Below, one piece after another: positions 1 through 64,000 of a stretch of DNA of 64,000 nt (positions are counted from its first letter, which is position 1; every line of letters begins with the position of its first letter). A program made the position numbers and the translations under genes. This DNA is from Ciborinia camelliae (Eukaryota; Ascomycota; Leotiomycetes; Helotiales; Sclerotiniaceae): NCBI GenBank assembly GCA_025890175.1, contig JANPYM010000003.1, positions 1,585,795-1,649,794 of the forward strand, in the 5' to 3' direction. Under the pieces are notes generated by a model. It did no database searches. It was not told where the DNA came from and saw only the letters and a program-made list of their open reading frames with translations.

Positions 1-2496
1 GCGGATTTTATAATATTAGTATGACGTGAGTAGTGGGGGGAAAGAAAGGGGGAGGAGATAAGAAGGGGAGAAGGGGAGTTGAATTTTGGATTCTGCAAGA
101 GAGTGTAATACAAAATGGAGCACTTGAGATTTTTAGGAAATTGCAAAATTGGATACAGAGGGGGGCGGAAAGGGAGAGGAAGAGCATTCGAATAGGTGGT
201 GAAAGGAGGGGATTCGGATGTGGATGTGGATGTGGATGTGGATGTTTTTATATTGGGATGAGAATGGGGGGGAGGAAGGCAAGGGAGGGGGGAGGAAGAA
301 AGAGAGGGAGGAAGAAAAAGAGGGACATGGAGAGAGTTGGGAGGAAGGATGGATGGGTGGATGAGTGGATGAGTGGATGGGGGAGTGGGTTTTGTTGTTC
401 TTTACATTGGTTGTTATCGAGATGAGGTAGGAGCGGAACAGGGAGAGGAGGGAAGAGATGATAATGAGGTATACTGGCAGGATTAGTTCTGGAATTGCTA
501 TTTATTTGAATCATTATTATCAAAACTCGAATCACAAGAATCGTTATCCATCCATCTAGATCCTGTAATACAACAGTCGACGGTGAGCATCAAGTAGTAT
601 TATGATATGAATGTAATTTAAGATAGGAGAGGTGCAATCCTCCTCCCCCTTTCTCCTGCCAGTACATCCAGGATTTAACTTTTATCTTTGCTGCCGAGAA
701 TAAGCAGGGGATGGATGGGGGTTTATATATTCATAGATTTATCGATGGCTACTACCCTTGATAATGCGATGTAGTAAAGTGGGACTTGGTGGATATAGAC
801 GGGGGAAGTTGCAAGTTGAAACGAACTTGAATGTAAGATGGGGATTTGATTATGCGGTAGATGGTATAGTATAGTGAATTAGATAAGATGGGAAATACCT
901 ACCTATTTCTTGGGGAAGAGAAGTGGGTTGGATTTATTGTATACAGGTAGTGTATACAGTATAAATATGTCATTCTTCGCGTATGAGGCTTTGAAGACAC
1001 GCGTGGGAGAAGTGAGGTAGAATGATTGTAGTTATGGAGCTTAAGTTGAGTTACTTGGTATTTCTTTTGGTGCTGGTTAGGTTGATGGGCTGAGAATTTT
1101 TGAATTTCCTTTGTGGAGAGGGAGGGGAGGAGGGGTTTGGCGGGATTTGATTACTGCCCATTTATTTGGAGATAATTTTCATCGTTATAGATAGTTGTTA
1201 GAGCCCTGATATTAACAACAGTGGTAGTAGTAATGATGTTAAATGGTGGATATTGTCATTTAGATACTACCGTGGAATATTTCTCATGAGGGGATATTGC
1301 GAGTAAATAGAATGCGTTCATAGTTGAGTTTTTTTGTTGAAGCTGACGGGTGACCATTCCATCACATATCCTGTAGTGTCCTCCTCATCGTCTTCGGGTA
1401 GCTGACCTACAAAAGGTAAATAGATGATCTAAATTCGGCGTGAAGAGTATTTATATACCCCAATCTGCTCACAGCATGATGGTTTGAAATATGAGTAATC
1501 ATATTGATCATTCACCCAACTCTAACTCAACCCCAGTTTCTTTTACTTAAGGGGGAACAAACTTCATGCGATCGTCCAAGAGGTATAAAGTGTCGAGGGT
1601 TGTGAGGTCCTCAGCTTTTACCCAATAACTTTTGAGTAAAAATCCAATACAGAATCTCAAGAAGTGGACTTCCACTATGCGTATCCGGGGAGATTCGTTC
1701 TTAAGAAGGATATGAGCCTGGTGAAAACCCAGGGGTGCAGGTCTCACATTGTGTTAGTTCATGAGAGTTTATTACTATCTTTCCCTACACTCACTATCAT
1801 TCTACTTAACTTGCACATTTAACATACTTCCCCAACAAAGCCAGCAACAATAAAGTATGACAGCAATTGCCCACTGTCACTTAATCATCCTCTGCCACCA
1901 ACCGCAATTAAAATACACCCTAATCCAGAGAAACCGCAGTGCAAAAATCAACATTAAGATAGCACTACGAGAAGAAGATGTAGGTTATAAGTAGAAGATA
2001 GGCACTCTGCAATTCCTATTTTCTGTTGCTCCTTATGTTGATTTTCGGCTTTAAGAATACATGATGATGGGAAGGGCGGGTGATTATATATTGTTCGATT
2101 GAAATTTGGAAGCGGGGAATGAGATGAGGAATGGAAAATTTGGGAGTCTTAAATTGAGTAAGAGGAGAGAAGAGAAGAAGTGCGGGGGAGAGATTGTGGC
2201 TTGGAATATGTAGGAGCATCCAAGGCATCTAATAGCCAACTACGAGAAAAGTAGATCTGGCCATCCTTTAAACAAATACACACCTCGAATATGTGGGAGG
2301 ATATTCACTGTCGTTTTACTTTCATTACTGTCCGCTCTCGAATCTATTCCCTTTCATTTCCTCACCAATAGTGCGTTGAAAGAGATGGCTCTTATATAAA
2401 CAGCAACTAGAATGAAGAGCAGTTGGCTCCATTTAACCTCATCATGTCAACATGTTTTGCAAGAGTATGTCCAGGTAGCTCTAAGAGTGGCTCGAA
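1..2496. other. Gene-poor left flank, purine-rich strand and hexamer repeat
   Basis: I see no supportable gene here. From about 33 to 350 the + strand is nearly all purine (G/A runs), so the - strand is a C/T tract. Such pyrimidine tracts often lie upstream of fungal genes on the coding strand, which would fit a leftward gene starting beyond the window edge (inference). A GGATGT hexamer is repeated five times at 216-245 and GGATG-type repeats continue at 345-378. Open frames here are low-complexity by-products. Confidence 0.5.
216..245 (+). repeat. GGATGT hexanucleotide microsatellite
   Basis: Five consecutive copies of the hexamer GGATGT. It lies in the purine-rich tract at the left edge and is not inside a credible gene. 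Confidence 0.8.
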
Positions 2497-2800
2497 TCAT
2501 ATCAAGAAGACTAAATTGTATCTGAAGTCTCTCTTTAGGAACAAATGCAAAATATCAATCACATACATGTCCTTTGGAATTGGCACCATGAAACAGACAT
2601 CATTAGGCTTGTTTTTGTCACCAGAAAGAGACATGGGCAATGAGTTTGAACTTTTAATATCTGCAATATCATAAATGATTGATTGAGCTTCATGGTCTCT
2701 TACATGCGTACTTGATTCTAGCATAACCATTGATCTGACCACTGAATTTCCTCGAGCCTCGACATCAATTCGTTCCCCAAACCAAAAGTAGACGTTATCA
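2497..2800 (-). pseudogene. Unrecognised coding-like segment, possible gene relic
   Basis: An open - strand frame of about 100 codons runs from near 2800 to a stop at 2497. Its composition is protein-like: Phe-Gly-Glu-Arg near the start, then a Asn-Asp-Val-Cys-Phe segment and an Ile-Pro-Lys-Asp motif near the end. It has no ATG at a sensible place and lies in a different frame from the secreted-protein gene just upstream. It could be a broken 3' part of that gene or a separate relic. The + frame in the same region looks like a shadow. Function unknown. Confidence 0.25.
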
Positions 2801-2816
2801 TAACAGTTCGTCTAAT

Positions 2817-3776
2817 TCAAGCATTTGGATCCACAATATAGTCACCGAGCCAGATAGGATAAACCTCATTTATCTCCAGAGCTGTTGCGCTTAATACAGC
2901 ATCCGGATAAATGAAAATAACATCAGTAGAGTACCCTGGATTTCCAGCTTCATCCACGAATGCACCAAGAATGAAATTTGATGGAGCACCGGTGACGCGA
3001 CAAACTTCAAATTCTGCCAAAGTTTGAACGTTCTGGGCAATAACGTGGTAGTCGGTCAAATAGTTGGGTGATTGAGGAAGAACTTAAAATCCCTCGTAAG
3101 TAGAAATGGTATATTGAATAGAAGTAAATAGCGAGATGAGCTTGAACCGGTGGGTGGGTTACCGTCTGTGTACGCTTTTCCTTGCGGGAGAGGCTCAGTA
3201 GCGCCAGTCGTGGGCCAGGCGTTAAGGGTTACGCCAGCAATAGTGGGTGTATGAATGGCAACCGCTGTAGTTGATGTTGGGGTTGAAGTGGTGGATTGGG
3301 TTGGTGAAGGTTGGGCGGATTGACCTGGTGCATAGACAATAGTGTCACCTGGGTAGATTGGATAAATCTCGTTGGTGAAGGTGGTACTACCTCCATCAGA
3401 TACTCCAGTGATATAAAAGAATATCGTGTCTGTTTCAATGCCAGCAGTGCCTGCCGAGTTGTAAAATTCGACAACGGTGAAGTTAAAGGTAGCGCCGGAG
3501 ACCTTTCCAACAATAACATTTTTGTCGGTCGTGCCCTCCACAGCTTCCAGATTGGACATAGAACCCAAGATATGTGGCCTGATAATTGAATAGAAGACTC
3601 GGTTGGTTTGGTAGCGAATCAACCTCATCGTAGGTTGTTAGACTTCCGTCTATGACCTGGTCAACTTCATGACCAGTTATACCGCAGCACCCGTCTAAGA
3701 CAGTTTGTCTCCAAGTGTTGAGGGTCTGCCCAAAAACGGGGGTAGCAAGAAACAAAAAATATGTAGAAAGCAACAT
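2817..3776 (-). CDS. Secreted protein with two repeated modules, frame disturbed
   Basis: The protein starts with a clear signal peptide (MLLSTYFLFLATPVFGQ, cleavage likely after Gly-Gln) and is therefore probably extracellular. Two related modules follow. The first (about 3320-3570) ends in Asn-Glu-Ile-Tyr-Pro-Ile-Tyr-Pro-Gly-Asp-Thr-Ile-Val; the second (about 2820-3040) ends in Asn-Glu-Val-Tyr-Pro-Ile-Trp-Leu-Gly-Asp-Tyr-Ile-Val. A Ser/Thr/Pro-rich linker (3240-3310) joins them. An intron at 3083-3162 (GTAACC...TTTTAAG) joins the linker to module 2 in frame. Between the signal-peptide frame and the module-1 frame, around 3570-3640, the reading frame changes by one and I found no convincing intron. 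It is either a mis-seen splice or a frameshifted gene. The family is not recognised. Confidence 0.5.
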
Positions 3777-4492
3777 ATTCGTAATTCAAGAGCTAATAAA
3801 TGATAGTTGATGGAGAAGAGTTAATCTTGCGCTTGCAGATAGATATCAGCTTTGAGAGAATTCGTCTCAATATATACCCCAAAACTCTCATGGCAGCCTT
3901 GATGTTTCCACATAGCCAGTGGTGGACTACCCATGGCAACAAATCTAGTAAGTAAGATTGACTAGATGGTACTTCTTAGAAAGAGTAAAGACCATTCATT
4001 CGTCCATTCGTGCTGACAAGGTTTGTAGGGCCTGCCCGTACTAACATTATACTATGGCCGAGTATATACTAGAAGGAGAATAAATGAATGGGGGTGCTTA
4101 TAATAATATTCCAGACATGTAGACAGGACTCGGGAGAAAGTTGAAGGAAGGTTGAAGAAATCTTAGAGGCAAGGCAAGGCACAGCTGACAAATCATATCA
4201 TTGGTACTGACTTGTACACTAGATTATTTCCACCAATCATGATACTTTGTTCCTCGGAGCTAATTACCATTACCGTATCAGGATTCAGAACGGACTACCA
4301 TCATGTGAAGGCTACTCGATGTCTCCATGATGACCCGAAGCTATCGAAAAAATGGTGAATCAAGCAATATATTATCTAAATCATCCCAAACAAAAACCCC
4401 CAAATGCCCAAAAACAATGATCTCCCAATTTCAATTCGACATTTCAAGTTCCACTGCCATATGCCCCTTCGTAACCCGCAAATACTGTATCT
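3777..4492. other. Intergenic region
   Basis: Promoter side of the secreted-protein gene and 3' side of gene A. No gene, RNA or clear repeat seen. Confidence 0.5.
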
Positions 4493-5936
4493 TCACTCCT
4501 CCCCTTCTGCACTAGAAGCGATCTTCTTTTCATTCTTTACCTTCTTGCCATCACGAGTTTCTGCTGGGACGCCAGAGTGCATCATTTCAGTGGAAGGTCC
4601 ATCGCTTTTTGTGGCAGAAGAGAACGAATCTGCAGGAGCAGGATCTGTTTCCACCTTGAACTTCTTGCTTGGGTTATCTGGGACAGTATCAATGCCGCTC
4701 CCGGCGAAAGTTGATCGCTTTTGAGTTACTCCCACACCAGCAGAAGAGTTGCCCGGACCTCCATGGTTAACCTTTTGAGCTAGCCGTCTCAACTGAGTAG
4801 TTCCAACACCCTCAATTTGCCGACCAATGAGACCTTGCTGTCCATACTGACTTCCAGCACCACCTGGTAATTCAGCTTGGTTGAGCTGGACTTGATTGCC
4901 AACCGGCTGACTAGCGTTGGGGTTACGAGAAGAGTTACTTTGATGTCCCACTCTTTTATTGTGAACCCCAGACATGTTGGTGCCATCATGCTGTGCGTCT
5001 CTCTGATTGGCAGACATTGTCAAGTTGTTAGCATTTCGAAAGATACCAGTCGACTGTCCACCACCTCCATGATTATTTGCTGTCGCCGTACGAACATTGC
5101 TACCAGAACCACTGGCGAGAGTAAATTGATGATTTCCAGTGGCAAAGTTTGCTAATGCTTCGAGTTGAGGGTTCACAAATCCAGGAAAATTCGATGCTAA
5201 GTTGAGTTCCCGAGGATTCATATTTGGAGGAATATTCGATGCTAGGTTGGGTTGAGGGTTTGAATTTCCAGGAATATTCGGTGCAGAATGTGTGTATTGT
5301 GTCAACTCTGCAAATATTTCTTGTTGGGTTATACGTGGTTCATCTGCAAAGTCAGTATGTCACAGGAAAGAGACGATAAATTATATAGGAAAACATACTT
5401 CGGGCGACTTTAAAAACACGATTCATGAAGCATTTCAACAACCAAATGTCAAAAACCTGTTGGAATAATTCTTTCATAAAAGAATCAGGCTCCTCGTCCT
5501 TCAGATCCTTTTCAATTTCTTTCCATATTGCACGAGCGTGATCCAAGACATTTGCCGCGGTATAAAACCCTTTTGCACGGTAATCTGGTAGAGAATTATA
5601 AAAGCCAGATGCAACGAGCCTAGGCCGAGCGAAAATCCAGTCCTTGATGCAGGCGTGATTCTGGACGACCCTAAAAACACTGTTCCAAAATTCGCTTGGA
5701 ATATTATGTTTAAGAAGGTCGAATGACTGGAGATCACTGATGGTTTGATGGACCCAAGTAAAGAGTGACTTCCGGGAGATCACGCCGAGGTTTACAAATA
5801 TAGATCCATGTTGTTGCGGTAGTGTTTGAGATGGCCGTATCATCATAGTTCCCGGGCGGGTATCAATGATGATAGGAGAGTGATCTTCTAAATATATTTG
5901 GTAAGAAAGTAAATTTTGGTTATCCGTATTAGCCAT
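4493..5936 (-). CDS. Family-1 protein A: helical N-terminal module plus disordered tail
   Basis: Two exons, 5399-5936 and 4493-5343, flank a 55-nt intron (GTATGT...TTTGCAG) in phase 1, giving 462 residues. Residues ~50-180 form a helix-rich module with a Trp-Ile-Phe-Ala-Arg-Pro-Arg stretch followed by Ala-Arg-Ala-Ile-Trp-Lys-Glu-Ile-Glu. The rest is Asn/Gln/Pro/Ser-rich and disordered, starting with degenerate repeats of a Asn-(Ile/Phe)-Pro-Gly/Pro type. Basic stretches Asn-Pro-Ser-Lys-Lys-Phe-Lys-Val and Lys-Lys-Val-Lys-Asn-Glu-Lys-Lys near the C-terminus look like nuclear localisation signals. Gene B next door has the same architecture, the same intron phase just after the module and a similar Asn-Pro-x-Lys-Lys motif, so the two are paralogs (inference by eye). 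I recognise no named domain. A nuclear role is a guess from the NLS. Confidence 0.8.
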
Positions 5937-7543
5937 ATTTTATGTGATGATACGGCGTAGATGTAGATGTTGAGTGTTGAGGATCTTCATGGAAGGTAAA
6001 GTTGTGAAGGAGAAGTCAAACGCTTATGAAAAATTCCAGGTCCTGACATACGGTCGGGAAAGCAGTACAGTCATTTGAAGATACTCTCTTGTAACGGTTA
6101 CCTCAGCCGCAGGGTACGGGCAAATATCAGCTACGTCTAACCACTAACCCTTGATAGGTGACCAGTGACTACATCATGTATGGGACATACAGTCATGACT
6201 TGCTCACCTCAATGCGGCTCTTCGAGAATCAGCTTTTCTTTGTGGTGGTATTTTGGAAAAATACACGTCATTTTGTTACAGACCGGTGACAGGGAAAGGA
6301 GAACCATAGATGTAGAAGCAAAAGGAAATCAGATGTAGCGTTTTAAAAGTCCTATCCTATTCTCATTTCAACTTAAGGATACTAGCCCACAATCGAATCT
6401 TTCAATTTACAGGATGGAATAGAATAGGATAAATTATAGGGAAAGGGAATAAGAGAAAAAGAAAATAATGGAAGGATAAAATTGGAGGGGGAGGATAACG
6501 TAAAAGTTTAAAGTTATTTTCATTGTCACACGCATCACACCACCATGTGGGAATAGCTTCGGAGATCAGCAATCAGATGAAAGAACTATGCTGAAGAGCA
6601 GAGGATTCTCTTCAAGTGATCACTTCATATAAGAGATCATCGCATGACTAGCTAAATGACATTCACTAGGCAAAGAGCCTAGGCATGACATTCATCACAA
6701 GATCAACAAGCTTCAATTGTTATTTCACGGAATCAATTCCGAATAATTCTTGATGTATGGAAATAAAAATGAATGCAGCATGTTGGAAATTAAACAGATA
6801 AAAAAGAACCCGAAGAGAACAAGATGAGAGTAGGATAAGGGTGTGAGAGAATTATATTCGGAGCTCTAAAAGACTGGTTAGAGATGGAAACAAGGTAAAT
6901 AGGGCATGCTAAACTTTCTAGTAGCGTATGCCAAAAATACCAAACTAATACACTGATATTCAGGCATAGGCAATGTCAATGGCAATGGTTGAGGTGAGTA
7001 ATAGGGAGGTAAAGTACTTGGATATTTCAGGGTTAGTTCAATAATCTCTGGAGCTGGGGAGATTAGCGTGGTATTAGCATCTTCTGATATCTGAAGGTGT
7101 CTAGTGATGCAATAATAGCCAGTGGAGAGAGTGGTAAAGAACTAGGTAGTCTTTTGACCATAGAACCCTATACGCACTAGCGATATTTGGATTTTATTCA
7201 AACAGGGTATAGAAACAAAAGAAACTCTGTGGACAATAACACAGAGGACTTGGCAAAAATGAGTTTGATTAGGTACATATTAAGAACTATTTAACTACTC
7301 TAAGGTATTTGGAGACAAAGGATTAACCATGAAGAACTAACACTAAGGGGTGAATTTCTGAGGCTTGAGCAGCTAATAGCCTTCTAACTAATCTAAACAA
7401 ACACCAGCTTCTGAGGGTCTTTATCACCTATCGATATTCTGGTGATTACAGATGACATCATGCTGTCTAATCTTCATATACTTTGACTTTGTTGGTTTCT
7501 CTCCCAGCCCCCTTCTATTTTTCTCATATTCCCAATTTTCTTC
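5937..7543. other. Intergenic region between genes A and B
   Basis: About 1.6 kb between two tandem genes on the - strand: promoter of A and 3' flank of B. An 11-bp inverted repeat (TATCCTATTCT / AGAATAGGATA) sits near 6353-6430. No gene seen. Confidence 0.5.
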
Positions 7544-9357
7544 TCAATCCTCTTTCTTCATGCTTTTCCGAATGCTAAAGGGACGGTAGATGTCTCTAGC
7601 ACTCTTAAATTTTGCAGGAGTGGGATTATCTCTAACAGAGATCTGAACAGGACTCATAGTTGCAGATTTATTAGGGGGGGTTGGATGCTCCTGATTCGAT
7701 GATTTTGAATAAGGAGAAACATATTGAGATGGTGAAGCTTTAGGGCTTCTACTCATTTTTGCCTTTTTATTTGGATTGACCGTGACAGTGTCTTGATTGC
7801 CACTGGAAGAATTGGGTCTTTTCACATTTGTTTCCTCCATATCATTATTGTCCTGCTCCCCAGATCTCCGATCCAAAGATTTTTCTGTTTCTCCTGGCTC
7901 TGTTGACTTCATTTCTCGATAATTCTTCCGGTCATTTATAGGTGTCCAAGAATTACTCGAAGATGTGGCTTGTCTAAGCAGATCAATATGGTCGGTATGC
8001 ATTTGAGGGATATTTGCAGAGGGAAGGCGTCTCGGAAATTCTAAATTTTCGAAAGACAAAGAAGGAGAACTGAGATTGTTGCTGCGATCTTGAGATTTGC
8101 GATTGTAAATAGGCGTATCGGTTGATTGTAGAGGTGGAGAATCTGTGATCATAACCACGTTCTTGTTGGAGTTACTGTTGGAGGAACTATTTTCTGATTT
8201 AATACTTTCCATGCCCCCATCAGAATCCTTGTAGTCTCTATGATAAGATCGAGAGTTGTTGCGTGATGCATGATCGTTGTCATTGTCAAGAGCCGGCTTG
8301 ATATCTGGTATACTAATCATAGGGAGCTTGGATCCGTCGGAAAACCCCCGAGTGCCATTTGAATATCTGTTGACTCTAGTTTGCGGTGTAGGCAAAATAG
8401 AACCAATAGGAAGGCGAGAGATGCTGGAATATTCCATACCATTATCATTGCCATTATGCACTCGGCCAATAATATTACGTGATGTCTCATCGCGGGAAAC
8501 AGGTAACTGATGTAGCGTACCGGGGCTTGATTTGGGTGCTTGTGCACTATATGCTGAAAGAGCACGTTGCATTGAAGCTTGAGGTTGTTCTCGAATTGAT
8601 CGGGAAAGTTGGGGGACTTGTAAATGGCCGGTTTTGGGGGATTGCATAGAGGATATTCTGGCTGAATTTGCCTGACCCGATTGTATAGTATTGTGGCTGG
8701 CTTGTTCTCGGCCTTTCCTGGATCCCGGATTCCAAAATGCTCTTCTCGGATTATCCCTACTTGCAGGTGAAACAGGACGTAACGAAAGAGGTATTGCCGT
8801 TGGGGGTTGAATGATATTTCTAGGACCGGTGTTCCTAGGCTCGGCATACTTTGCTGCTTCTGCTAATGTATCCATATTTGATGTAATAGAAAGACCTGTT
8901 AGAAATGACATTAGCAAATAAACCGGAGAAGAGAGTCATTCAAGAACATACCTTGACCGCGGCGAATTTTGTTGTATAGATTGGATTTGATATTCCAAAA
9001 CCAGCCAAGATGCTCAATCATCTGCTCGATGTATGCGCCTTCCCTCTCCAGTCTTAATTCCCATTCAAGATCGTCCCATAGCTTATGCGCAAAAGCAAAG
9101 ATTTGATTTGGTCTGATAATGGATTCGAGAGGACGATGTATATGGCCTGGAAAAGCCCTGGGACGTCCAGAAACCCATGTATAGAATTGTGCAAGATTCC
9201 TGTACACTCCAAACAAATCATTTGAGGCCGCTTCGTTACCTTGATCGAGAGCACCGAGCCTCCGAAGTTCGTTGATTATATCGTGGGCCCAGCTAGTGAT
9301 GCCATGGCGAGTCATGGATGGGAGATATTCAGTGGGTCGCGCAAACGGATTTGACAT
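7544..9357 (-). CDS. Family-1 protein B: helical N-terminal module plus disordered tail
   Basis: Exons 8952-9357 and 7544-8895 flank a 56-nt intron (GTATGT...CTAACAG) in phase 1; the protein has 585 residues. The N-terminal ~135 residues are helical and carry a Trp-Val-Ser-Gly-Arg-Pro-Arg motif and Ala-His-Lys-Leu-Trp-Asp-Asp-Leu-Glu. These align with Trp-Ile-Phe-Ala-Arg-Pro-Arg and Ala-Arg-Ala-Ile-Trp-Lys-Glu-Ile-Glu of gene A. The intron follows the module directly, as in A. The remaining ~450 residues are Ser/Asn/Pro-rich and disordered. They include a Val-Val-Met-Ile-Thr-Asp stretch resembling a SUMO-interaction motif, and a basic Asn-Pro-Asn-Lys-Lys-Ala-Lys cluster, a likely NLS. No known domain is recognised. 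Same strand and neighbour to A, consistent with local duplication. Confidence 0.8.
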
Positions 9358-11860
9358 GTTGTGGGATGGATTCTGGGTCCTCGAATATTGATTGATTAAT
9401 GGTTTGAGAAATGAGTTTGTTCACGAAAAGATGATTCTCGTGTCTCGAGTTCCAATCTCATAGAAAGATCCTTTTAAGGACATGTTCAATTAGATATGGC
9501 TGGTTTACAGTACTGCCAAAAGAAATTCTACGGCCGGAGTGAGAGAGGCGACAGCAAAGCGAGTACGGCAAGCAAAAATGAACACATGTTGAATTATTGA
9601 ATTACAAAAGTGAATGCTTGAGCATTGGACGATATATTGCTAAAGATAGTTTTGTATGAACAAGAACATCGGGGACTATGTCCCTAGAAATTTTGAGATG
9701 AGATAATGGTTTTTGATGGTGAAACATCCAAGTGATGGGAAGAACTCCCAAGGGGTTGTGCCATGATATTCTCAATATCTGTATAAACTAGGAGATCTAC
9801 CTCGAAGATTTTGGCCCTCGATTACTCACGGAGAAGGATAATGATGGGAAATAATTCTAGGGAACGCGGCAGTAAGATGAGATTAGTTTCACAGGATTAA
9901 AAACACAGGTGGTAATTAGTAGAGGGTTGAACCTTCCTTGAATTAGGCATGATATTCCTAAATGCATGGAGATATCCAAAGCACCTTCTCAAAACGATTT
10001 AGACTTTTGGAGCAAATATCTATTATAAAGATAGTTGCTTAATATAGAAAAGGATTGATTTCATATACCAACAAACGACAACTGCCATTTGTGAAGATCC
10101 GAGAAGTTCGAGCTCGAAGCTGGGGATTTCTACATACTTTACTTGGTGGTATTACTTACGAAACGGCTTCAAAATGCGAACTAATCGGAACTTCTATCGA
10201 GGTTTTGTTTAGTAATTTCGTACAATAGAAAGTGTTGATATAAAATATTTCTACATACACTAGCTCGATACACAATAATAACAAAAGGTCTGGAAGGAAA
10301 GGGACATATTGTTTATTGGTTTGGGACTATCAAGCTGGAGAAGCCGGATGGACGCCAAGCGACGCCAAGCGAAGCCAAGCGGGTCTGTGTCTCTACGGCA
10401 GATATTGAACACTTTCTTCTGTTTTCGGTGGGTGACAGAAAGCTATTTTGTTATTAAGAGAAGTTTTCACGCACTAACTAATCATATAATTAGATCATAG
10501 GGGGGTAGAAATAAGCATGCACGGAGATTTATAAAGTGTTCAAAAAGAGATCACTATCTTCTCTGTTACAAGTACCACAAAGATGAAAATACTTGACCAA
10601 AACAATTAGTCTAGAACTATTTTATGACGAGATACTGTATCACTTGGAGGGGCCAGTAAGATGCATATATACATATACTAAGGCTACCTAGAAATAGGAC
10701 GGTTGTACATTTCAAAAATGGGAGATGGTGGAGCTAGCCTAGTTGATGACAGCATTAATAAGATACAAGTAGACTTGTATCACTCCTTTTACTTTATGAG
10801 CAAATTCCCTGGTTGACTTTGATTTTCTCCTAAAGGAAGTATTTGAGCGGAACAAAGTATTTGAGCGGAACAAAAGATATAGACCTTCATTAAAGATTTG
10901 TTTTTCTCTCTCTTGCCTCCTGCACACTAATTATTCAATATTCTCTTCAAAGACGCCTAAATATCACTCAGATTCACCCATCGGAATTTGAATTTTCATT
11001 GAAGCTATCCAATAACCTTACAACCAAAAAATGGGAACCATAGTATAACAAGCATTCACTGAACAACTTCAAGTTGCATCAAATTGCGGGAAAAAGTATC
11101 CATGGACCTAAAAGTCGGCCATCAGAACAACGATTAAGCTTAAGGTGGAGGGAGCTAAAATAGTATTACCTTCCAAGGTTATTGTTAATAGAGTTGGAGA
11201 GCAGAAAGGGATAAACTAATTACCACCAAAAACAATGTCCTCTTGTGTGAATAATTCTTTTGGTTTAAACATAAGGAAGGTCTCAACGTTGAAGCCTTTT
11301 TACATTACGTTTAACAAGGGTTGATAGTGATCCTTGGAGGGACCTGCAGTAAGATTCACTGATGGAAGCGAATATCTAAAAAAGATTGGGTCAAAATAAA
11401 TACAATGCCAAGACTTACAGACTTACCCCTCAGTGTTTAGCCAATCAGTCCCTCATCCAGCACACTAAATGATGAATAGTCTCGACTATATCCGATAGCT
11501 ATATCCGCTGGCCGTATAAAAATTGAGTCTGGTAAACCATTCGGTTTCGCTACACATTTGGCGTTTTTGAATGACAATCACACTTAGAATGCAACTAATG
11601 GGGATAGTTTTGTAGCAGCTAGCTCAAAAATCTAGTGAAGTTGTTGTGTCAACAATAAAAATTTAACAATAGAGTTCAGAATCCATGCTCTAGACAATTC
11701 CGAGATTTACAGACTTAAGTGAATGCTAGTGACACTAACAATTAACCGAGTCAAAATTATCTACCATAAACAGCTTGATAACCGTTCAACTATTCCTCTA
11801 TCAACTATTCCTCTATCAACAAACAAGATCAATAAGGCTGGCCTTATATCATTGCATATA
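9358..11860. other. Intergenic region with small tandem duplications
   Basis: About 2.5 kb separating divergent genes B and C. There are three imperfect copies of a CGCCAAGCGA-like decamer near 10350-10380, a direct duplication of a ~17-bp unit (GTATTTGAGCGGAACAAA) at about 10841-10876, and a repeated TCAACTATTCCTC unit near 11788-11820. No gene supported; short frames here lack gene-like composition. Confidence 0.5.
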
Positions 11861-13717
11861 ATGAACGTTAATTTGGAATTTGTATGGGGCGAGCTCCTGC
11901 GCTCAAACGCAGACAATGAAACAGTTCTGCGAGGACTTCTCGAAGGTCGCCCGGAGATCGAAAAGGCAAAGGATTTGAACTACATGTTTGTGAATTATCT
12001 TTCTATAATTCATAACATTTTTACCACAAAGATGGGAGGTGGATGGATTGATCCTAAAGGTTTGTGAGACGAGGCTGCGGGAAGAGAAACGAGAGCTAAC
12101 GCTTGTGTCAATTTAGTCAGAATACCTAGTGACTTGGATTTTATCGAAATGTTGAGATTGCTGGTACGATACACAAACGATATTACTACTTGGGTTGAGG
12201 ACCACGATCGAAGTGGCAAGCCGTGGGGATGTATCGAAGGCGAGCATTAGAAAATTCTATATTAAGAGGACAAACTGACAAAGTATGCAGAGTTTTACGC
12301 AGAGTCTTTGCTTGAAGTCGACAAGCATTGCCATAGATGGTGGGCATTGGCTGATATGAGACCATTCGGCCAAGCCACGATGCCTCCACCACTGTCACCT
12401 ACTGAAGAAATTACTTCACTGTTTGACGCGCTTGAAGCCCCACCAACCCCAGAACTTTCTTTCACAGAAAACCAAAGTCCATCCACCGCTTCCTCCGGTT
12501 TCTGTTATCCATCTGCTACAGCATCCTTCAACAAACACCAGATAACAAATGAATTTCCTTTAATTTGGGACGATGTCGTAGAACCAGGATTTGTCTTGCC
12601 CTTCACTCCACTTGGCGGATTTGACAAGAAATTCTCAAATGGTCGTGGTGACTTCGGATCTTCAGTTGTACAACAGCCTAAAACAAATATGCCACGTACA
12701 CCTCGATTAGAACAGCAAGGATTTGTGCCCTCACCCAATCCGAGTCTAGCAGTTCAAACTTCTGCCAATAAGCAGAATGGACATTTTCAGCCAATGCCCC
12801 CTCCGGCTCGGAAGATTGCTATACCACGGCTTCAAAAACTAGGATCTTTTGAGCCACTCATTCCGCCAACTCAAGATTTGATACTTCAATCTGCTCCCGC
12901 CATTGGACAAGCTTCGATTTCTGTACCTCCTAAGAGACGATACACGAAAGTTTCAGCGGAGACCCTAAGCGACAGAAGGCGAAAGCGACAGGCAGTAGGC
13001 AGTGAGAAGCCGAAGCCGAATCCAGTGTCTATTGAATATGAACTCTCCACACCCGGCTCAGAATATTCACCTGGTACTTTAATCAATGGTTCCCCTGGCA
13101 GCGCCCTTGGACAATTTTCCAGAGAATCGTACAACGCCAATCACTCGACCTTGACAGGCTTTAACAACTTCAACAGTAATGCACTTGTTCCCAGTTCCAA
13201 TAGATCTGCCATTACTTCGCAAAAGGACTGGAACGACACAGTGTCGGTTGCGTTTAACTCGAATCCGGGAGCGGGAAGCACCGGCCTTGGAATTTCGGGT
13301 CCGCCAATGAACCACGGTGATTTCACCAACTTTGAAGAACTTATACCTACTCTACATATGGATATGAATACGGGACACAGAGGCACAGGTACAACCGCCC
13401 AGAATACAATTCCTTTTGACATATCAATGCACTCCGCGCCTATGCACTCTTTTCCAATGCACCCTCCACCAATGCACCCTTCATCAATGCACCCTTCACC
13501 AATGCATTCCTCATCAATGAGCGCAAGGAACTCAAATGGGTAAGTAATTTCACCGCATATGTTGAGTTGAATCTTGACTAATACTTGACTTACTAGTAAA
13601 AGTCATCAAATGGCACAACACATGTATAACAATGTCGCCGAAATGGACAATGTTCTAGGAATGGATCAATTTTTGGGCGATGGCCAGCCGAATGCGTTTC
13701 ATTCCTGGTACGCTTGA
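11861..13717 (+). CDS. Family-1 protein C: N-terminal module, NLS and MH-repeat tail
   Basis: Four exons: 11861-12059, 12117-12212, 12267-13539 and 13597-13717, closing in frame at 562 residues. Introns 1 and 3 are convincing (GTTTGT...CAATTTAG with a GCTAAC branch site; GTAAGT...TTACTAG). Intron 2 (54 nt) is weak. The N-terminus (to about residue 150) is helical, with an Ile-Pro-Ser-Asp...Ile-Thr-Thr-Trp stretch matching Ile-Pro-Ser-Glu...Ile-Lys-Asp-Trp of gene A, so C is probably a third, more diverged member. The tail is Pro/Ser/Asn-rich with a basic cluster (Asp-Arg-Arg-Arg-Lys-Arg-Gln, likely NLS). It also carries a Met-His-x-x-Pro pentapeptide repeated about six times (13429-13520). 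Function unknown. Confidence 0.7.
13429..13520 (+). repeat. 15-bp coding repeat giving Met-His pentapeptides
   Basis: About six tandem 15-bp units of the form ATGCACyCTyCAyCA encode Met-His-(Ser/Pro)-x-(Pro/Ser) in the tail of gene C. Most differences between units are single substitutions, typical of a recent slippage-type expansion in a disordered region. Confidence 0.75.
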
Positions 13718-14220
13718 GCCACATGTAAAGTACCAGAGAATCAATTTGGATGGGAATTTTGGCTCTCAACTGCAGGAAGAATCGACTGAATATCAGTTGA
13801 AATCCTATGGCAAAGAAACACCGTTGGAAATGATCGCAAATCGAATTCTATGCTTTCCATTGCGGAGGACCGGAGATGTGATCCAAAATTGGGTAACCAT
13901 GACCAGACTAGACACAACTAGATCAAAGGACATGTGGCAACTGCTCCAAAAAATTCAAAAAAATTCAAATATTACACTTAAGTATGCAAGTTGAGAAGCT
14001 CTGAAAAAAGCGTGATCATACCTGTACTTGTATGTAAATTTGGTGCCGTTTGTTAGTGAAATATGGTATGCTCCTCCCTATCTTCTGTAACCTTACGCCT
14101 CGAGGCCGAACGGTGATCAACATTGTTGATTTCATCATCACCATTCGTACAGCCCCCCTAACCATGTAGATGCGCCCGCAATGCAATCCTATTTGTACAA
14201 ATATTCCCAATATAAACCAC

Positions 14221-14756
14221 TCAGCCCTTCCTGTTTGCCTTATTGAGCTTTCTGGCCGTTGATATCTGCCATGAATCAGTATCCGCAGTCTTGCATACCC
14301 CGCTCCGAAAGTGTGTACATACCTGACTTCTTGTGTTTTGTCCTCTTACTGGCAGACCCATAGCATGTCTCTTCCCCCGATAACTACCCATTGTTTTCAT
14401 TCTTTCGATATTACCCTGAAGCCTTCGTTTTAATTCATTCTCTAGGGGCATGGTAGAAAGTTCAGCAGTCAGAGATGTGACTGTCTTCTGTGACAGAGCA
14501 CCAATCCTCTGCGTGGGGTGGATATAATATTTGGCCATAATGCGAGTAGAGGCTTGGTTCCCTAATCCATAGAACGACTCCAAAGCTGTCTACAGATAAT
14601 TAGTAGGAGAATCAAGGATATGGAAGCTCTAATGGGTGATTTGATGGGAAGTCTTACCTTCACCAAACTTCTCTCGGCAAACGGGAGACCTAGGATGAAA
14701 ACCTGCAAGCAACATCAGTATTCGAACCGAGAAAATTGTCAGCATAGACATACCAT
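14221..14756 (-). CDS. Mitochondrial small-subunit ribosomal protein uS13m
   Basis: Component of the mitochondrial small ribosomal subunit head (bacterial S13 / yeast Sws2 family), acting in mitochondrial translation. Exons on the - strand: 14754-14756 (the ATG alone), 14658-14702, 14323-14589 and 14221-14265, giving 119 residues, usual for fungal S13m. The N-terminus reads Val-Phe-Ile-Leu-Gly-Leu-Pro, then the helix-hairpin part (Leu-Glu-Ser-Phe-Tyr-Gly-Leu-Gly). The C-terminal rRNA-binding motif Arg-Gly-Lys-Arg-His-x-x-Gly-Leu-Pro-Val-Arg-Gly-Gln-Asn-Thr is followed by Thr-Ala-Arg-Lys. All introns have GTATGT or GTAAGA donors and CAG/TAG acceptors. The first intron follows the start codon directly. 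It is divergent from the cyclophilin gene, with 296 bp between start codons. Confidence 0.92.
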
Positions 14757-15052
14757 ATTGATAAAGCTTCAGTGGTATAACTGGCGAGAATATATGCCTT
14801 CAACGTTTCTTGCCGTGCTTGATTCCTATGAAGCTGTGAAAGTTGACAATTTTTGATAATGCACGGACCTCTTATTCCAACCTTCCGTTCCGAGGCTCGC
14901 ATTGGTGCACGTGCCGTCCGCCGCTAAGCGTAATCGACACCTCTCCGAAACGCATAGGTAGCCATCCTTTTGAAGTCTTTCTTGGTTGACACAATACCTT
15001 TCTTCCAAAGTTACACTTCAATAAGTCAATACATCTTCAATTGACTTTCAAG
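14757..15052. promoter_or_regulatory. Divergent promoter between uS13m and cyclophilin B
   Basis: The 296 bp between the two start codons must contain both promoters and 5' UTRs. No TATA box or named factor site stands out. Confidence 0.5.
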
Positions 15053-16135
15053 ATGTTCACTCTCCAACGTTTTGCAGTTTCTGCACTACTTATTATAACC
15101 ATTACCTTCCTCTTCTTTGCCCAAACATCCGAAGCTGCCAAAGGACCAAAGATCACCCACAAGGTCTACTTCGATATCAGCCATGGCGATAAACCTATGG
15201 GTCGTGTTGTTCTAGGTCTTTATGGCAAGACTGTTCCTAAGACCGCCGAGAACTTCAGAGCTTTGGCAACTGGAGAGAAGGGATTCGGATACCAAGACTC
15301 TACCTTCCACCGTGTTATCAAGGGCTTCATGATTCAAGGAGGTGATTTCACCAAGGGCGATGGAACTGGAGGAAAATCGAGTATGTTTCCGAATCTGCGG
15401 GCGATATGCGGAATTCTAACGATCGACAGTCTACGGAGCCAAGTTCCCAGATGAGAACTTTAAGTTGAAGCACTCCAGGAAAGGTCTCCTCAGCATGGCC
15501 AACGCCGGAAAGGATACCAATGGCTCCCAATTCTTCATTACTACTTCTACTCCAGGGTAAGTCGACTGGCCAAAAGGTCTTGAATTGGAATTGTCTCGTT
15601 TCTAACCCATTTGCAGCCATCTTGACGGTAGACACGTCGTCTTCGGCGAAGTCCTCGAGGGCTATGAGATCATCGCGGCCATTGAGGACGTAAAGAAGGG
15701 TGCATCAGATAGACCGGTCGAGGCCGTAAAGATCACCAAGAGTGGGGAATTACCAGTACCAGAAGAAGGTATCCATGCGGAACTCTAAAGTAGACTCCTT
15801 TTGCGGACACGCAAGCGTAATTGGGAGGACTTACTGATTCGTCTGTCTTACGTGCTGTAGATGAATACGGTTATGCCGAGTTTCAACCCGGTATGGAGGA
15901 GGTCGAAGTTCCACTTACACCAACCAATCCTTCCACACCTGCTTCCCCATCCGCAGTCATTCCAGTTGTTGGTACCCCACAAACAGAGAAAGAGACCGAG
16001 GAGTTTGGCTTTGCTGATGAGGCTGGTTACACTTTTATGCAGAAAGGATTATTTTTGTCTGTCATTTTGGGGTGTGTGGCTTTCTACATTAGAATGAACA
16101 GGAGAAGCAAGAAATTTGAAAGGTCAATCGTCTAG
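15053..16135 (+). CDS. ER membrane cyclophilin B-type peptidyl-prolyl isomerase
   Basis: Catalyses cis-trans isomerisation of prolyl bonds and should assist folding in the secretory pathway. Exons 15053-15380, 15430-15556, 15617-15768 and 15861-16135 give 293 residues. Residues 1-28 are a signal peptide (hydrophobic Ala-Leu-Leu-Ile-Ile core). The cyclophilin domain spans ~35-200 with Phe-His-Arg-Val-Ile (catalytic Arg), Met-Ile-Gln-Gly-Gly-Asp-Phe and Asn-Gly-Ser-Gln-Phe-Phe-Ile. After an acidic/Pro linker, a single C-terminal hydrophobic segment (Leu-Phe-Leu-Ser-Val-Ile-Leu-Gly) is followed by a basic tail, so the enzyme is probably anchored with its catalytic domain in the lumen. The Trp that contacts cyclosporin in human CypA (Trp121) is His here (His-Leu-Asp-Gly-Arg). 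Alternative non-splicing of the last intron would give a soluble form ending soon after the domain. Confidence 0.93.
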
Positions 16136-16890
16136 TTACATAGCTTTTCTTTCAGAATCACCCATTACTTACTTTACTGCGGTCCCCTATCTGTCAAACT
16201 TCCCATGTCTTTCTTTCTTGATACTTCATATTATACATCCAGAGGTCGCCGATATCCAATCAACTGTGTGAACGATGAAGTAGCCTACTTCTCCCAACTT
16301 CCATATGATCCCGAAATGCGCATGGTACCGATTAGACTTATAGTGAGTGTGCCTTGCAAAAATGATCTCCTTGTATTACGGTGATTGATCTCTAAGGACT
16401 GAAGTCCGTAAACCATAACCCATGCTCTTTCTGAGTTTGGGGCTACTAATATCTGACCGCAGATTGGTATCAACAAGGCTAACATTTTTCTTTAGGGGTT
16501 ACTTTTAGATTAACACAATAGAGAGCGGTTTATTATAATAAATGTAGGACGGCCTCATTTTGGCGATATAATCGTAGATGTAGTCGACCCACTTTGGCTT
16601 ATTTTGAGCCAGCTCATGCTCTAAGTGGGCGAACTCTTGCCCAGAACTTGGAACGCTCACCCTATGTTCGATCTTAAAAATGTAATAATTTATATACAAA
16701 ACACCACCAATTTTTTATTAAAATGAGTGAAAATGATCATAAATGGTTATGCAATGTGTATTATTTCTGTTGACAAAATTCTATTGAAACCTTAGTTTGT
16801 GTAGCTCGAATTTATAAAATATATGTTGATAGGCTACGGTGGCATCTATGACAACCTCTCGATCACATACTTACCCCGAGGGGGTTCTCT
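16136..16890. other. Intergenic region
   Basis: 3' flank of the cyclophilin gene. AT-rich; no gene, RNA or repeat supported. Confidence 0.5.
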
Positions 16891-16896
16891 TTGAAG

Positions 16897-17145
16897 ATGT
16901 TGACCTCTGCCGAAGATTCCGCTATACTCTCTTGGATTTTGAATCAATCGACACAAGCTAAATGGGTTGATAAGAATCAGATCTATGCGGCAATATGCAC
17001 TCTCCTTCGAAATCCCACCTCTCCTACCGATCCTCCCTCCTGGCGCTGGTTTCAGATGTGGTTGAAAGGGCATCCCGAACTGCATGTACGCACTACGAAA
17101 CATATTGCATATAAAAGGGTTCAAAGTCATGGTATTGAAGCGTAA
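16897..17145 (+). pseudogene. Relic CenpB/Tc5-type HTH domain of a pogo-like transposase
   Basis: An open frame of about 83 codons reads Glu-Asp-Ser-Ala-Ile-Leu-Ser-Trp-Ile-Leu, then Trp-Arg-Trp-Phe-Gln-Met-Trp-Leu-Lys, then His-Pro-Glu-Leu-His-Val-Arg-Thr-Thr-Lys. This order is characteristic of the CenpB-type helix-turn-helix that precedes the DDE domain in fungal pogo/Fot transposases and derived genes. No DDE catalytic domain is found downstream and the frame stops at once, so I call it a truncated relic. A domesticated small DNA-binding protein is possible but less likely. Confidence 0.55.
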
Positions 17146-17870
17146 GCTTGCTCAAAATAAGCAAAAGTGGGTCGGCCACCCACTCTTACCAGTGATTCGA
17201 AATCTGGAGAGGTTTTGCGTCTGCTAGCACTTGCTAAGATATATAACCTTAGAGCTGCGATGCTCAAAGACCTTAGATGGTGGAGGGGTTCGGGACTTGT
17301 CAACCTTCTCGCCTTGAGGCGAATTATGCATCTCATCGATTGCCACAATCGCCGAAAGGCATGGGAGGTTTTCGGAGTGATTGCAGGAATTGGGCTATTA
17401 GCACATCTACTTAGTGTAATTTTTAGTATCTCTTATTGATGGACGAGAGAAGCAACTTACATAAAACTGCAGAGATAATTTTCGTTCCTGAAAAAGAGAC
17501 ATCTTGGGCGGATATCGCCTTCACAATATTTTAGAAAATGCAACCTTTGTTGCCGGTATAATGGAGAGATGCGTCAAAGGTTTTTTTGCAAGAGGCAGTA
17601 GGTGATGAGTGTGCGTTCCTTCTTCAGCCGGAATCCTGTGTAAGATCAGATGAATTTGGACCCCTACTGAAGTACTAGTAATTTCATTAATGTCCTTCAA
17701 AGACTCGGCAGTTTCATTGCGGCCCCAATATTGCACCGTCGTTTGGTAGTTCAGAGGTTTCTTTGGTAGGAATTGGTGGATCTCGGTAAACATAGCTCAT
17801 GCTTCAATATGCGTATATTAACAGAGGCTCCTTTTGGCGTTGTGATATGGAATCGACAACACTTTAGTCG
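17146..17870. other. Gene-free stretch, probable decayed DNA
   Basis: Short frames on both strands, none recognisable. It lies between a transposase relic and a possible NB-ARC relic, so it is probably old mobile or pseudogene DNA. Confidence 0.4.
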
Positions 17871-17978
17871 GAAAGTCTTCCGAAAGCTTTAAGCTGGCAG
17901 CCTCATGAACTTGGACAAGCTACTGAGATCTTTGAGGGTTTGGATTGTATTGCTCTGGCGATTTATCTTGCGGGAACG
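17871..17978 (+). pseudogene. Possible relic of an NB-ARC/STAND ATPase (GLPLAI-like motif)
   Basis: A 36-codon frame ends with Phe-Glu-Gly-Leu-Asp-Cys-Ile-Ala-Leu-Ala-Ile-Tyr-Leu-Ala-Gly-Thr before a GTAAGT. It resembles the conserved Gly-Leu-Pro-Leu-Ala-Ile-x-x-Ala-Gly-Ala-Tyr-Ile region of fungal NB-ARC/NACHT proteins, where an intron is plausible. No P-loop is visible upstream and a stop lies just before. The match is short and could be chance. Confidence 0.25.
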
Positions 17979-17981
17979 TAA

Positions 17982-18716
17982 GTACCCTTGAAAGGCCGCT
18001 GTGTATCTTGTGATACTATTTTTTATCAAAAGCTAAAACAATTCACACATTTAAAGCCCGATTTCAACTCCATAATTGCATCTTTGATTTTCAGACTTCC
18101 CCAATATAGCCTATAAAAACTTAGTGCAATTGGGAAACTTGACTATCTTATTCTAAGACTGCTAATTGCGAACAGCTTATCTTAGTCCTACAGAAGATGA
18201 TATTAAGCCATAAAATGCCCTATAAAGGGTTGTTCAAAAATGAGGTGTTGATCGTTACCAAAGCTAATGGCTATTCAGATGCTCAATTTACAGATGAAAG
18301 CCTAGACTACCCCCCATCTAGTTCTAGAGAGTCACACAGTTGCTCCACTGGGCATTATCTTATAGGTTTTAATAAATATCTAATCATAAATTTCAATAAC
18401 TTCTTTCGCAGATCTCTCAGTATCCAAAAAGTACCTACCTAGGTAAAGTTGTGTAGTTGGTTGTGAATCAAGATTCATCATTGCACACACAATTACTTCC
18501 CTTATACAATGTGGCCTTCTCTATTCACTAAAAGATGAAATTGAAGCAAAGGTAAAAAATTTCGAGGAGGCGGCCATTAGTTCGTGCTCTAGTGTAGAAT
18601 GCAGTATACGAGTATATTGAAAGGGCATGGCTTTAATACAAGAAGGAACCGTACGTGAAAGACTCCCAGTTATTAGTCAGTACGGTGAGTAGCGGAAGTA
18701 GAACATATATTGCGCC
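17982..18716. other. Gene-free stretch
   Basis: AT-rich DNA with no credible coding segment beyond short frames. No RNA or repeat recognised. Confidence 0.4.
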
Positions 18717-18722
18717 GGGAAG

Positions 18723-18935
18723 TTTGAGTTGCTTGAGAACGGCACCTTCGTCGGTGAAAAGAGAATGTTTAGGTTTCTGAATACGGATCCAGATGCAACC
18801 TCTCAACAGCTTCCTGACCGGTGGGTGAATGAAGCATTTAATATAATGGCATTTATTCCAAAGGATACCGACATCCTCACCATTTTTAAATTCTGCGAAC
18901 CAGCTGTTCTCATGTCCTTTGCAGTAACCACCTGA
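18723..18935 (+). pseudogene. Orphan coding-like exon upstream of gene D
   Basis: About 70 open codons read Phe-Glu-Leu-Leu-Glu-Asn-Gly-Thr, Leu-Asn-Thr-Asp-Pro-Asp-Ala-Thr, Arg-Trp-Val-Asn-Glu-Ala-Phe and Ile-Pro-Lys-Asp-Thr-Asp-Ile-Leu before the stop at 18933-18935. Composition and codon use look real, but there is no ATG at the start and a possible upstream intron does not restore the frame. I could not assign it. A faint Ile-Pro-Lys-Asp...Asp-Ile-Leu similarity to the relic at 2497-2800 is noted without weight. Confidence 0.3.
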
Positions 18936-19155
18936 TGCTCAGCCAGTGGACCGTCTAGTTTGTTGTCGCACTAGTTAACCGAGCCTAGGTAAAAGCAATA
19001 CATGAAATTGATGACAAATCATCGTTTCCAACAAATATTCCCACAAGCTGCATTCAAGCAGCTGCGACTTCTTCCAAATCAACTTTGAATATTAAAAGTA
19101 AATTTGTCAAGATTCAATCAGTCTTCGTACGAAAATACTTTGGCTGGTGGAAATC

Positions 19156-20553
19156 ATGGATACCTCTAAGAAAACCAAAAAGCCGAATGTCGCAAAAAAC
19201 CTGTAAGTGGTTTCGTAGGTATTGTGAGCAACTTGAGGGAATTTCAAATGAATGGTGAAACTCGAAACATTGACCGTGGACCATAACGTATGAAGGGCTG
19301 ACCATATTAATTATTTTAGTGGCACAAAGGAAGACCAGAAACCTCTCAAACTAATCACTTTAAAATCAGTGTATCCAACGAATGACAGGCGAAATAAACG
19401 CTTCATGAAAGCATCGGAAGACACTGTTTTTAAGAAGCTCCCTGTCCTTCGGTCATTATTTGAGATGAAACTCAATGGATCGTTCAAAGACACCAAAGAT
19501 GAAGTTTGCTACGACCCCGAGCACGCAAATACAGAAAAACCAGCGATTCCCCAAATCCCCGGAAAGATTGTATACATGTACAACTTGATCGAGTCGAAGT
19601 TCGAGCATCATCGCGTGGGATATAACAAAATTTCGGAATGGAATATTCACACTCTGTGGACATTGATGGACTGTCTCGTGCACTTCTTAGACGGAACGCC
19701 TTTACACACAAGTTCAAAGATAGGCCGTTCAGAAAAGCTTTGGGCCGTCGAGTTGGAAAGTATTAAATTTCTCGCAGCTTATCTTGGAAATAGGGAGTTG
19801 GAGGACAAAGCCATACACAGCGCACTTATCTCATACATGCGACAAATCCCCTCTACTGAGCCTACACACCCTGAAGAAAAGTTGTACGAAGGAAAAGGAA
19901 AAGGAACAGCAGAGCAACCAGAATCACTCCAGATGCAACTAAAACCAGTCCAGATGAAACCAAAACCACTCCAGATGAAACCAAAACCACCCCAGATTGA
20001 TGCAGCCAAAAAGTCAGATGTCTTTAATTTGACCAAGGACAAAGCCCCTATTCCACAAAAGTTGAAGAGAAAACTCGAATCGATTACCAATCCACCGAAG
20101 TCGAAGAAAAAAGCTCAATCGATTCCTACACGCGAGAACCTCCAATCTGTGCCGAAAGATGCATACATTCAACTCAACGAGAAATATCCACGTTTTCTTC
20201 GTGTAGACATTGACACGGCATTGAAGGGCTCAAAGCTAGTTGGTCAACTTCTGCAAGGCTTATATTCGGGAACTTTAGCTACAGGAGAGATGTCAAAGGC
20301 TGTTGGAAAGGATCGTGAGGGCAAACCTACATTGCTTTGGGATGAGGTACTGAAATATTTCAAGACGCCGGGAAGCATTGCGGAGAAGATGCTATCGTGG
20401 GATCAAGATTACCGTTGGGGGCCTATGGTAATGTTCGTTGAGCGGTGCCAGGTGGACCGGGCTTTGTGGCAGAATTGGGAGAATGACGATCTAAAGCTTG
20501 CCAAGCATTTCGATTCCTTTGTAAAGGCTCGTGTTCGTGCATCTGAGGTCTAG
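19156..20553 (+). CDS. Family-2 protein D: module, basic linker and LLWD domain
   Basis: Exons 19156-19202 and 19320-20553 (phase-2 intron, GTAAGT...ATTTTAG) give 426 residues. After a lysine-rich start, a ~130-residue module (about 60-190) has Leu-Pro-Val-Leu-Arg-Ser-Leu-Phe, a Cys-Tyr-Asp-Pro motif, Ile-Val-Tyr-Met-Tyr-Asn-Leu-Ile and Gly-Tyr-Asn-Lys-Ile-Ser. The linker has a Met-Lys-Pro-Lys-Pro repeat, Val-Phe-Asn-Leu-Thr (residue ~250) and a basic Lys-Leu-Lys-Arg-Lys cluster (likely NLS). The C-terminal domain (~285-426) carries Gly-Lys-Pro-Thr-Leu-Leu-Trp-Asp-Glu-Val-Leu and Trp-Gly-Pro-Met-Val-Met-Phe-Val-Glu-Arg. Gene E matches across both domains and has its intron at the same place and phase, so they are tandem duplicates. 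No known domain is recognised; nuclear location is inferred. Confidence 0.8.
19925..19995 (+). repeat. Coding repeat (Gln-Met-Lys-Pro-Lys-Pro units) in gene D
   Basis: Imperfect 21-bp units around CAGATGAAACCAAAACCA encode repeated Leu-Gln-Met-(Gln/Lys)-(Leu/Pro)-Lys-Pro in the linker of gene D. Gene E has no counterpart, so the expansion arose after the duplication. Confidence 0.7.
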
Positions 20554-21096
20554 ACTGGGGTAGCGAGGATTGGGTTGTCTCAATGATGCTTTATAGGTAT
20601 CTGAAATGAGAGGTGTTAAGAAGGTCAGCGTTGGGCACTAATACCCACCCGATCATTTAAAGTCTGGCTGTAGTGAGAACTGGCACATTGAAATGTAGAT
20701 AGGTAATAATACAACAACAAACATCATATCATATGCTCATATTTGGGGGTTTTGCCCACAATTTTCTGATACCTGGCTTGATCCATTAGTATATATACCC
20801 ATCAAATCCTTAACTTTATAACAATTACAAACACTTAGATGGTCGTAGATTGTCTGTAGAGATGTTACAAGATGTCCATCAGAAGGATTCATATGTGGTC
20901 ACGCATTTCAATAAACCAGAGCTCAATACGTCGCCGTAGTGAATATGTATGTCAGTGAATAGGTAATGTTGTATCAAAGAGACCAAAATCATCATTGCCT
21001 CTTAACTACCACCGATTCCGATACAAATAGTAGGTACACAAGTCCTATAGCCCTCCTTTCAACTCTCACCTCTCAAAAGTCTCATTGGCCACAAAA
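20554..21096. other. Intergenic region between D and E
   Basis: 3' flank of D and promoter of E. No gene or repeat seen. Confidence 0.5.
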
Positions 21097-22340
21097 ATGA
21101 AGACGACACTAGACGGACCGCAATTTATTAAGCCTCATCAAACACTTGTTGATGTCGAAACGGAAGCTTCAGATGAACCTATTAGCCGGTAAGTTCAGTT
21201 TCATTCACACAAAAATATTCAATGGAAGACAAGAACGCTAATACAGACAATAGAGATCCTGGGATACCCGCGAGGAATTTTAAAGTTCAGGCTTATCACA
21301 CGAATAAGAGGAGGGAGACGCCACGGTCTACTAGGATATCGGAGACCATCGTATTCGAGACCCTACCTATTTTCCGTTCAGTTTTCAATGCGAAAATACA
21401 CAGAGCTTTCGACACCAATGATGTTATATGTTACGACCCAGAAAATAAAGCGAGACCTCGACCATGGGACGAGAGAATCATTTACGTGGAGGAACTGGTT
21501 GCCTCGAGGATCAAGGAAACTGGCACGGAATACACAGAAATTGCTGGGTGGTCTGGCGACAAACTCTGGACATACGCTCATTGCCTGGTGAAATTTATGA
21601 GCAAGACACCACTACCTTATACTTCCTTCATGAAGTCCGGGCTTGGTGACATTGAGAGCGTCTGCATCCTCGCAAAGTGTTTCGGTGCCACAGACGAGAT
21701 CCTGACTGATTTGCGTAAGAATTTGCCGCCCTACATCAAACTTCGTCTTGCTCTACCGCCTGCCGACGTCAAAGATGGGGCCAGGAAGCCAGCAAAACGC
21801 CCAGGATCTCCCAAAGCGGACGGAACAATGAAGAAACCAAGAGTTGTCGTTGATTTGACCGGAAGTACACCTCCTCCCGAAGACAAGCGAACTTTAAGCC
21901 AGTCAAAAAGCTCCAAGAAAGAAGAATTGTCACCAATACCGGAGGTGGCATATATCCGATTGAATGAGTCTTCGCCTCATTATTACCGCATGAAGCTGAA
22001 AGACGTAAGAAATGCGTCGGAATTCTTGGGTGCACTCCTCGCTGATCTATGCAAGGGAGATCTAGTTGGTAGTAGATATAACATGGTTGGGAAAGATATC
22101 GATAACTCGCCCACTTTGTTGTGGGACAAGGTTCTGGCCTATTTTATGGATAGGGACTACGGAAGTACTCGAAGTTCCTCCGCTGCGATGATGAACTCCT
22201 GGCAAGAAGACGAGCGTTGGTCCCCTATGACCATGTTTGTAGAGAGATTTCAAACAGAGGAGGGCTCGCGGAAGACAAGGGATCCAATTGATCATCGCCG
22301 TGCTGAATGGTTTAACAAATTCGTGGGGGATCTTGTATAG
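21097..22340 (+). CDS. Family-2 protein E: module, SIM/NLS linker and LLWD domain
   Basis: Exons 21097-21188 and 21254-22340 flank a 65-nt intron (GTAAGT...GACAATAG, GCTAAT branch site) in phase 2, giving 392 residues. The N-terminal module has Leu-Pro-Ile-Phe-Arg-Ser-Val-Phe, Val-Ile-Cys-Tyr-Asp-Pro, Ile-Ile-Tyr-Val-Glu-Glu-Leu and Lys-Leu-Trp-Thr-Tyr. The linker carries Lys-Lys-Pro-Arg followed by Val-Val-Val-Asp-Leu-Thr (residues ~228-233), a strong match to the SUMO-interaction motif consensus with a nearby Ser/Thr and acidic residues. The C-terminal domain has Ser-Pro-Thr-Leu-Leu-Trp-Asp-Lys-Val-Leu and Trp-Ser-Pro-Met-Thr-Met-Phe-Val-Glu-Arg as in D. It has the same strand and same intron position as D, about 540 bp upstream. 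I recognise no catalytic motif; nuclear, SUMO-linked function is a hypothesis. Confidence 0.82.
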
Positions 22341-23711
22341 ATGGTTTTTTTAGGGATATCTTTTTTGACCTCCTTGGTGCTATTATTCCATCGAATCAAC
22401 TAGAGGCTGTTCACCTGGGAGATTTGTTGCGGTTACTGTGCCACCGGGAGGTACGGGATCTGATTGGGCTGTTCGAAGATACATATGTCTACTTAGGCTT
22501 TTATCCCTAGGATACTCATTTATGGCTGGACTGGGGAGGAACTGAGAGAGCCTCATTTACTAGATTAGGGAGGAGTATGACATTGAAGGATAGGGTTGGT
22601 GGGTTTCGGCTGATGAATAAAAGATTAATGTATCATTCCTGATTGGCGAATTCTCTGTTTATTTGAAATGATATACCGATTGATATATGAAGGTACGGAG
22701 TACTAGGTAGATATTGATGTAAAATGATGGTTGTCTAAATCTTTAGAAAACTGTGGCTTGAGTGACCGTGACCTTGAACCTCACATAAGTGCCCCACATG
22801 AGTGGCTAGTTCTAATATATCCAGTAGGTAGGTTTAAAGCCCCATGTCAGGCATGACTAATCCAAATTAATTTACCAACTCACACTTCACCTCACTTCAT
22901 CATGAACCATAGCAATTTGGTTTCTTCTTCTACGTAGGTAGGTACAGTCTCGGCTAATAAATAAAGATTAGATGTATTCTCTGTTTATTTGCAATGATAA
23001 ATCCAAGACAGGCCAGGTCTTTTTGTGGAAGATGAATGATTGATATATGAAGCTACGGAGTGGATATTCATTCATGTAAAATGATGGTGGTCCCAAACTC
23101 TTGATGTGCTGTGGCTTGACCTTTTCGCCACATCGATGCAACTGCTCACCTCAGGCATGACTAATCCCAACTAGTTTCCAACTAAAACCTAACCTCACTC
23201 CATTTTGAACTTTAACACAACGCGATGAATGATCACTCTTGACCCCAAAGCCAATCTCAACCTTTGAAACTTATTTTAATACTGACTAGAGAAACTGCAT
23301 CATTGAGTTTGAAGAGGCAGATAATGGAACGAGCCATGAAACCAATTCTCGGGCAGATCATCTGCATGTTGGTATCAAAAGGTTTGTATTTGGCATGGAG
23401 TCTTGGTATATTGAGTTGGAAAGAGCATTCTTAGGTCAGGCGATCTTATCTGCTGCAATCTCAATACTTCAAGTACTACCCGGAATGAGTGCTCCCCCAC
23501 TCCCCCACTCCACTATCTCCCCTCACCCTGCAATCCATCATTAGGAAACAAATTCTGGCCTTATCCACACGCTCAAACTCACCCCACCAGCTTGATCTCT
23601 CTAGTCCATCTCCATATCCTTTTCTGCTGTCATATTTTCCATCCGCGAAGTTACTTGCGATTCGTAACCTTAAAACCTATTAGTAACTCGAACAGTAATC
23701 GAAAGAATTTG
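22341..23711. other. Intergenic region containing a diverged direct duplication
   Basis: Between converging genes E and H. Most of it is a ~300-bp direct repeat pair (22604-22907 and 22948-23210, listed separately). A - strand frame at about 23470-23660 could be a downstream exon of gene H. No other gene seen. Confidence 0.5.
22604..23210 (+). repeat. Diverged tandem duplication of about 300 bp
   Basis: Copy 1 (22604-22907) and copy 2 (22948-23210) share landmarks in the same order: TTCGGCTGATGAATAAA / CTCGGCTAATAAATAAA; ATTCTCTGTTTATTTG; GATTGATATATGAAG; TACGGAGT; TGTAAAATGATGGT; TGTGGCTTGA; CAGGCATGACTAATCC; then CCTCAC...TGAAC. Differences include indels, so the duplication is not recent. 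It is non-coding. Confidence 0.8.
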
Positions 23712-24313
23712 TTACCTGTTTTTCAAGCGGCGGTCCTCGCCATTACTTGATGTATCCATAGCACTTCCAAATTGTGGTTGTGCCTCACTCTTTTTATTGC
23801 AATTACTAGACTCCCCTTGCCTTGCTGCAAGTAGCTTCCGTTGATTTCGATAGTTCCGCTTCTGCTCTTTTCGGGCAGCTGCGACGGCTGCTGGTATTTC
23901 CGCGTTGCTCAACGTTCCCAAAGCAATTTGCCTCTGTTCTTCCTCTATGTATAGCCGCCTCTTCTTCCTGCCATTTCTTGTCGAACTAAATTTTGGTCTG
24001 AGTATTCTCGCAGGTCCTGAAATTTGTGATCGGGTTTCGTTATTGTTCTCGGTCATTTGAACATCGATATTAGCGCCTTGTAGATTATGCACTATAACGT
24101 AACCTTTCATCAGTCGTAGAGCCCTGATGACAGACGATCGTTAATAGATATTAACTTACTCTTGGTATGTCCTTGCTGCGTAAAGTCGCGCAAGCTTGAG
24201 TTACCGGCGGCATTTTGCACCATAGGTGATTCCAAACTATCTTGTAGGGAATCAATTGTACGATTACCTACTCGTATAACTAGAAACCTTTCATGGCCAT
24301 CGATTTGTGCCAT
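23712..24313 (-). CDS. Small basic protein H, unrecognised
   Basis: Exons 24160-24313 and 23712-24091 flank a 68-nt intron (GTAAGT...GTTATAG) in phase 1, giving 177 residues. The first ~50 residues are mixed. The middle and C-terminal part is strongly basic: Asn-Gly-Arg-Lys-Lys-Arg-Arg-Leu-Tyr-Ile-Glu-Glu-Glu, then an Ala-Ala-Ala-Arg-Lys-Glu-Gln-Lys-Arg-Asn-Tyr-Arg-Asn-Gln-Arg-Lys helix, a predicted coiled or nucleic-acid-binding helix with NLS character. The end reads Leu-Lys-Asn-Arg-stop, and the stop sits inside a GTAAC donor-like sequence. Using it, a further open stretch at ~23470-23660 could extend the protein. Divergent from gene F with ~750 bp between starts. Function unknown. Confidence 0.6.
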
Positions 24314-25064
24314 ATTGCTGTTGGGAATTTGTTATTCGAAATGTTTTTTGTATTATGCTGTAGTGTCGAACACCGAACAAAATACAGGGGGATACCAGAG
24401 ACAGGCAACTGAGAAATAAGGCATGTGATATTATCACATGTATAGCTCGCTTATCTACTTATTCTAAAACAAACTCCCTTCTTCCAACAAAGCATCTTCA
24501 CGAACTTGGCTGTTGGCTTAACCGTCGAATTAACGATTACGACGCAGTAACATGCGACCAGAACGTGACATCCGGTGACGAGATGCTGTCGGTACCTTTT
24601 TTTTTGGTATCTCGACAGAGAATATTTCTCAATTTTTTTTGATCTTTTTTATCCTACCTTCTTCTTTTTGGGTTACACATACATTTTGGGGGTGGAGGTG
24701 GAGGTGGACAGTGGATTTCTTTTTTGGATTAACAAAATACCCGATAATCATGTTTTTGTGGGGAACATGGATTGAATTCAACTTGGAAAACATCGATGTA
24801 TTCTGAGTGAATGTTTTCCCCAATTGTTATGTACATGCAGTTCTCATTTGGTAGCCTTGTCTTCTGCCATAGAAATTTACTATCGTAATTCAATTGGCCC
24901 TAAGATAATTTGCCAAGTCAATTTCTATCTACCTCGCACCTTCCTTGTTTTTGCTGTGCAGGTCTTTCCAAATACACACTTTTTGAGCTTCTGGTATTTA
25001 TGGCGATTCTCCGCCTTTTTTATTTATCCCCACGACAACTATATTCTACCATTACGAATAAACT
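24314..25064. other. Divergent intergenic region between H and F
   Basis: Contains the promoters of H and F. T-rich + strand runs at 24595-24665, including a TTTTTTTTTT-type run, and a GGAGGTGGAGGTGGA trinucleotide-like repeat near 24691-24710. No gene. Confidence 0.5.
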
Positions 25065-26664
25065 ATGGCATCATCAACTCTCAGAGACGAGCTTAAAGAA
25101 TTATGGGAGGATTTGCCTGAAGATGATAGAATCAAAGGTTCTCTCAAGGATAGTCTTAAACAGCAGATTGCAAGATTAAGAACGTTGATTGCCACTATTT
25201 GCGACCCAGAAGAGGACGAGAATGCCAAGTTTATTGTTCTGGAGCACCATGAGGATCCCACCAGACCTATCGGTGCTGATAGACAGCCGAAACTCGTGCT
25301 TTCAAGTACCAAACATCTTTTAAATAACTGCAGTCTGTTTTCCCACGTATTCGACCTCAAGGCATCGGATGCCAATTTTGATCGCTATGATATGGTGGCG
25401 TATGCCCCATCTGCCCAAAACATCAGAGAATCTGAGTTCGCAATTAAGGATAAATGCATCTACCTCGATGAATTGATGAAACGAGAGTTCATTACTCAGC
25501 ACACCGGCTATAATTCTATCGCGAAGCTTGAGTCACAGCAAATCATTTCACATCTTGTCTGTTGGCAAAGATGGTTATCTCAAAACAAACTTCCAACAAC
25601 TTGTACGCTGAAGCAACAACAAGAAACTCTCAATGTTGCTGGTTTCTTTGGAGCAAGCCCTCGTTCATTAGCCCTTGCCGCGATGAGATATGGGCTTGAG
25701 ATGCCAGAGGCAAACAGCAGCGGCTCCATCAATATCATTAGCGATGATGAATCTGGAGACAAAAAGGCCGATGAGAGTAGCACATGTGATGCGCTCAGCA
25801 ATGTCCTCAACAATATTTCAGATGAGCCGAACGATGACCCTCCTTTTAATCCTTTAGCAACGAATGGGTGAGTCCTGCATCTTTCCTGAATTCGAATTCG
25901 TGCAGATATGTTTGCTAATACCGTCTATTTTTAGTAAAACGCCAAGCTATTCTCGGTCTGTACTACAGGAATCAATATCACAGGTACCATTGCCTCCAAA
26001 AGTAGGCACAATAGAAGCCAGAAAATATGTTGTCATCTTGAAAAAAGAGCTTTCAGCGGAGATGGATAAGAAGTTGGCCGAGACAAATTGGGGTAAAGGC
26101 TACACTCCAACTTATATCAGATGTTGGAAGATGTCTCTCCATGAGACAGCCCCTCGGCTTCTAGAGCTTTTCAATGCTAGAGAAAAGGGGTCTAACAAGG
26201 AAGTAGGCAAATCTGAACTTTGCGTAGGCGATTCCCACGTTTGGGATCCTATTTTCAGCGAAGAAAAGAAACCATACTGCCACTACCCACAGTTGTTTCT
26301 TGACGAGGTTAATTCCGATTTCTCTGATCAGTGGGAAGGGCATGAGGAAGTAAATGGATACACTCATGGGCGTAAGAATGGGAAAGATATACTTTGGCTG
26401 GCCGTCCAATTTTGGATTCTTTTTGCGGACACCAATGGGGTAGGCGACCCTCCCCAGAGCAGTCAAGAGGAACTAGCAATGAAGGAAGAGATGGTGCACG
26501 CCGTCGGCAAATGGCTTGGGGCAACTAGGGAGAAGCTTCATCGCTTCGATGTTACCTGGGGTACTAAGATGAAGAGTGATGACCCGAATAATGCACAAAG
26601 AAAGCGGGCTCACGGTTTTGGGGGTGAAGGTTATTACCCAAATAAGCGAGGATTCAGACAGTAG
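25065..26664 (+). CDS. Family-2 protein F: two copies of the family module
   Basis: Exons 25065-25867 and 25935-26664 (67-nt intron, GTGAGT...TTTTTAG, CTAATA branch) encode 510 residues. The N-terminus is a charged helical segment. Module 1 (~65-215) has Leu-Glu-His-His-Glu-Asp-Pro, Met-Val-Ala-Tyr-Ala-Pro, Ile-Tyr-Leu-Asp-Glu-Leu-Met, Gly-Tyr-Asn-Ser-Ile-Ala and Ala-Gly-Phe-Phe-Gly-Ala. A linker has Ile-Asn-Ile-Ile-Ser-Asp-Asp-Glu (from residue 222), an acidic SUMO-interaction-like motif. A second module (~320-475) repeats the pattern: Ala-Pro-Arg-Leu-Leu-Glu-Leu-Phe-Asn-Ala, Val-Trp-Asp-Pro, Leu-Phe-Leu-Asp-Glu-Val, Ile-Leu-Trp-Leu, Gly-Lys-Trp-Leu-Gly-Ala. The LLWD domain of D/E is absent. 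The C-terminus is basic. No enzymatic motif seen. Confidence 0.82.
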
Positions 26665-29600
26665 TGGGGAATAAAGGAGGGGAGTGCTGATAATGGGAGA
26701 GGTCTTTAATACCAAATGCTATCATATATGATTGCTATTTCCTCAGAGTTATTCTTTAATGTAGTTATAAGATGTCATTTTATTTGGGTTATCTCTCAAC
26801 CTCATCGAAGATTGTTAAGACAAGTCATTTCAAGATCCAACTCCTTGTGAACATTACATGTATCTTCACCTAAGGCTTCAAGGCCAGTATTTATCTCCTT
26901 TTAGCTCCTAATCATGGCCATGTATATCTCATACAAGCTGCCCACATCATTGTTCTCAATGCTCTATTCTACAGAGTATACATTGAATATATCATCGAGA
27001 GTTTATGAAGTGCTAGACTTTATTGTGCTAGTGATTCTTTGATGATTTATCACTCTTCCCAAAAAGTATCCAAATTTTGTTTCTCAATGCTTTCATCCAC
27101 AAAATATGTTTTGATTGTATCATCGAATACTTTTGAGATCAGTAGACTATGCTATATCATTTCCTTGCACTAGTTCTGTCTATCTTTGCAGAAACTGTTC
27201 AAACTAGTACCTCTAAGTAATCATAATTCTCAAACCAGTTATGTATATTTCATCAGTGCTCTTTTAGACCATTCTTCTTCAATATTCTGTACTGAAATTT
27301 GTAGTTAAACTATCATATTAAAGCAACCTAAGCAGACTCTCCATGGGCATTTAAATCTAAGATGGATCTTGAGCCTATATCTTCGGGACTTGTTGATTCT
27401 AGTAGCATTGAATATCTAGTGTGTCTTATATCACTTTTATATTATCTTCGAAGCTTTTGAAGTCAATAGTGTCCGAAATTCCAGATATACATGACAATTT
27501 GTTTGTATTATCAGAGGCTTACAAGGCTAATAGCTCTAACCTTTGACTTCCCATCAAGTATTTAGCTGATCTTCTTGGAAAATGTTAAAAGTAATACCCT
27601 TAAAACCACAAATTCTCTACAATATTGACAGTAGTATCATTTAAGGATCAGACACTAGTACTAATCCGACTATATTCTGGTAAGAAGGCTTGGTCCCTAC
27701 CATCGAAAGCTTATTAGACTACCTAGGTATTGTTTTGCATATGATAACCTTTCTGAAATACTATAGCGGTCTCATTTAAGCCTTATGAATGTGTCACGAT
27801 GCTAAAGCATCGAGGTTGAAATATAGTATATTGCTGAAGAGCCCTTACACCTATAAATGGCGAAGCCCTTTATATGCGTAAGGTAGATAGTACAGCCGTA
27901 CGGCTGTACGATCTAGCGAGAAGAGGTGCCTAATATCTCAGGCGTAGCCTGAGATCCTAGGCACTCTTCTAAATCTACCGTAGCAGAATGACTATTGTGT
28001 AACGCTGTACAGCTTTGGATAGATAACGTCTATTCCATCGAAATTCATTAGACTGTTTTGATTCCAAGTGGTCCTCATTTTAAATATTGCAACTATTTCA
28101 TCAAAAGTTTTAATATAACTACCTTTTAGTACTTGAGTTTTGAATGTATATCTTCTCTGTATTAATGAAAACTCATTAGACTATTTTTCCGTATATTAAC
28201 TAGGTACTGCAGCTCTCTCATCGAAGGTCTGAGAACTTGTGTGGCTGATCTTTAATGTTTTAGTTCTTCAAAAATATTATGAATGTAGTATGCCAAGTCC
28301 ACTAGATTGTTTTTCTTTAAATTCAAATATGACAATATTATATCAGAAGATTATAGTTCTACTATCAATTATCAATAAATTTTCTATAGCCGGAGGATAT
28401 ATTATCTAAATTATCAAAAGTCTGGAGACTACTATTGTCCAAATTTCTATTTTGCTATTGGCATTCTCCTCATGACACCAAAAATGACACAAATTTTCAA
28501 GTTTACCATCTAAATTTTCATCCTCCTGTCAATGCTACAACTATCTCATTGAAACTTCTCAGGTTCATTCTTTTCATATTCCACACTCCATGCATATCCT
28601 GTGTATTCGCCTGACAGATTGTTAAATTGCCCTTCTCTTTAGTATTCAAGCAGTTGCACAATATTAATACAGTTCTATAGTCAAAGCACCCTTGACTACT
28701 AAGATTAGATAGCCTCTCTTTTCATAATATCACCCTTAACATGAAAAGTTTTATCAAAGATTTCCTCTAAATTTGATCCTCCTGTTAGTGTTTGAGTTGT
28801 GCTATTAAATTTTCCTAGACAACTATCAGCGTATGCCACCTCTCCTCCTCTATAGTATCCTCCTGATTTGTCACTTTTCCTTCGTATTTCTCAAGTGAGA
28901 AAGTGGAGCAAGCACATGGCATTTCTTTTATGTCTTATCTCTTGCTCGCTTAATGTTATTGTAGCCACCTACAAGTCTTTGGCCTCGTTACCCTTAGATC
29001 CGGCAATTAAATCCCCTGCTTCTTACTCTACATTACTAACTTTACTACTACTACATTGTGCAAGGTAACAGTCTTTCTTGATTTCCCGGATTTCCCTCCC
29101 GTCGTTCCATCGTAACTCGCGTAGCCTAGGGGGCGGGTGGGGGGCCCTTAAGTTTAAGGCATGCTATCCCAGCCCCTAGATAACGGTACACATTTTTATA
29201 TTCTATCACCATCCCATTGAAATTATCACAAAGTCTCCACCATTCCCATGAAAATTGAATGTGGAGCCAATTTAGAGCTGAAGCCTGTAATTAAACCCCA
29301 AATCTGAATTTTACTCAAGCTTCAACTTCAAATTTCACTCCTTAAAAACCCCTATATTTCAAAGCACAATGAGAACTCCTATTGTACAAAACCCTACATA
29401 TATTTATCTATGGTTGCTCTTGATAATTCTCGGTTTAAACTGTTAGTTAACAAATGCCAATTGTCACTAGTAGATATTCTAAATTCATCGGAATCTGTCA
29501 CTAATGCTCTGGAGAATTTATATATTGCATCATTGTACCAAGACTTATGATGAATAGACATTCTTACCATATGATGACATGAATCACGCTGGGGATATGG

Positions 29601-29992
29601 CCCCGCAACTATCAAATTTCAGGACTCAGGCATCGGATTGTATTGGGCTAGCAGTAGAGTGTCTAAAACTTCAGTTAGCTAGCAACATCTAGTCCCAGAT
29701 ACACGCGTAAATAACTCATTTGAAATGCTAAATGTCATCGAGTCAATGTGGCAGTTGGATAGCTGCACAGCTGATCTCATTAGCAGAGTCAATTAGCCTT
29801 TTTTAAAAGAGTACTGATTATGAAAACATTCAATTCATTCCTAAAAGAAATTGGGTGAATCTTATTGCCTCCTCCACAACCCCTATCTCGTCCCAAGTAT
29901 TAGCGAGAAATTTACCCTAGCAACCTCAACCGTACTAACTAATCCAGCCTCACACAAAACAACTTGAGAACTCAACTCTTCCAACTCCAACG
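26665..29992. other. 3.3-kb gene-free block of degenerate repeats
   Basis: No credible gene on either strand. Between about 26800 and 28560 phrases of the form (T)(A)TCATCGAA...TTTTGA...TAGACT recur irregularly every ~60-250 bp. Examples start near 26989, 27119, 27441, 27700, 28035, 28096, 28216, 28410 and 28545. It is interrupted by a hairpin-rich segment at 27797-28013. It looks like an old, diverged repeat array; the content is AT-rich and TpA-rich, as expected of repeat-induced point mutation (inference). A G-run lies at 29128-29146. Confidence 0.5.
27797..28013. repeat. Nested hairpin / palindrome cluster
   Basis: Within 217 bp: a 7-bp-stem hairpin (27797-27812); a 41-nt hairpin (27843-27883) with outer CCTTAC/GTAAGG and inner ATAAATGGC/GCCCTTTAT arms; a perfect 20-bp palindrome GTACAGCCGTACGGCTGTAC (27890-27909); a 52-nt hairpin (27919-27970) with ~22 paired bases on each side of a GTA loop; and a 10-bp palindrome GCTGTACAGC (28004-28013). 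GGTAGAT (27882-27888) and ATCTACC (27973-27979) enclose the third and fourth, making a branched, three-way-junction-like fold. It is GC-richer than its surroundings. It could be a foldback transposable element, a GC cluster or a structured RNA. Confidence 0.75.
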
Positions 29993-31728
29993 ATGCGAGA
30001 GTTGACAGCCAGCTATTCCCCTGGCAATTTTCTTCAACCAGTTAAATCTGTCATTGGAGGATTTGTTTGGAGTTTCCTTTTCCTATCCCACTTCTTTAAT
30101 CTGGAGTTTATTGTAACAAGCCTTTTTTTTTTGACCTTTATGACATATTTCAGATAAATTCACAATAACTATTTTAAATTCATCAAATCGCCCATAATTT
30201 CTTCCATTACAGCCCAGGAGGTGCTTGATAAATTGTACAAAGAAGTGATGCTGCCTGTGGCGAATGCTAAAGGAAGTCATCTCACAGCAAAAGAAGTGGT
30301 GGAACTCGACGCCCTTATCAAACAAATGCAAAAGCTCTTTACAAAGACTAAGACTCTAGGAGTCGGTGATATCAATTCTGTGGAGGTGGTCCTTACAATT
30401 CGATTATCTAGGACGACTCAAAACAATGAACATAAGGGAGAACAGAACGTTCCAGATACAAGGTAACTCAAATTCTCCTCTTCCTTAAGTCAAAAGTCTT
30501 TACTAATTGTTGTGTTGTGTTGTGTCGCACTAAAACGCTCTGAGCCCGATCCTGATAATGGTAGAATCTATATCATGCAACATCATGAAGACCCAAAGAG
30601 GTAGATTGATGCTCCCGGCCAGCCTCCATACTTCAGAATGAGTGAAAGGCTTGTCTTTGAGGCTCCTCCTCTTTTCCACATGTTGTTTCCAAGACCAAAC
30701 CAGCCACTAACTCCACAATTAAGTTCCATGATAATCTCTTCTACCCACCAGAAAAAGATGACAACATCGTGTTCGACCCCGCTTCAACAACGGTGCCTAA
30801 GATTTTCTTTCCGGGTGCCAAGATCTTATATATCGATGAGTTTTTAGAGTCTGCTGTAGAAGAGTCCCAAAAGACTTACGCGTCAGTCAAAAACATGCCA
30901 CCTGCAATGTTCATGGAATACATGAAAGCCTGGATTTACTATAATGTTGAGCGAAGAGTATCTTTTGTTGGACCAGGGACAGTTGAACAGATACAGGCTT
31001 TCATTAATCGGATATTGAGTCTCGCGACATTTTTCGGGGTATCATCCAATGCCACCGAGGAAGCATACAAAACCATGTTCACTATCTGCTGGTGGAAGGG
31101 TCGTAAACAATCAGTATTATTCGAAAGCCTTAGCCTCCAGGCTCCAGCAAGCTCTCAAACAACCTGGAGTATGCAAAATCAGAGAGGTCGCCAAGCAAAG
31201 ATAACAAGGTATGTCATGTTGAGCGGATGAAAGCTATCGTCAACGATGGATACCCTTACTGACGTATCAAAAAACACAGTGAGAAGAACACTACTATTCG
31301 GTTCATCGACACGGCCACGGAAACTACACTCAACCACAATATTACACATTCAAGAAGGCGGATATTTTCCTAAAGATCCCTCTCCTTCTTACTCTTTACC
31401 TACACAAGTTGAATGGTTCCCTGGGAGATTTAGCAGACGAATTGATGTACGACCCAGATATCTCTATTCAGAAAAGGACTCCTATCACTGTATTGGTATT
31501 TATATTCACGCCTTGATGAGATCTCAATTTATGAAAGATCAGCCTGGATATGCCAATATCACGACAAGCCCAACGAGACTGCGTCAATCCTTCAGACATC
31601 TTGGCTTTTGGGCAGAAGGCACCGTAACAGTAGGGTTGACTATTAGAGAGATTCAGGATCTGACCGAGCTGGCTGTATTTCTTGAGGTAAAAAAAGTCAA
31701 TTACGAATCATTTGGTAAGTCCCTTTAA
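29993..31728 (+). pseudogene. Family-2 gene G, two-module paralog of F, degraded
   Basis: Segments match gene F in order: a helical start (30213-30462), Met-Gln-His-His-Glu-Asp-Pro-Lys-Arg (30575-30601; F has Leu-Glu-His-His-Glu-Asp-Pro-Thr-Arg), a first module (30620-31080, Ile-Leu-Tyr-Ile-Asp-Glu-Phe) and a second module (31380-31728, Ile-Tyr-Ile-His-Ala-Leu-Met...Gly-Tyr-Ala-Asn-Ile). Lesions: an in-frame TAG at 30602-30604, a frame change near 30716-30725, an unsplicable junction around 30463-30545 and another frame change near 31345-31375. The TAG could derive from CAG by a CpA-to-TpA change, as in repeat-induced point mutation. The intron at 31209-31279 still has GTATGT and CAG. I call it a pseudogene; fragments may still be expressed. 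Confidence 0.65.
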
Positions 31729-31814
31729 TGAAGCATCAAATATTATATCCCGTACGTGCGGGGGTATCATAGAGCTGGATTCTGATATCAACATCTGAAC
31801 ATTATCGCAGTTTA

Positions 31815-32042
31815 ATGTCACAAATACTACCTCCAACCAAAGCAAAGAATTGGAGTTGGGTACTCAATGGCATGTCGGGTAAGGCTCACAGACATTCATC
31901 TCCTGTCTATTGAGGCAGGAGACAATAACTTCCACATATTTGTTGATCAGGCTATCATGCCCGAGTTTTCTTTTGCGTTATAGGAGTTTTGGGTTTAGGT
32001 ATTCTTGCGGTACAGCTTTTTATTACTATGGGTGGAAATTGA
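31815..32042 (+). CDS. Possible small tail-anchored membrane protein, or G remnant
   Basis: ATG at 31815, an intron at 31879-31950 (GTAAGG...GATCAG) and a stop at 32040-32042 give 51 residues. The second half is one hydrophobic segment (Val-Phe-Phe-Cys-Val-Ile-Gly-Val-Leu-Gly-Leu-Gly-Ile-Leu-Ala-Val) near the C-terminus, so the product would be a single-pass, tail-anchored peptide. It directly follows pseudogene G but is not in frame with it through any intron I can see, and D/E/F have no such tail. It may equally be debris of another gene. Confidence 0.3.
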
Positions 32043-32580
32043 CATGAGAACCTCTGGTACTCGATAGAGTCAAAGATCAATCATTGTTCATATTCGAAGG
32101 AAATATTCGGATCTTGGTTGTCGGTCGCTCTTGGCCACCTAATAATAGGTAAAATTGAAGATTGGAACAGAATCTAATGCTATTACCATAGTTAGAGCCA
32201 CGTGGGACAGAAAGCCTGCAGGAAATATTGGTTGGAGAGCAGGAAATCCGAGCCTTTCACTTCATCTAACATATGTACCATATAGTAACATGTAATATTT
32301 ATCTATATGCCAGGAAAATTCTAGGTAAGAATGCAATAAGAAAGTCTCCTCCACTTTTGATCAACAAAAGTCTATTTGCATCTTGCTGAGCTGAAAACCA
32401 ACCAAGTGGGTGGCATAACAACGCAGCTCCGAATATGTACAAATAAATAGTATGAACCAAGGATACGCCCAGCGTTCCATGAAGGAATATATGAAAATGA
32501 AGGCATTCAACAGTGCCTTTATCGGCCAACCCTAGCCAGCTCAAACTCGAAAATCTTCATTCTAGTCACTTGACAAGAAT

Positions 32581-34005
32581 CTAAGAGGGGTTACATTGCG
32601 AATACCAAACGCTATAAACGACACAAGTTGTACCAGGTACACAAACAGTTCCACCGGTCCAGCCCTCTCCACCACATTGATTCCACTCATTGACAAGTCC
32701 TGCACCACTAGTCGAAGTGGCGCTCGCGCTGGTTGTCACAGTGGTGAGTGTCGAGCCTGGAGTTGTCGTTGTCGTTGCCGTTGCGGTAGCGGTAGTAGAC
32801 AGCGCTGGATTACCAAGATCAGCACTAACCGCATCAAGGTATCCATTATTGGCGTAAAGTTGACTCATATCCCACATCATCACACCTCCAAAACTAGAGA
32901 AGGTTTTTGAATATGCAATGACATTTGCAAGAGCGGTCCCAGAAATATAACCAGCACCAGCACCCGTGTTGGCGGGTATTCCTAGCATAACTTTGACTTT
33001 CGGGTTGAGAGATATGGTTTTGGCCCAGGTATCCCATACGGCGAAGTTGAAGTTCTGGCTTGCTGCACCGGCGACAAAGGACTGGATTCCGCAGTAATTA
33101 TTGTAGAATTGTACCCAGACAATGTCGAATGATACTGCTCCAGCTAGCATGGGACCATCAGCGGCGTCAGGGTATGGACACTGTGGAGCGGCGGAGAGAA
33201 GCCACGTCTTGGACTTATTTGCATTCATCAGTGAGCGGAGTTGATTCGCGAATGCAGGCATGTTTGATACAACGCTTTCAAAGTCAAAGTCAAAACCATC
33301 GACAACGGCTGTTCCGAATGGCCGGACTGCACTTGCGTTGTAGGGTCCAAACCACGACCAAACATTATTGGCAGCAGTGACAGCAGCAGCTGTACTGGTG
33401 AAACCACCTTCAGTGTAAGTGGCTCCACCTATGGAAAGTAGGATCGTCTTGCCATATGTTTTTTGGCATGTAGTGATATCGGCTCTAGTAGGGATGTTTA
33501 GACAGTGTAATTGATGTAAAGATGAAAACCTATACTTACTCGAGCTGCGAGCAGGAAAAGAGTGTAGATCCTGCAATTGCCGTGCATATATCTCCTTGAT
33601 TAGCAAAGTTGAGAACTGGTGTATTGACCGATAATAGGAACGCGAGAGGTATGATCTATGGCTTTGATTAAAATGGTGCAAGGGGGTTTTCAGAACAGCT
33701 CGTACATTTATTTTTGTATCTAGTTTATGTCAGTTTTGTTGGCATTTAGATTTCAGCTCTGAATACTTACTTGCGCAATAATAAGAGAGGCGTTGTTGCA
33801 CATAAGCTCCACTTCCCTGACCATATGAATTTTGTCCTACCCTGTATCAGTTCAAAGTCCCGAGTTTATCGTTTCGAGAAGTTCATATAATCTCACCCCA
33901 ATATACGGCAATGTTAGTCTGCGAGGCCGTATCGAAACCCGCAAGCACGGAAGGAATACCAGCCATGATGCCCACAAAAGGGGCAAGCTTGGAAAGTAAA
34001 AGCAT
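32581..34005 (-). CDS. Class III chitinase (GH18) with C-terminal CBM1
   Basis: Secreted endo-type chitinase acting on beta-1,4-GlcNAc chains of the fungal wall. Exons: 33897-34005, 33771-33836, ~33540-33655 and 32581-33484; about 395 residues. The signal peptide is followed by Asn-Ile-Ala-Val-Tyr-Trp-Gly-Gln-Asn-Ser and Gly-Ala-Tyr-Val-Gln-Gln-Arg-Leu. The GH18 core has Leu-Leu-Ser-Ile-Gly-Gly-Ala and the catalytic Asp-Gly-Phe-Asp-Phe-Asp-Phe-Glu (final Glu the proton donor). A Thr/Ser-rich linker leads to a type-1 carbohydrate-binding module ([14 protein letters not shown]). The junction between 33655 and 33771 does not close: exon 2 ends in phase 1, but the next exon, read from the TAG acceptor, needs phase 0. 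Either a 2-nt-remainder micro-exon is missed or there is an indel. Confidence 0.88.
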
Positions 34006-36366
34006 TGTTGGAGGATTGAGATAGTGCCTAACAATGCAGAGTATGCTGTAGACTGAATGAGATCCAGAAGCTTCGAAAAGTTCAGTAATTACAGCTGATC
34101 GAAGATGAAGGTGCAATTTCGACTTCTCTATTCGAATTGATCTTCATTTTAGATGCAGTACTCGAACACCTTATACCTACCTATTCCCCCCTGTTACCAC
34201 CTCGATCGAATGTTTACCGAACAGTGAATTTGTGACACCTCTGAAAGCGACCAAACGTTACCTAGGCACTCAGATAATTAAAATTTCCCAATTGCAACAT
34301 GATGTCCGAGTGGTAGCTCGGCATTGACATCCTGAAAGGCAAGAGGTCAAACGACAGTATTGATAATTTTCTTTGACGGGGATTCATAAAATCCAACATC
34401 TAGAGCCCGCTCCAGACTCACACACTCCAATTCTAAGGGAGGTAAGGGGTTGCCAAAATGACTTCTCAATGAGGAATTCAATATCCGCGAGGTTCGAACC
34501 TCATATCTCCTTTAGGTTGCGAATGTGATATCGAGCTCTCCTCGGGAACAAGAGATACTCCAAGAGTCATCACGGGCACGGAAACCGAAGATATTAAGGG
34601 GTGGAATCCAGTATGGTGGTGGTTAAGTTGCATGTCAGAGGCACATGGAATTACCTTTTCCCGACACATGCAAGCTATTGAATATCAAAATATGGAAGGT
34701 AACCTATTTGTACGTGATAAAATTCCCGGTCGATCGTCAGGGGTGAAAGATTGCCGATAAGCCACTTACTTGGTGGGATGAAGTAAAAAATAAGGGTGTG
34801 CAACCCAGCGCTTAAAGTAAAAGATATTGGCCTTGAAAAGGCTCAAAAGTGTATTGTAACGTAACGTTACTCGATGATATGATCATGCAGATTGTACAAA
34901 GTCGAATCAATCTCTGAGAAAATGCCAGAGAGTAATAGGTCAAATGTTTCAATTTGGCCATTTTCGGTCAGAAGACTTCTGCTCAAGGAATGAATGATCT
35001 AAATTCACCGACAGGTATTTGAGATAAGCAGATAGCAAGAAGATAGAAGATATACTACATATAAAACATGCGTGGAACATGAAGAGGTTTGAACACATCC
35101 TTACTAAAGAAGTTATCACGTCGATGTTCCACGAGATGATATTATTATGATGAGTGTTGGGTGTACATGTTTAGTAGTCAGGTAACCTTGGGGGAGAACC
35201 TCGGCATTAATCCGGGCACTAACCATTTTCGAAATGCTAATGTTCTCCTTTATTTTGTAACCAATAATATTTGAGTTTTGCATTGGTAACAAGTCAACTC
35301 GTGAACTCAGGGAGGGAGGAAAGGGAGAAGTATGGTATGTTGAAGTTTTGATGTTTTACTTCTTCGATATCTCGATGACATATCATAACTACCTATCCAG
35401 TACCGGTATCAGATGACATTACCCCACAATGTTTGAGAAGGAGCTCCGTGTAGGAAAGATCAGACGATTGACGCGTAGATAGGTAGTAGTGATAACGGGT
35501 GCTAATAATATGGTTGGTATCACGTGATAATGGGCTATTGACTACAGTGTACGAAGTAACTTGGAAGTACTAATAATAAGTATGAATCCAGTGCCCAGGT
35601 AGATCATTGGCGTCGGAGAGTTTCAAAACTATAAATTTAACAAACTTCCGAAGCTTGATAAATTCCGAGATATTGCTAGTTGTGGTGCAACGTGATTGGG
35701 GGCCACTTTTTGACGGTTATATCTGCTTATGTCATCAACGTAGTCAAGTGCCAAACCCAAACTTCACCTCAATCAACTTCATGGATGCATTCATCATTCA
35801 TCAACTTTCGCGCAAGAAGATTAATGCAACAAAAGAGAAATAAATAATAGTTCCCATCCATTTCAAGGGATTGAAAGATCTCGTATTGCCGCAAAACTGG
35901 AAAGTAATACTACACTCCCATACGGCATGGATCACAAAACTGCAAGATACAGTTTCTTGTTCAGTGAATATAGAGTGATGGCCTCCAGCTATAGAAGATT
36001 GTTCTATGTGAATATTGACCTCTTCTATTTTGCAGTTTGGTTTCGTTGGGTAGCCTTGCTGTCATGCAGATCGTTGAGACACTTAAAAGCACGTTTGAAG
36101 GCTTACTATAAAATGGCGTATCACAATAAATATCACTCAGTCAAACGGTCAGAAATTACTCTGAACTTGACTATCTGCTCAAAAGAAGCTGCTATAACTG
36201 TACCGCAGCACCTGCAGTCATGAACGTGGAATATTATCATGATCAACCACCCCCGGCCCACTTCATCATTTACTTTTTGAGGATTTATCAAATTCAAGCT
36301 TTGTATTTGAATCCTTCAAACTTGAATAATCGTTGGCGAGGAATATGTTTTGTAGAATATTTTCTT
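34006..36366. other. Intergenic region upstream of the chitinase
   Basis: About 2.4 kb. It has GAGGTTCGAACCTC, a 14-bp palindrome, at 34488-34501. Two stretches of gene-like length (35607-35843, 35927-36223) have no recognisable content. No gene supported. Confidence 0.45.
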
Positions 36367-36676
36367 TTTTTCGCCAACCCCTACGGGGTTGGTACGGGCA
36401 AGATGTTGTGACTAGCAAGATATCGCGGGTTTTGAAACGATTATAATTTTTGATATATATAATTTATTAAAAATCTAATTATATCAAATAAAAATTTGAT
36501 TTCGAATTAATAATATTATTAAAATTTAAATATTTCAAATATTGTTTTGATAAAATAATTGTTAATTCAAATGTATGATTTTGAATGTATTTTTTGAATT
36601 TTTTGAATTAAAAATATAAGCGAATTTTGTAACGCGACATTTTGCCCATACCAACCCCGTAGGGGTTGGCGAAAAA
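36367..36676. mobile_element. 310-bp foldback / MITE-like element with palindromic ends
   Basis: Terminal inverted repeats of about 46 bp (36367-36412 and 36631-36676) differ at only a few sites, mostly transitions. Each terminus starts TTTTTCGCC and contains the internal palindrome CCAACCCC-TAC-GGGGTTGG, then GGTAyGGGCAArATGT. The ~220-bp interior is extremely AT-rich and has no coding capacity. No clear target-site duplication was found in the T/A-rich flanks. A single related terminus lies at 51651-51693. The structure fits a non-autonomous DNA element, or a nuclear copy of a hairpin-flanked mobile GC cluster. Confidence 0.8.
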
Positions 36677-36843
36677 ATAGAAAAATAAAAAATCTCAACT
36701 TCAATATAAAATCACTATTCACCGCCAACGATTACGGGTCATAAAAATAATTCAATAATTCATAGAGTTATTCGCAAGTTCTGATGCAAGTATATTGACC
36801 TAATATACCCCCATTTAACATCAACACATACCATAATTGAATG

Positions 36844-37056
36844 CTATACCACCAAATTCCTAAAAGATTCCCCATCCAGCACATCTTGCACTACTTGCAA
36901 ACATTCCTCCCGATTCTGATTATCTGCATCTCTCTGGAAATTGTTTTGTTGCAGTCGAAGAGCATTTCCGTCATGATACTTCGACGCCCAAGTGACATCA
37001 TCCACTCACCATTCTTGATTCACATGGGCAACTGTAGTCGATTCTTGTACTGTCAT
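36844..37056 (-). pseudogene. Orphan coding-like segment with one internal stop
   Basis: From an ATG at 37056 the - strand frame runs 71 codons to a stop at 36844, broken only by a TGA at 37006-37008. It reads Met-Thr-Val-Gln-Glu-Ser-Thr, then after the stop Val-Asp-Asp-Val-Thr-Trp-Ala-Ser-Lys-Tyr-His-Asp-Gly-Asn, Leu-Gln-Gln-Asn-Asn-Phe-Gln-Arg and Cys-Leu-Gln-Val-Val-Gln-Asp-Val-Leu. Composition is clearly protein-like. The TGA could come from TGG by a G-to-A transition. The stop also overlaps a GTGAGT donor. Family not recognised; no neighbouring exons found. Confidence 0.35.
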
Positions 37057-37098
37057 TTCCCTTTTTTGATACAAATACAAGCAAGAAATTTGGACTAA

Positions 37099-38501
37099 AG
37101 AATACACAAAATGCTATAAAAATGTACCAAGTATCTGACCTCATAATGGAAAAAAAGGTGCCAAAAAATAGGGTTGAAGTGTAAACATCTCTTTGAGGAG
37201 TAAACTCCGGTTTTTTTTAAAGGTGCATGGCATAGATGTTTGGCCTCGGGGCTTCTCAGATAGTTAGAAGTGTTCTTACTTGCACTTCTTACTGTTGATT
37301 ATGTAGCTAAAAGTAAAGTGGAAGTTCATTAATTATCCCAAAAAGAAAAAGGGAGCAGAGATCACAGAGGAAGATGGGTATTACGTAATATCCAACACTT
37401 ACCATTGTGCCAACCGATCCGACAAATTCAAACTTAACTATGCAGGGTCTCGCTTATGATGACAATCACAGTAATAAGGAGGTACGTATTGCAACTACGG
37501 CCAATATCAGTAGTGGTTTTTCAACATTAATGACCTTTGGAGTAGGCACTACCAGATTTATATTTTAGCTATGCAGTCGTAAAATGTATTTACATACCAG
37601 ACTTAAGAATTCCTCATCCACAAAGTTGATGAGGGATGTATTACTCCGTACTAAATGCTAATGGCGTTATCATTATAGTGACGAAGGCTATGAATGAGCC
37701 AAATATGACCTCTAGTAGGCTATTACAGAGGAATGGCCAATCTTGATGGCCATAACTAGCTAGATAGTAGTGGAGCGTGGTAAGTACGTTAAAATTCATT
37801 CAATATGAAGTACGCCCCGTGCCCAACTGAAGTAAATCATATGATTATATTCATATTATCGCAAAAGTGGCTACCATATCGACTTCTAACAATAATTTCT
37901 CTGACAGCAAATACTAATGTCAGATGAAAAAATGCAAATAAGACTTATTTCTTTGGAATCCTCGGATCTAGGTATATCATCAAGTTTAGCCACGCGTCTG
38001 TAATCGCCTCATTTAGTTTTCCGTGCAATCAATTAATTTACGTGCGAAGTGGGATCATATGCCGTATTCATACCATTTTGAAGGGAAGAGAGCACAGCTT
38101 CCCAGTTTCAGGGGAAATCGAGGCAGCCAAACTGGGTTCTAACTTTCTCGGAAGCTTTTAATTGAAATCTACCCTCATAGCACGGGGCAACTGATCAACC
38201 TCAGCTCAATATCAAAGATATTTTCTTAGTCTTGAAGTCAATAATATCATTTCGATAGTTCCTACTATACTACTTTTATCCAACGCCGGTAGTAGGTTCC
38301 TATTCTGAAAACACATGAGCGTAACACTTTCCTCTATCTAGCACCGAATATCCTCAATTCTGATGTATTACAAACCATCAAATTGACACGAAAAGTTACC
38401 TCATTACCCGCAACTGCATCACACTGCCACCCAGTCAATTTTGCAACTCTCAATCAGACTTCTTTACAGAACCTGGCTCGGAGGTACTTTTCAGAGGAGC
38501 A
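37099..38501. other. Intergenic region
   Basis: About 1.4 kb downstream of the histidine-phosphatase gene. No open frame of note, RNA or repeat. Confidence 0.5.
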
Positions 38502-39769
38502 CTAAAAAGGGCCGGAAGAAAATGGTCGCTTCTTGCTCTCTTTCGTCTGCGTTAGTTCATACCTGACCCCACAAGGACCGTCGATGGTATCGAAGGAGAA
38601 AGACTTCATGTTGGCATTCCAGAACCTTTCCCTCCGATTGCGATTTGCACGGGCTGTAATGGGTGAGATTAGTTTGATGTTTTAAGATAGGCGGATATTT
38701 GAGGTTGGCTTAGCCATTGTAGACTGAAGTGACTCCCAAGACCCCAACAGCGCGCTATACTGATTGAAATTCTATAGGTGAAAGTGGAATCTCATGCGAG
38801 AAACAATAATCCAAATAAGAAACAAGAGAAAATCGACTTACAAGGACCCAATTCTGTCTTCAGCATGGCCTCTAGGAATCCAGAATGAGAGACAACGGCT
38901 ATCTCATATGGCTCATCTCCAGATGTAACAAGCTCCCCACTTCGAGTCTTCTCTTGGGCTATCTTAGCTAGTGTGAAAAGATGGTTTTTGACTGTCTGGG
39001 CTCTACTCTTATCCAGCGGTCCCTCACTAAGGAGCTCCCAATCAGGTTCATGGACTAGCTCGAATCCTATTTGTTGGCCATATTTTTCCTTGAGTTCAGG
39101 TAAGGGAGAACCCGTGCTACTTGTGGTACGGCCCCATTCTATGAGAACAGATAATTAGTCAATGTGTTAGGTATAATAGATGTATAATCTCTTACCGCGA
39201 AGTGCAGACCAAGCAACAGTCTTTACATTGCCAGTTTCCATAACATCCTTGAATGCAATGAGTGTGGTTTCAATGGTACGAGTCATTGAAGAGCATAAGA
39301 TGAGACTGATGTTACTCTCTGCGGGGAGGATTGTTCTTAGTTGCTCGCACTGCCGTTTGCCGTTTGCTGTCAGCCCCGGATCTGTGATACCCCAGATCCC
39401 AATGTTATGATATGCCTAGATTGGTCAGTTTGAAATCCTCATTATCTATATATTAATTTAGGTAGGGAGGCTTACCTCGGCATGTCTTATGAAATGAAAT
39501 ATCACACGGCGGTCTGATTGGCTAGTTGGCGAGGGACTTGAAATATCCGAGCGTGCAACAGGAGGTATAGAAGGAGACGAATGGCCACGAATGAGAGATG
39601 GTAGGATGGCGTGTACGTCTTTATCTTCGTCTGGCTCCTCTGATGTTGGCTCAAATCTAGCAGATTCTTGAGCTTTATTTTCTGGATGAGAGGCCGACGA
39701 TGCTATTGTACGCGCCGCACCAGATAGATCCTCTTCCGGTTGAGGTATTTCACCAACTTGATAAGACAT
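38502..39769 (-). CDS. Histidine phosphatase / phosphoglycerate mutase-like protein
   Basis: Exons 39476-39769, 39196-39415, 38842-39138 and 38502-38653 close at 320 residues; introns have GTAAG donors and TAG/CAG acceptors. Residues 1-~88 are a disordered Ser/Pro/Glu-rich extension. The domain then starts with Val-Ile-Phe-His-Phe-Ile-Arg-His-Ala-Glu-Ala-Tyr-His-Asn, the Arg-His-Gly-type motif whose His is phosphorylated. It continues with Asp-Pro-Gly-Leu-Thr-Ala-Asn-Gly, Ser-Ser-Met-Thr-Arg-Thr-Ile-Glu-Thr-Thr (phosphate-pocket Arg) and Val-Val-Ser-His-Ser-Gly-Phe (second catalytic His). It belongs to the broad fungal dPGM-like branch-1 family, whose members are mostly phosphatases rather than glycolytic mutases; the substrate cannot be told. 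A 17-bp minisatellite lies 215 bp upstream of the start codon. Confidence 0.9.
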
Positions 39770-42700
39770 GATATAATATAAATAGATTAAAGAAATCAAA
39801 AATATGACTTCGATAAGAGAACCTTGTGTAGGAATGTGTTAAATTTGTATGATGTACCACCAGACTTTTAGAATGTGGAAGTTGTTGATGTTAAAAAGAT
39901 AAATAGCTGAAATCTGGAGGAATATTTAAGCCACCGAGAGCAGCTGGGCTGTAGGTACTGATACTGTAGTGAGGTCAATACAGTCATTACAACAGACTCG
40001 TCATTACAACAGACTCGTCATTACAACAGACTTGTCATTACAACAGACTCATCATTACAACAGACTCATCATTACAACAGACTCATCATGTCCCATTTCT
40101 TATCGGCGATATCGAGTGAATGGAAGAGGGTGATTAAGTCTAGTGTCCATCGATAAGGATGAAGAGCCAGACAAGCCAGATTTTTATAAAAGATCAAAAC
40201 AAACAAATAAAAAGTTCAAAGAACCACCAGAATACGACAACTGCGACATTAAAAAAATATGTTTCTTATTCTCATTCTTTCCAGAAGCCGTACTATTTGT
40301 CTAGGTTGCTACTCATGTTCTTTTACCCGAGATTCGGATTTGGATGAGTAATGGGTGGAACAAAAGAAGCAGTGACTGGGAAGGCTCATACGGAGGATCG
40401 AGACTCGAGGAAGGCTACAATGAGAGTCATGGCATGTGTAGAGATGTGGGCTCAAGTCTTGACGGGTCAGTTCTGATTATTCTGCCTCTGCTAATCATAC
40501 TAATCTTCTTGAACCCTAGGTATTTGGAGAGCCACCATACTTATCAATAATGAAGCGACACCACACAAATATAGGAGATTAAGGCCACATTGCAACTGCT
40601 GAGTCTTTGGTAAAACTGATGATCATGAAGAAATAACGCGACTCGGAGGCGTATACAAGGTTGGATGTTGGTTTGCAGCATATAGCTAGTCCCTATTCTA
40701 GGGGTCTTTCTATGGTGTGGGAACTTGAATTGACGGTTTGGCAGAAGCAGGAATCTTCCGATACTAAAGCATCCGAGAGATACGAACCCGATTTAAAATA
40801 CTGCTCTCTGGGTATGATGGCGTTGGGGCGATGCGTCTGCGTGACAAGGCTGTTATTGGAAGTTATAACACGTTTGGAGAGACGGAGCAGCGGCTCATCT
40901 ATATGCACAAGAAGATGAAGGATGGAAGAGTATATATCTCCTATCACCCTTTGGATTGACCTGGGGATGTTCAAAATTCGCGATATACACTTACTCATTT
41001 TCTCCGCGCAGAGATATGACCTACGTCATCACGCAAATTTAGGTCGCGTTACAGACAAGCAATATTCTCAATCAGAGTTGTGTTTGAGAGCGATTCTACC
41101 ATCGCATACCTTGCGGTCGAAATATTACACTTAATAGACTCTCTGGTTCAATATAAGACTGAAGTTAGTCTATTGAGAACGTGAAAGCCTGCGAGATGGA
41201 ACTCACTGAGACTGATAAATTCCCACCTCTTTGCATTGAACGCGAGAGAGATACTGTCTCAAATTCGTCAGTATCAATCAGTTTTGATACAAACTCTGCT
41301 TTCATTCCCCTACACATTTTCTTGCACCCTCCATCCTCATTCCAATGAGTCCGATCCAAACTCAACATGGGCCGGAAAAGATACTTGGTCTCAGATCCGG
41401 GTAGGACTCTATAGCCCAATTCTTCAAGGCAAAGCAATCTCAATGTACTTGGCTTCACGGCTACGGATCATAAGGATCATCCGATCAGCTCTCAAGCGGG
41501 ATTTATTATGCGGGATCGGGTAATTCTGAAACATTGCTCGCAAGTGAGGCATTTTCTGTGACACCAAATGCCAATAGGCAAGGCCCTAGCCAAGGTAAAG
41601 AGTAGCGAAAATATACAGTTACATGACGGGTCCGTATGCACTGTTGCGTTGGCCTACACCAACCTATCCTTGGTAGTACATCAGGACCCACTTAATTGCA
41701 CCTTGGTCCTGGACCAGGACCAAAAACAATTTGAACTAGGACTTTGAAGCACTTTTGAGTAGGAAAAATAGAGGTTGTGCTACCCATGCTAGATATACTG
41801 GAAGCAGGCGCGGAGACAAAACAAAGTCCTCTTAAGCCACGGGAAAACCGAATCAGCCCAACTCCAAGTGCAAGTCCAAGTGTCCAAGTGTCCAAGTCTA
41901 GTAGAAAGAACTAATATTATATATATTATTCGAGAAAGTGTTGGTGGTGTTGTGGCCTTTGGACTTGAATGTGGTCTGAAAGTTTGACAGTAGGCTTCGC
42001 CCAAGTTCAGATTGAATTCCCACCGTTGAGACTAAGTGAAAGTGGATTGGAAAAACACTACATCATCCAAATGCTATTCTAGTAATCAAAGAAAGAAGGT
42101 TGATGATATAGTATGTTTTTGGATAATATGGATGAAGCGCGACGAGAAGTTAGCACTAGACCAATTCTTCTATGGCGATGGTAGCGACAAATTAAATTTG
42201 TTTTCACAAGTATCAACAAGCGCTACATAGTAAAGAGCCAGCCAGCTTACCAATACTTGAGGTGTCATGAACAAAATCATCAAAGCTCTCGATCCTCCGA
42301 TACTGGAAATGATTTACCTACCTACCATAATTCACAGTTGAGACAGGTAAGAAGTTCGAAGCAGATACATTCAAGGTCTTTCGTCCCAGGCCCAGAAGTA
42401 AAACCCCATGTTGAAGTCTGCCTCATTGCAACTTCCATGCGCCACTTCCAATCTCCTCTCCACGCCTAACTTCATCAGTTGTGGTGTCATATGCAATCCC
42501 ATCATGCATCATATGAAGGTTGTATACACATCTCGAGAACATTTTCTAGGTCCCAAGGTCTGAAGGCATAAGAGACCGATCGACCGCCAGCATGCCACGG
42601 ATTTGTGACGGGAGAGGCGGTAAAACTGGCGGGTGAACGGTAGAGAAAGAAGATGTATACAGATCTACTCAGTCGGTAGATCAACACTGGCATGTTACAT

Positions 42701-43174
42701 TTCACTTGGGTGAAGATGCAATGATCGTAGAAGAGTATTTGGGTGCGAAGATATAATCTTGCTAGCAAAGTATGCCGAATGCAGCGAGTATGGCAATGCA
42801 CAAGTGTACGAAATACTTGGGGAAAAAAAGAAACAGTGAGGTGGTAGAACAAAACACTAGAAGCATGTATATATCAATCCAAACAAAACTCAAGAGGAAA
42901 CTTTCGATTATGTTTTGAATTTCTCATCATGGCGATGCACTTTCAAGAAACTGCACCAATGTAGTCAGGCTTGCGAAATTATTCTATTCGCAGACTAAAA
43001 CTATCCCTATCATTGCCAAACGTACCAAGCAAGGTGATCTGACTCGTTCGATCTAGAGAAAAAAGCACGGAAGAATCATACCATAAGACCCGCACACCAA
43101 GAATATCCGTCGCGAGTGATGATTGGTATCCTAGCACACTGGATATGAGTTAAGCCCGCAAAATCCCTTTCCAC
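39770..43174. other. 3.4-kb intergenic region
   Basis: Promoter of the histidine-phosphatase gene, then ~3 kb without a supportable gene. Other items: a perfect inverted repeat TTGGTCCTGG-A-CCAGGACCAA (41703-41723) and CCAAGTGT repeats near 41877-41896. Scattered frames of 60-116 codons show no recognisable protein features. Confidence 0.5.
39984..40089 (+). repeat. 17-bp minisatellite, six copies
   Basis: Six tandem copies of TCATTACAACAGACTCG-like units (39984-40000, 40001-40017, 40018-40034, 40035-40051, 40052-40068, 40069-40085) plus a partial copy. Copy 3 has CTTG; copies 4-6 have CTCA. It lies in the promoter of the - strand histidine-phosphatase gene, whose start is at 39769. Confidence 0.95.
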
Positions 43175-43932
43175 TCAAAGCACCATGTCAGAATCATCAG
43201 TTGCATATTTTGGTCCACCAAGAGACAAACCGCTCATAATTGACATCAACGATCGCTCATCCCTGATTTTTCTTTCTGTTGGTCGTGGAGTGAGTGTCTG
43301 GTATTCTTGACAAGGCATATTGTTGCAATGGTTTGCCTCAAACTGATTTTTTAGAACCCCCATCTTCTGATCTCCACTCGCATCGGAAGCATTATTAAAT
43401 TTATTGATGATTCTTTCATCCTCAATCATGCGACGCTCCCGTCTCTGTGCGGGTGTGAGTTTTCGTCTCCACTTCTTCTTAACGGAACCTCGGGATGGGT
43501 TGTTGATTTGAGGTTTAGGGACGTTCTTGTTGTTGTTCTTCTTGTTCTTCTTCTTCTTCTTGGACTTTGTGGTTGGTACGTCGTTGGGGATGGCTCGGAT
43601 TCCTCGTGCTCGCTTACGTTGCCGGTATTTCTTGTTACGATTTTGGTTGGTGATTCCGCCCACGGGGTAGTCGAGACCTGACATGGCAGTATCTCCCGTC
43701 GCGTGATGATTGCCTAACTTGCACGTTAGATAATCGATGATTAGATTTTTGACCATGGAGATGTCTTACCAACTGAAGCTTTGAGTGTCTGAGTCTCAGT
43801 CTTGAGAGAGCTCGTTTGCACTTTGATTCTGACATCGCGATCTGCGTACCCTGTGCGTGCCTCAACATAATTGCCCTCCATGTTATGAAAGAGTGACGTT
43901 GATGCCGGGAATTGATTTGCAAGGTTGTCCAT
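43175..43932 (-). CDS. Small very basic protein I, unrecognised
   Basis: Exons 43770-43932 and 43175-43713 flank a 56-nt intron (GTAAGA...CAAGTTAG, CTAAC branch) in phase 1; 233 residues. The N-terminal third is neutral. The middle holds Arg-Asn-Lys-Lys-Tyr-Arg-Gln-Arg-Lys-Arg-Ala-Arg and a lysine/asparagine run (Lys-Lys-Lys-Lys-Lys-Asn-Lys-Lys-Asn-Asn-Asn), then Lys-Lys-Lys-Trp-Arg-Arg-Lys-Leu-Thr-Pro-Ala-Gln-Arg-Arg-Glu-Arg-Arg. It is surely nuclear or nucleolar if expressed. The tail is neutral to acidic. Size, early phase-1 intron and basic middle resemble gene H, but I see no convincing residue-level alignment. Alternative upstream start codons exist in the same frame. Confidence 0.6.
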
Positions 43933-45853
43933 GACTGAAACAACGATGGTTGAACTGAATGGCAGGTAGCTCGTGAGTATTGTTATGATCAATCTGAGAG
44001 CAAGAAATTGAAAAAGGGCTCTTTTCAGTGCGAGTATTTCAAAACAGTTCGCTTAGAAAACCAACGGCAACTGATAATTCCGCTGGAGTTAATGCAATTC
44101 ACTTTAAAATTGCTTGATAGCAAGTTTCCCGTGCCCCAATAACTATCAGGCAGAAAATCCGATGACAGTTGTCCTCTCCCTCTATTTCAGGCACGTTGGT
44201 AGGTCACACTTGGACCTTCGCATACAACTACTTCTGATATGACTGAAGGCAATAACATAACAATTTGAGCATGGAATGAATACGTTTCCATTGCTGCTTC
44301 AATTTCTTAGAAATCCTTAGAGATGAGAAGATGTTGCGTTTAGGTTTTAGATGATATCCTACTCTTCGTGGTAAGCATCTGATTAATGGGCTGTAGCAAT
44401 CTCTGGCATTAATGAGAAAAGAGCTCCTTGCTGCATCTACTTAGGTCTGAGTTACTTTGGGTGCAGATGAGAGCCCTTTCGTGTCTTCCCTGGGAGTAAG
44501 ATGAAATTCAGCCCTGTTCCCTTCATATTGGCTCATTTAAACAACCCATTGCTCACAGTTTACTCTTTAGGAGCCATTATATATGCCACGAGTGAGTAAA
44601 AGTTAAATAAATGCCCCAATGCAGTATTGTCATATTATGGGATGAAATATGTTCCGAGCGAAGTTTCCCGCGAAATGGGGAAACATTTGAATGTTGAACA
44701 AAGTGAAGTCACCTTGGCATTAACTGACTACGTTTATGAAGCAAAAAAACCCCATTCGAACTCCAGCTTCAATATAGGAACAACTCTAGAATGCAATATG
44801 TGGTTGGCAATCATCATGGAGCTCTCTCGATCGGAATATAGCGAGACATAATGAGAACTGGAGTGTTGCAACTTTCATCCAGAGATGAAGAAAGGTCTAG
44901 GGAGGTGACGTTCAAAATGTGGCTGTGACCTCATATGTGGCTGTGCATAACCCTACTTAGGCACCTAGTCTAGCGAACACCTGAAAATACCTATGAAGCA
45001 ATGTTCGCACAACCAACATTCCCCATTCCCATCATTACCTGTTGGCTATATAAAACGCCCAATCTCATTACTTTTGCGTCTCTAATAGAACAGGTACCAA
45101 CCAAAGTCTATCTGTGTGCGATTATGTGTGTAGAAATTGAGATTTGAGGGTTAAAAAAGTTGTCTATATTCCACTCTCTAGACCACAAAACAGCTTACTT
45201 ATTTCGGTCGCAATTTTTTGGAGAAGCTTCAAAAATCACTTTTCTCAACTCCTCTAATAAGGTCTATTGATTTTGTTAATATGATTTTTATGAGTTCTTA
45301 TGATCCCAACGGGTCGTTAAAAGAGCTATCGTTGCCTCTACTACCTACTAGCGAGCTTGACACTTTGATACTCCCTATCTCTGATTTGACCCCTTCGATA
45401 CGTTCAAAATCGAGAGCATCCTCACATTGACAGGTTCTGCAAAGGTGTCGGCTCAATTTACAGCCCAAGTGACTCTGTATCTGAATCTGTCTATTTCATT
45501 TCCTTCTCATAAAAACAAACTCAAAACATATCCATATCCCAAATCCCGTCAAACAACAGCCTCCTTCACAATCCCTCCACGACACAAACTCGAACAACAC
45601 AAGTTCAGATGCAGATCCATCGAAACATCCCAATAGCGATCATCTCAGCGCGGTGACCGCTCCAAAATGGCCCAAGCTTGGTTGGCCCTTTGGAAGATTC
45701 GAGCCCGGTCGAAAATGTAATCTCAATCTCCCCTCCCTCAAAAGCCCGGGCCATCAAAATTTATATAACCCCACTCCACTCCCCTTACCCCAGGTCCATC
45801 TCTCCAAACACCACAACACAACATCCAAATCCCCAAGCAAAACCCGTTCTCCC
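43933..45853. other. Intergenic region with weak coding-like stretches
   Basis: About 1.9 kb. Possible short gene at 44642-44851 (listed). A frame at 45218-45430 rich in Ser/Leu/Pro has no ATG start and no recognisable motif. No RNA seen before the 5S gene. Confidence 0.45.
44642..44851 (+). CDS. Possible short protein or gene remnant
   Basis: From the ATG at 44642 an open frame of 69 codons reads Lys-Tyr-Val-Pro-Ser-Glu-Val-Ser-Arg-Glu-Met-Gly-Lys-His, Glu-Val-Thr-Leu-Ala-Leu-Thr-Asp-Tyr-Val-Tyr and ends Arg-Ser-Glu-Tyr-Ser-Glu-Thr. The composition looks more protein-like than neighbouring frames, with charged helical content. No domain recognised, no flanking exons found. It may be a relic. 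Confidence 0.25.
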   Translation: MKYVPSEVSREMGKHLNVEQSEVTLALTDYVYEAKKPHSNSSFNIGTTLECNMWLAIIMELSRSEYSET

Positions 45854-45972
45854 ACATACGACCATAGACTGAAGAGAATTGGGCATCCCGTCCGCTCTGC
45901 CATACACAAGCTTCAGATCGGTGAATTAGTAGTTGGGTGGGTGACCACCAGCGAATCCTCACTGTTGTATGT
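45854..45972 (+). rRNA. 5S ribosomal RNA gene (dispersed type)
   Basis: A 119-nt segment starts ACATACGACCATA and ends TGTTGTATGT, with the diagnostic fungal 5S blocks GGGCATCCCGTCCGCTC and TTAGTAGTTGGGTGGGTGACC followed by ACCAGCGAATCC. The ends pair as helix I (ACATACGAC with GTTGTATGT, one G-U). The variable helix III is also complementary (CTGAAG with CTTCAG), and CGGTGA pairs with TCACTG through a G-U, so it looks functional rather than decayed. A T-run (TCTTTTT, 45980-45986) lies 3' and may terminate RNA polymerase III. A TATA-like TTTATATAA lies ~95 bp upstream. Single dispersed 5S genes are usual in Pezizomycotina. Confidence 0.93.
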
Positions 45973-47114
45973 ATGTATATCTTTTTGCCTTTCCGTTTGG
46001 AGATGTCAAAGTGAAGGTGACGGTGATTTATCTCTTGCATTTTGCATTCCGTTTTGGAGATGAGATGTGCTAGCTACCTAGGTAGCTACTAGCTAGTAGC
46101 TAATGGCTCCTGTAGTGAGGCCACCCACGATGATACTACATAGTACAGTATATCAGTACTAATAAGCGAAAGAGGAAATTGTACCTACTTGCAGTTCTAG
46201 CTTATGATGACCTCACATCGATATTTCCCTCTCTAGGTATCTAGGTATCTCATTGCACAAACAAGCATTATCAGATATAATTTTAACAGGTACTTATTAC
46301 ATATTACATTCAACTTTTAAGACCGAGTACCTACCCTACCTACCTACCTAGGAGCTCTCGCATGCCTACTTATTAATTGAATCTTGATATGCAAAGGAAT
46401 ATGAACATAATTAATAACAATTGATCCACCGATGTGTACAAATGAATGGTGGGGTATGAAATGAAATCTGGGGTGCATATATACATACATACATACATAG
46501 CTACCTTAGTAATCCCCACATGTTAATTGATATCGATCAATATATCAATACCTCCCTACGTCCCTCCCCGAATCATCTGGATTTTGCTCTTGTACATCTG
46601 CATACAATACATATATGTTACCTATTATATTCGGCCCTTTAACATACGGTGAGAAAGAATACCCACCCGCCTACCTATACCTAGGTAGTATCTGTCTTTC
46701 ATTTTAACAATCAAACCAAACAATTGATCCTCGATCCTCGATCCTCGATCCTCGACCTCATCACCTCATCTAAAGGCTTGAGATGATTATTACATACAAA
46801 GAAAATCAAACTTAGAATCACAAGAATAGATGATTGATGGGATTGAAGAGGGGAAGCATGGGAGTGAGGTAAATAAACGTGCAATATAAACTTACGATTC
46901 AAAATTAATAATCTTCATCTCATCTCATCTCATCTTGTTATCAGTAAAGTACAAATTGTTCTTGTGCGAGTGTGCGAATCCATCCCATTCCATCCCATCA
47001 AGTAAGCATAACCTAACCAAAACCGGCATTCCCATTCCCATTCCCATTCACCAAATCCATGGCAACTTCATTCATACTCGTTCCATTTCCATAAATGCCA
47101 TTTACTCGGAACTT
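45973..47114. other. Intergenic region rich in microsatellites and CCTAGG motifs
   Basis: Between the 5S gene and the 3' end of the fumarate reductase gene. It contains the perfect 18-bp palindrome TAGCTACCTAGGTAGCTA (46071-46088), TACCTACC/CTAGGTAT runs (46220-46360), an ATAC tetranucleotide run (~46480-46500), GATCCTC x4 (46726-46756), CATCT repeats (~46914-46935) and ATTCCC x3-4 (~47027-47048). No gene. Confidence 0.6.
46726..46756 (+). repeat. GATCCTC heptanucleotide repeat
   Basis: Four consecutive copies of GATCCTC, followed by related GACCTCATCACCTCATC. It is part of a cluster of simple repeats 3' of the fumarate reductase gene. Confidence 0.8.
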
Positions 47115-49299
47115 TTATAGCTCCAAAGTAGGCGTAACACCCTTGACCCTACCAATAACCTGACTAGCTGCATATTTAGGAATAACCTCATCATCGTGCA
47201 ACATCTCAAACTCCTCTGTAGCATCTCTACCCATGAAATTCATGAGTGCTTGTGGACCACCTGGATGTTCATCCAACCAATCCGATACGTCCATAACGAC
47301 CCCCTTAACCACGACCCATAAATCCTCTTTTTTGTTATGTTTCGCCACCTCATCCATTGTGAACTCCTTTTCAGGGATCTTGAACTCGGATGGTTTGGTT
47401 GGCTTGCTGACTTTCCCCGGGTCAGATGAGTCTGCTCCGTTTTTCATGACAGGGCCAGCTGATGTTTGGGATTGTTGGGCTACTTTATCGCCAGTGCCTG
47501 AAGATTGGCTATTCCATTCGACCGAAATTTTGCCAGGTTGTGATGGATCGATATGTAAGGAGATTTGTCCAAGACGTGACGCAGAGCCGAGATTGCCCTT
47601 GAGGGCATTTTGGAAGAGATAGTTGCTAGCAGAGTCACCAGCGACACGTCCGTAGACGACACATCCAAGTAGAGATGAGCCACCAAGACGGTTAGCACCG
47701 TGAACACCTCCTGCTAGCTCACCACAGGCATAGAGGCCTTCAAATGGCTTGCCTTCTTTGTTGAGAATTTGTGCATCTGCGTTAATCTCGATGCCACCCA
47801 TCGTGAAATGAAGAACTGGCTCCATGACAGCAACGTGAAAGTCATCATCGATATCAACTGGTCCGTTATGGAAGAACTTCTTGCCATATGGATCCTTCTC
47901 CTTGCCGTCAGCAATCTTGTTGTATTTCTTGAAAGTACTCTGAAGATGATCTGGTGTACAACCAATCTCCTTTGCGAGTTCCTTCCCAGACATCTTCTTC
48001 ATGAGCCCACGACCGGAGTAATGACGTGTGTGGAAGTCAAGAACATTTGAAGCTTTGGAATTGAGAATGAGGCGAACTGGAAATTTTCCCTTGTCTTTCT
48101 CTTTCCACATCTCACCAGAGACGTAATCTCTATGACCCAGCTCATCACAGAAACGATCGCCATCACCGTTCAAGAGGAGACCCCCTTCACCACGGAGAGC
48201 CTCAGCAGCCAAGAACTTCCACTTAGATCCTGGATCCTTAGGATCAACAAGACCTGTGGGATGTACTTGAACTTTGTCCATATCAATTCCGTTACCACCA
48301 ATGGCCATGACCATTTTTTGGCCATCACCAGTGGCATGTACGCCATTGGTAGATGCCAAGTCGTAAGTATCAGGTCTGTGTTTCTTGAGTAGAGATGTTT
48401 CTGTGAAATCTGCTGCATATCCGCCAGTGGCCAAAATGACTGGTCCCTCGACAAATGAAGGTTCACCGCCGAATTCATAAGTAACACCGCTGACCTTATT
48501 TCCTTCCTTCTTCAGGCCGGTAACCCGTGCCTTCTTGATGATTTGTACACGTTCGGGCTCGGCTTCAGCGAGTTCCTCTAGCCTTTGCATCAAAGCATAT
48601 GTTATGGCCATACCGGGGAATTTCGCATCGTGTCCGCGATGAGTTCTTGGATGTGAGTGGCCCCTGAAATCAATCAGTATATGTATAGGCATCTGATCGA
48701 TAGTCTTTGCTTACCCTAACCGTGATACGAGGGTCAAATCCAACGCGAATACATCTTGAAGCCACTCAACAGCGGCAGCAGATTTGTATGTCAAGACCTT
48801 GATCAAATCTGGCCTCGCCTTATCTCTTGCTGATTTCAGTGTGTCATCGTAGAACTGCTTTACGCTGTCTTGGATCTTTTGGTCGACCTGCGTTCGGGTA
48901 AGTGCTCCGTTGATACCGGAAGTAGCCTCTGTCGATAAATTAGCAAATAGTTTGCGAACCAGCAGCTGTTTTGCTTACTTGTCGAGTTTCCACCGAAAAA
49001 GGCTATATATACCAGTTAGCACATGTATCATATTTTACCAAGGCACAGATAGGTGGCGGAAGACATCGAGAAGCAACTCAGACCAAATTTTGGCCAAAAG
49101 CAGTGCCAGGTCCAAACATTATCGCAAGTTCAACATACCTTGCTTGTCTAGAACAACAACATTGCCACCAGCCAGGTAAATGGTATGCGCAGCACTCAAG
49201 CCGGATACTAAAGTTAATATCAGCTTTAACATACTTCTTGGAGGACAAAGGCAATCAAAACATACGACCACCGCCAACGACAATTACTCTAGGTGCCAT
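47115..49299 (-). CDS. FAD fumarate reductase fused to cytochrome b5
   Basis: Soluble fumarate reductase of the yeast Osm1/Frd1 type: reduces fumarate to succinate with bound FAD, reoxidising reduced flavin/NADH equivalents. Exons: 49266-49299, 49139-49207, 48979-49002, 48715-48928 and 47115-48663; 629 residues. The start reads Met-Ala-Pro-Arg-Val-Ile-Val-Val-Gly-Gly-Gly-Leu-Ser-Gly, the dinucleotide-binding motif with no leader, so a cytosolic form is likely. Next come Phe-Phe-Gly-Gly-Asn-Ser-Thr-Lys-Ala-Thr-Ser-Gly-Ile-Asn-Gly, His-Ser-His-Pro-Arg-Thr-His-Arg and the FAD C-part Gly-Leu-Tyr-Ala-Cys-Gly-Glu...His-Gly-Ala-Asn-Arg-Leu-Gly-Gly. Residues ~546-629 are a cytochrome b5 domain with heme ligands in His-Pro-Gly-Gly (~580) and Met-Leu-His-Asp (~603). 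A Ser/Pro/Thr linker joins them. The 24-nt third exon is unusually small. Confidence 0.94.
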
Positions 49300-50738
49300 A
49301 TTTATTAGAATTGTGAGAATGGAGAATGATGAGAGGTCGTTAGTTATCTTGGAAAAGAAAGTTTAGGGAAGAAACAATGGAAAGAAATCTTAAGATAATG
49401 GGTTTGTTGGGGGTTTTGTGTTAGAAGTGTTAGAAGTAATAGCGCGCTCGTCTCTCCGCTGGAATGGATGCCGAGGCATTACGGGTCCATGCTTAAGTTT
49501 GGAGCGAAGCTGCTAAGCAAGAGATCTAATGATTCTGATTCGCTGAAATCCATCCAAGTCGTTTATGTTTTGTTATGTCAGCAGGCGAAACTGGGGAAAT
49601 ATTATGGAGATAAAAATATATATTTAGTTTAGAATTCCTGCAAACAGCCATGGATGGGGGTTTGGAGCTGTCTAATGTACAGATTTGAAAACAGACATAG
49701 TGAATGAAGGTATATGTTATTCCCGAGGTCATTCTAGGGAAACTCTGGACTCGAGGTCACGTATTGTATACCTACCTACCAGGTATAATGTATTGAAGTC
49801 GGTCGGTCGGCTTACAAGAAAGAGTGAATATCACGAGTCAGCATTATGTCAATCATTCATAATTGTTGTCACAAAGAAAGAGAAAAGGGGGGCGGGAATC
49901 AAGCATGTGAAAGCCGGTAAAGCTGGAGAGCTAAGCCCCACAAAGTTAAATGTTACTCCGGATTTAAAATAATAAAATTCTGTATCAGATGATCGGATCT
50001 CAGGTCATTATTGATTATTGATTATTTATTATTTGTTATTGTTTTATGATTTGTTACTTTCAGGGGCAGCTGGGGTTTTTAGAATTCAAAGAATACATGT
50101 GAAAGTGTGTCAGGTCCCGCTAGGTACCGATAGATACTACCTATGCGGTAGGCGAGTTACATATTACCTAGGGAGGTACCGTACCTAGTAGGTAGGACCT
50201 AAGACCTAGGTAGTTTGTGAGCCGAACGTATGTTTCTACAATTGAAGGGCCGCTGCTGAGTCTGAGCGGCCATACCTGGTAGGTACCTACCTATGTTGGT
50301 ATGGTTGGGTACATTGGAACAAGTAAAAAACTTCGGGAACTCGAACATAATAATACCTACCACATAATGATAAGATCGAGCTTGCCTACCGGTAATTCGT
50401 CGGAACTTGGAATAGTCTGGATATATAAATATAAACTTCTAAAATGACTTGTACACCATCTAATAATATAAGTGGCATATATAAGAAGTGCTGAATCTAA
50501 CTCGGACAATACAAAGATGTGGAAATACCTAGCTTCGATGTTCTCTCTGCTTTGATTTGCTTGAATGTTGGTATACCTAGTCACGTGTATAAATTCTAGT
50601 TCCATGTACCCATAACCTACCTAGGTATTGATGTGGGCTGATGTAGATGAGCGGGGACGATCTCTATTATTAGTTCGTCATCCCGCATTTCTCTATCAAG
50701 ATTTTGCGACCACAACCAAAGCCATCGATAATATAAAG
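49300..50738. other. Divergent intergenic region, AT and TAGGTA repeats
   Basis: Between the starts of the fumarate reductase and FAS1 genes. An ATT-rich simple repeat lies at ~50007-50050. CCTAGG/TACCTA motifs are dense at 49770-49790 and 50135-50300. An in-frame upstream start at 50628 precedes the FAS1 signal peptide and is not preferred. No other gene. Confidence 0.5.
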
Positions 50739-51402
50739 ATGATGTACGCTTCTGCGATACCTTTGGTCCTGACGGTATTCTTCACTACTACAATTTTAGG
50801 TAAATATACTCAAATACCTCTGCCAGAGAACAATCTTGGTCCCGCGATGCCTCCTAAATCCGAACCGTCTTCTGATCCCATTGGTGGGGGCGATACAATC
50901 ATTCTATCAGATGTTCTTGGCAGAGACCGAAGTATCAATATATTTGCAGGATTCACAAGAGATGTAGCACCTATAAGCCAGCGATTCGCTGATAGTGGTC
51001 AAAATACCACCATTCTTGCACCAGTCAATTCTGCGATAATGGGTCTGCCTCGAAAGCCATGGGAAGACCCAGAAGACTACAACAAGCTTGGAGCCGATGC
51101 ATATGAGGGCGAAGATGGAGAAGAGAGGGCACACAAGAACCTGCGAAGGTTTGTGGAGGCTCATATCGTTCCTGCAAGTCCATGGAAGGAAGGAGAGAAA
51201 GTTAAGACATTGGTTGGAGATGACGTTTGGTGGGAGAATAAGGACGGTGTGAAACGAGTAAGTCTAACTCTTGTTTATGCAGTCTATACTTGCTGACAAC
51301 TTTTTGCAGTTGCAACCGGGGAATATTGAGGTTTCTAGCATGGCAGGTGATGTTTACAATGGGCAAGTCTGGATATTAAAGGGCGTGAGAAATTATGTGT
51401 AG
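50739..51402 (+). CDS. Secreted FAS1 (fasciclin) domain protein
   Basis: Exons 50739-51257 and 51310-51402 (52-nt intron, GTAAGT...TTTGCAG) encode 203 residues. The start chosen puts the hydrophobic signal peptide (Ala-Ile-Pro-Leu-Val-Leu-Thr-Val-Phe-Phe) at the N-terminus. The single FAS1 domain follows: Ser-Asp-Val-Leu-Gly-Arg-Asp-Arg-Ser-Ile-Asn-Ile-Phe-Ala-Gly-Phe, Thr-Thr-Ile-Leu-Ala-Pro-Val-Asn-Ser-Ala-Ile (H1 box-like), a charged insertion, Val-Glu-Ala-His-Ile-Val-Pro, and Asn-Gly-Gln-Val-Trp-Ile-Leu-Lys-Gly-Val near the end (H2-like). Family members act in adhesion at membranes or walls, or in vacuole-related roles in yeasts; the role here is unknown. No C-terminal anchor is visible. 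Confidence 0.88.
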
Positions 51403-52466
51403 AAACTGCTGGGATGAATCCTAGTTGCAAAGGTTGGCGTTATACTTGGGCATTCGACCTTTTAGTTTGGTTTGGCGTATATAACTCGGCAGTTTTGCCC
51501 TCGTCATTGCGGCTCATAATGATAGTGAAGTCTTTGGCTTTTATTTTATTATGTCAACCTTTATATAGATGATGATAATAATATCGCTTATGATGGAATC
51601 GCTAGCGATGATTAATATAAAATTTTATTTTGAGGTTTTATAATTATTTATTTTTTTCCGCCAACCCATACAGGGCTGGTACGGGCAAGAGGAACTGATT
51701 AAAATAGGTACCCTCTCTAGCTCTTGCCCTAAGTAGCTCCTGCCCTACCTAGCTCTAGTCTATGTGTTGGTATCACCATGGGTGGTGAAGACGGATTATA
51801 CTATAGTATGCAATATCATTTCGGCTTGTTTTCTAAAAGTATTATGCTACAGATTGAGCTATGAGCCCGCTGGCGTTTCATGGTCACGTGATTATTCCAA
51901 CGCCATGCCTTAGGCAGTAGCCCCTGACAGTTCCGCCCGTGACAGTTCCGCCCGGACACCAGCCAGTAGGTAGGTACCTAGACTGCTCATTGGTAGCCTC
52001 GCGTCTCAGCCTCGTGTTTCAGCCTCGTGTAACGGGATCGCGGAAATCGCCGGCGCGCTAAGGAAATCATCATTATGATGTTTTGGAAATTCTCACGACT
52101 CACTACCGACGATCCGCTTCCTAGTCACTTCATAATTTATAAAATAATAAGAAATACAGAGTTATTGCCACATCGGTTATATCTCTGATTCACACTCCAA
52201 ATTCAAATTCACTTCTATGGAACCATATTCGCTGTGTTGACTCCATTGCGCCGGAGAATAAAGCCTTGCGCGTACTTACAAGCAACCTCGTCAGTACCTC
52301 CTCGTTCTTCACTGAGTCAAGACTCAATCCTGCATTCATGTTCAAAGTTCGAGCTGGCGATGTTATATTTTGACGGCTCTTGCTTGCGAGTGAGCTAACT
52401 TTTACTCCACAGAGACAGCTTATCAGTCAAACCGATAATCAAATCAACCAGTCAAAGTCAAAAGTT
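51403..52466. other. Intergenic region upstream of SIN3
   Basis: Holds the FAS1 3' flank, a single foldback-element end (51651-51693), a 15-bp direct duplication TGACAGTTCCGCCCG (51925-51939 and 51940-51954), repeated CAGCCTCGTGT units (~52006-52031) and the SIN3 promoter. No gene. Confidence 0.55.
51651..51693 (+). mobile_element. Single terminus related to the 310-bp foldback element
   Basis: Matches the 36367 element end: TTTTTTTCCGCCAACCC-ATA-CAGGGCTGGTACGGGCAAGA. The internal hairpin is kept despite substitutions (CCAACCC pairs with GGGCTGG through a G-U). The opposite terminus is not found within 1 kb, so this is a solo end or truncated copy. Confidence 0.7.
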
Positions 52467-55400
52467 ATGAACAATCAACCACACAACGGCCCTCCAGGTT
52501 TCGATCGAGATCGTGATATGGAAGAGCAACACCGACAACGTGCCTTGCAGCAGCAGCAGGAAGAGATGGCGGCGCAGCGTGAGCGCGACCTTGAGAGACA
52601 AGAAAGAGATCGGCAACACAGAGAGCAGCAGTATCAGCCAGCACCTCCACATCAGAGCAATACCGGCAGTATTCCTTTGCACCAGCCTGTAGCAAACCGA
52701 ACAACTACGGCGATGCATAGCCCGGGAGGGATTCTTGCTACTCATGGCACTCCACTAGGAGCTCCAAGTGGGCCTGGCAATGCTTTCGGGGGCCCGCTTC
52801 ACAATGACGCAGCACGCAATCTTCAACACCATGCTCAAAATGCCGCGCAACAACCACAGCAGCAACATATGTTCAGCTCCGAGCCCATCTTTAGCCGCGG
52901 TTCAGGTGCTCCTCAGTCAAATGTCCCACTTGGAGTTCCAGGCGTCCCAGATGTTGGCTTCGGCAGGACACAGCTAGTGCCACGAGAGACGACGCAGCAG
53001 GAAGTCGCTGCCGCAAGACTGATGCCGTTTGGAGCACCTATTACACCTGGTCACCAAATACCTGGCCCTGCTGGTCTAACACAAGGTGGCCAACAGCCAA
53101 TTCTCAATGTAAGTTCATAACATAGATCATGTTCATTGGCTTCCAATGAGTTTTTGGGTATACCCGTAGCAACAATCAAAATCTAACTCGGGTTTTTGTA
53201 GGATGCGCTCAGCTACCTTGATCAGGTCAAAGTTCAATTCGCAGATCAACCCGATGTTTATAACCGATTTCTTGATATCATGAAAGACTTCAAGAGTCAA
53301 GCGTTAGTTATGTTTTCTTTTTCCCTATCTTGGATAGACAATTCTCTCTCGAGTGATAAGATGTCCCGTTCACGCGCTAACAGTTGTAATTCACTTTTAG
53401 AATTGACACTCCGGGTGTCATTAATCGAGTATCCGAACTTTTTGCCGGCCATCCAAATTTAATTCAAGGCTTCAACACATTTTTACCACCTGGATACAGA
53501 ATCGAGTGTGGTGCCGACAACAATCCAAACACAATTAGAGTCACAACTCCAATGGGAACAACCGTTCAATCAATTCCGGGAGCTGGTCGTGCACTTGGTG
53601 AGACCGTAGTTAGCCACGGCAGCAGCTCAAATGGTTTTTACAATCCTCAACGCCCAGGAAATTGGCAGCAACAGCCCCAGCAAAGTATCGAGAGCCCAGA
53701 AGCAGTGTTCAGTCCACCTCACCAGAGTACCGCGGTCCCTTACGGTCACAATCAAGCAGCCCTTGGATCATACGACACACAAGCAGCTGCCGCTGCCGCC
53801 GCTGCCGCTCATCAACAACAACAGCGAGGTGTCTCACAATTAACTAACGCTGTCAGCGCGACCTTGGGTCAACCACCAAGAAACACGCAAACACCAACAC
53901 CTGGTGGTGGTTCTGGTAATTTGAATGGCTCTGGCGCGCAACCGGGTATGGAAAAGCGCGGTCCAGTCGAGTTTAATCATGCAATAAGTTACGTTAACAA
54001 GATCAAGGTATGGCTGAAAATTCTCTGTCGATCACCTTTGAAAATATACTCACCATTTACCCAGAACCGTTTCCAAGACAAACCTGAAATTTATAAGCAA
54101 TTCCTCGAGATTCTTCAGACATACCAACGCGAGTCTAAACCCATTCAAGACGTTTACGGTCAAGTAACTACTTTGTTTGGTACAGCGCCTGATCTCCTCG
54201 AAGATTTCAAACAATTTCTACCTGAATCAGCTGCACACGCAAAAGCTGTTGCTAAAGCGGCGGAGGAAGCAACGGCGATGCCAGATGCTTCTCAAACTAC
54301 GCAGCTTGGTAACAGAGGTCCTTCGGGAGATCCTAAACTGCCAATAATGGGCAATTTTCCTATCCCTACACCTACTACCGGCAAAACGGAAAAGAAGCGC
54401 AAGCCTCTCACTCAAGGATCTGGTTCGCAGATGAACAATGGTGGAGAAAGCTCTGTTCGCGGCGCTGGTCAGCAACAACCCAATAAGGTAAGCTAGACTT
54501 CAAGATCGAAGGATCAAACGAGTTGGTTTAGTTCATAAACTTGCATACCTTGATAAGATATTTATTTAATACTTTAATTTCTATAGCGACCAAAAATGCA
54601 TCATAACAGTAAACCACTGGCTGCCGATGCCGCCGCAGTATCTCCAACTTTAACGCCTATTGTACCCGAACCACTTCCTCCTGCATCGATGTCTGCCGCG
54701 AGTTCTGAAGAGTTAGCCTTCTTCGATCGTGTAAAGAAATACATCGGCAATAAGTCCACCATGAACGAGTTCTTGAAGCTCTGTAATCTTTTCTCCCAGG
54801 ACCTGATCGATCGAAATGTTCTAGTACATAAAGTCAGCAATTTCATCGGTGGAAGTGCCGATCTGATGAATTGGTTCAAAGAATTCGTTGGTTATGAAGG
54901 AGTCGACGAGGTTATCGACAATCGACCAAAGGCTCCGACAGGGAGAGTTGCATTGAGCAATTGTCGAGGTTTGGGGCCAAGTTATCGCTTGTTACCGAAA
55001 AGAGCAAGTCCTCCACTACTTCCATACTTTTAGCTTAAGCAAATTAAATCGTCGTTTTGCAGAGGGCGAATTCGTTCGGAAAATCAGGGTTGTTTGCTAA
55101 TATTCTAATAACAGGAACGATTGAAACCTTGCAGTGGTCGGGATGAGATGTGCCAAGGCGTGCTTAATGATGACTGGGCTTCGCACCCTACATGGGCATC
55201 AGAAGATTCGGGTTTCGTAGCTCACCGAAAGAATATTTTCGAGGAAGGTCTTCATCGCATTGAGGAAGAACGTCACGACTACGACTTCAACATCGAATGC
55301 AACGCCAAAGTCATACAACTTCTGGAGCCAATTGCTCAGCAGATCGTTGCCATGGATTCATCCGATAGACAGCGGTTCAAGATGCCTAAAACTGCTGGTC

Positions 55401-57561
55401 CAAACCAAGCCATCTACCAGCGCGTAATGAAGAAGATATATGGTGCCGAGAAAGGTCCACAGGTTGTTCAAGATCTGATCGCCGACCCTTGCGCTGTGAT
55501 ACCTGTAGTTTTAGCCCGTCTCAAGCAAAAAGATGAAGAGTGGACTTTTACTAGGGTAAGTTTTATCTACTCCGGTAATGCAACATCGCTAATACTAGTA
55601 TCAGCGTGAATGGAATCCCGTCTGGGGTGCACAAGGTAGTGTTATGTACTTGAAAAGTCTCGATCACATGGGTATCCACGTGAAGCAAGCCGACAAGAAG
55701 CATTTTGCTGCAAAGCATTTAGTAGATTCCATTAAAACCAAACACGAGGAACAACGACGTCTTAGAAGTTCGAGAGGTCCCACACCAAAGTTCCAGTACT
55801 CCTACCAATTTGCTGACCAGGAGGTCATCGCCCAACTTCTACACATCATGATCGTTTATGCCTGCAATGCAAATCAGCATAGTAGCTCCGAGCGTAGACG
55901 CATTTCCGATTTCTTCGAGAAGTTCATACCAACATTCTTTGACCTACCTTACGATCTTGTCGCACGTCATACTGCTGGCATTGACCGCGGAACTCCTGAT
56001 GATGAATACGAAGATATTGCACCAGCCGAGCTTTCTAATGGTCGAGGAAGACGGCCAGTCAACGGAAAGAAAGCAGACTTGCGACGAGGGGTACTTGACA
56101 GAGGTCGAAATAGCGCAAGAGGTCGTGGACAGAAGGATGATAGCGCTACCGGTAGCAAGGAATCTACACCGGATGTGGATTCTAACATTGATGAGGAAGT
56201 TGCGGAAGTCACTGATGACAGAGCCATGACCGAAGTCACCAATGAACGCTGGGCTGCCGTGCCAGGTGCAGTTGCTGTTCAAGGAACAAAACCTCTCGAA
56301 TCCGACGACTTAGAAATGAAGGCAGATCAGCCATTCCAACGTGATTGGTATAATCTATACTGTAATCAGACCATTTTCGTATTTTTCAGCATTTTCCAAA
56401 CTCTTTATCAGCGATTCAAGGACATAAAAGATGCAGAGACCTCCGCCAAAGCAGAAATGGAACGCGCAAAGAGTGCCAAACCTGCAAAACAAATCGGTCT
56501 GCTAAGCGATAGGAATGACTACTTTACAAGTCTTGAGGATGGTGAGTCCTGCTATTCAAGAGTTTTGGACCTCGTCGAAGATTACATCAAGGGCGAGGTT
56601 GAAGATACGAAATACCAGGACTACCTCCGACATTACTACTTGCAAACTGGGTGGAAAATCTACACCATTACCGACCTTCTTAAGAGTCTTTGCCGCCTGG
56701 GTTCTATTTCCTCCTCTCCCGATTCTAAGGAAAAGACCCCGGATCTCATCGAACAATTCCTACGAAACAGGGAGTCGAAAGAAACTTCATATAATATAGA
56801 GATTAATTTACGAAAACAAGCCGACAAATACATTAAAGATTCAGAATTGTTCTTGATCAGATGGGTATGTAATCCCTGGTTATGTAATTCCTGGTTATAC
56901 ATTACTAACAAGGCATTAGTACCCCAAAAAGAATGAAGCCACATCACAGTGGGTCCATCGAGACGAAACTACCTTTGATCTTGATATTATGCAACGAAAG
57001 GAGCGTTGGCAATATTATACGTCTTCTTATGTCCGTATTGAACCAACTGAAGGCGTGCCCCGCAGACTTCTTCGCAAGAGCCTCCTCACCCGCAATCTAC
57101 CATCAGGTGACACCGATTCGGAAGACGGCTCCAACCAACGCAAACCTCTCGTTTGGGGCGAAGATCTAACCCTTAGAATCTGCGTTAATAGCTATAAAAT
57201 CATCTATAAGGAACCCGGTGTGGAATACTTCATCTATGCCGATAAAGCTCTAGGCGGTGGCGAAAATGGTGAGACTAGACAGAGATTGAAGAAGGTTGAG
57301 GAGTCAAGGAATCAAAGATTTCATGAGAAATTCGGGATGAACAATCGATGGATGAAGGAAAAGAGACATGAAGAAGTTAGTAAAATCAATCAGGAATTCA
57401 GGAAATGGGTCAATGAGGGTGTCCTTCCATCCTCGCAGGCTGCTAGCGGCAGTACCAATGTCGTTTCTGGAACAGCATCTGGAGCAACACCCGGAGCAAC
57501 ACCTGCGGCTACGGCTACGGCTACAGCAGCTGTGGATAACGAAGTTGATATGGCTGGTTAA
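52467..57561 (+). CDS. SIN3: Transcriptional corepressor Sin3
   Basis: Scaffold of the Rpd3/Sin3 histone deacetylase complexes in the nucleus. Exons: 52467-53108, 53202-53302, 53401-54007, 54065-54487, 54587-55003, 55115-55555, 55605-56864 and 56920-57561, closing in frame at 1510 residues. A Gln/charged N-terminal tail precedes PAH1 (~215-280, [10 protein letters not shown]). PAH2 (~438-510) carries Tyr-Val-Asn-Lys-Ile-Lys...Phe-Leu-Glu-Ile-Leu and PAH3 (~626-695) follows. The histone-deacetylase interaction region contains [10 protein letters not shown] and [11 protein letters not shown]. A C-terminal Sin3 domain has Tyr-Leu-Gln-Thr-Gly-Trp. The tail has a Gly-Ala-Thr-Pro repeat. Intron 5 (55004-55114) has a GC donor (GCAAGT), supported by the family sequence across the junction. 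Confidence 0.95.
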
Positions 57562-58733
57562 CTCCAGAATGCACTTGTTTCTTTCGAAATGGGACTGGAA
57601 ATTGGGGGGAGTTCTGGAAGGGTTTCATAACGACATTCTCTTTTGCTTTCGACTTTTATTTTCGTTCTATTGGCAAATTTCAAAGAGCTTGAATTCCTTT
57701 GACCATTTGACCATGTGGCTGCCAATAGATCTGTTTGCGAAGGCTTGCATGGATATCTCGTATTGCGGAGTGAGAGCATTTGACTTACTAAGGTGGTCTC
57801 TCTCGCTTCTATTTTTCTTAGTAAAAACTGGTAGCTTGGGCTTGTTTTATATGCTGTATGATAGATAATTTAAAGTCTTGAATGAATTCGTGGGGTGAGA
57901 GGTGATGTGAGGTGATGTGAGGTGCTTGATAGATGATGAATTAATTAATTGCCTTTACTAGAAGGTATGAAATGCTGCCAGTTCCAGTTTTATTGCAGGA
58001 GCTTCCATCACTAGCCCTGGAGGGCCTAGTCGGTGCGGCCGCTAGTGTGGCCGCATCCGCAGACGAGGGCACCAGTATCTCTCTCTCCCTGGCATCAGCG
58101 AAAATGGTGGCCGATATCACTCATCACCCACCATTTATTTGATTCTTTGGAATTGAATTGCCAAATTGAAAATGTTTACATTATACCAATAATTTTGACA
58201 AATAGGAGGCTCACTTTTTCCCTCTTATTACTTGGTATGTTTTGATTTCTGTTTTTGATCTTTTCGTAGTTCAACGGTCTCAACTGAAAGAGAACTACCT
58301 AGTGAGTGAGTGATCTCCAAACTTCAACACTGCACATGTTACATATATGCAATCAAATAATGCCTCGGGTTCTTTTCCCAGATCAGATCAAGGTACATAT
58401 TGCGCTATGCATTTGTATATTAAATTCTGACTGCTCTCAAGTATTGGATCTTCATGTGATTCACTCTGTTTGCACCAGGGGGTTATAGTCGCGCCCGTAT
58501 ATTCCCAGCTATGGTTTCATTGCATAAATTTAGGCTCTACTCACCACCAATGGTTTTTGTACCGACAATCAGTCGTTGTTCGGCTGAAATTGGGAAATAT
58601 TGAGCCGCTGAAGTATATTCTATTCGTTTTTAACGGGATCTTTTCATGTTTGTGTTGAAGCACCCCTTCTTTCTATTATTGTTGTTTCTTAATATCAAAA
58701 CCCTCGATTCGGCATATACCGACGTAATTTATT
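57562..58733. other. Intergenic region downstream of SIN3
   Basis: About 1.2 kb before the next + strand gene. Repeated GGTGATGTGA units near 57901-57920. No gene supported. Confidence 0.5.
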
Positions 58734-61700
58734 ATGATTTGCGAAGATGAATCTCACGAAGAGACAAGAGAAGGGGATGGAGAGGCTAAAGAATCACAGG
58801 AAAAAGACGCGCGAGTAGAAGGCGGAGAATATGAGGAACGTGAAGACGAATTCAAACCTATGGACCTTTGGGTTCCAAATTTGCCAGACTTAGAACATCC
58901 GGATTTCAAAAAATTCACACATCGTCAGTTCCTACCCCAAATACTTTGATCATTCTAATGCCGAATCAAGGCACCCCAAACGATGGTGCTCGTAATGCCT
59001 CAAATTATGAACCTAAGAATGAGCATTGCAGCATGTGGGAGTCACATCCGGACCCTGAGTGCTATTCATCATTCGGGGATGGAGGGACGACAGCAACTGT
59101 AAATGCGTTTGGGCAGCTCATGCAGTTTAGCACTTATCTTGGCCCAGGAAGGTCTGGCATGTTCTCTGCAGACCATTTGTCAGTATCCGAGCCCTGTTTC
59201 GTTCGTGACAGAGCCAGTGATTTGGATACCATGTCCCGGGCTCGCAATCGAGATGAGATGACATACGGTGTATATATTCGAGACCTGATCTTGGAAGATG
59301 AGCTGGTCCGAAAGTACGTACACTGTAGGTGGCCGCGATATGAGTATGAGAGCGAAAAGGTCAAGATCATCAATCAATGGATGGTACATGATGGAGTCGT
59401 CTTGCAACAGTGGTGTTTTGCTAATCTTGACACCAAAAATATGTCAACGGAAATGAAATTTTCGAAAGATATGTACATTCGGGATCTTGAGTATCAGGAT
59501 TTTGCTTATCGCTTCAATGATTACCTTTGGAGTGGCAACGACCATTTCTTGGGACCACGAGGCTATAGCTGGATATGCTTGCATCAATTACCCGCAAATA
59601 ATTCCAGTGTCGCAAACCCGATCGATGCCAGTTCTATTGGGGTAATCGTATCTGTATTTGTTAATGGTGTTGCCATTAGATTCAACTCTCCAGAAGATTG
59701 GCTTTTAATCACCGAGGCCAACCAGACTACGGAAGTCATTGTTGCATATAAGTTGATACATTCAATGCCTGAAGTTTCGAAAGACTGGAAACGATTTCTA
59801 GTGGAGGCGGATAAGACAAACGTCAACAACTTGTTGTCAGCCGAGTTTGATAAGACTCAATATCGTCCAATACATCTTTTTAGCTTTGAGAGATCTATAT
59901 CTAATGTTTCTGCTGGCGAGTCTCAGGCGTGGGAAGGTATCAAAAATAACCTCGATTTTGTTATTCAGCGGCATCTGGAACATATTCTCACTGTCTGCGC
60001 GATCCCAATTGCCACCCGCCAAGGTAAAAGTGATACGCCCGCTGTGGCTTTAACCTGTGGAGACATATCAGCTCATCGCATTTGTATTTCGGCTAGCTTG
60101 TGAGTTTTCTTTCGCAAAAACACGCCATTTCACTTTAAGGGACTAACGATTGTATGCATAGCTTTACGTTTTTATTCCTACTCAAGGTTGACTCTCATCT
60201 ACGACTAATTAAGCCGCCTGATACATACGTTTCATCGCTTCGGACGAGAATTAAGGACGTCTGTGAAGGACATCTGATATGGTTGAATGGTGTAGATTTG
60301 TCAGAAGATGGTCTTTTTGAGCTTGGTTACATGGCCAATCAGCAGATATTGACCTCCGTCGAAAAGTCAAGGAATATTCTCACAGATACAGCATTTCAGA
60401 TTATCAAAGCAGGCGAATTTGTCGAACATTACATCGAAGACTCTGGCCAAGACAAGCAGCAACCGGCTTATGATGTCATCAAGCGGGTTTATGATAATTG
60501 GACCAAGTATTTAGCCAAGAATAATGAATGGGGCAAGTTTGTATGGCCTCGTTCTCAACGTGGGGGTTTTGATGTCTTCCGCCTAGATGACCACGTCTGG
60601 GCTACCAGGGCCCTCAAGCTGGCTGAAATAATAATTTCTTCCGAGCAGAAAAGAAAGGATGTTGAGAAACAGATTGAAACGCGTACATCTAGGACCACAG
60701 TGAGGCCACGGAAGTCACAAGAAAGTCCCAAGGATCTTTTGGCGAAAACATATTCTTTCGCCAATGTACAGCAAGAAGCTCTACAACGATTCACAACTCA
60801 AAATCCAAATTACCAGTCTAGGAAGAAGATGCTGGCTGTTACAAGATCTGTACGGGAATCCAGATTCTTGTTTCATGCCCGAGATACGGCCCTTTTCTAC
60901 AACATCGATTGGATAGATTGGAAAGGGACACAATTTTATGAGCTGTGGAAAAATACCATTGAGTCGCAACCCCACCATGTGAATAATCAAGAAGAGTCCG
61001 AATGGGATAATGCACTTCGCTATGCTTTAGCTATTGTTATGGGTACTCGTGGGCATCAAATCAATGCAACGCCAGTGTTTGAATTGGTCCAATCAGCCGT
61101 TGAGGTCCTGCTAGGAGGTTTTAGTTCCAGCGGATTTATTCCAGGGCAGCTTCACAAGGGCACGAAGAAGCAGGCTTTGTTTCACGGAAAAAAGGACGCA
61201 GACTTCTATTACCACGCTAGTTTTGAGATACCCTATATACTTTTCAAATATGCTTCAGAAATTTACAATCTATACGAAACGCCGCAGCGATTTGATGCAG
61301 TAACTTCGGTTCCCCGATCTCCTGCACAACCAGCGACCAGTGTAGGAATCCCTCCGCAAACAAAGAACCAGCGGCAAGAGAGTGTCTTGGGTGCAACTCT
61401 AATCGCAACACTGGATAAGGAACAAAAGCAATTAATGAAACAGGTAGATGCTGCAAAGAATCGGGAAATTATTATCATGCAGAAGACTACACCTTTGAAC
61501 TTTGCGATAGATATCACTAATATTGTCAACTACAATGATGAATGGCTATACATTTATCCCTCAATTTTCTCTAGACATGCTGATATCGAAATCGAAGAAC
61601 TTAGGTCGCTTGCAGACTCAACCAGGAACGATCCAGATTTTGCCGGGGATGTTATTCAGAAAGAGCTGTACAAATGGTGCACAATAGAGTCTGAGAAACT

Positions 61701-63893
61701 TAACACTCTGGATGAGTCCCTGAGGTTGGGGGGATACTATTGTTTTTTGATTGATACGCAACAAAAGCAACTTAGGGAACAGGTGACCGTTGATGATGGA
61801 CCCTGCTTTTTGGTCCAAAATGATCTGCTATGGATGAAACTTCGCCAACCTCGCACGCCAGAGAAAGCCAAGAAACGTTTGATTTGGATGCCTCTTGTCG
61901 ATGGAGTAAAAGTTTTGATGTGCTACTTGGCCACTCCTGATATTCACAAACAATCAATTTCTTTGTTCTTCGATCGACATGTCAAGAACGAGAGTTACTT
62001 CTTTGAAGAAACATCTCTGGTATCAAATACATGGGAGACTGAATTCCATTTAAGCTTCTATCTGCTCATAGACTCGGATTCCAATATCTCTCGCGTCTTA
62101 GCTAGTAGTTCTACCGCGGATGAGTTCCCCGGTAGTAATCAAAAAACGAAGATTGCACATGCTTCTATGGGTTTCCGTTTCGATGGCGACTTGCTCGATC
62201 GATATTGGACTGGCTATTTCTTAGAGAATGTTCCGGGTCTTCATAAAGTAGACCGGCTGGGTAGATACGAAACGCCTCGACCCATATTTGTGAAGGATGA
62301 TAGAGCTCAGCAACAGAGAAGGGTACTTGAATTGCAATTCTTTGATCGAATAGCAAAGCAGATGGTCGAGTGCACAAACGAGATTTTGAAATCGATCAAG
62401 GACGGGTTGGGAATAAAACAAGGCGCCCTGTCATCATCCGTCCTCAATAGTGATGATTACTTTACTTCGAGTGCCTTGTGGAACAAATATCAACATATCT
62501 TGCAGGTTGTTGAGGAGGAGCTCGAATCTGCAATCCGAGTCATTGAGAAATGGGAAAAGAGGGAAGATGACCGAAAGGCCGAAAGGCCCCGTTGGACTCG
62601 AAAAGACAAAACTAAATACCGCGGTTTTATCAATAAATGGGGTGGCTCTACAAGTAGACAAATTGGGGACTTACGCAGCGCCTATAGGAACATTAAATTT
62701 TTACGGGAAACTCTTACTAGCAGCCAGGACCAGGTGAGAAGCAATCTTCATACTTTACATCCATTGGATTTGATGTTTGTTCACACGTATTACCCTTGAT
62801 CAGTGATCAGAGTATTTAATGGTCCGGTATAGCAGACCAGATCTATAAGATTTCAATATTTGGAAAAGTTGTAAAATTTTGAAAATGATTCGTTTTTTAA
62901 ATACATGGGATATCCCAAACTTCATCAAAAGGGACAACAACTGATATTCCAATTTTTGTAAAGATACGCAACGATTTGAGCCTGAAAGGATCCGAAAGGA
63001 TTCGATTTTTCACCTATGTGACTGTGGTATTCCTTCCCCTGGGCTTCGCAACGAGTATCTTCAGCATGAGCGGTGCGCCAGATGGTGTTGTACTTATCAA
63101 TATGACAGCTTGTGCTATTATCGCTCTCTTAATTACAATACTTGTCCTCCTGAACGTCAAACAACTGGCTAGCATCGTCGACGACCTATTCTCAATGTAT
63201 CACAGATGTTCTCGAGCAAAAATAGAACATAGTATAGTAGTCAGTCAGCAAAAGCTGCGGTGGAGCGCTTTGGAAGAGGCTGAAGAGATTGACACAGAGA
63301 AGAAACAAGCCAAGAGTTCAAGAGGCCTTCGAAATAAACAGCGTAGAAAGCTTCTAAGGATCGAGACCTGGACGCTCTTATTTTGGGTCTACTATATCAG
63401 TATAGAGTTTCCAGCTCGCCGAGTTTTACAGGCATCGAATGAGCTGAAAGGCCGGAAGATTACATTCCTCTCATTGGTGCACATCTTGCTTGGGGTTGTG
63501 TTTCTACCGCTGTTCATCGTATCCTGTCTCTTCCAACTTATCATTTACAATGCGGCAGATATTCTTACGGCAGTTTGGGGCAAGTACTGCCTGGATGTTT
63601 GGTAGCCTTGACTGTGCTAACAATTTGTAGAATTCATTGTGTTCCTGCTCACCCCATCACCTGCAGTAATGCAAGATTCGGTTGACAAATACAAGGACCG
63701 ACTTCATCTACTCACATATCTACCAGATGCAGCTCGTCCCATGAAGCTATTGGTCGATAAGCTCAGGGCACGGCGAGAGATTCATGGGAACGAGAAGGAA
63801 TTGGGGGAGAAAGATACCCCTGAAAATAACGACTCAGATATTGAAAGAACAGGAGTGTCGCACGATTCGTTGCAAAATATAAATGAAATATAG
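58734..63893 (+). CDS. Large protein with C-terminal CorA-like membrane domain
   Basis: Exons 58734-58923, 58971-60099, 60162-62733, 62964-63579 and 63631-63893 close at 1589 residues. Introns: 47, 62, 230 and 51 nt; the last has a GC donor (GCAAGT). The N-terminus is acidic. About 1250 mostly soluble residues follow with no named domain I can identify. The C-terminal part has a long helix, then Phe-Phe-Thr-Tyr-Val-Thr-Val-Val-Phe-Leu-Pro-Leu-Gly-Phe-Ala-Thr-Ser-Ile-Phe-Ser-Met-Ser and a second hydrophobic segment, the CorA-like transmembrane pair. The Gly-Met-Asn signature of true Mg2+ channels is replaced by Ser-Met-Ser, as in many fungal CorA-like proteins. A further hydrophobic stretch (Leu-Leu-Gly-Val-Val-Phe-Leu-Pro-Leu-Phe-Ile-Val) follows. 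Transport activity is doubtful; a membrane-anchored signalling role is possible. Confidence 0.88.
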
Positions 63894-64000
63894 GCAAACA
63901 CGTACTGGAATAAGGGGAATCTAAAACTTTTTTCAAGCTTCGATAGCTTGGATAGTTTCATTTTTGATGTCGCTGCTGATATGATATGGTATACAAATAG

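Follow-up and report, generated by a model that had tools for sequence, protein, structure and literature searches.

Do the four neighboring genes D, E, F, and G of Ciborinia camelliae form one family, and if so, is it a recent product of this lineage or an old family with a recognizable fold? An initial annotation of the locus had favored a local, lineage-restricted expansion of a module with no known domain. The features are collected in Table 1, in which the window is the whole 64-kb stretch of DNA that was analyzed. The gene models of E and F are 100% identical to the public C. camelliae proteins listed there, the comparison for E being computed from residue 32 and made by eye over the full length. 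Both introns, in D and in E, separate the second from the third base of a codon, and the module start (KLITLKS and NFKVQA) follows 9 and 7 residues later, respectively, which bears out the earlier claim that the two genes share the place and phase of an intron. Phase-2 introns ahead of modules would be consistent with a module that was duplicated as an exon.

Table 1. Features of the D-G locus (positions within the window unless a contig is named)
Feature	Position	Strand	Length or residues	Remarks
Window	C21:1585795-1649794		64 kb	C. camelliae (Helotiales, Sclerotiniaceae); holds genes D, E, F, and G
Gene D	19156-19202 + 19320-20553	+	426 aa	open spliced frame
D intron	19203-19319	+		phase 2
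D module	19348-19842	+	residues 26-190	AlphaFold model and VIA-align
D linker tandem array	19916-19997	+	21 bp, 3.9 copies	coding; Tandem Repeats Finder
D linker VFNLT	20020-20034	+		weak VIDLT-type form, outside strict count
D LLWD domain	20161-20535	+		element order in AlphaFold model
Gene E	21097-21188 + 21254-22340	+	392 aa	NHQ30_002969; open spliced frame
E intron	21189-21253	+		phase 2
E module	21276-21749	+	residues 39-196	profile comparisons
E linker VVDLT	21846-21860	+		like a SUMO-interacting motif
E LLWD domain	21948-22337	+	residues 263-392	alignments
Gene F	25065-25867 + 25935-26664	+	510 aa	NHQ30_002971; open spliced frame
F module 1 (F1)	25227-25709	+	residues 55-215	D/E profile
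F intron	25868-25934	+		phase 2; ahead of F module 2
F module 2 (F2)	26023-26574	+	residues 298-481	D/E profile
G	30158-31728	+		broken; remnants of two modules
G module 1 pieces	30605-30844, 30661-31227	+		different frames
G module 2 pieces	31283-31513, 31231-31725	+		different frames

The upstream neighbor of the cluster is a cyclophilin with a hydrophobic N terminus (14990-15451), and the downstream neighbor is a frame that resembles a GH18 chitinase and carries a CBM1 domain (32584-33729). A minus-strand open frame of 142 residues without a Pfam match lies between E and F (23712-24140), and NHQ30_002970 is expected between the locus tags of these two genes. The gap between F and G (26700-29400) is AT-rich, with a GC fraction of 0.34-0.36 at 27-29 kb, and contains no long open frames.

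Profile-profile comparisons join the intact genes into one family, as had been proposed. The D and E modules match each other with an E value of 8.9e-28, and a profile of the two matches F1 at 5.9e-9 and F2 at 1.4e-5. The kinship of F1 and F2 runs by way of D and E, because the two compared directly gave a nonsignificant value of 0.35. On these comparisons, homology of the D, E, and F modules, with F2 included through D/E, is well supported. At about 150-165 residues for D, E, and F1, and as many as 184 for F2, the module is longer than the ~120 residues first estimated for it. D, E, the two exons of F taken separately, and two pieces of G served as queries in a six-frame search of the whole 46.2-Mb genome, which scores the best candidates only, and all of the matches listed at E<=1 fall inside the D-G cluster.

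Gene G is a different matter. A TAG interrupts its frame at 30602-30604, and the remnants of its modules are divided among frames, which we left unrepaired and translated as separate pieces. An all-module profile matches the four pieces with E values of 5.8e-9, 2.8e-6, 0.0038, and 0.0082. Donor-like sites at 30463 (picked out by eye) and 31209 are putative; relative to the open frame around them, both are in phase 2. G is either a decayed relative of the family or a gene whose changes of frame stem from assembly indels. Of the four genes said to contain the module, D, E, and F do so intact, but G has only frame-split pieces beside its stop.

Scans of pieces and family members against Pfam returned nothing below an E value of 0.01 and no BTB match, and in this respect the statement that no known domain is present stands. 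It is weakened at the level of fold, since VIA-align, given a predicted model of the D module of medium quality, matched it best to the well-characterized BTB/POZ fold. The BTB/POZ core, of about 95 residues, has the order B1/B2/A1/A2/B3/A3/A4/A5. This order is present in the D model, a medium-confidence prediction for D only, with strands (E) and helices (H) at E11-18, E25-32, H33-39, H41-53, and E61-63, then an insert, and then H109-124, H138-154, and H163-174; the predicted model of F, with a mean pLDDT of 40.1, is too poor for the modules to be superposed. The D module is like the BTB/POZ superfamily (KEAP1, SPOP, SKP1, KCTD, and Kv T1; PF00651 and relatives) in predicted order and structural matches, but unlike it in having no Pfam match or significant profile link and in gaining one strand and a further two helices between B3 and A3. 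F differs further in carrying two modules per protein. We think it probable that the module has the BTB/POZ fold, strongly diverged and with an insert that separates strand B3 from helix A3.

Ordinary BTB domains are plentiful in the same genome, with 53 matches to PF00651, of which 51 exceed the cut-off; none lies in the 64-kb window. The D-G family is not filed under PF00651, because it has no BTB match over the curated cut-off. A comparison of the module profile with 29 of the ordinary BTB proteins was not significant. Like D-G, these ordinary proteins also occur in local clusters, of which the tight ones are at C12 2.47-2.49 Mb, C23 491-497 kb, C8 80-140 kb, and C9 758-761 kb. Two ordinary matches contain internal stops, and at C5 1836454-1837344 two BTB matches occur in apparently one open frame.

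The C-terminal LLWD domain of D and E blurs the earlier division into proteins with one module plus LLWD (D and E) and proteins with two modules (F and G). In D, AlphaFold predicts a strand-strand-helix-helix-helix-strand-strand-helix order followed by low-confidence helices, which by eye is much like the module, with PTLLWDEVLKYF where the module has KIVYMYNLIESKF. Profile-profile comparisons of the LLWD domain with the D/E module (0.85) and with F2 (0.14), however, do not support homology. The predicted order tips the balance slightly toward the D domain being a second, further-diverged module.

Between the two domains of D and E lies a lysine-rich linker. In 14 proteins of the D/E family (P0021 excluded), this linker has a VIDLT-type stretch at a corresponding place, chosen by eye among loose pattern matches. 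The form is VIDLT in Stromatinia, and four others have IVDLT or IIDLT with acidic residues after it. A strict core, [VI][VI][DEN]LT, which we set after VIDLT, occurs in 7 of the 14 linkers, including that of E (VVDLT) and not that of D (VFNLT). In shuffled versions of the 14 linkers the mean was 0.005 and none of 1,000 rounds reached 7, a comparison in which the linkers are related rather than independent. Column conservation at the stretch, 0.43-0.55, is unexceptional beside that of the small number of other linker windows for which a value was obtained. The VIDLT core of PIAS1 is described in PMC3901395 as a tight binder of SUMO. The D/E linkers resemble that motif in the core, in low predicted order, and, in several members, in the acidic residues that follow; they differ in that 7 of the 14 have a degenerate core and in that SUMO binding is putative here. 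Docking of the linker on SUMO-modified partners is a tentative proposal, weaker for D with its VFNLT. D and E are perhaps nuclear, the one indication being the lysine-rich linker, which could bring the protein into the nucleus.

Three protein searches found 19 relatives outside Ciborinia, 16 of them with species names; the searches need shared 5-residue words, and two of the three scored the best ~8,000 candidates, so that remoter relatives could be missed. All 16 named relatives are from Sclerotinia, Stromatinia, Monilinia, and Botrytis/Botryotinia, which we take to belong to the Sclerotiniaceae, in keeping with the expectation that profile matches would be limited to the Leotiomycetes. For gene D, a profile search gave ten further relatives, e.g., Monilinia laxa EYC80_004431. 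Neighboring family genes recur in M. laxa (EYC80_004431, D; 004432, E; 004434, F), Stromatinia cepivora (EAF04_001835, E; 001836, D), Sclerotinia nivalis (OCU04_007872, F; 007874, D), and S. borealis (SBOR_8990, D; 8992, F). A tree was built from 26 modules, with P0020 (module partly missing) and P0021 (no module) excluded; in it D, E, F1, and F2 each form one side of a branch. Support is 66/97 for the D branch and between 100/97 and 100/99 for those of E, F1, and F2, values that come with a long-branch warning. Because relatives of D, E, and F span genera and the tree groups are separate, the duplications appear to predate the sampled genera. Among the named relatives the family is lineage-restricted, as first described, but the expansion does not appear to be recent.

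What such proteins do can be read in several ways. The reading toward which we lean is that of an old, fast-evolving Sclerotiniaceae family with a BTB-like fold and a generic adaptor role. The module might instead have an independent fold with no relation to BTB, in which case the strands and helix pairs of the medium-quality model would be arranged in a similar way by chance; we consider this reading rather unlikely. We think it improbable that D-G are orphan genes in decay that now serve no purpose, left over from an old cluster that is being lost. G is already broken, identity between genera is about 42-60% for E and F, and, with Ciborinia counted, E is found in 4 species and F in 6 named species (the searches may miss some); against this, D, E, and F remain open in Ciborinia, and near-full-length relatives with conserved core positions occur in several genera.

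The fast change and the confinement to plant-infecting fungi would also suit a family of secreted effectors acting on the plant. Judged by hydropathy only, however, 13 of 13 family proteins lack the hydrophobic N-terminal stretch of a signal peptide, whereas the neighboring cyclophilin scores positive: the 10-residue maximum within the first 35 residues is 1.44 in the family and 2.91 in the cyclophilin. The lysine-rich linkers are also of an intracellular type, and an effector role seems to us very improbable.

In the reading that we favor, D, E, and F most likely encode docking proteins and not some new type of machine. They would be noncatalytic adaptors or scaffolds whose BTB-like modules bind each other and partner proteins. 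F would offer two modules, and D and E one that is clear, together with a C-terminal domain that is perhaps another, diverged still further; the VIDLT-type stretch of D and E could dock the protein on SUMO-modified partners. Binding of cullin-3 is a known use of BTB domains, fission yeast included, as described in PMC2785787. A more specific version, which we hold to be unlikely, is a Sclerotiniaceae-specific tandem BTB-like class, unrecognizable by sequence and with a linker that would recognize SUMO. D, E, and F would then form one set, and D and E, as SUMO-directed adaptors, would recruit partners (perhaps a cullin-3 ligase) to nuclear proteins that carry SUMO.

D-G are a real family that was misread as a recent local expansion and is probably a hidden variant of a known fold; we give the finding moderate weight, because the function of the proteins is a deduction. 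A cluster that is old and conserved can pass for a local expansion if only a single genome is read. If our reading is true, an "orphan" family of the Sclerotiniaceae has a known fold that sequence comparison no longer detects because of drift, and it would provide a fast-evolving BTB-like set with a putative SUMO-docking stretch that is open to testing.
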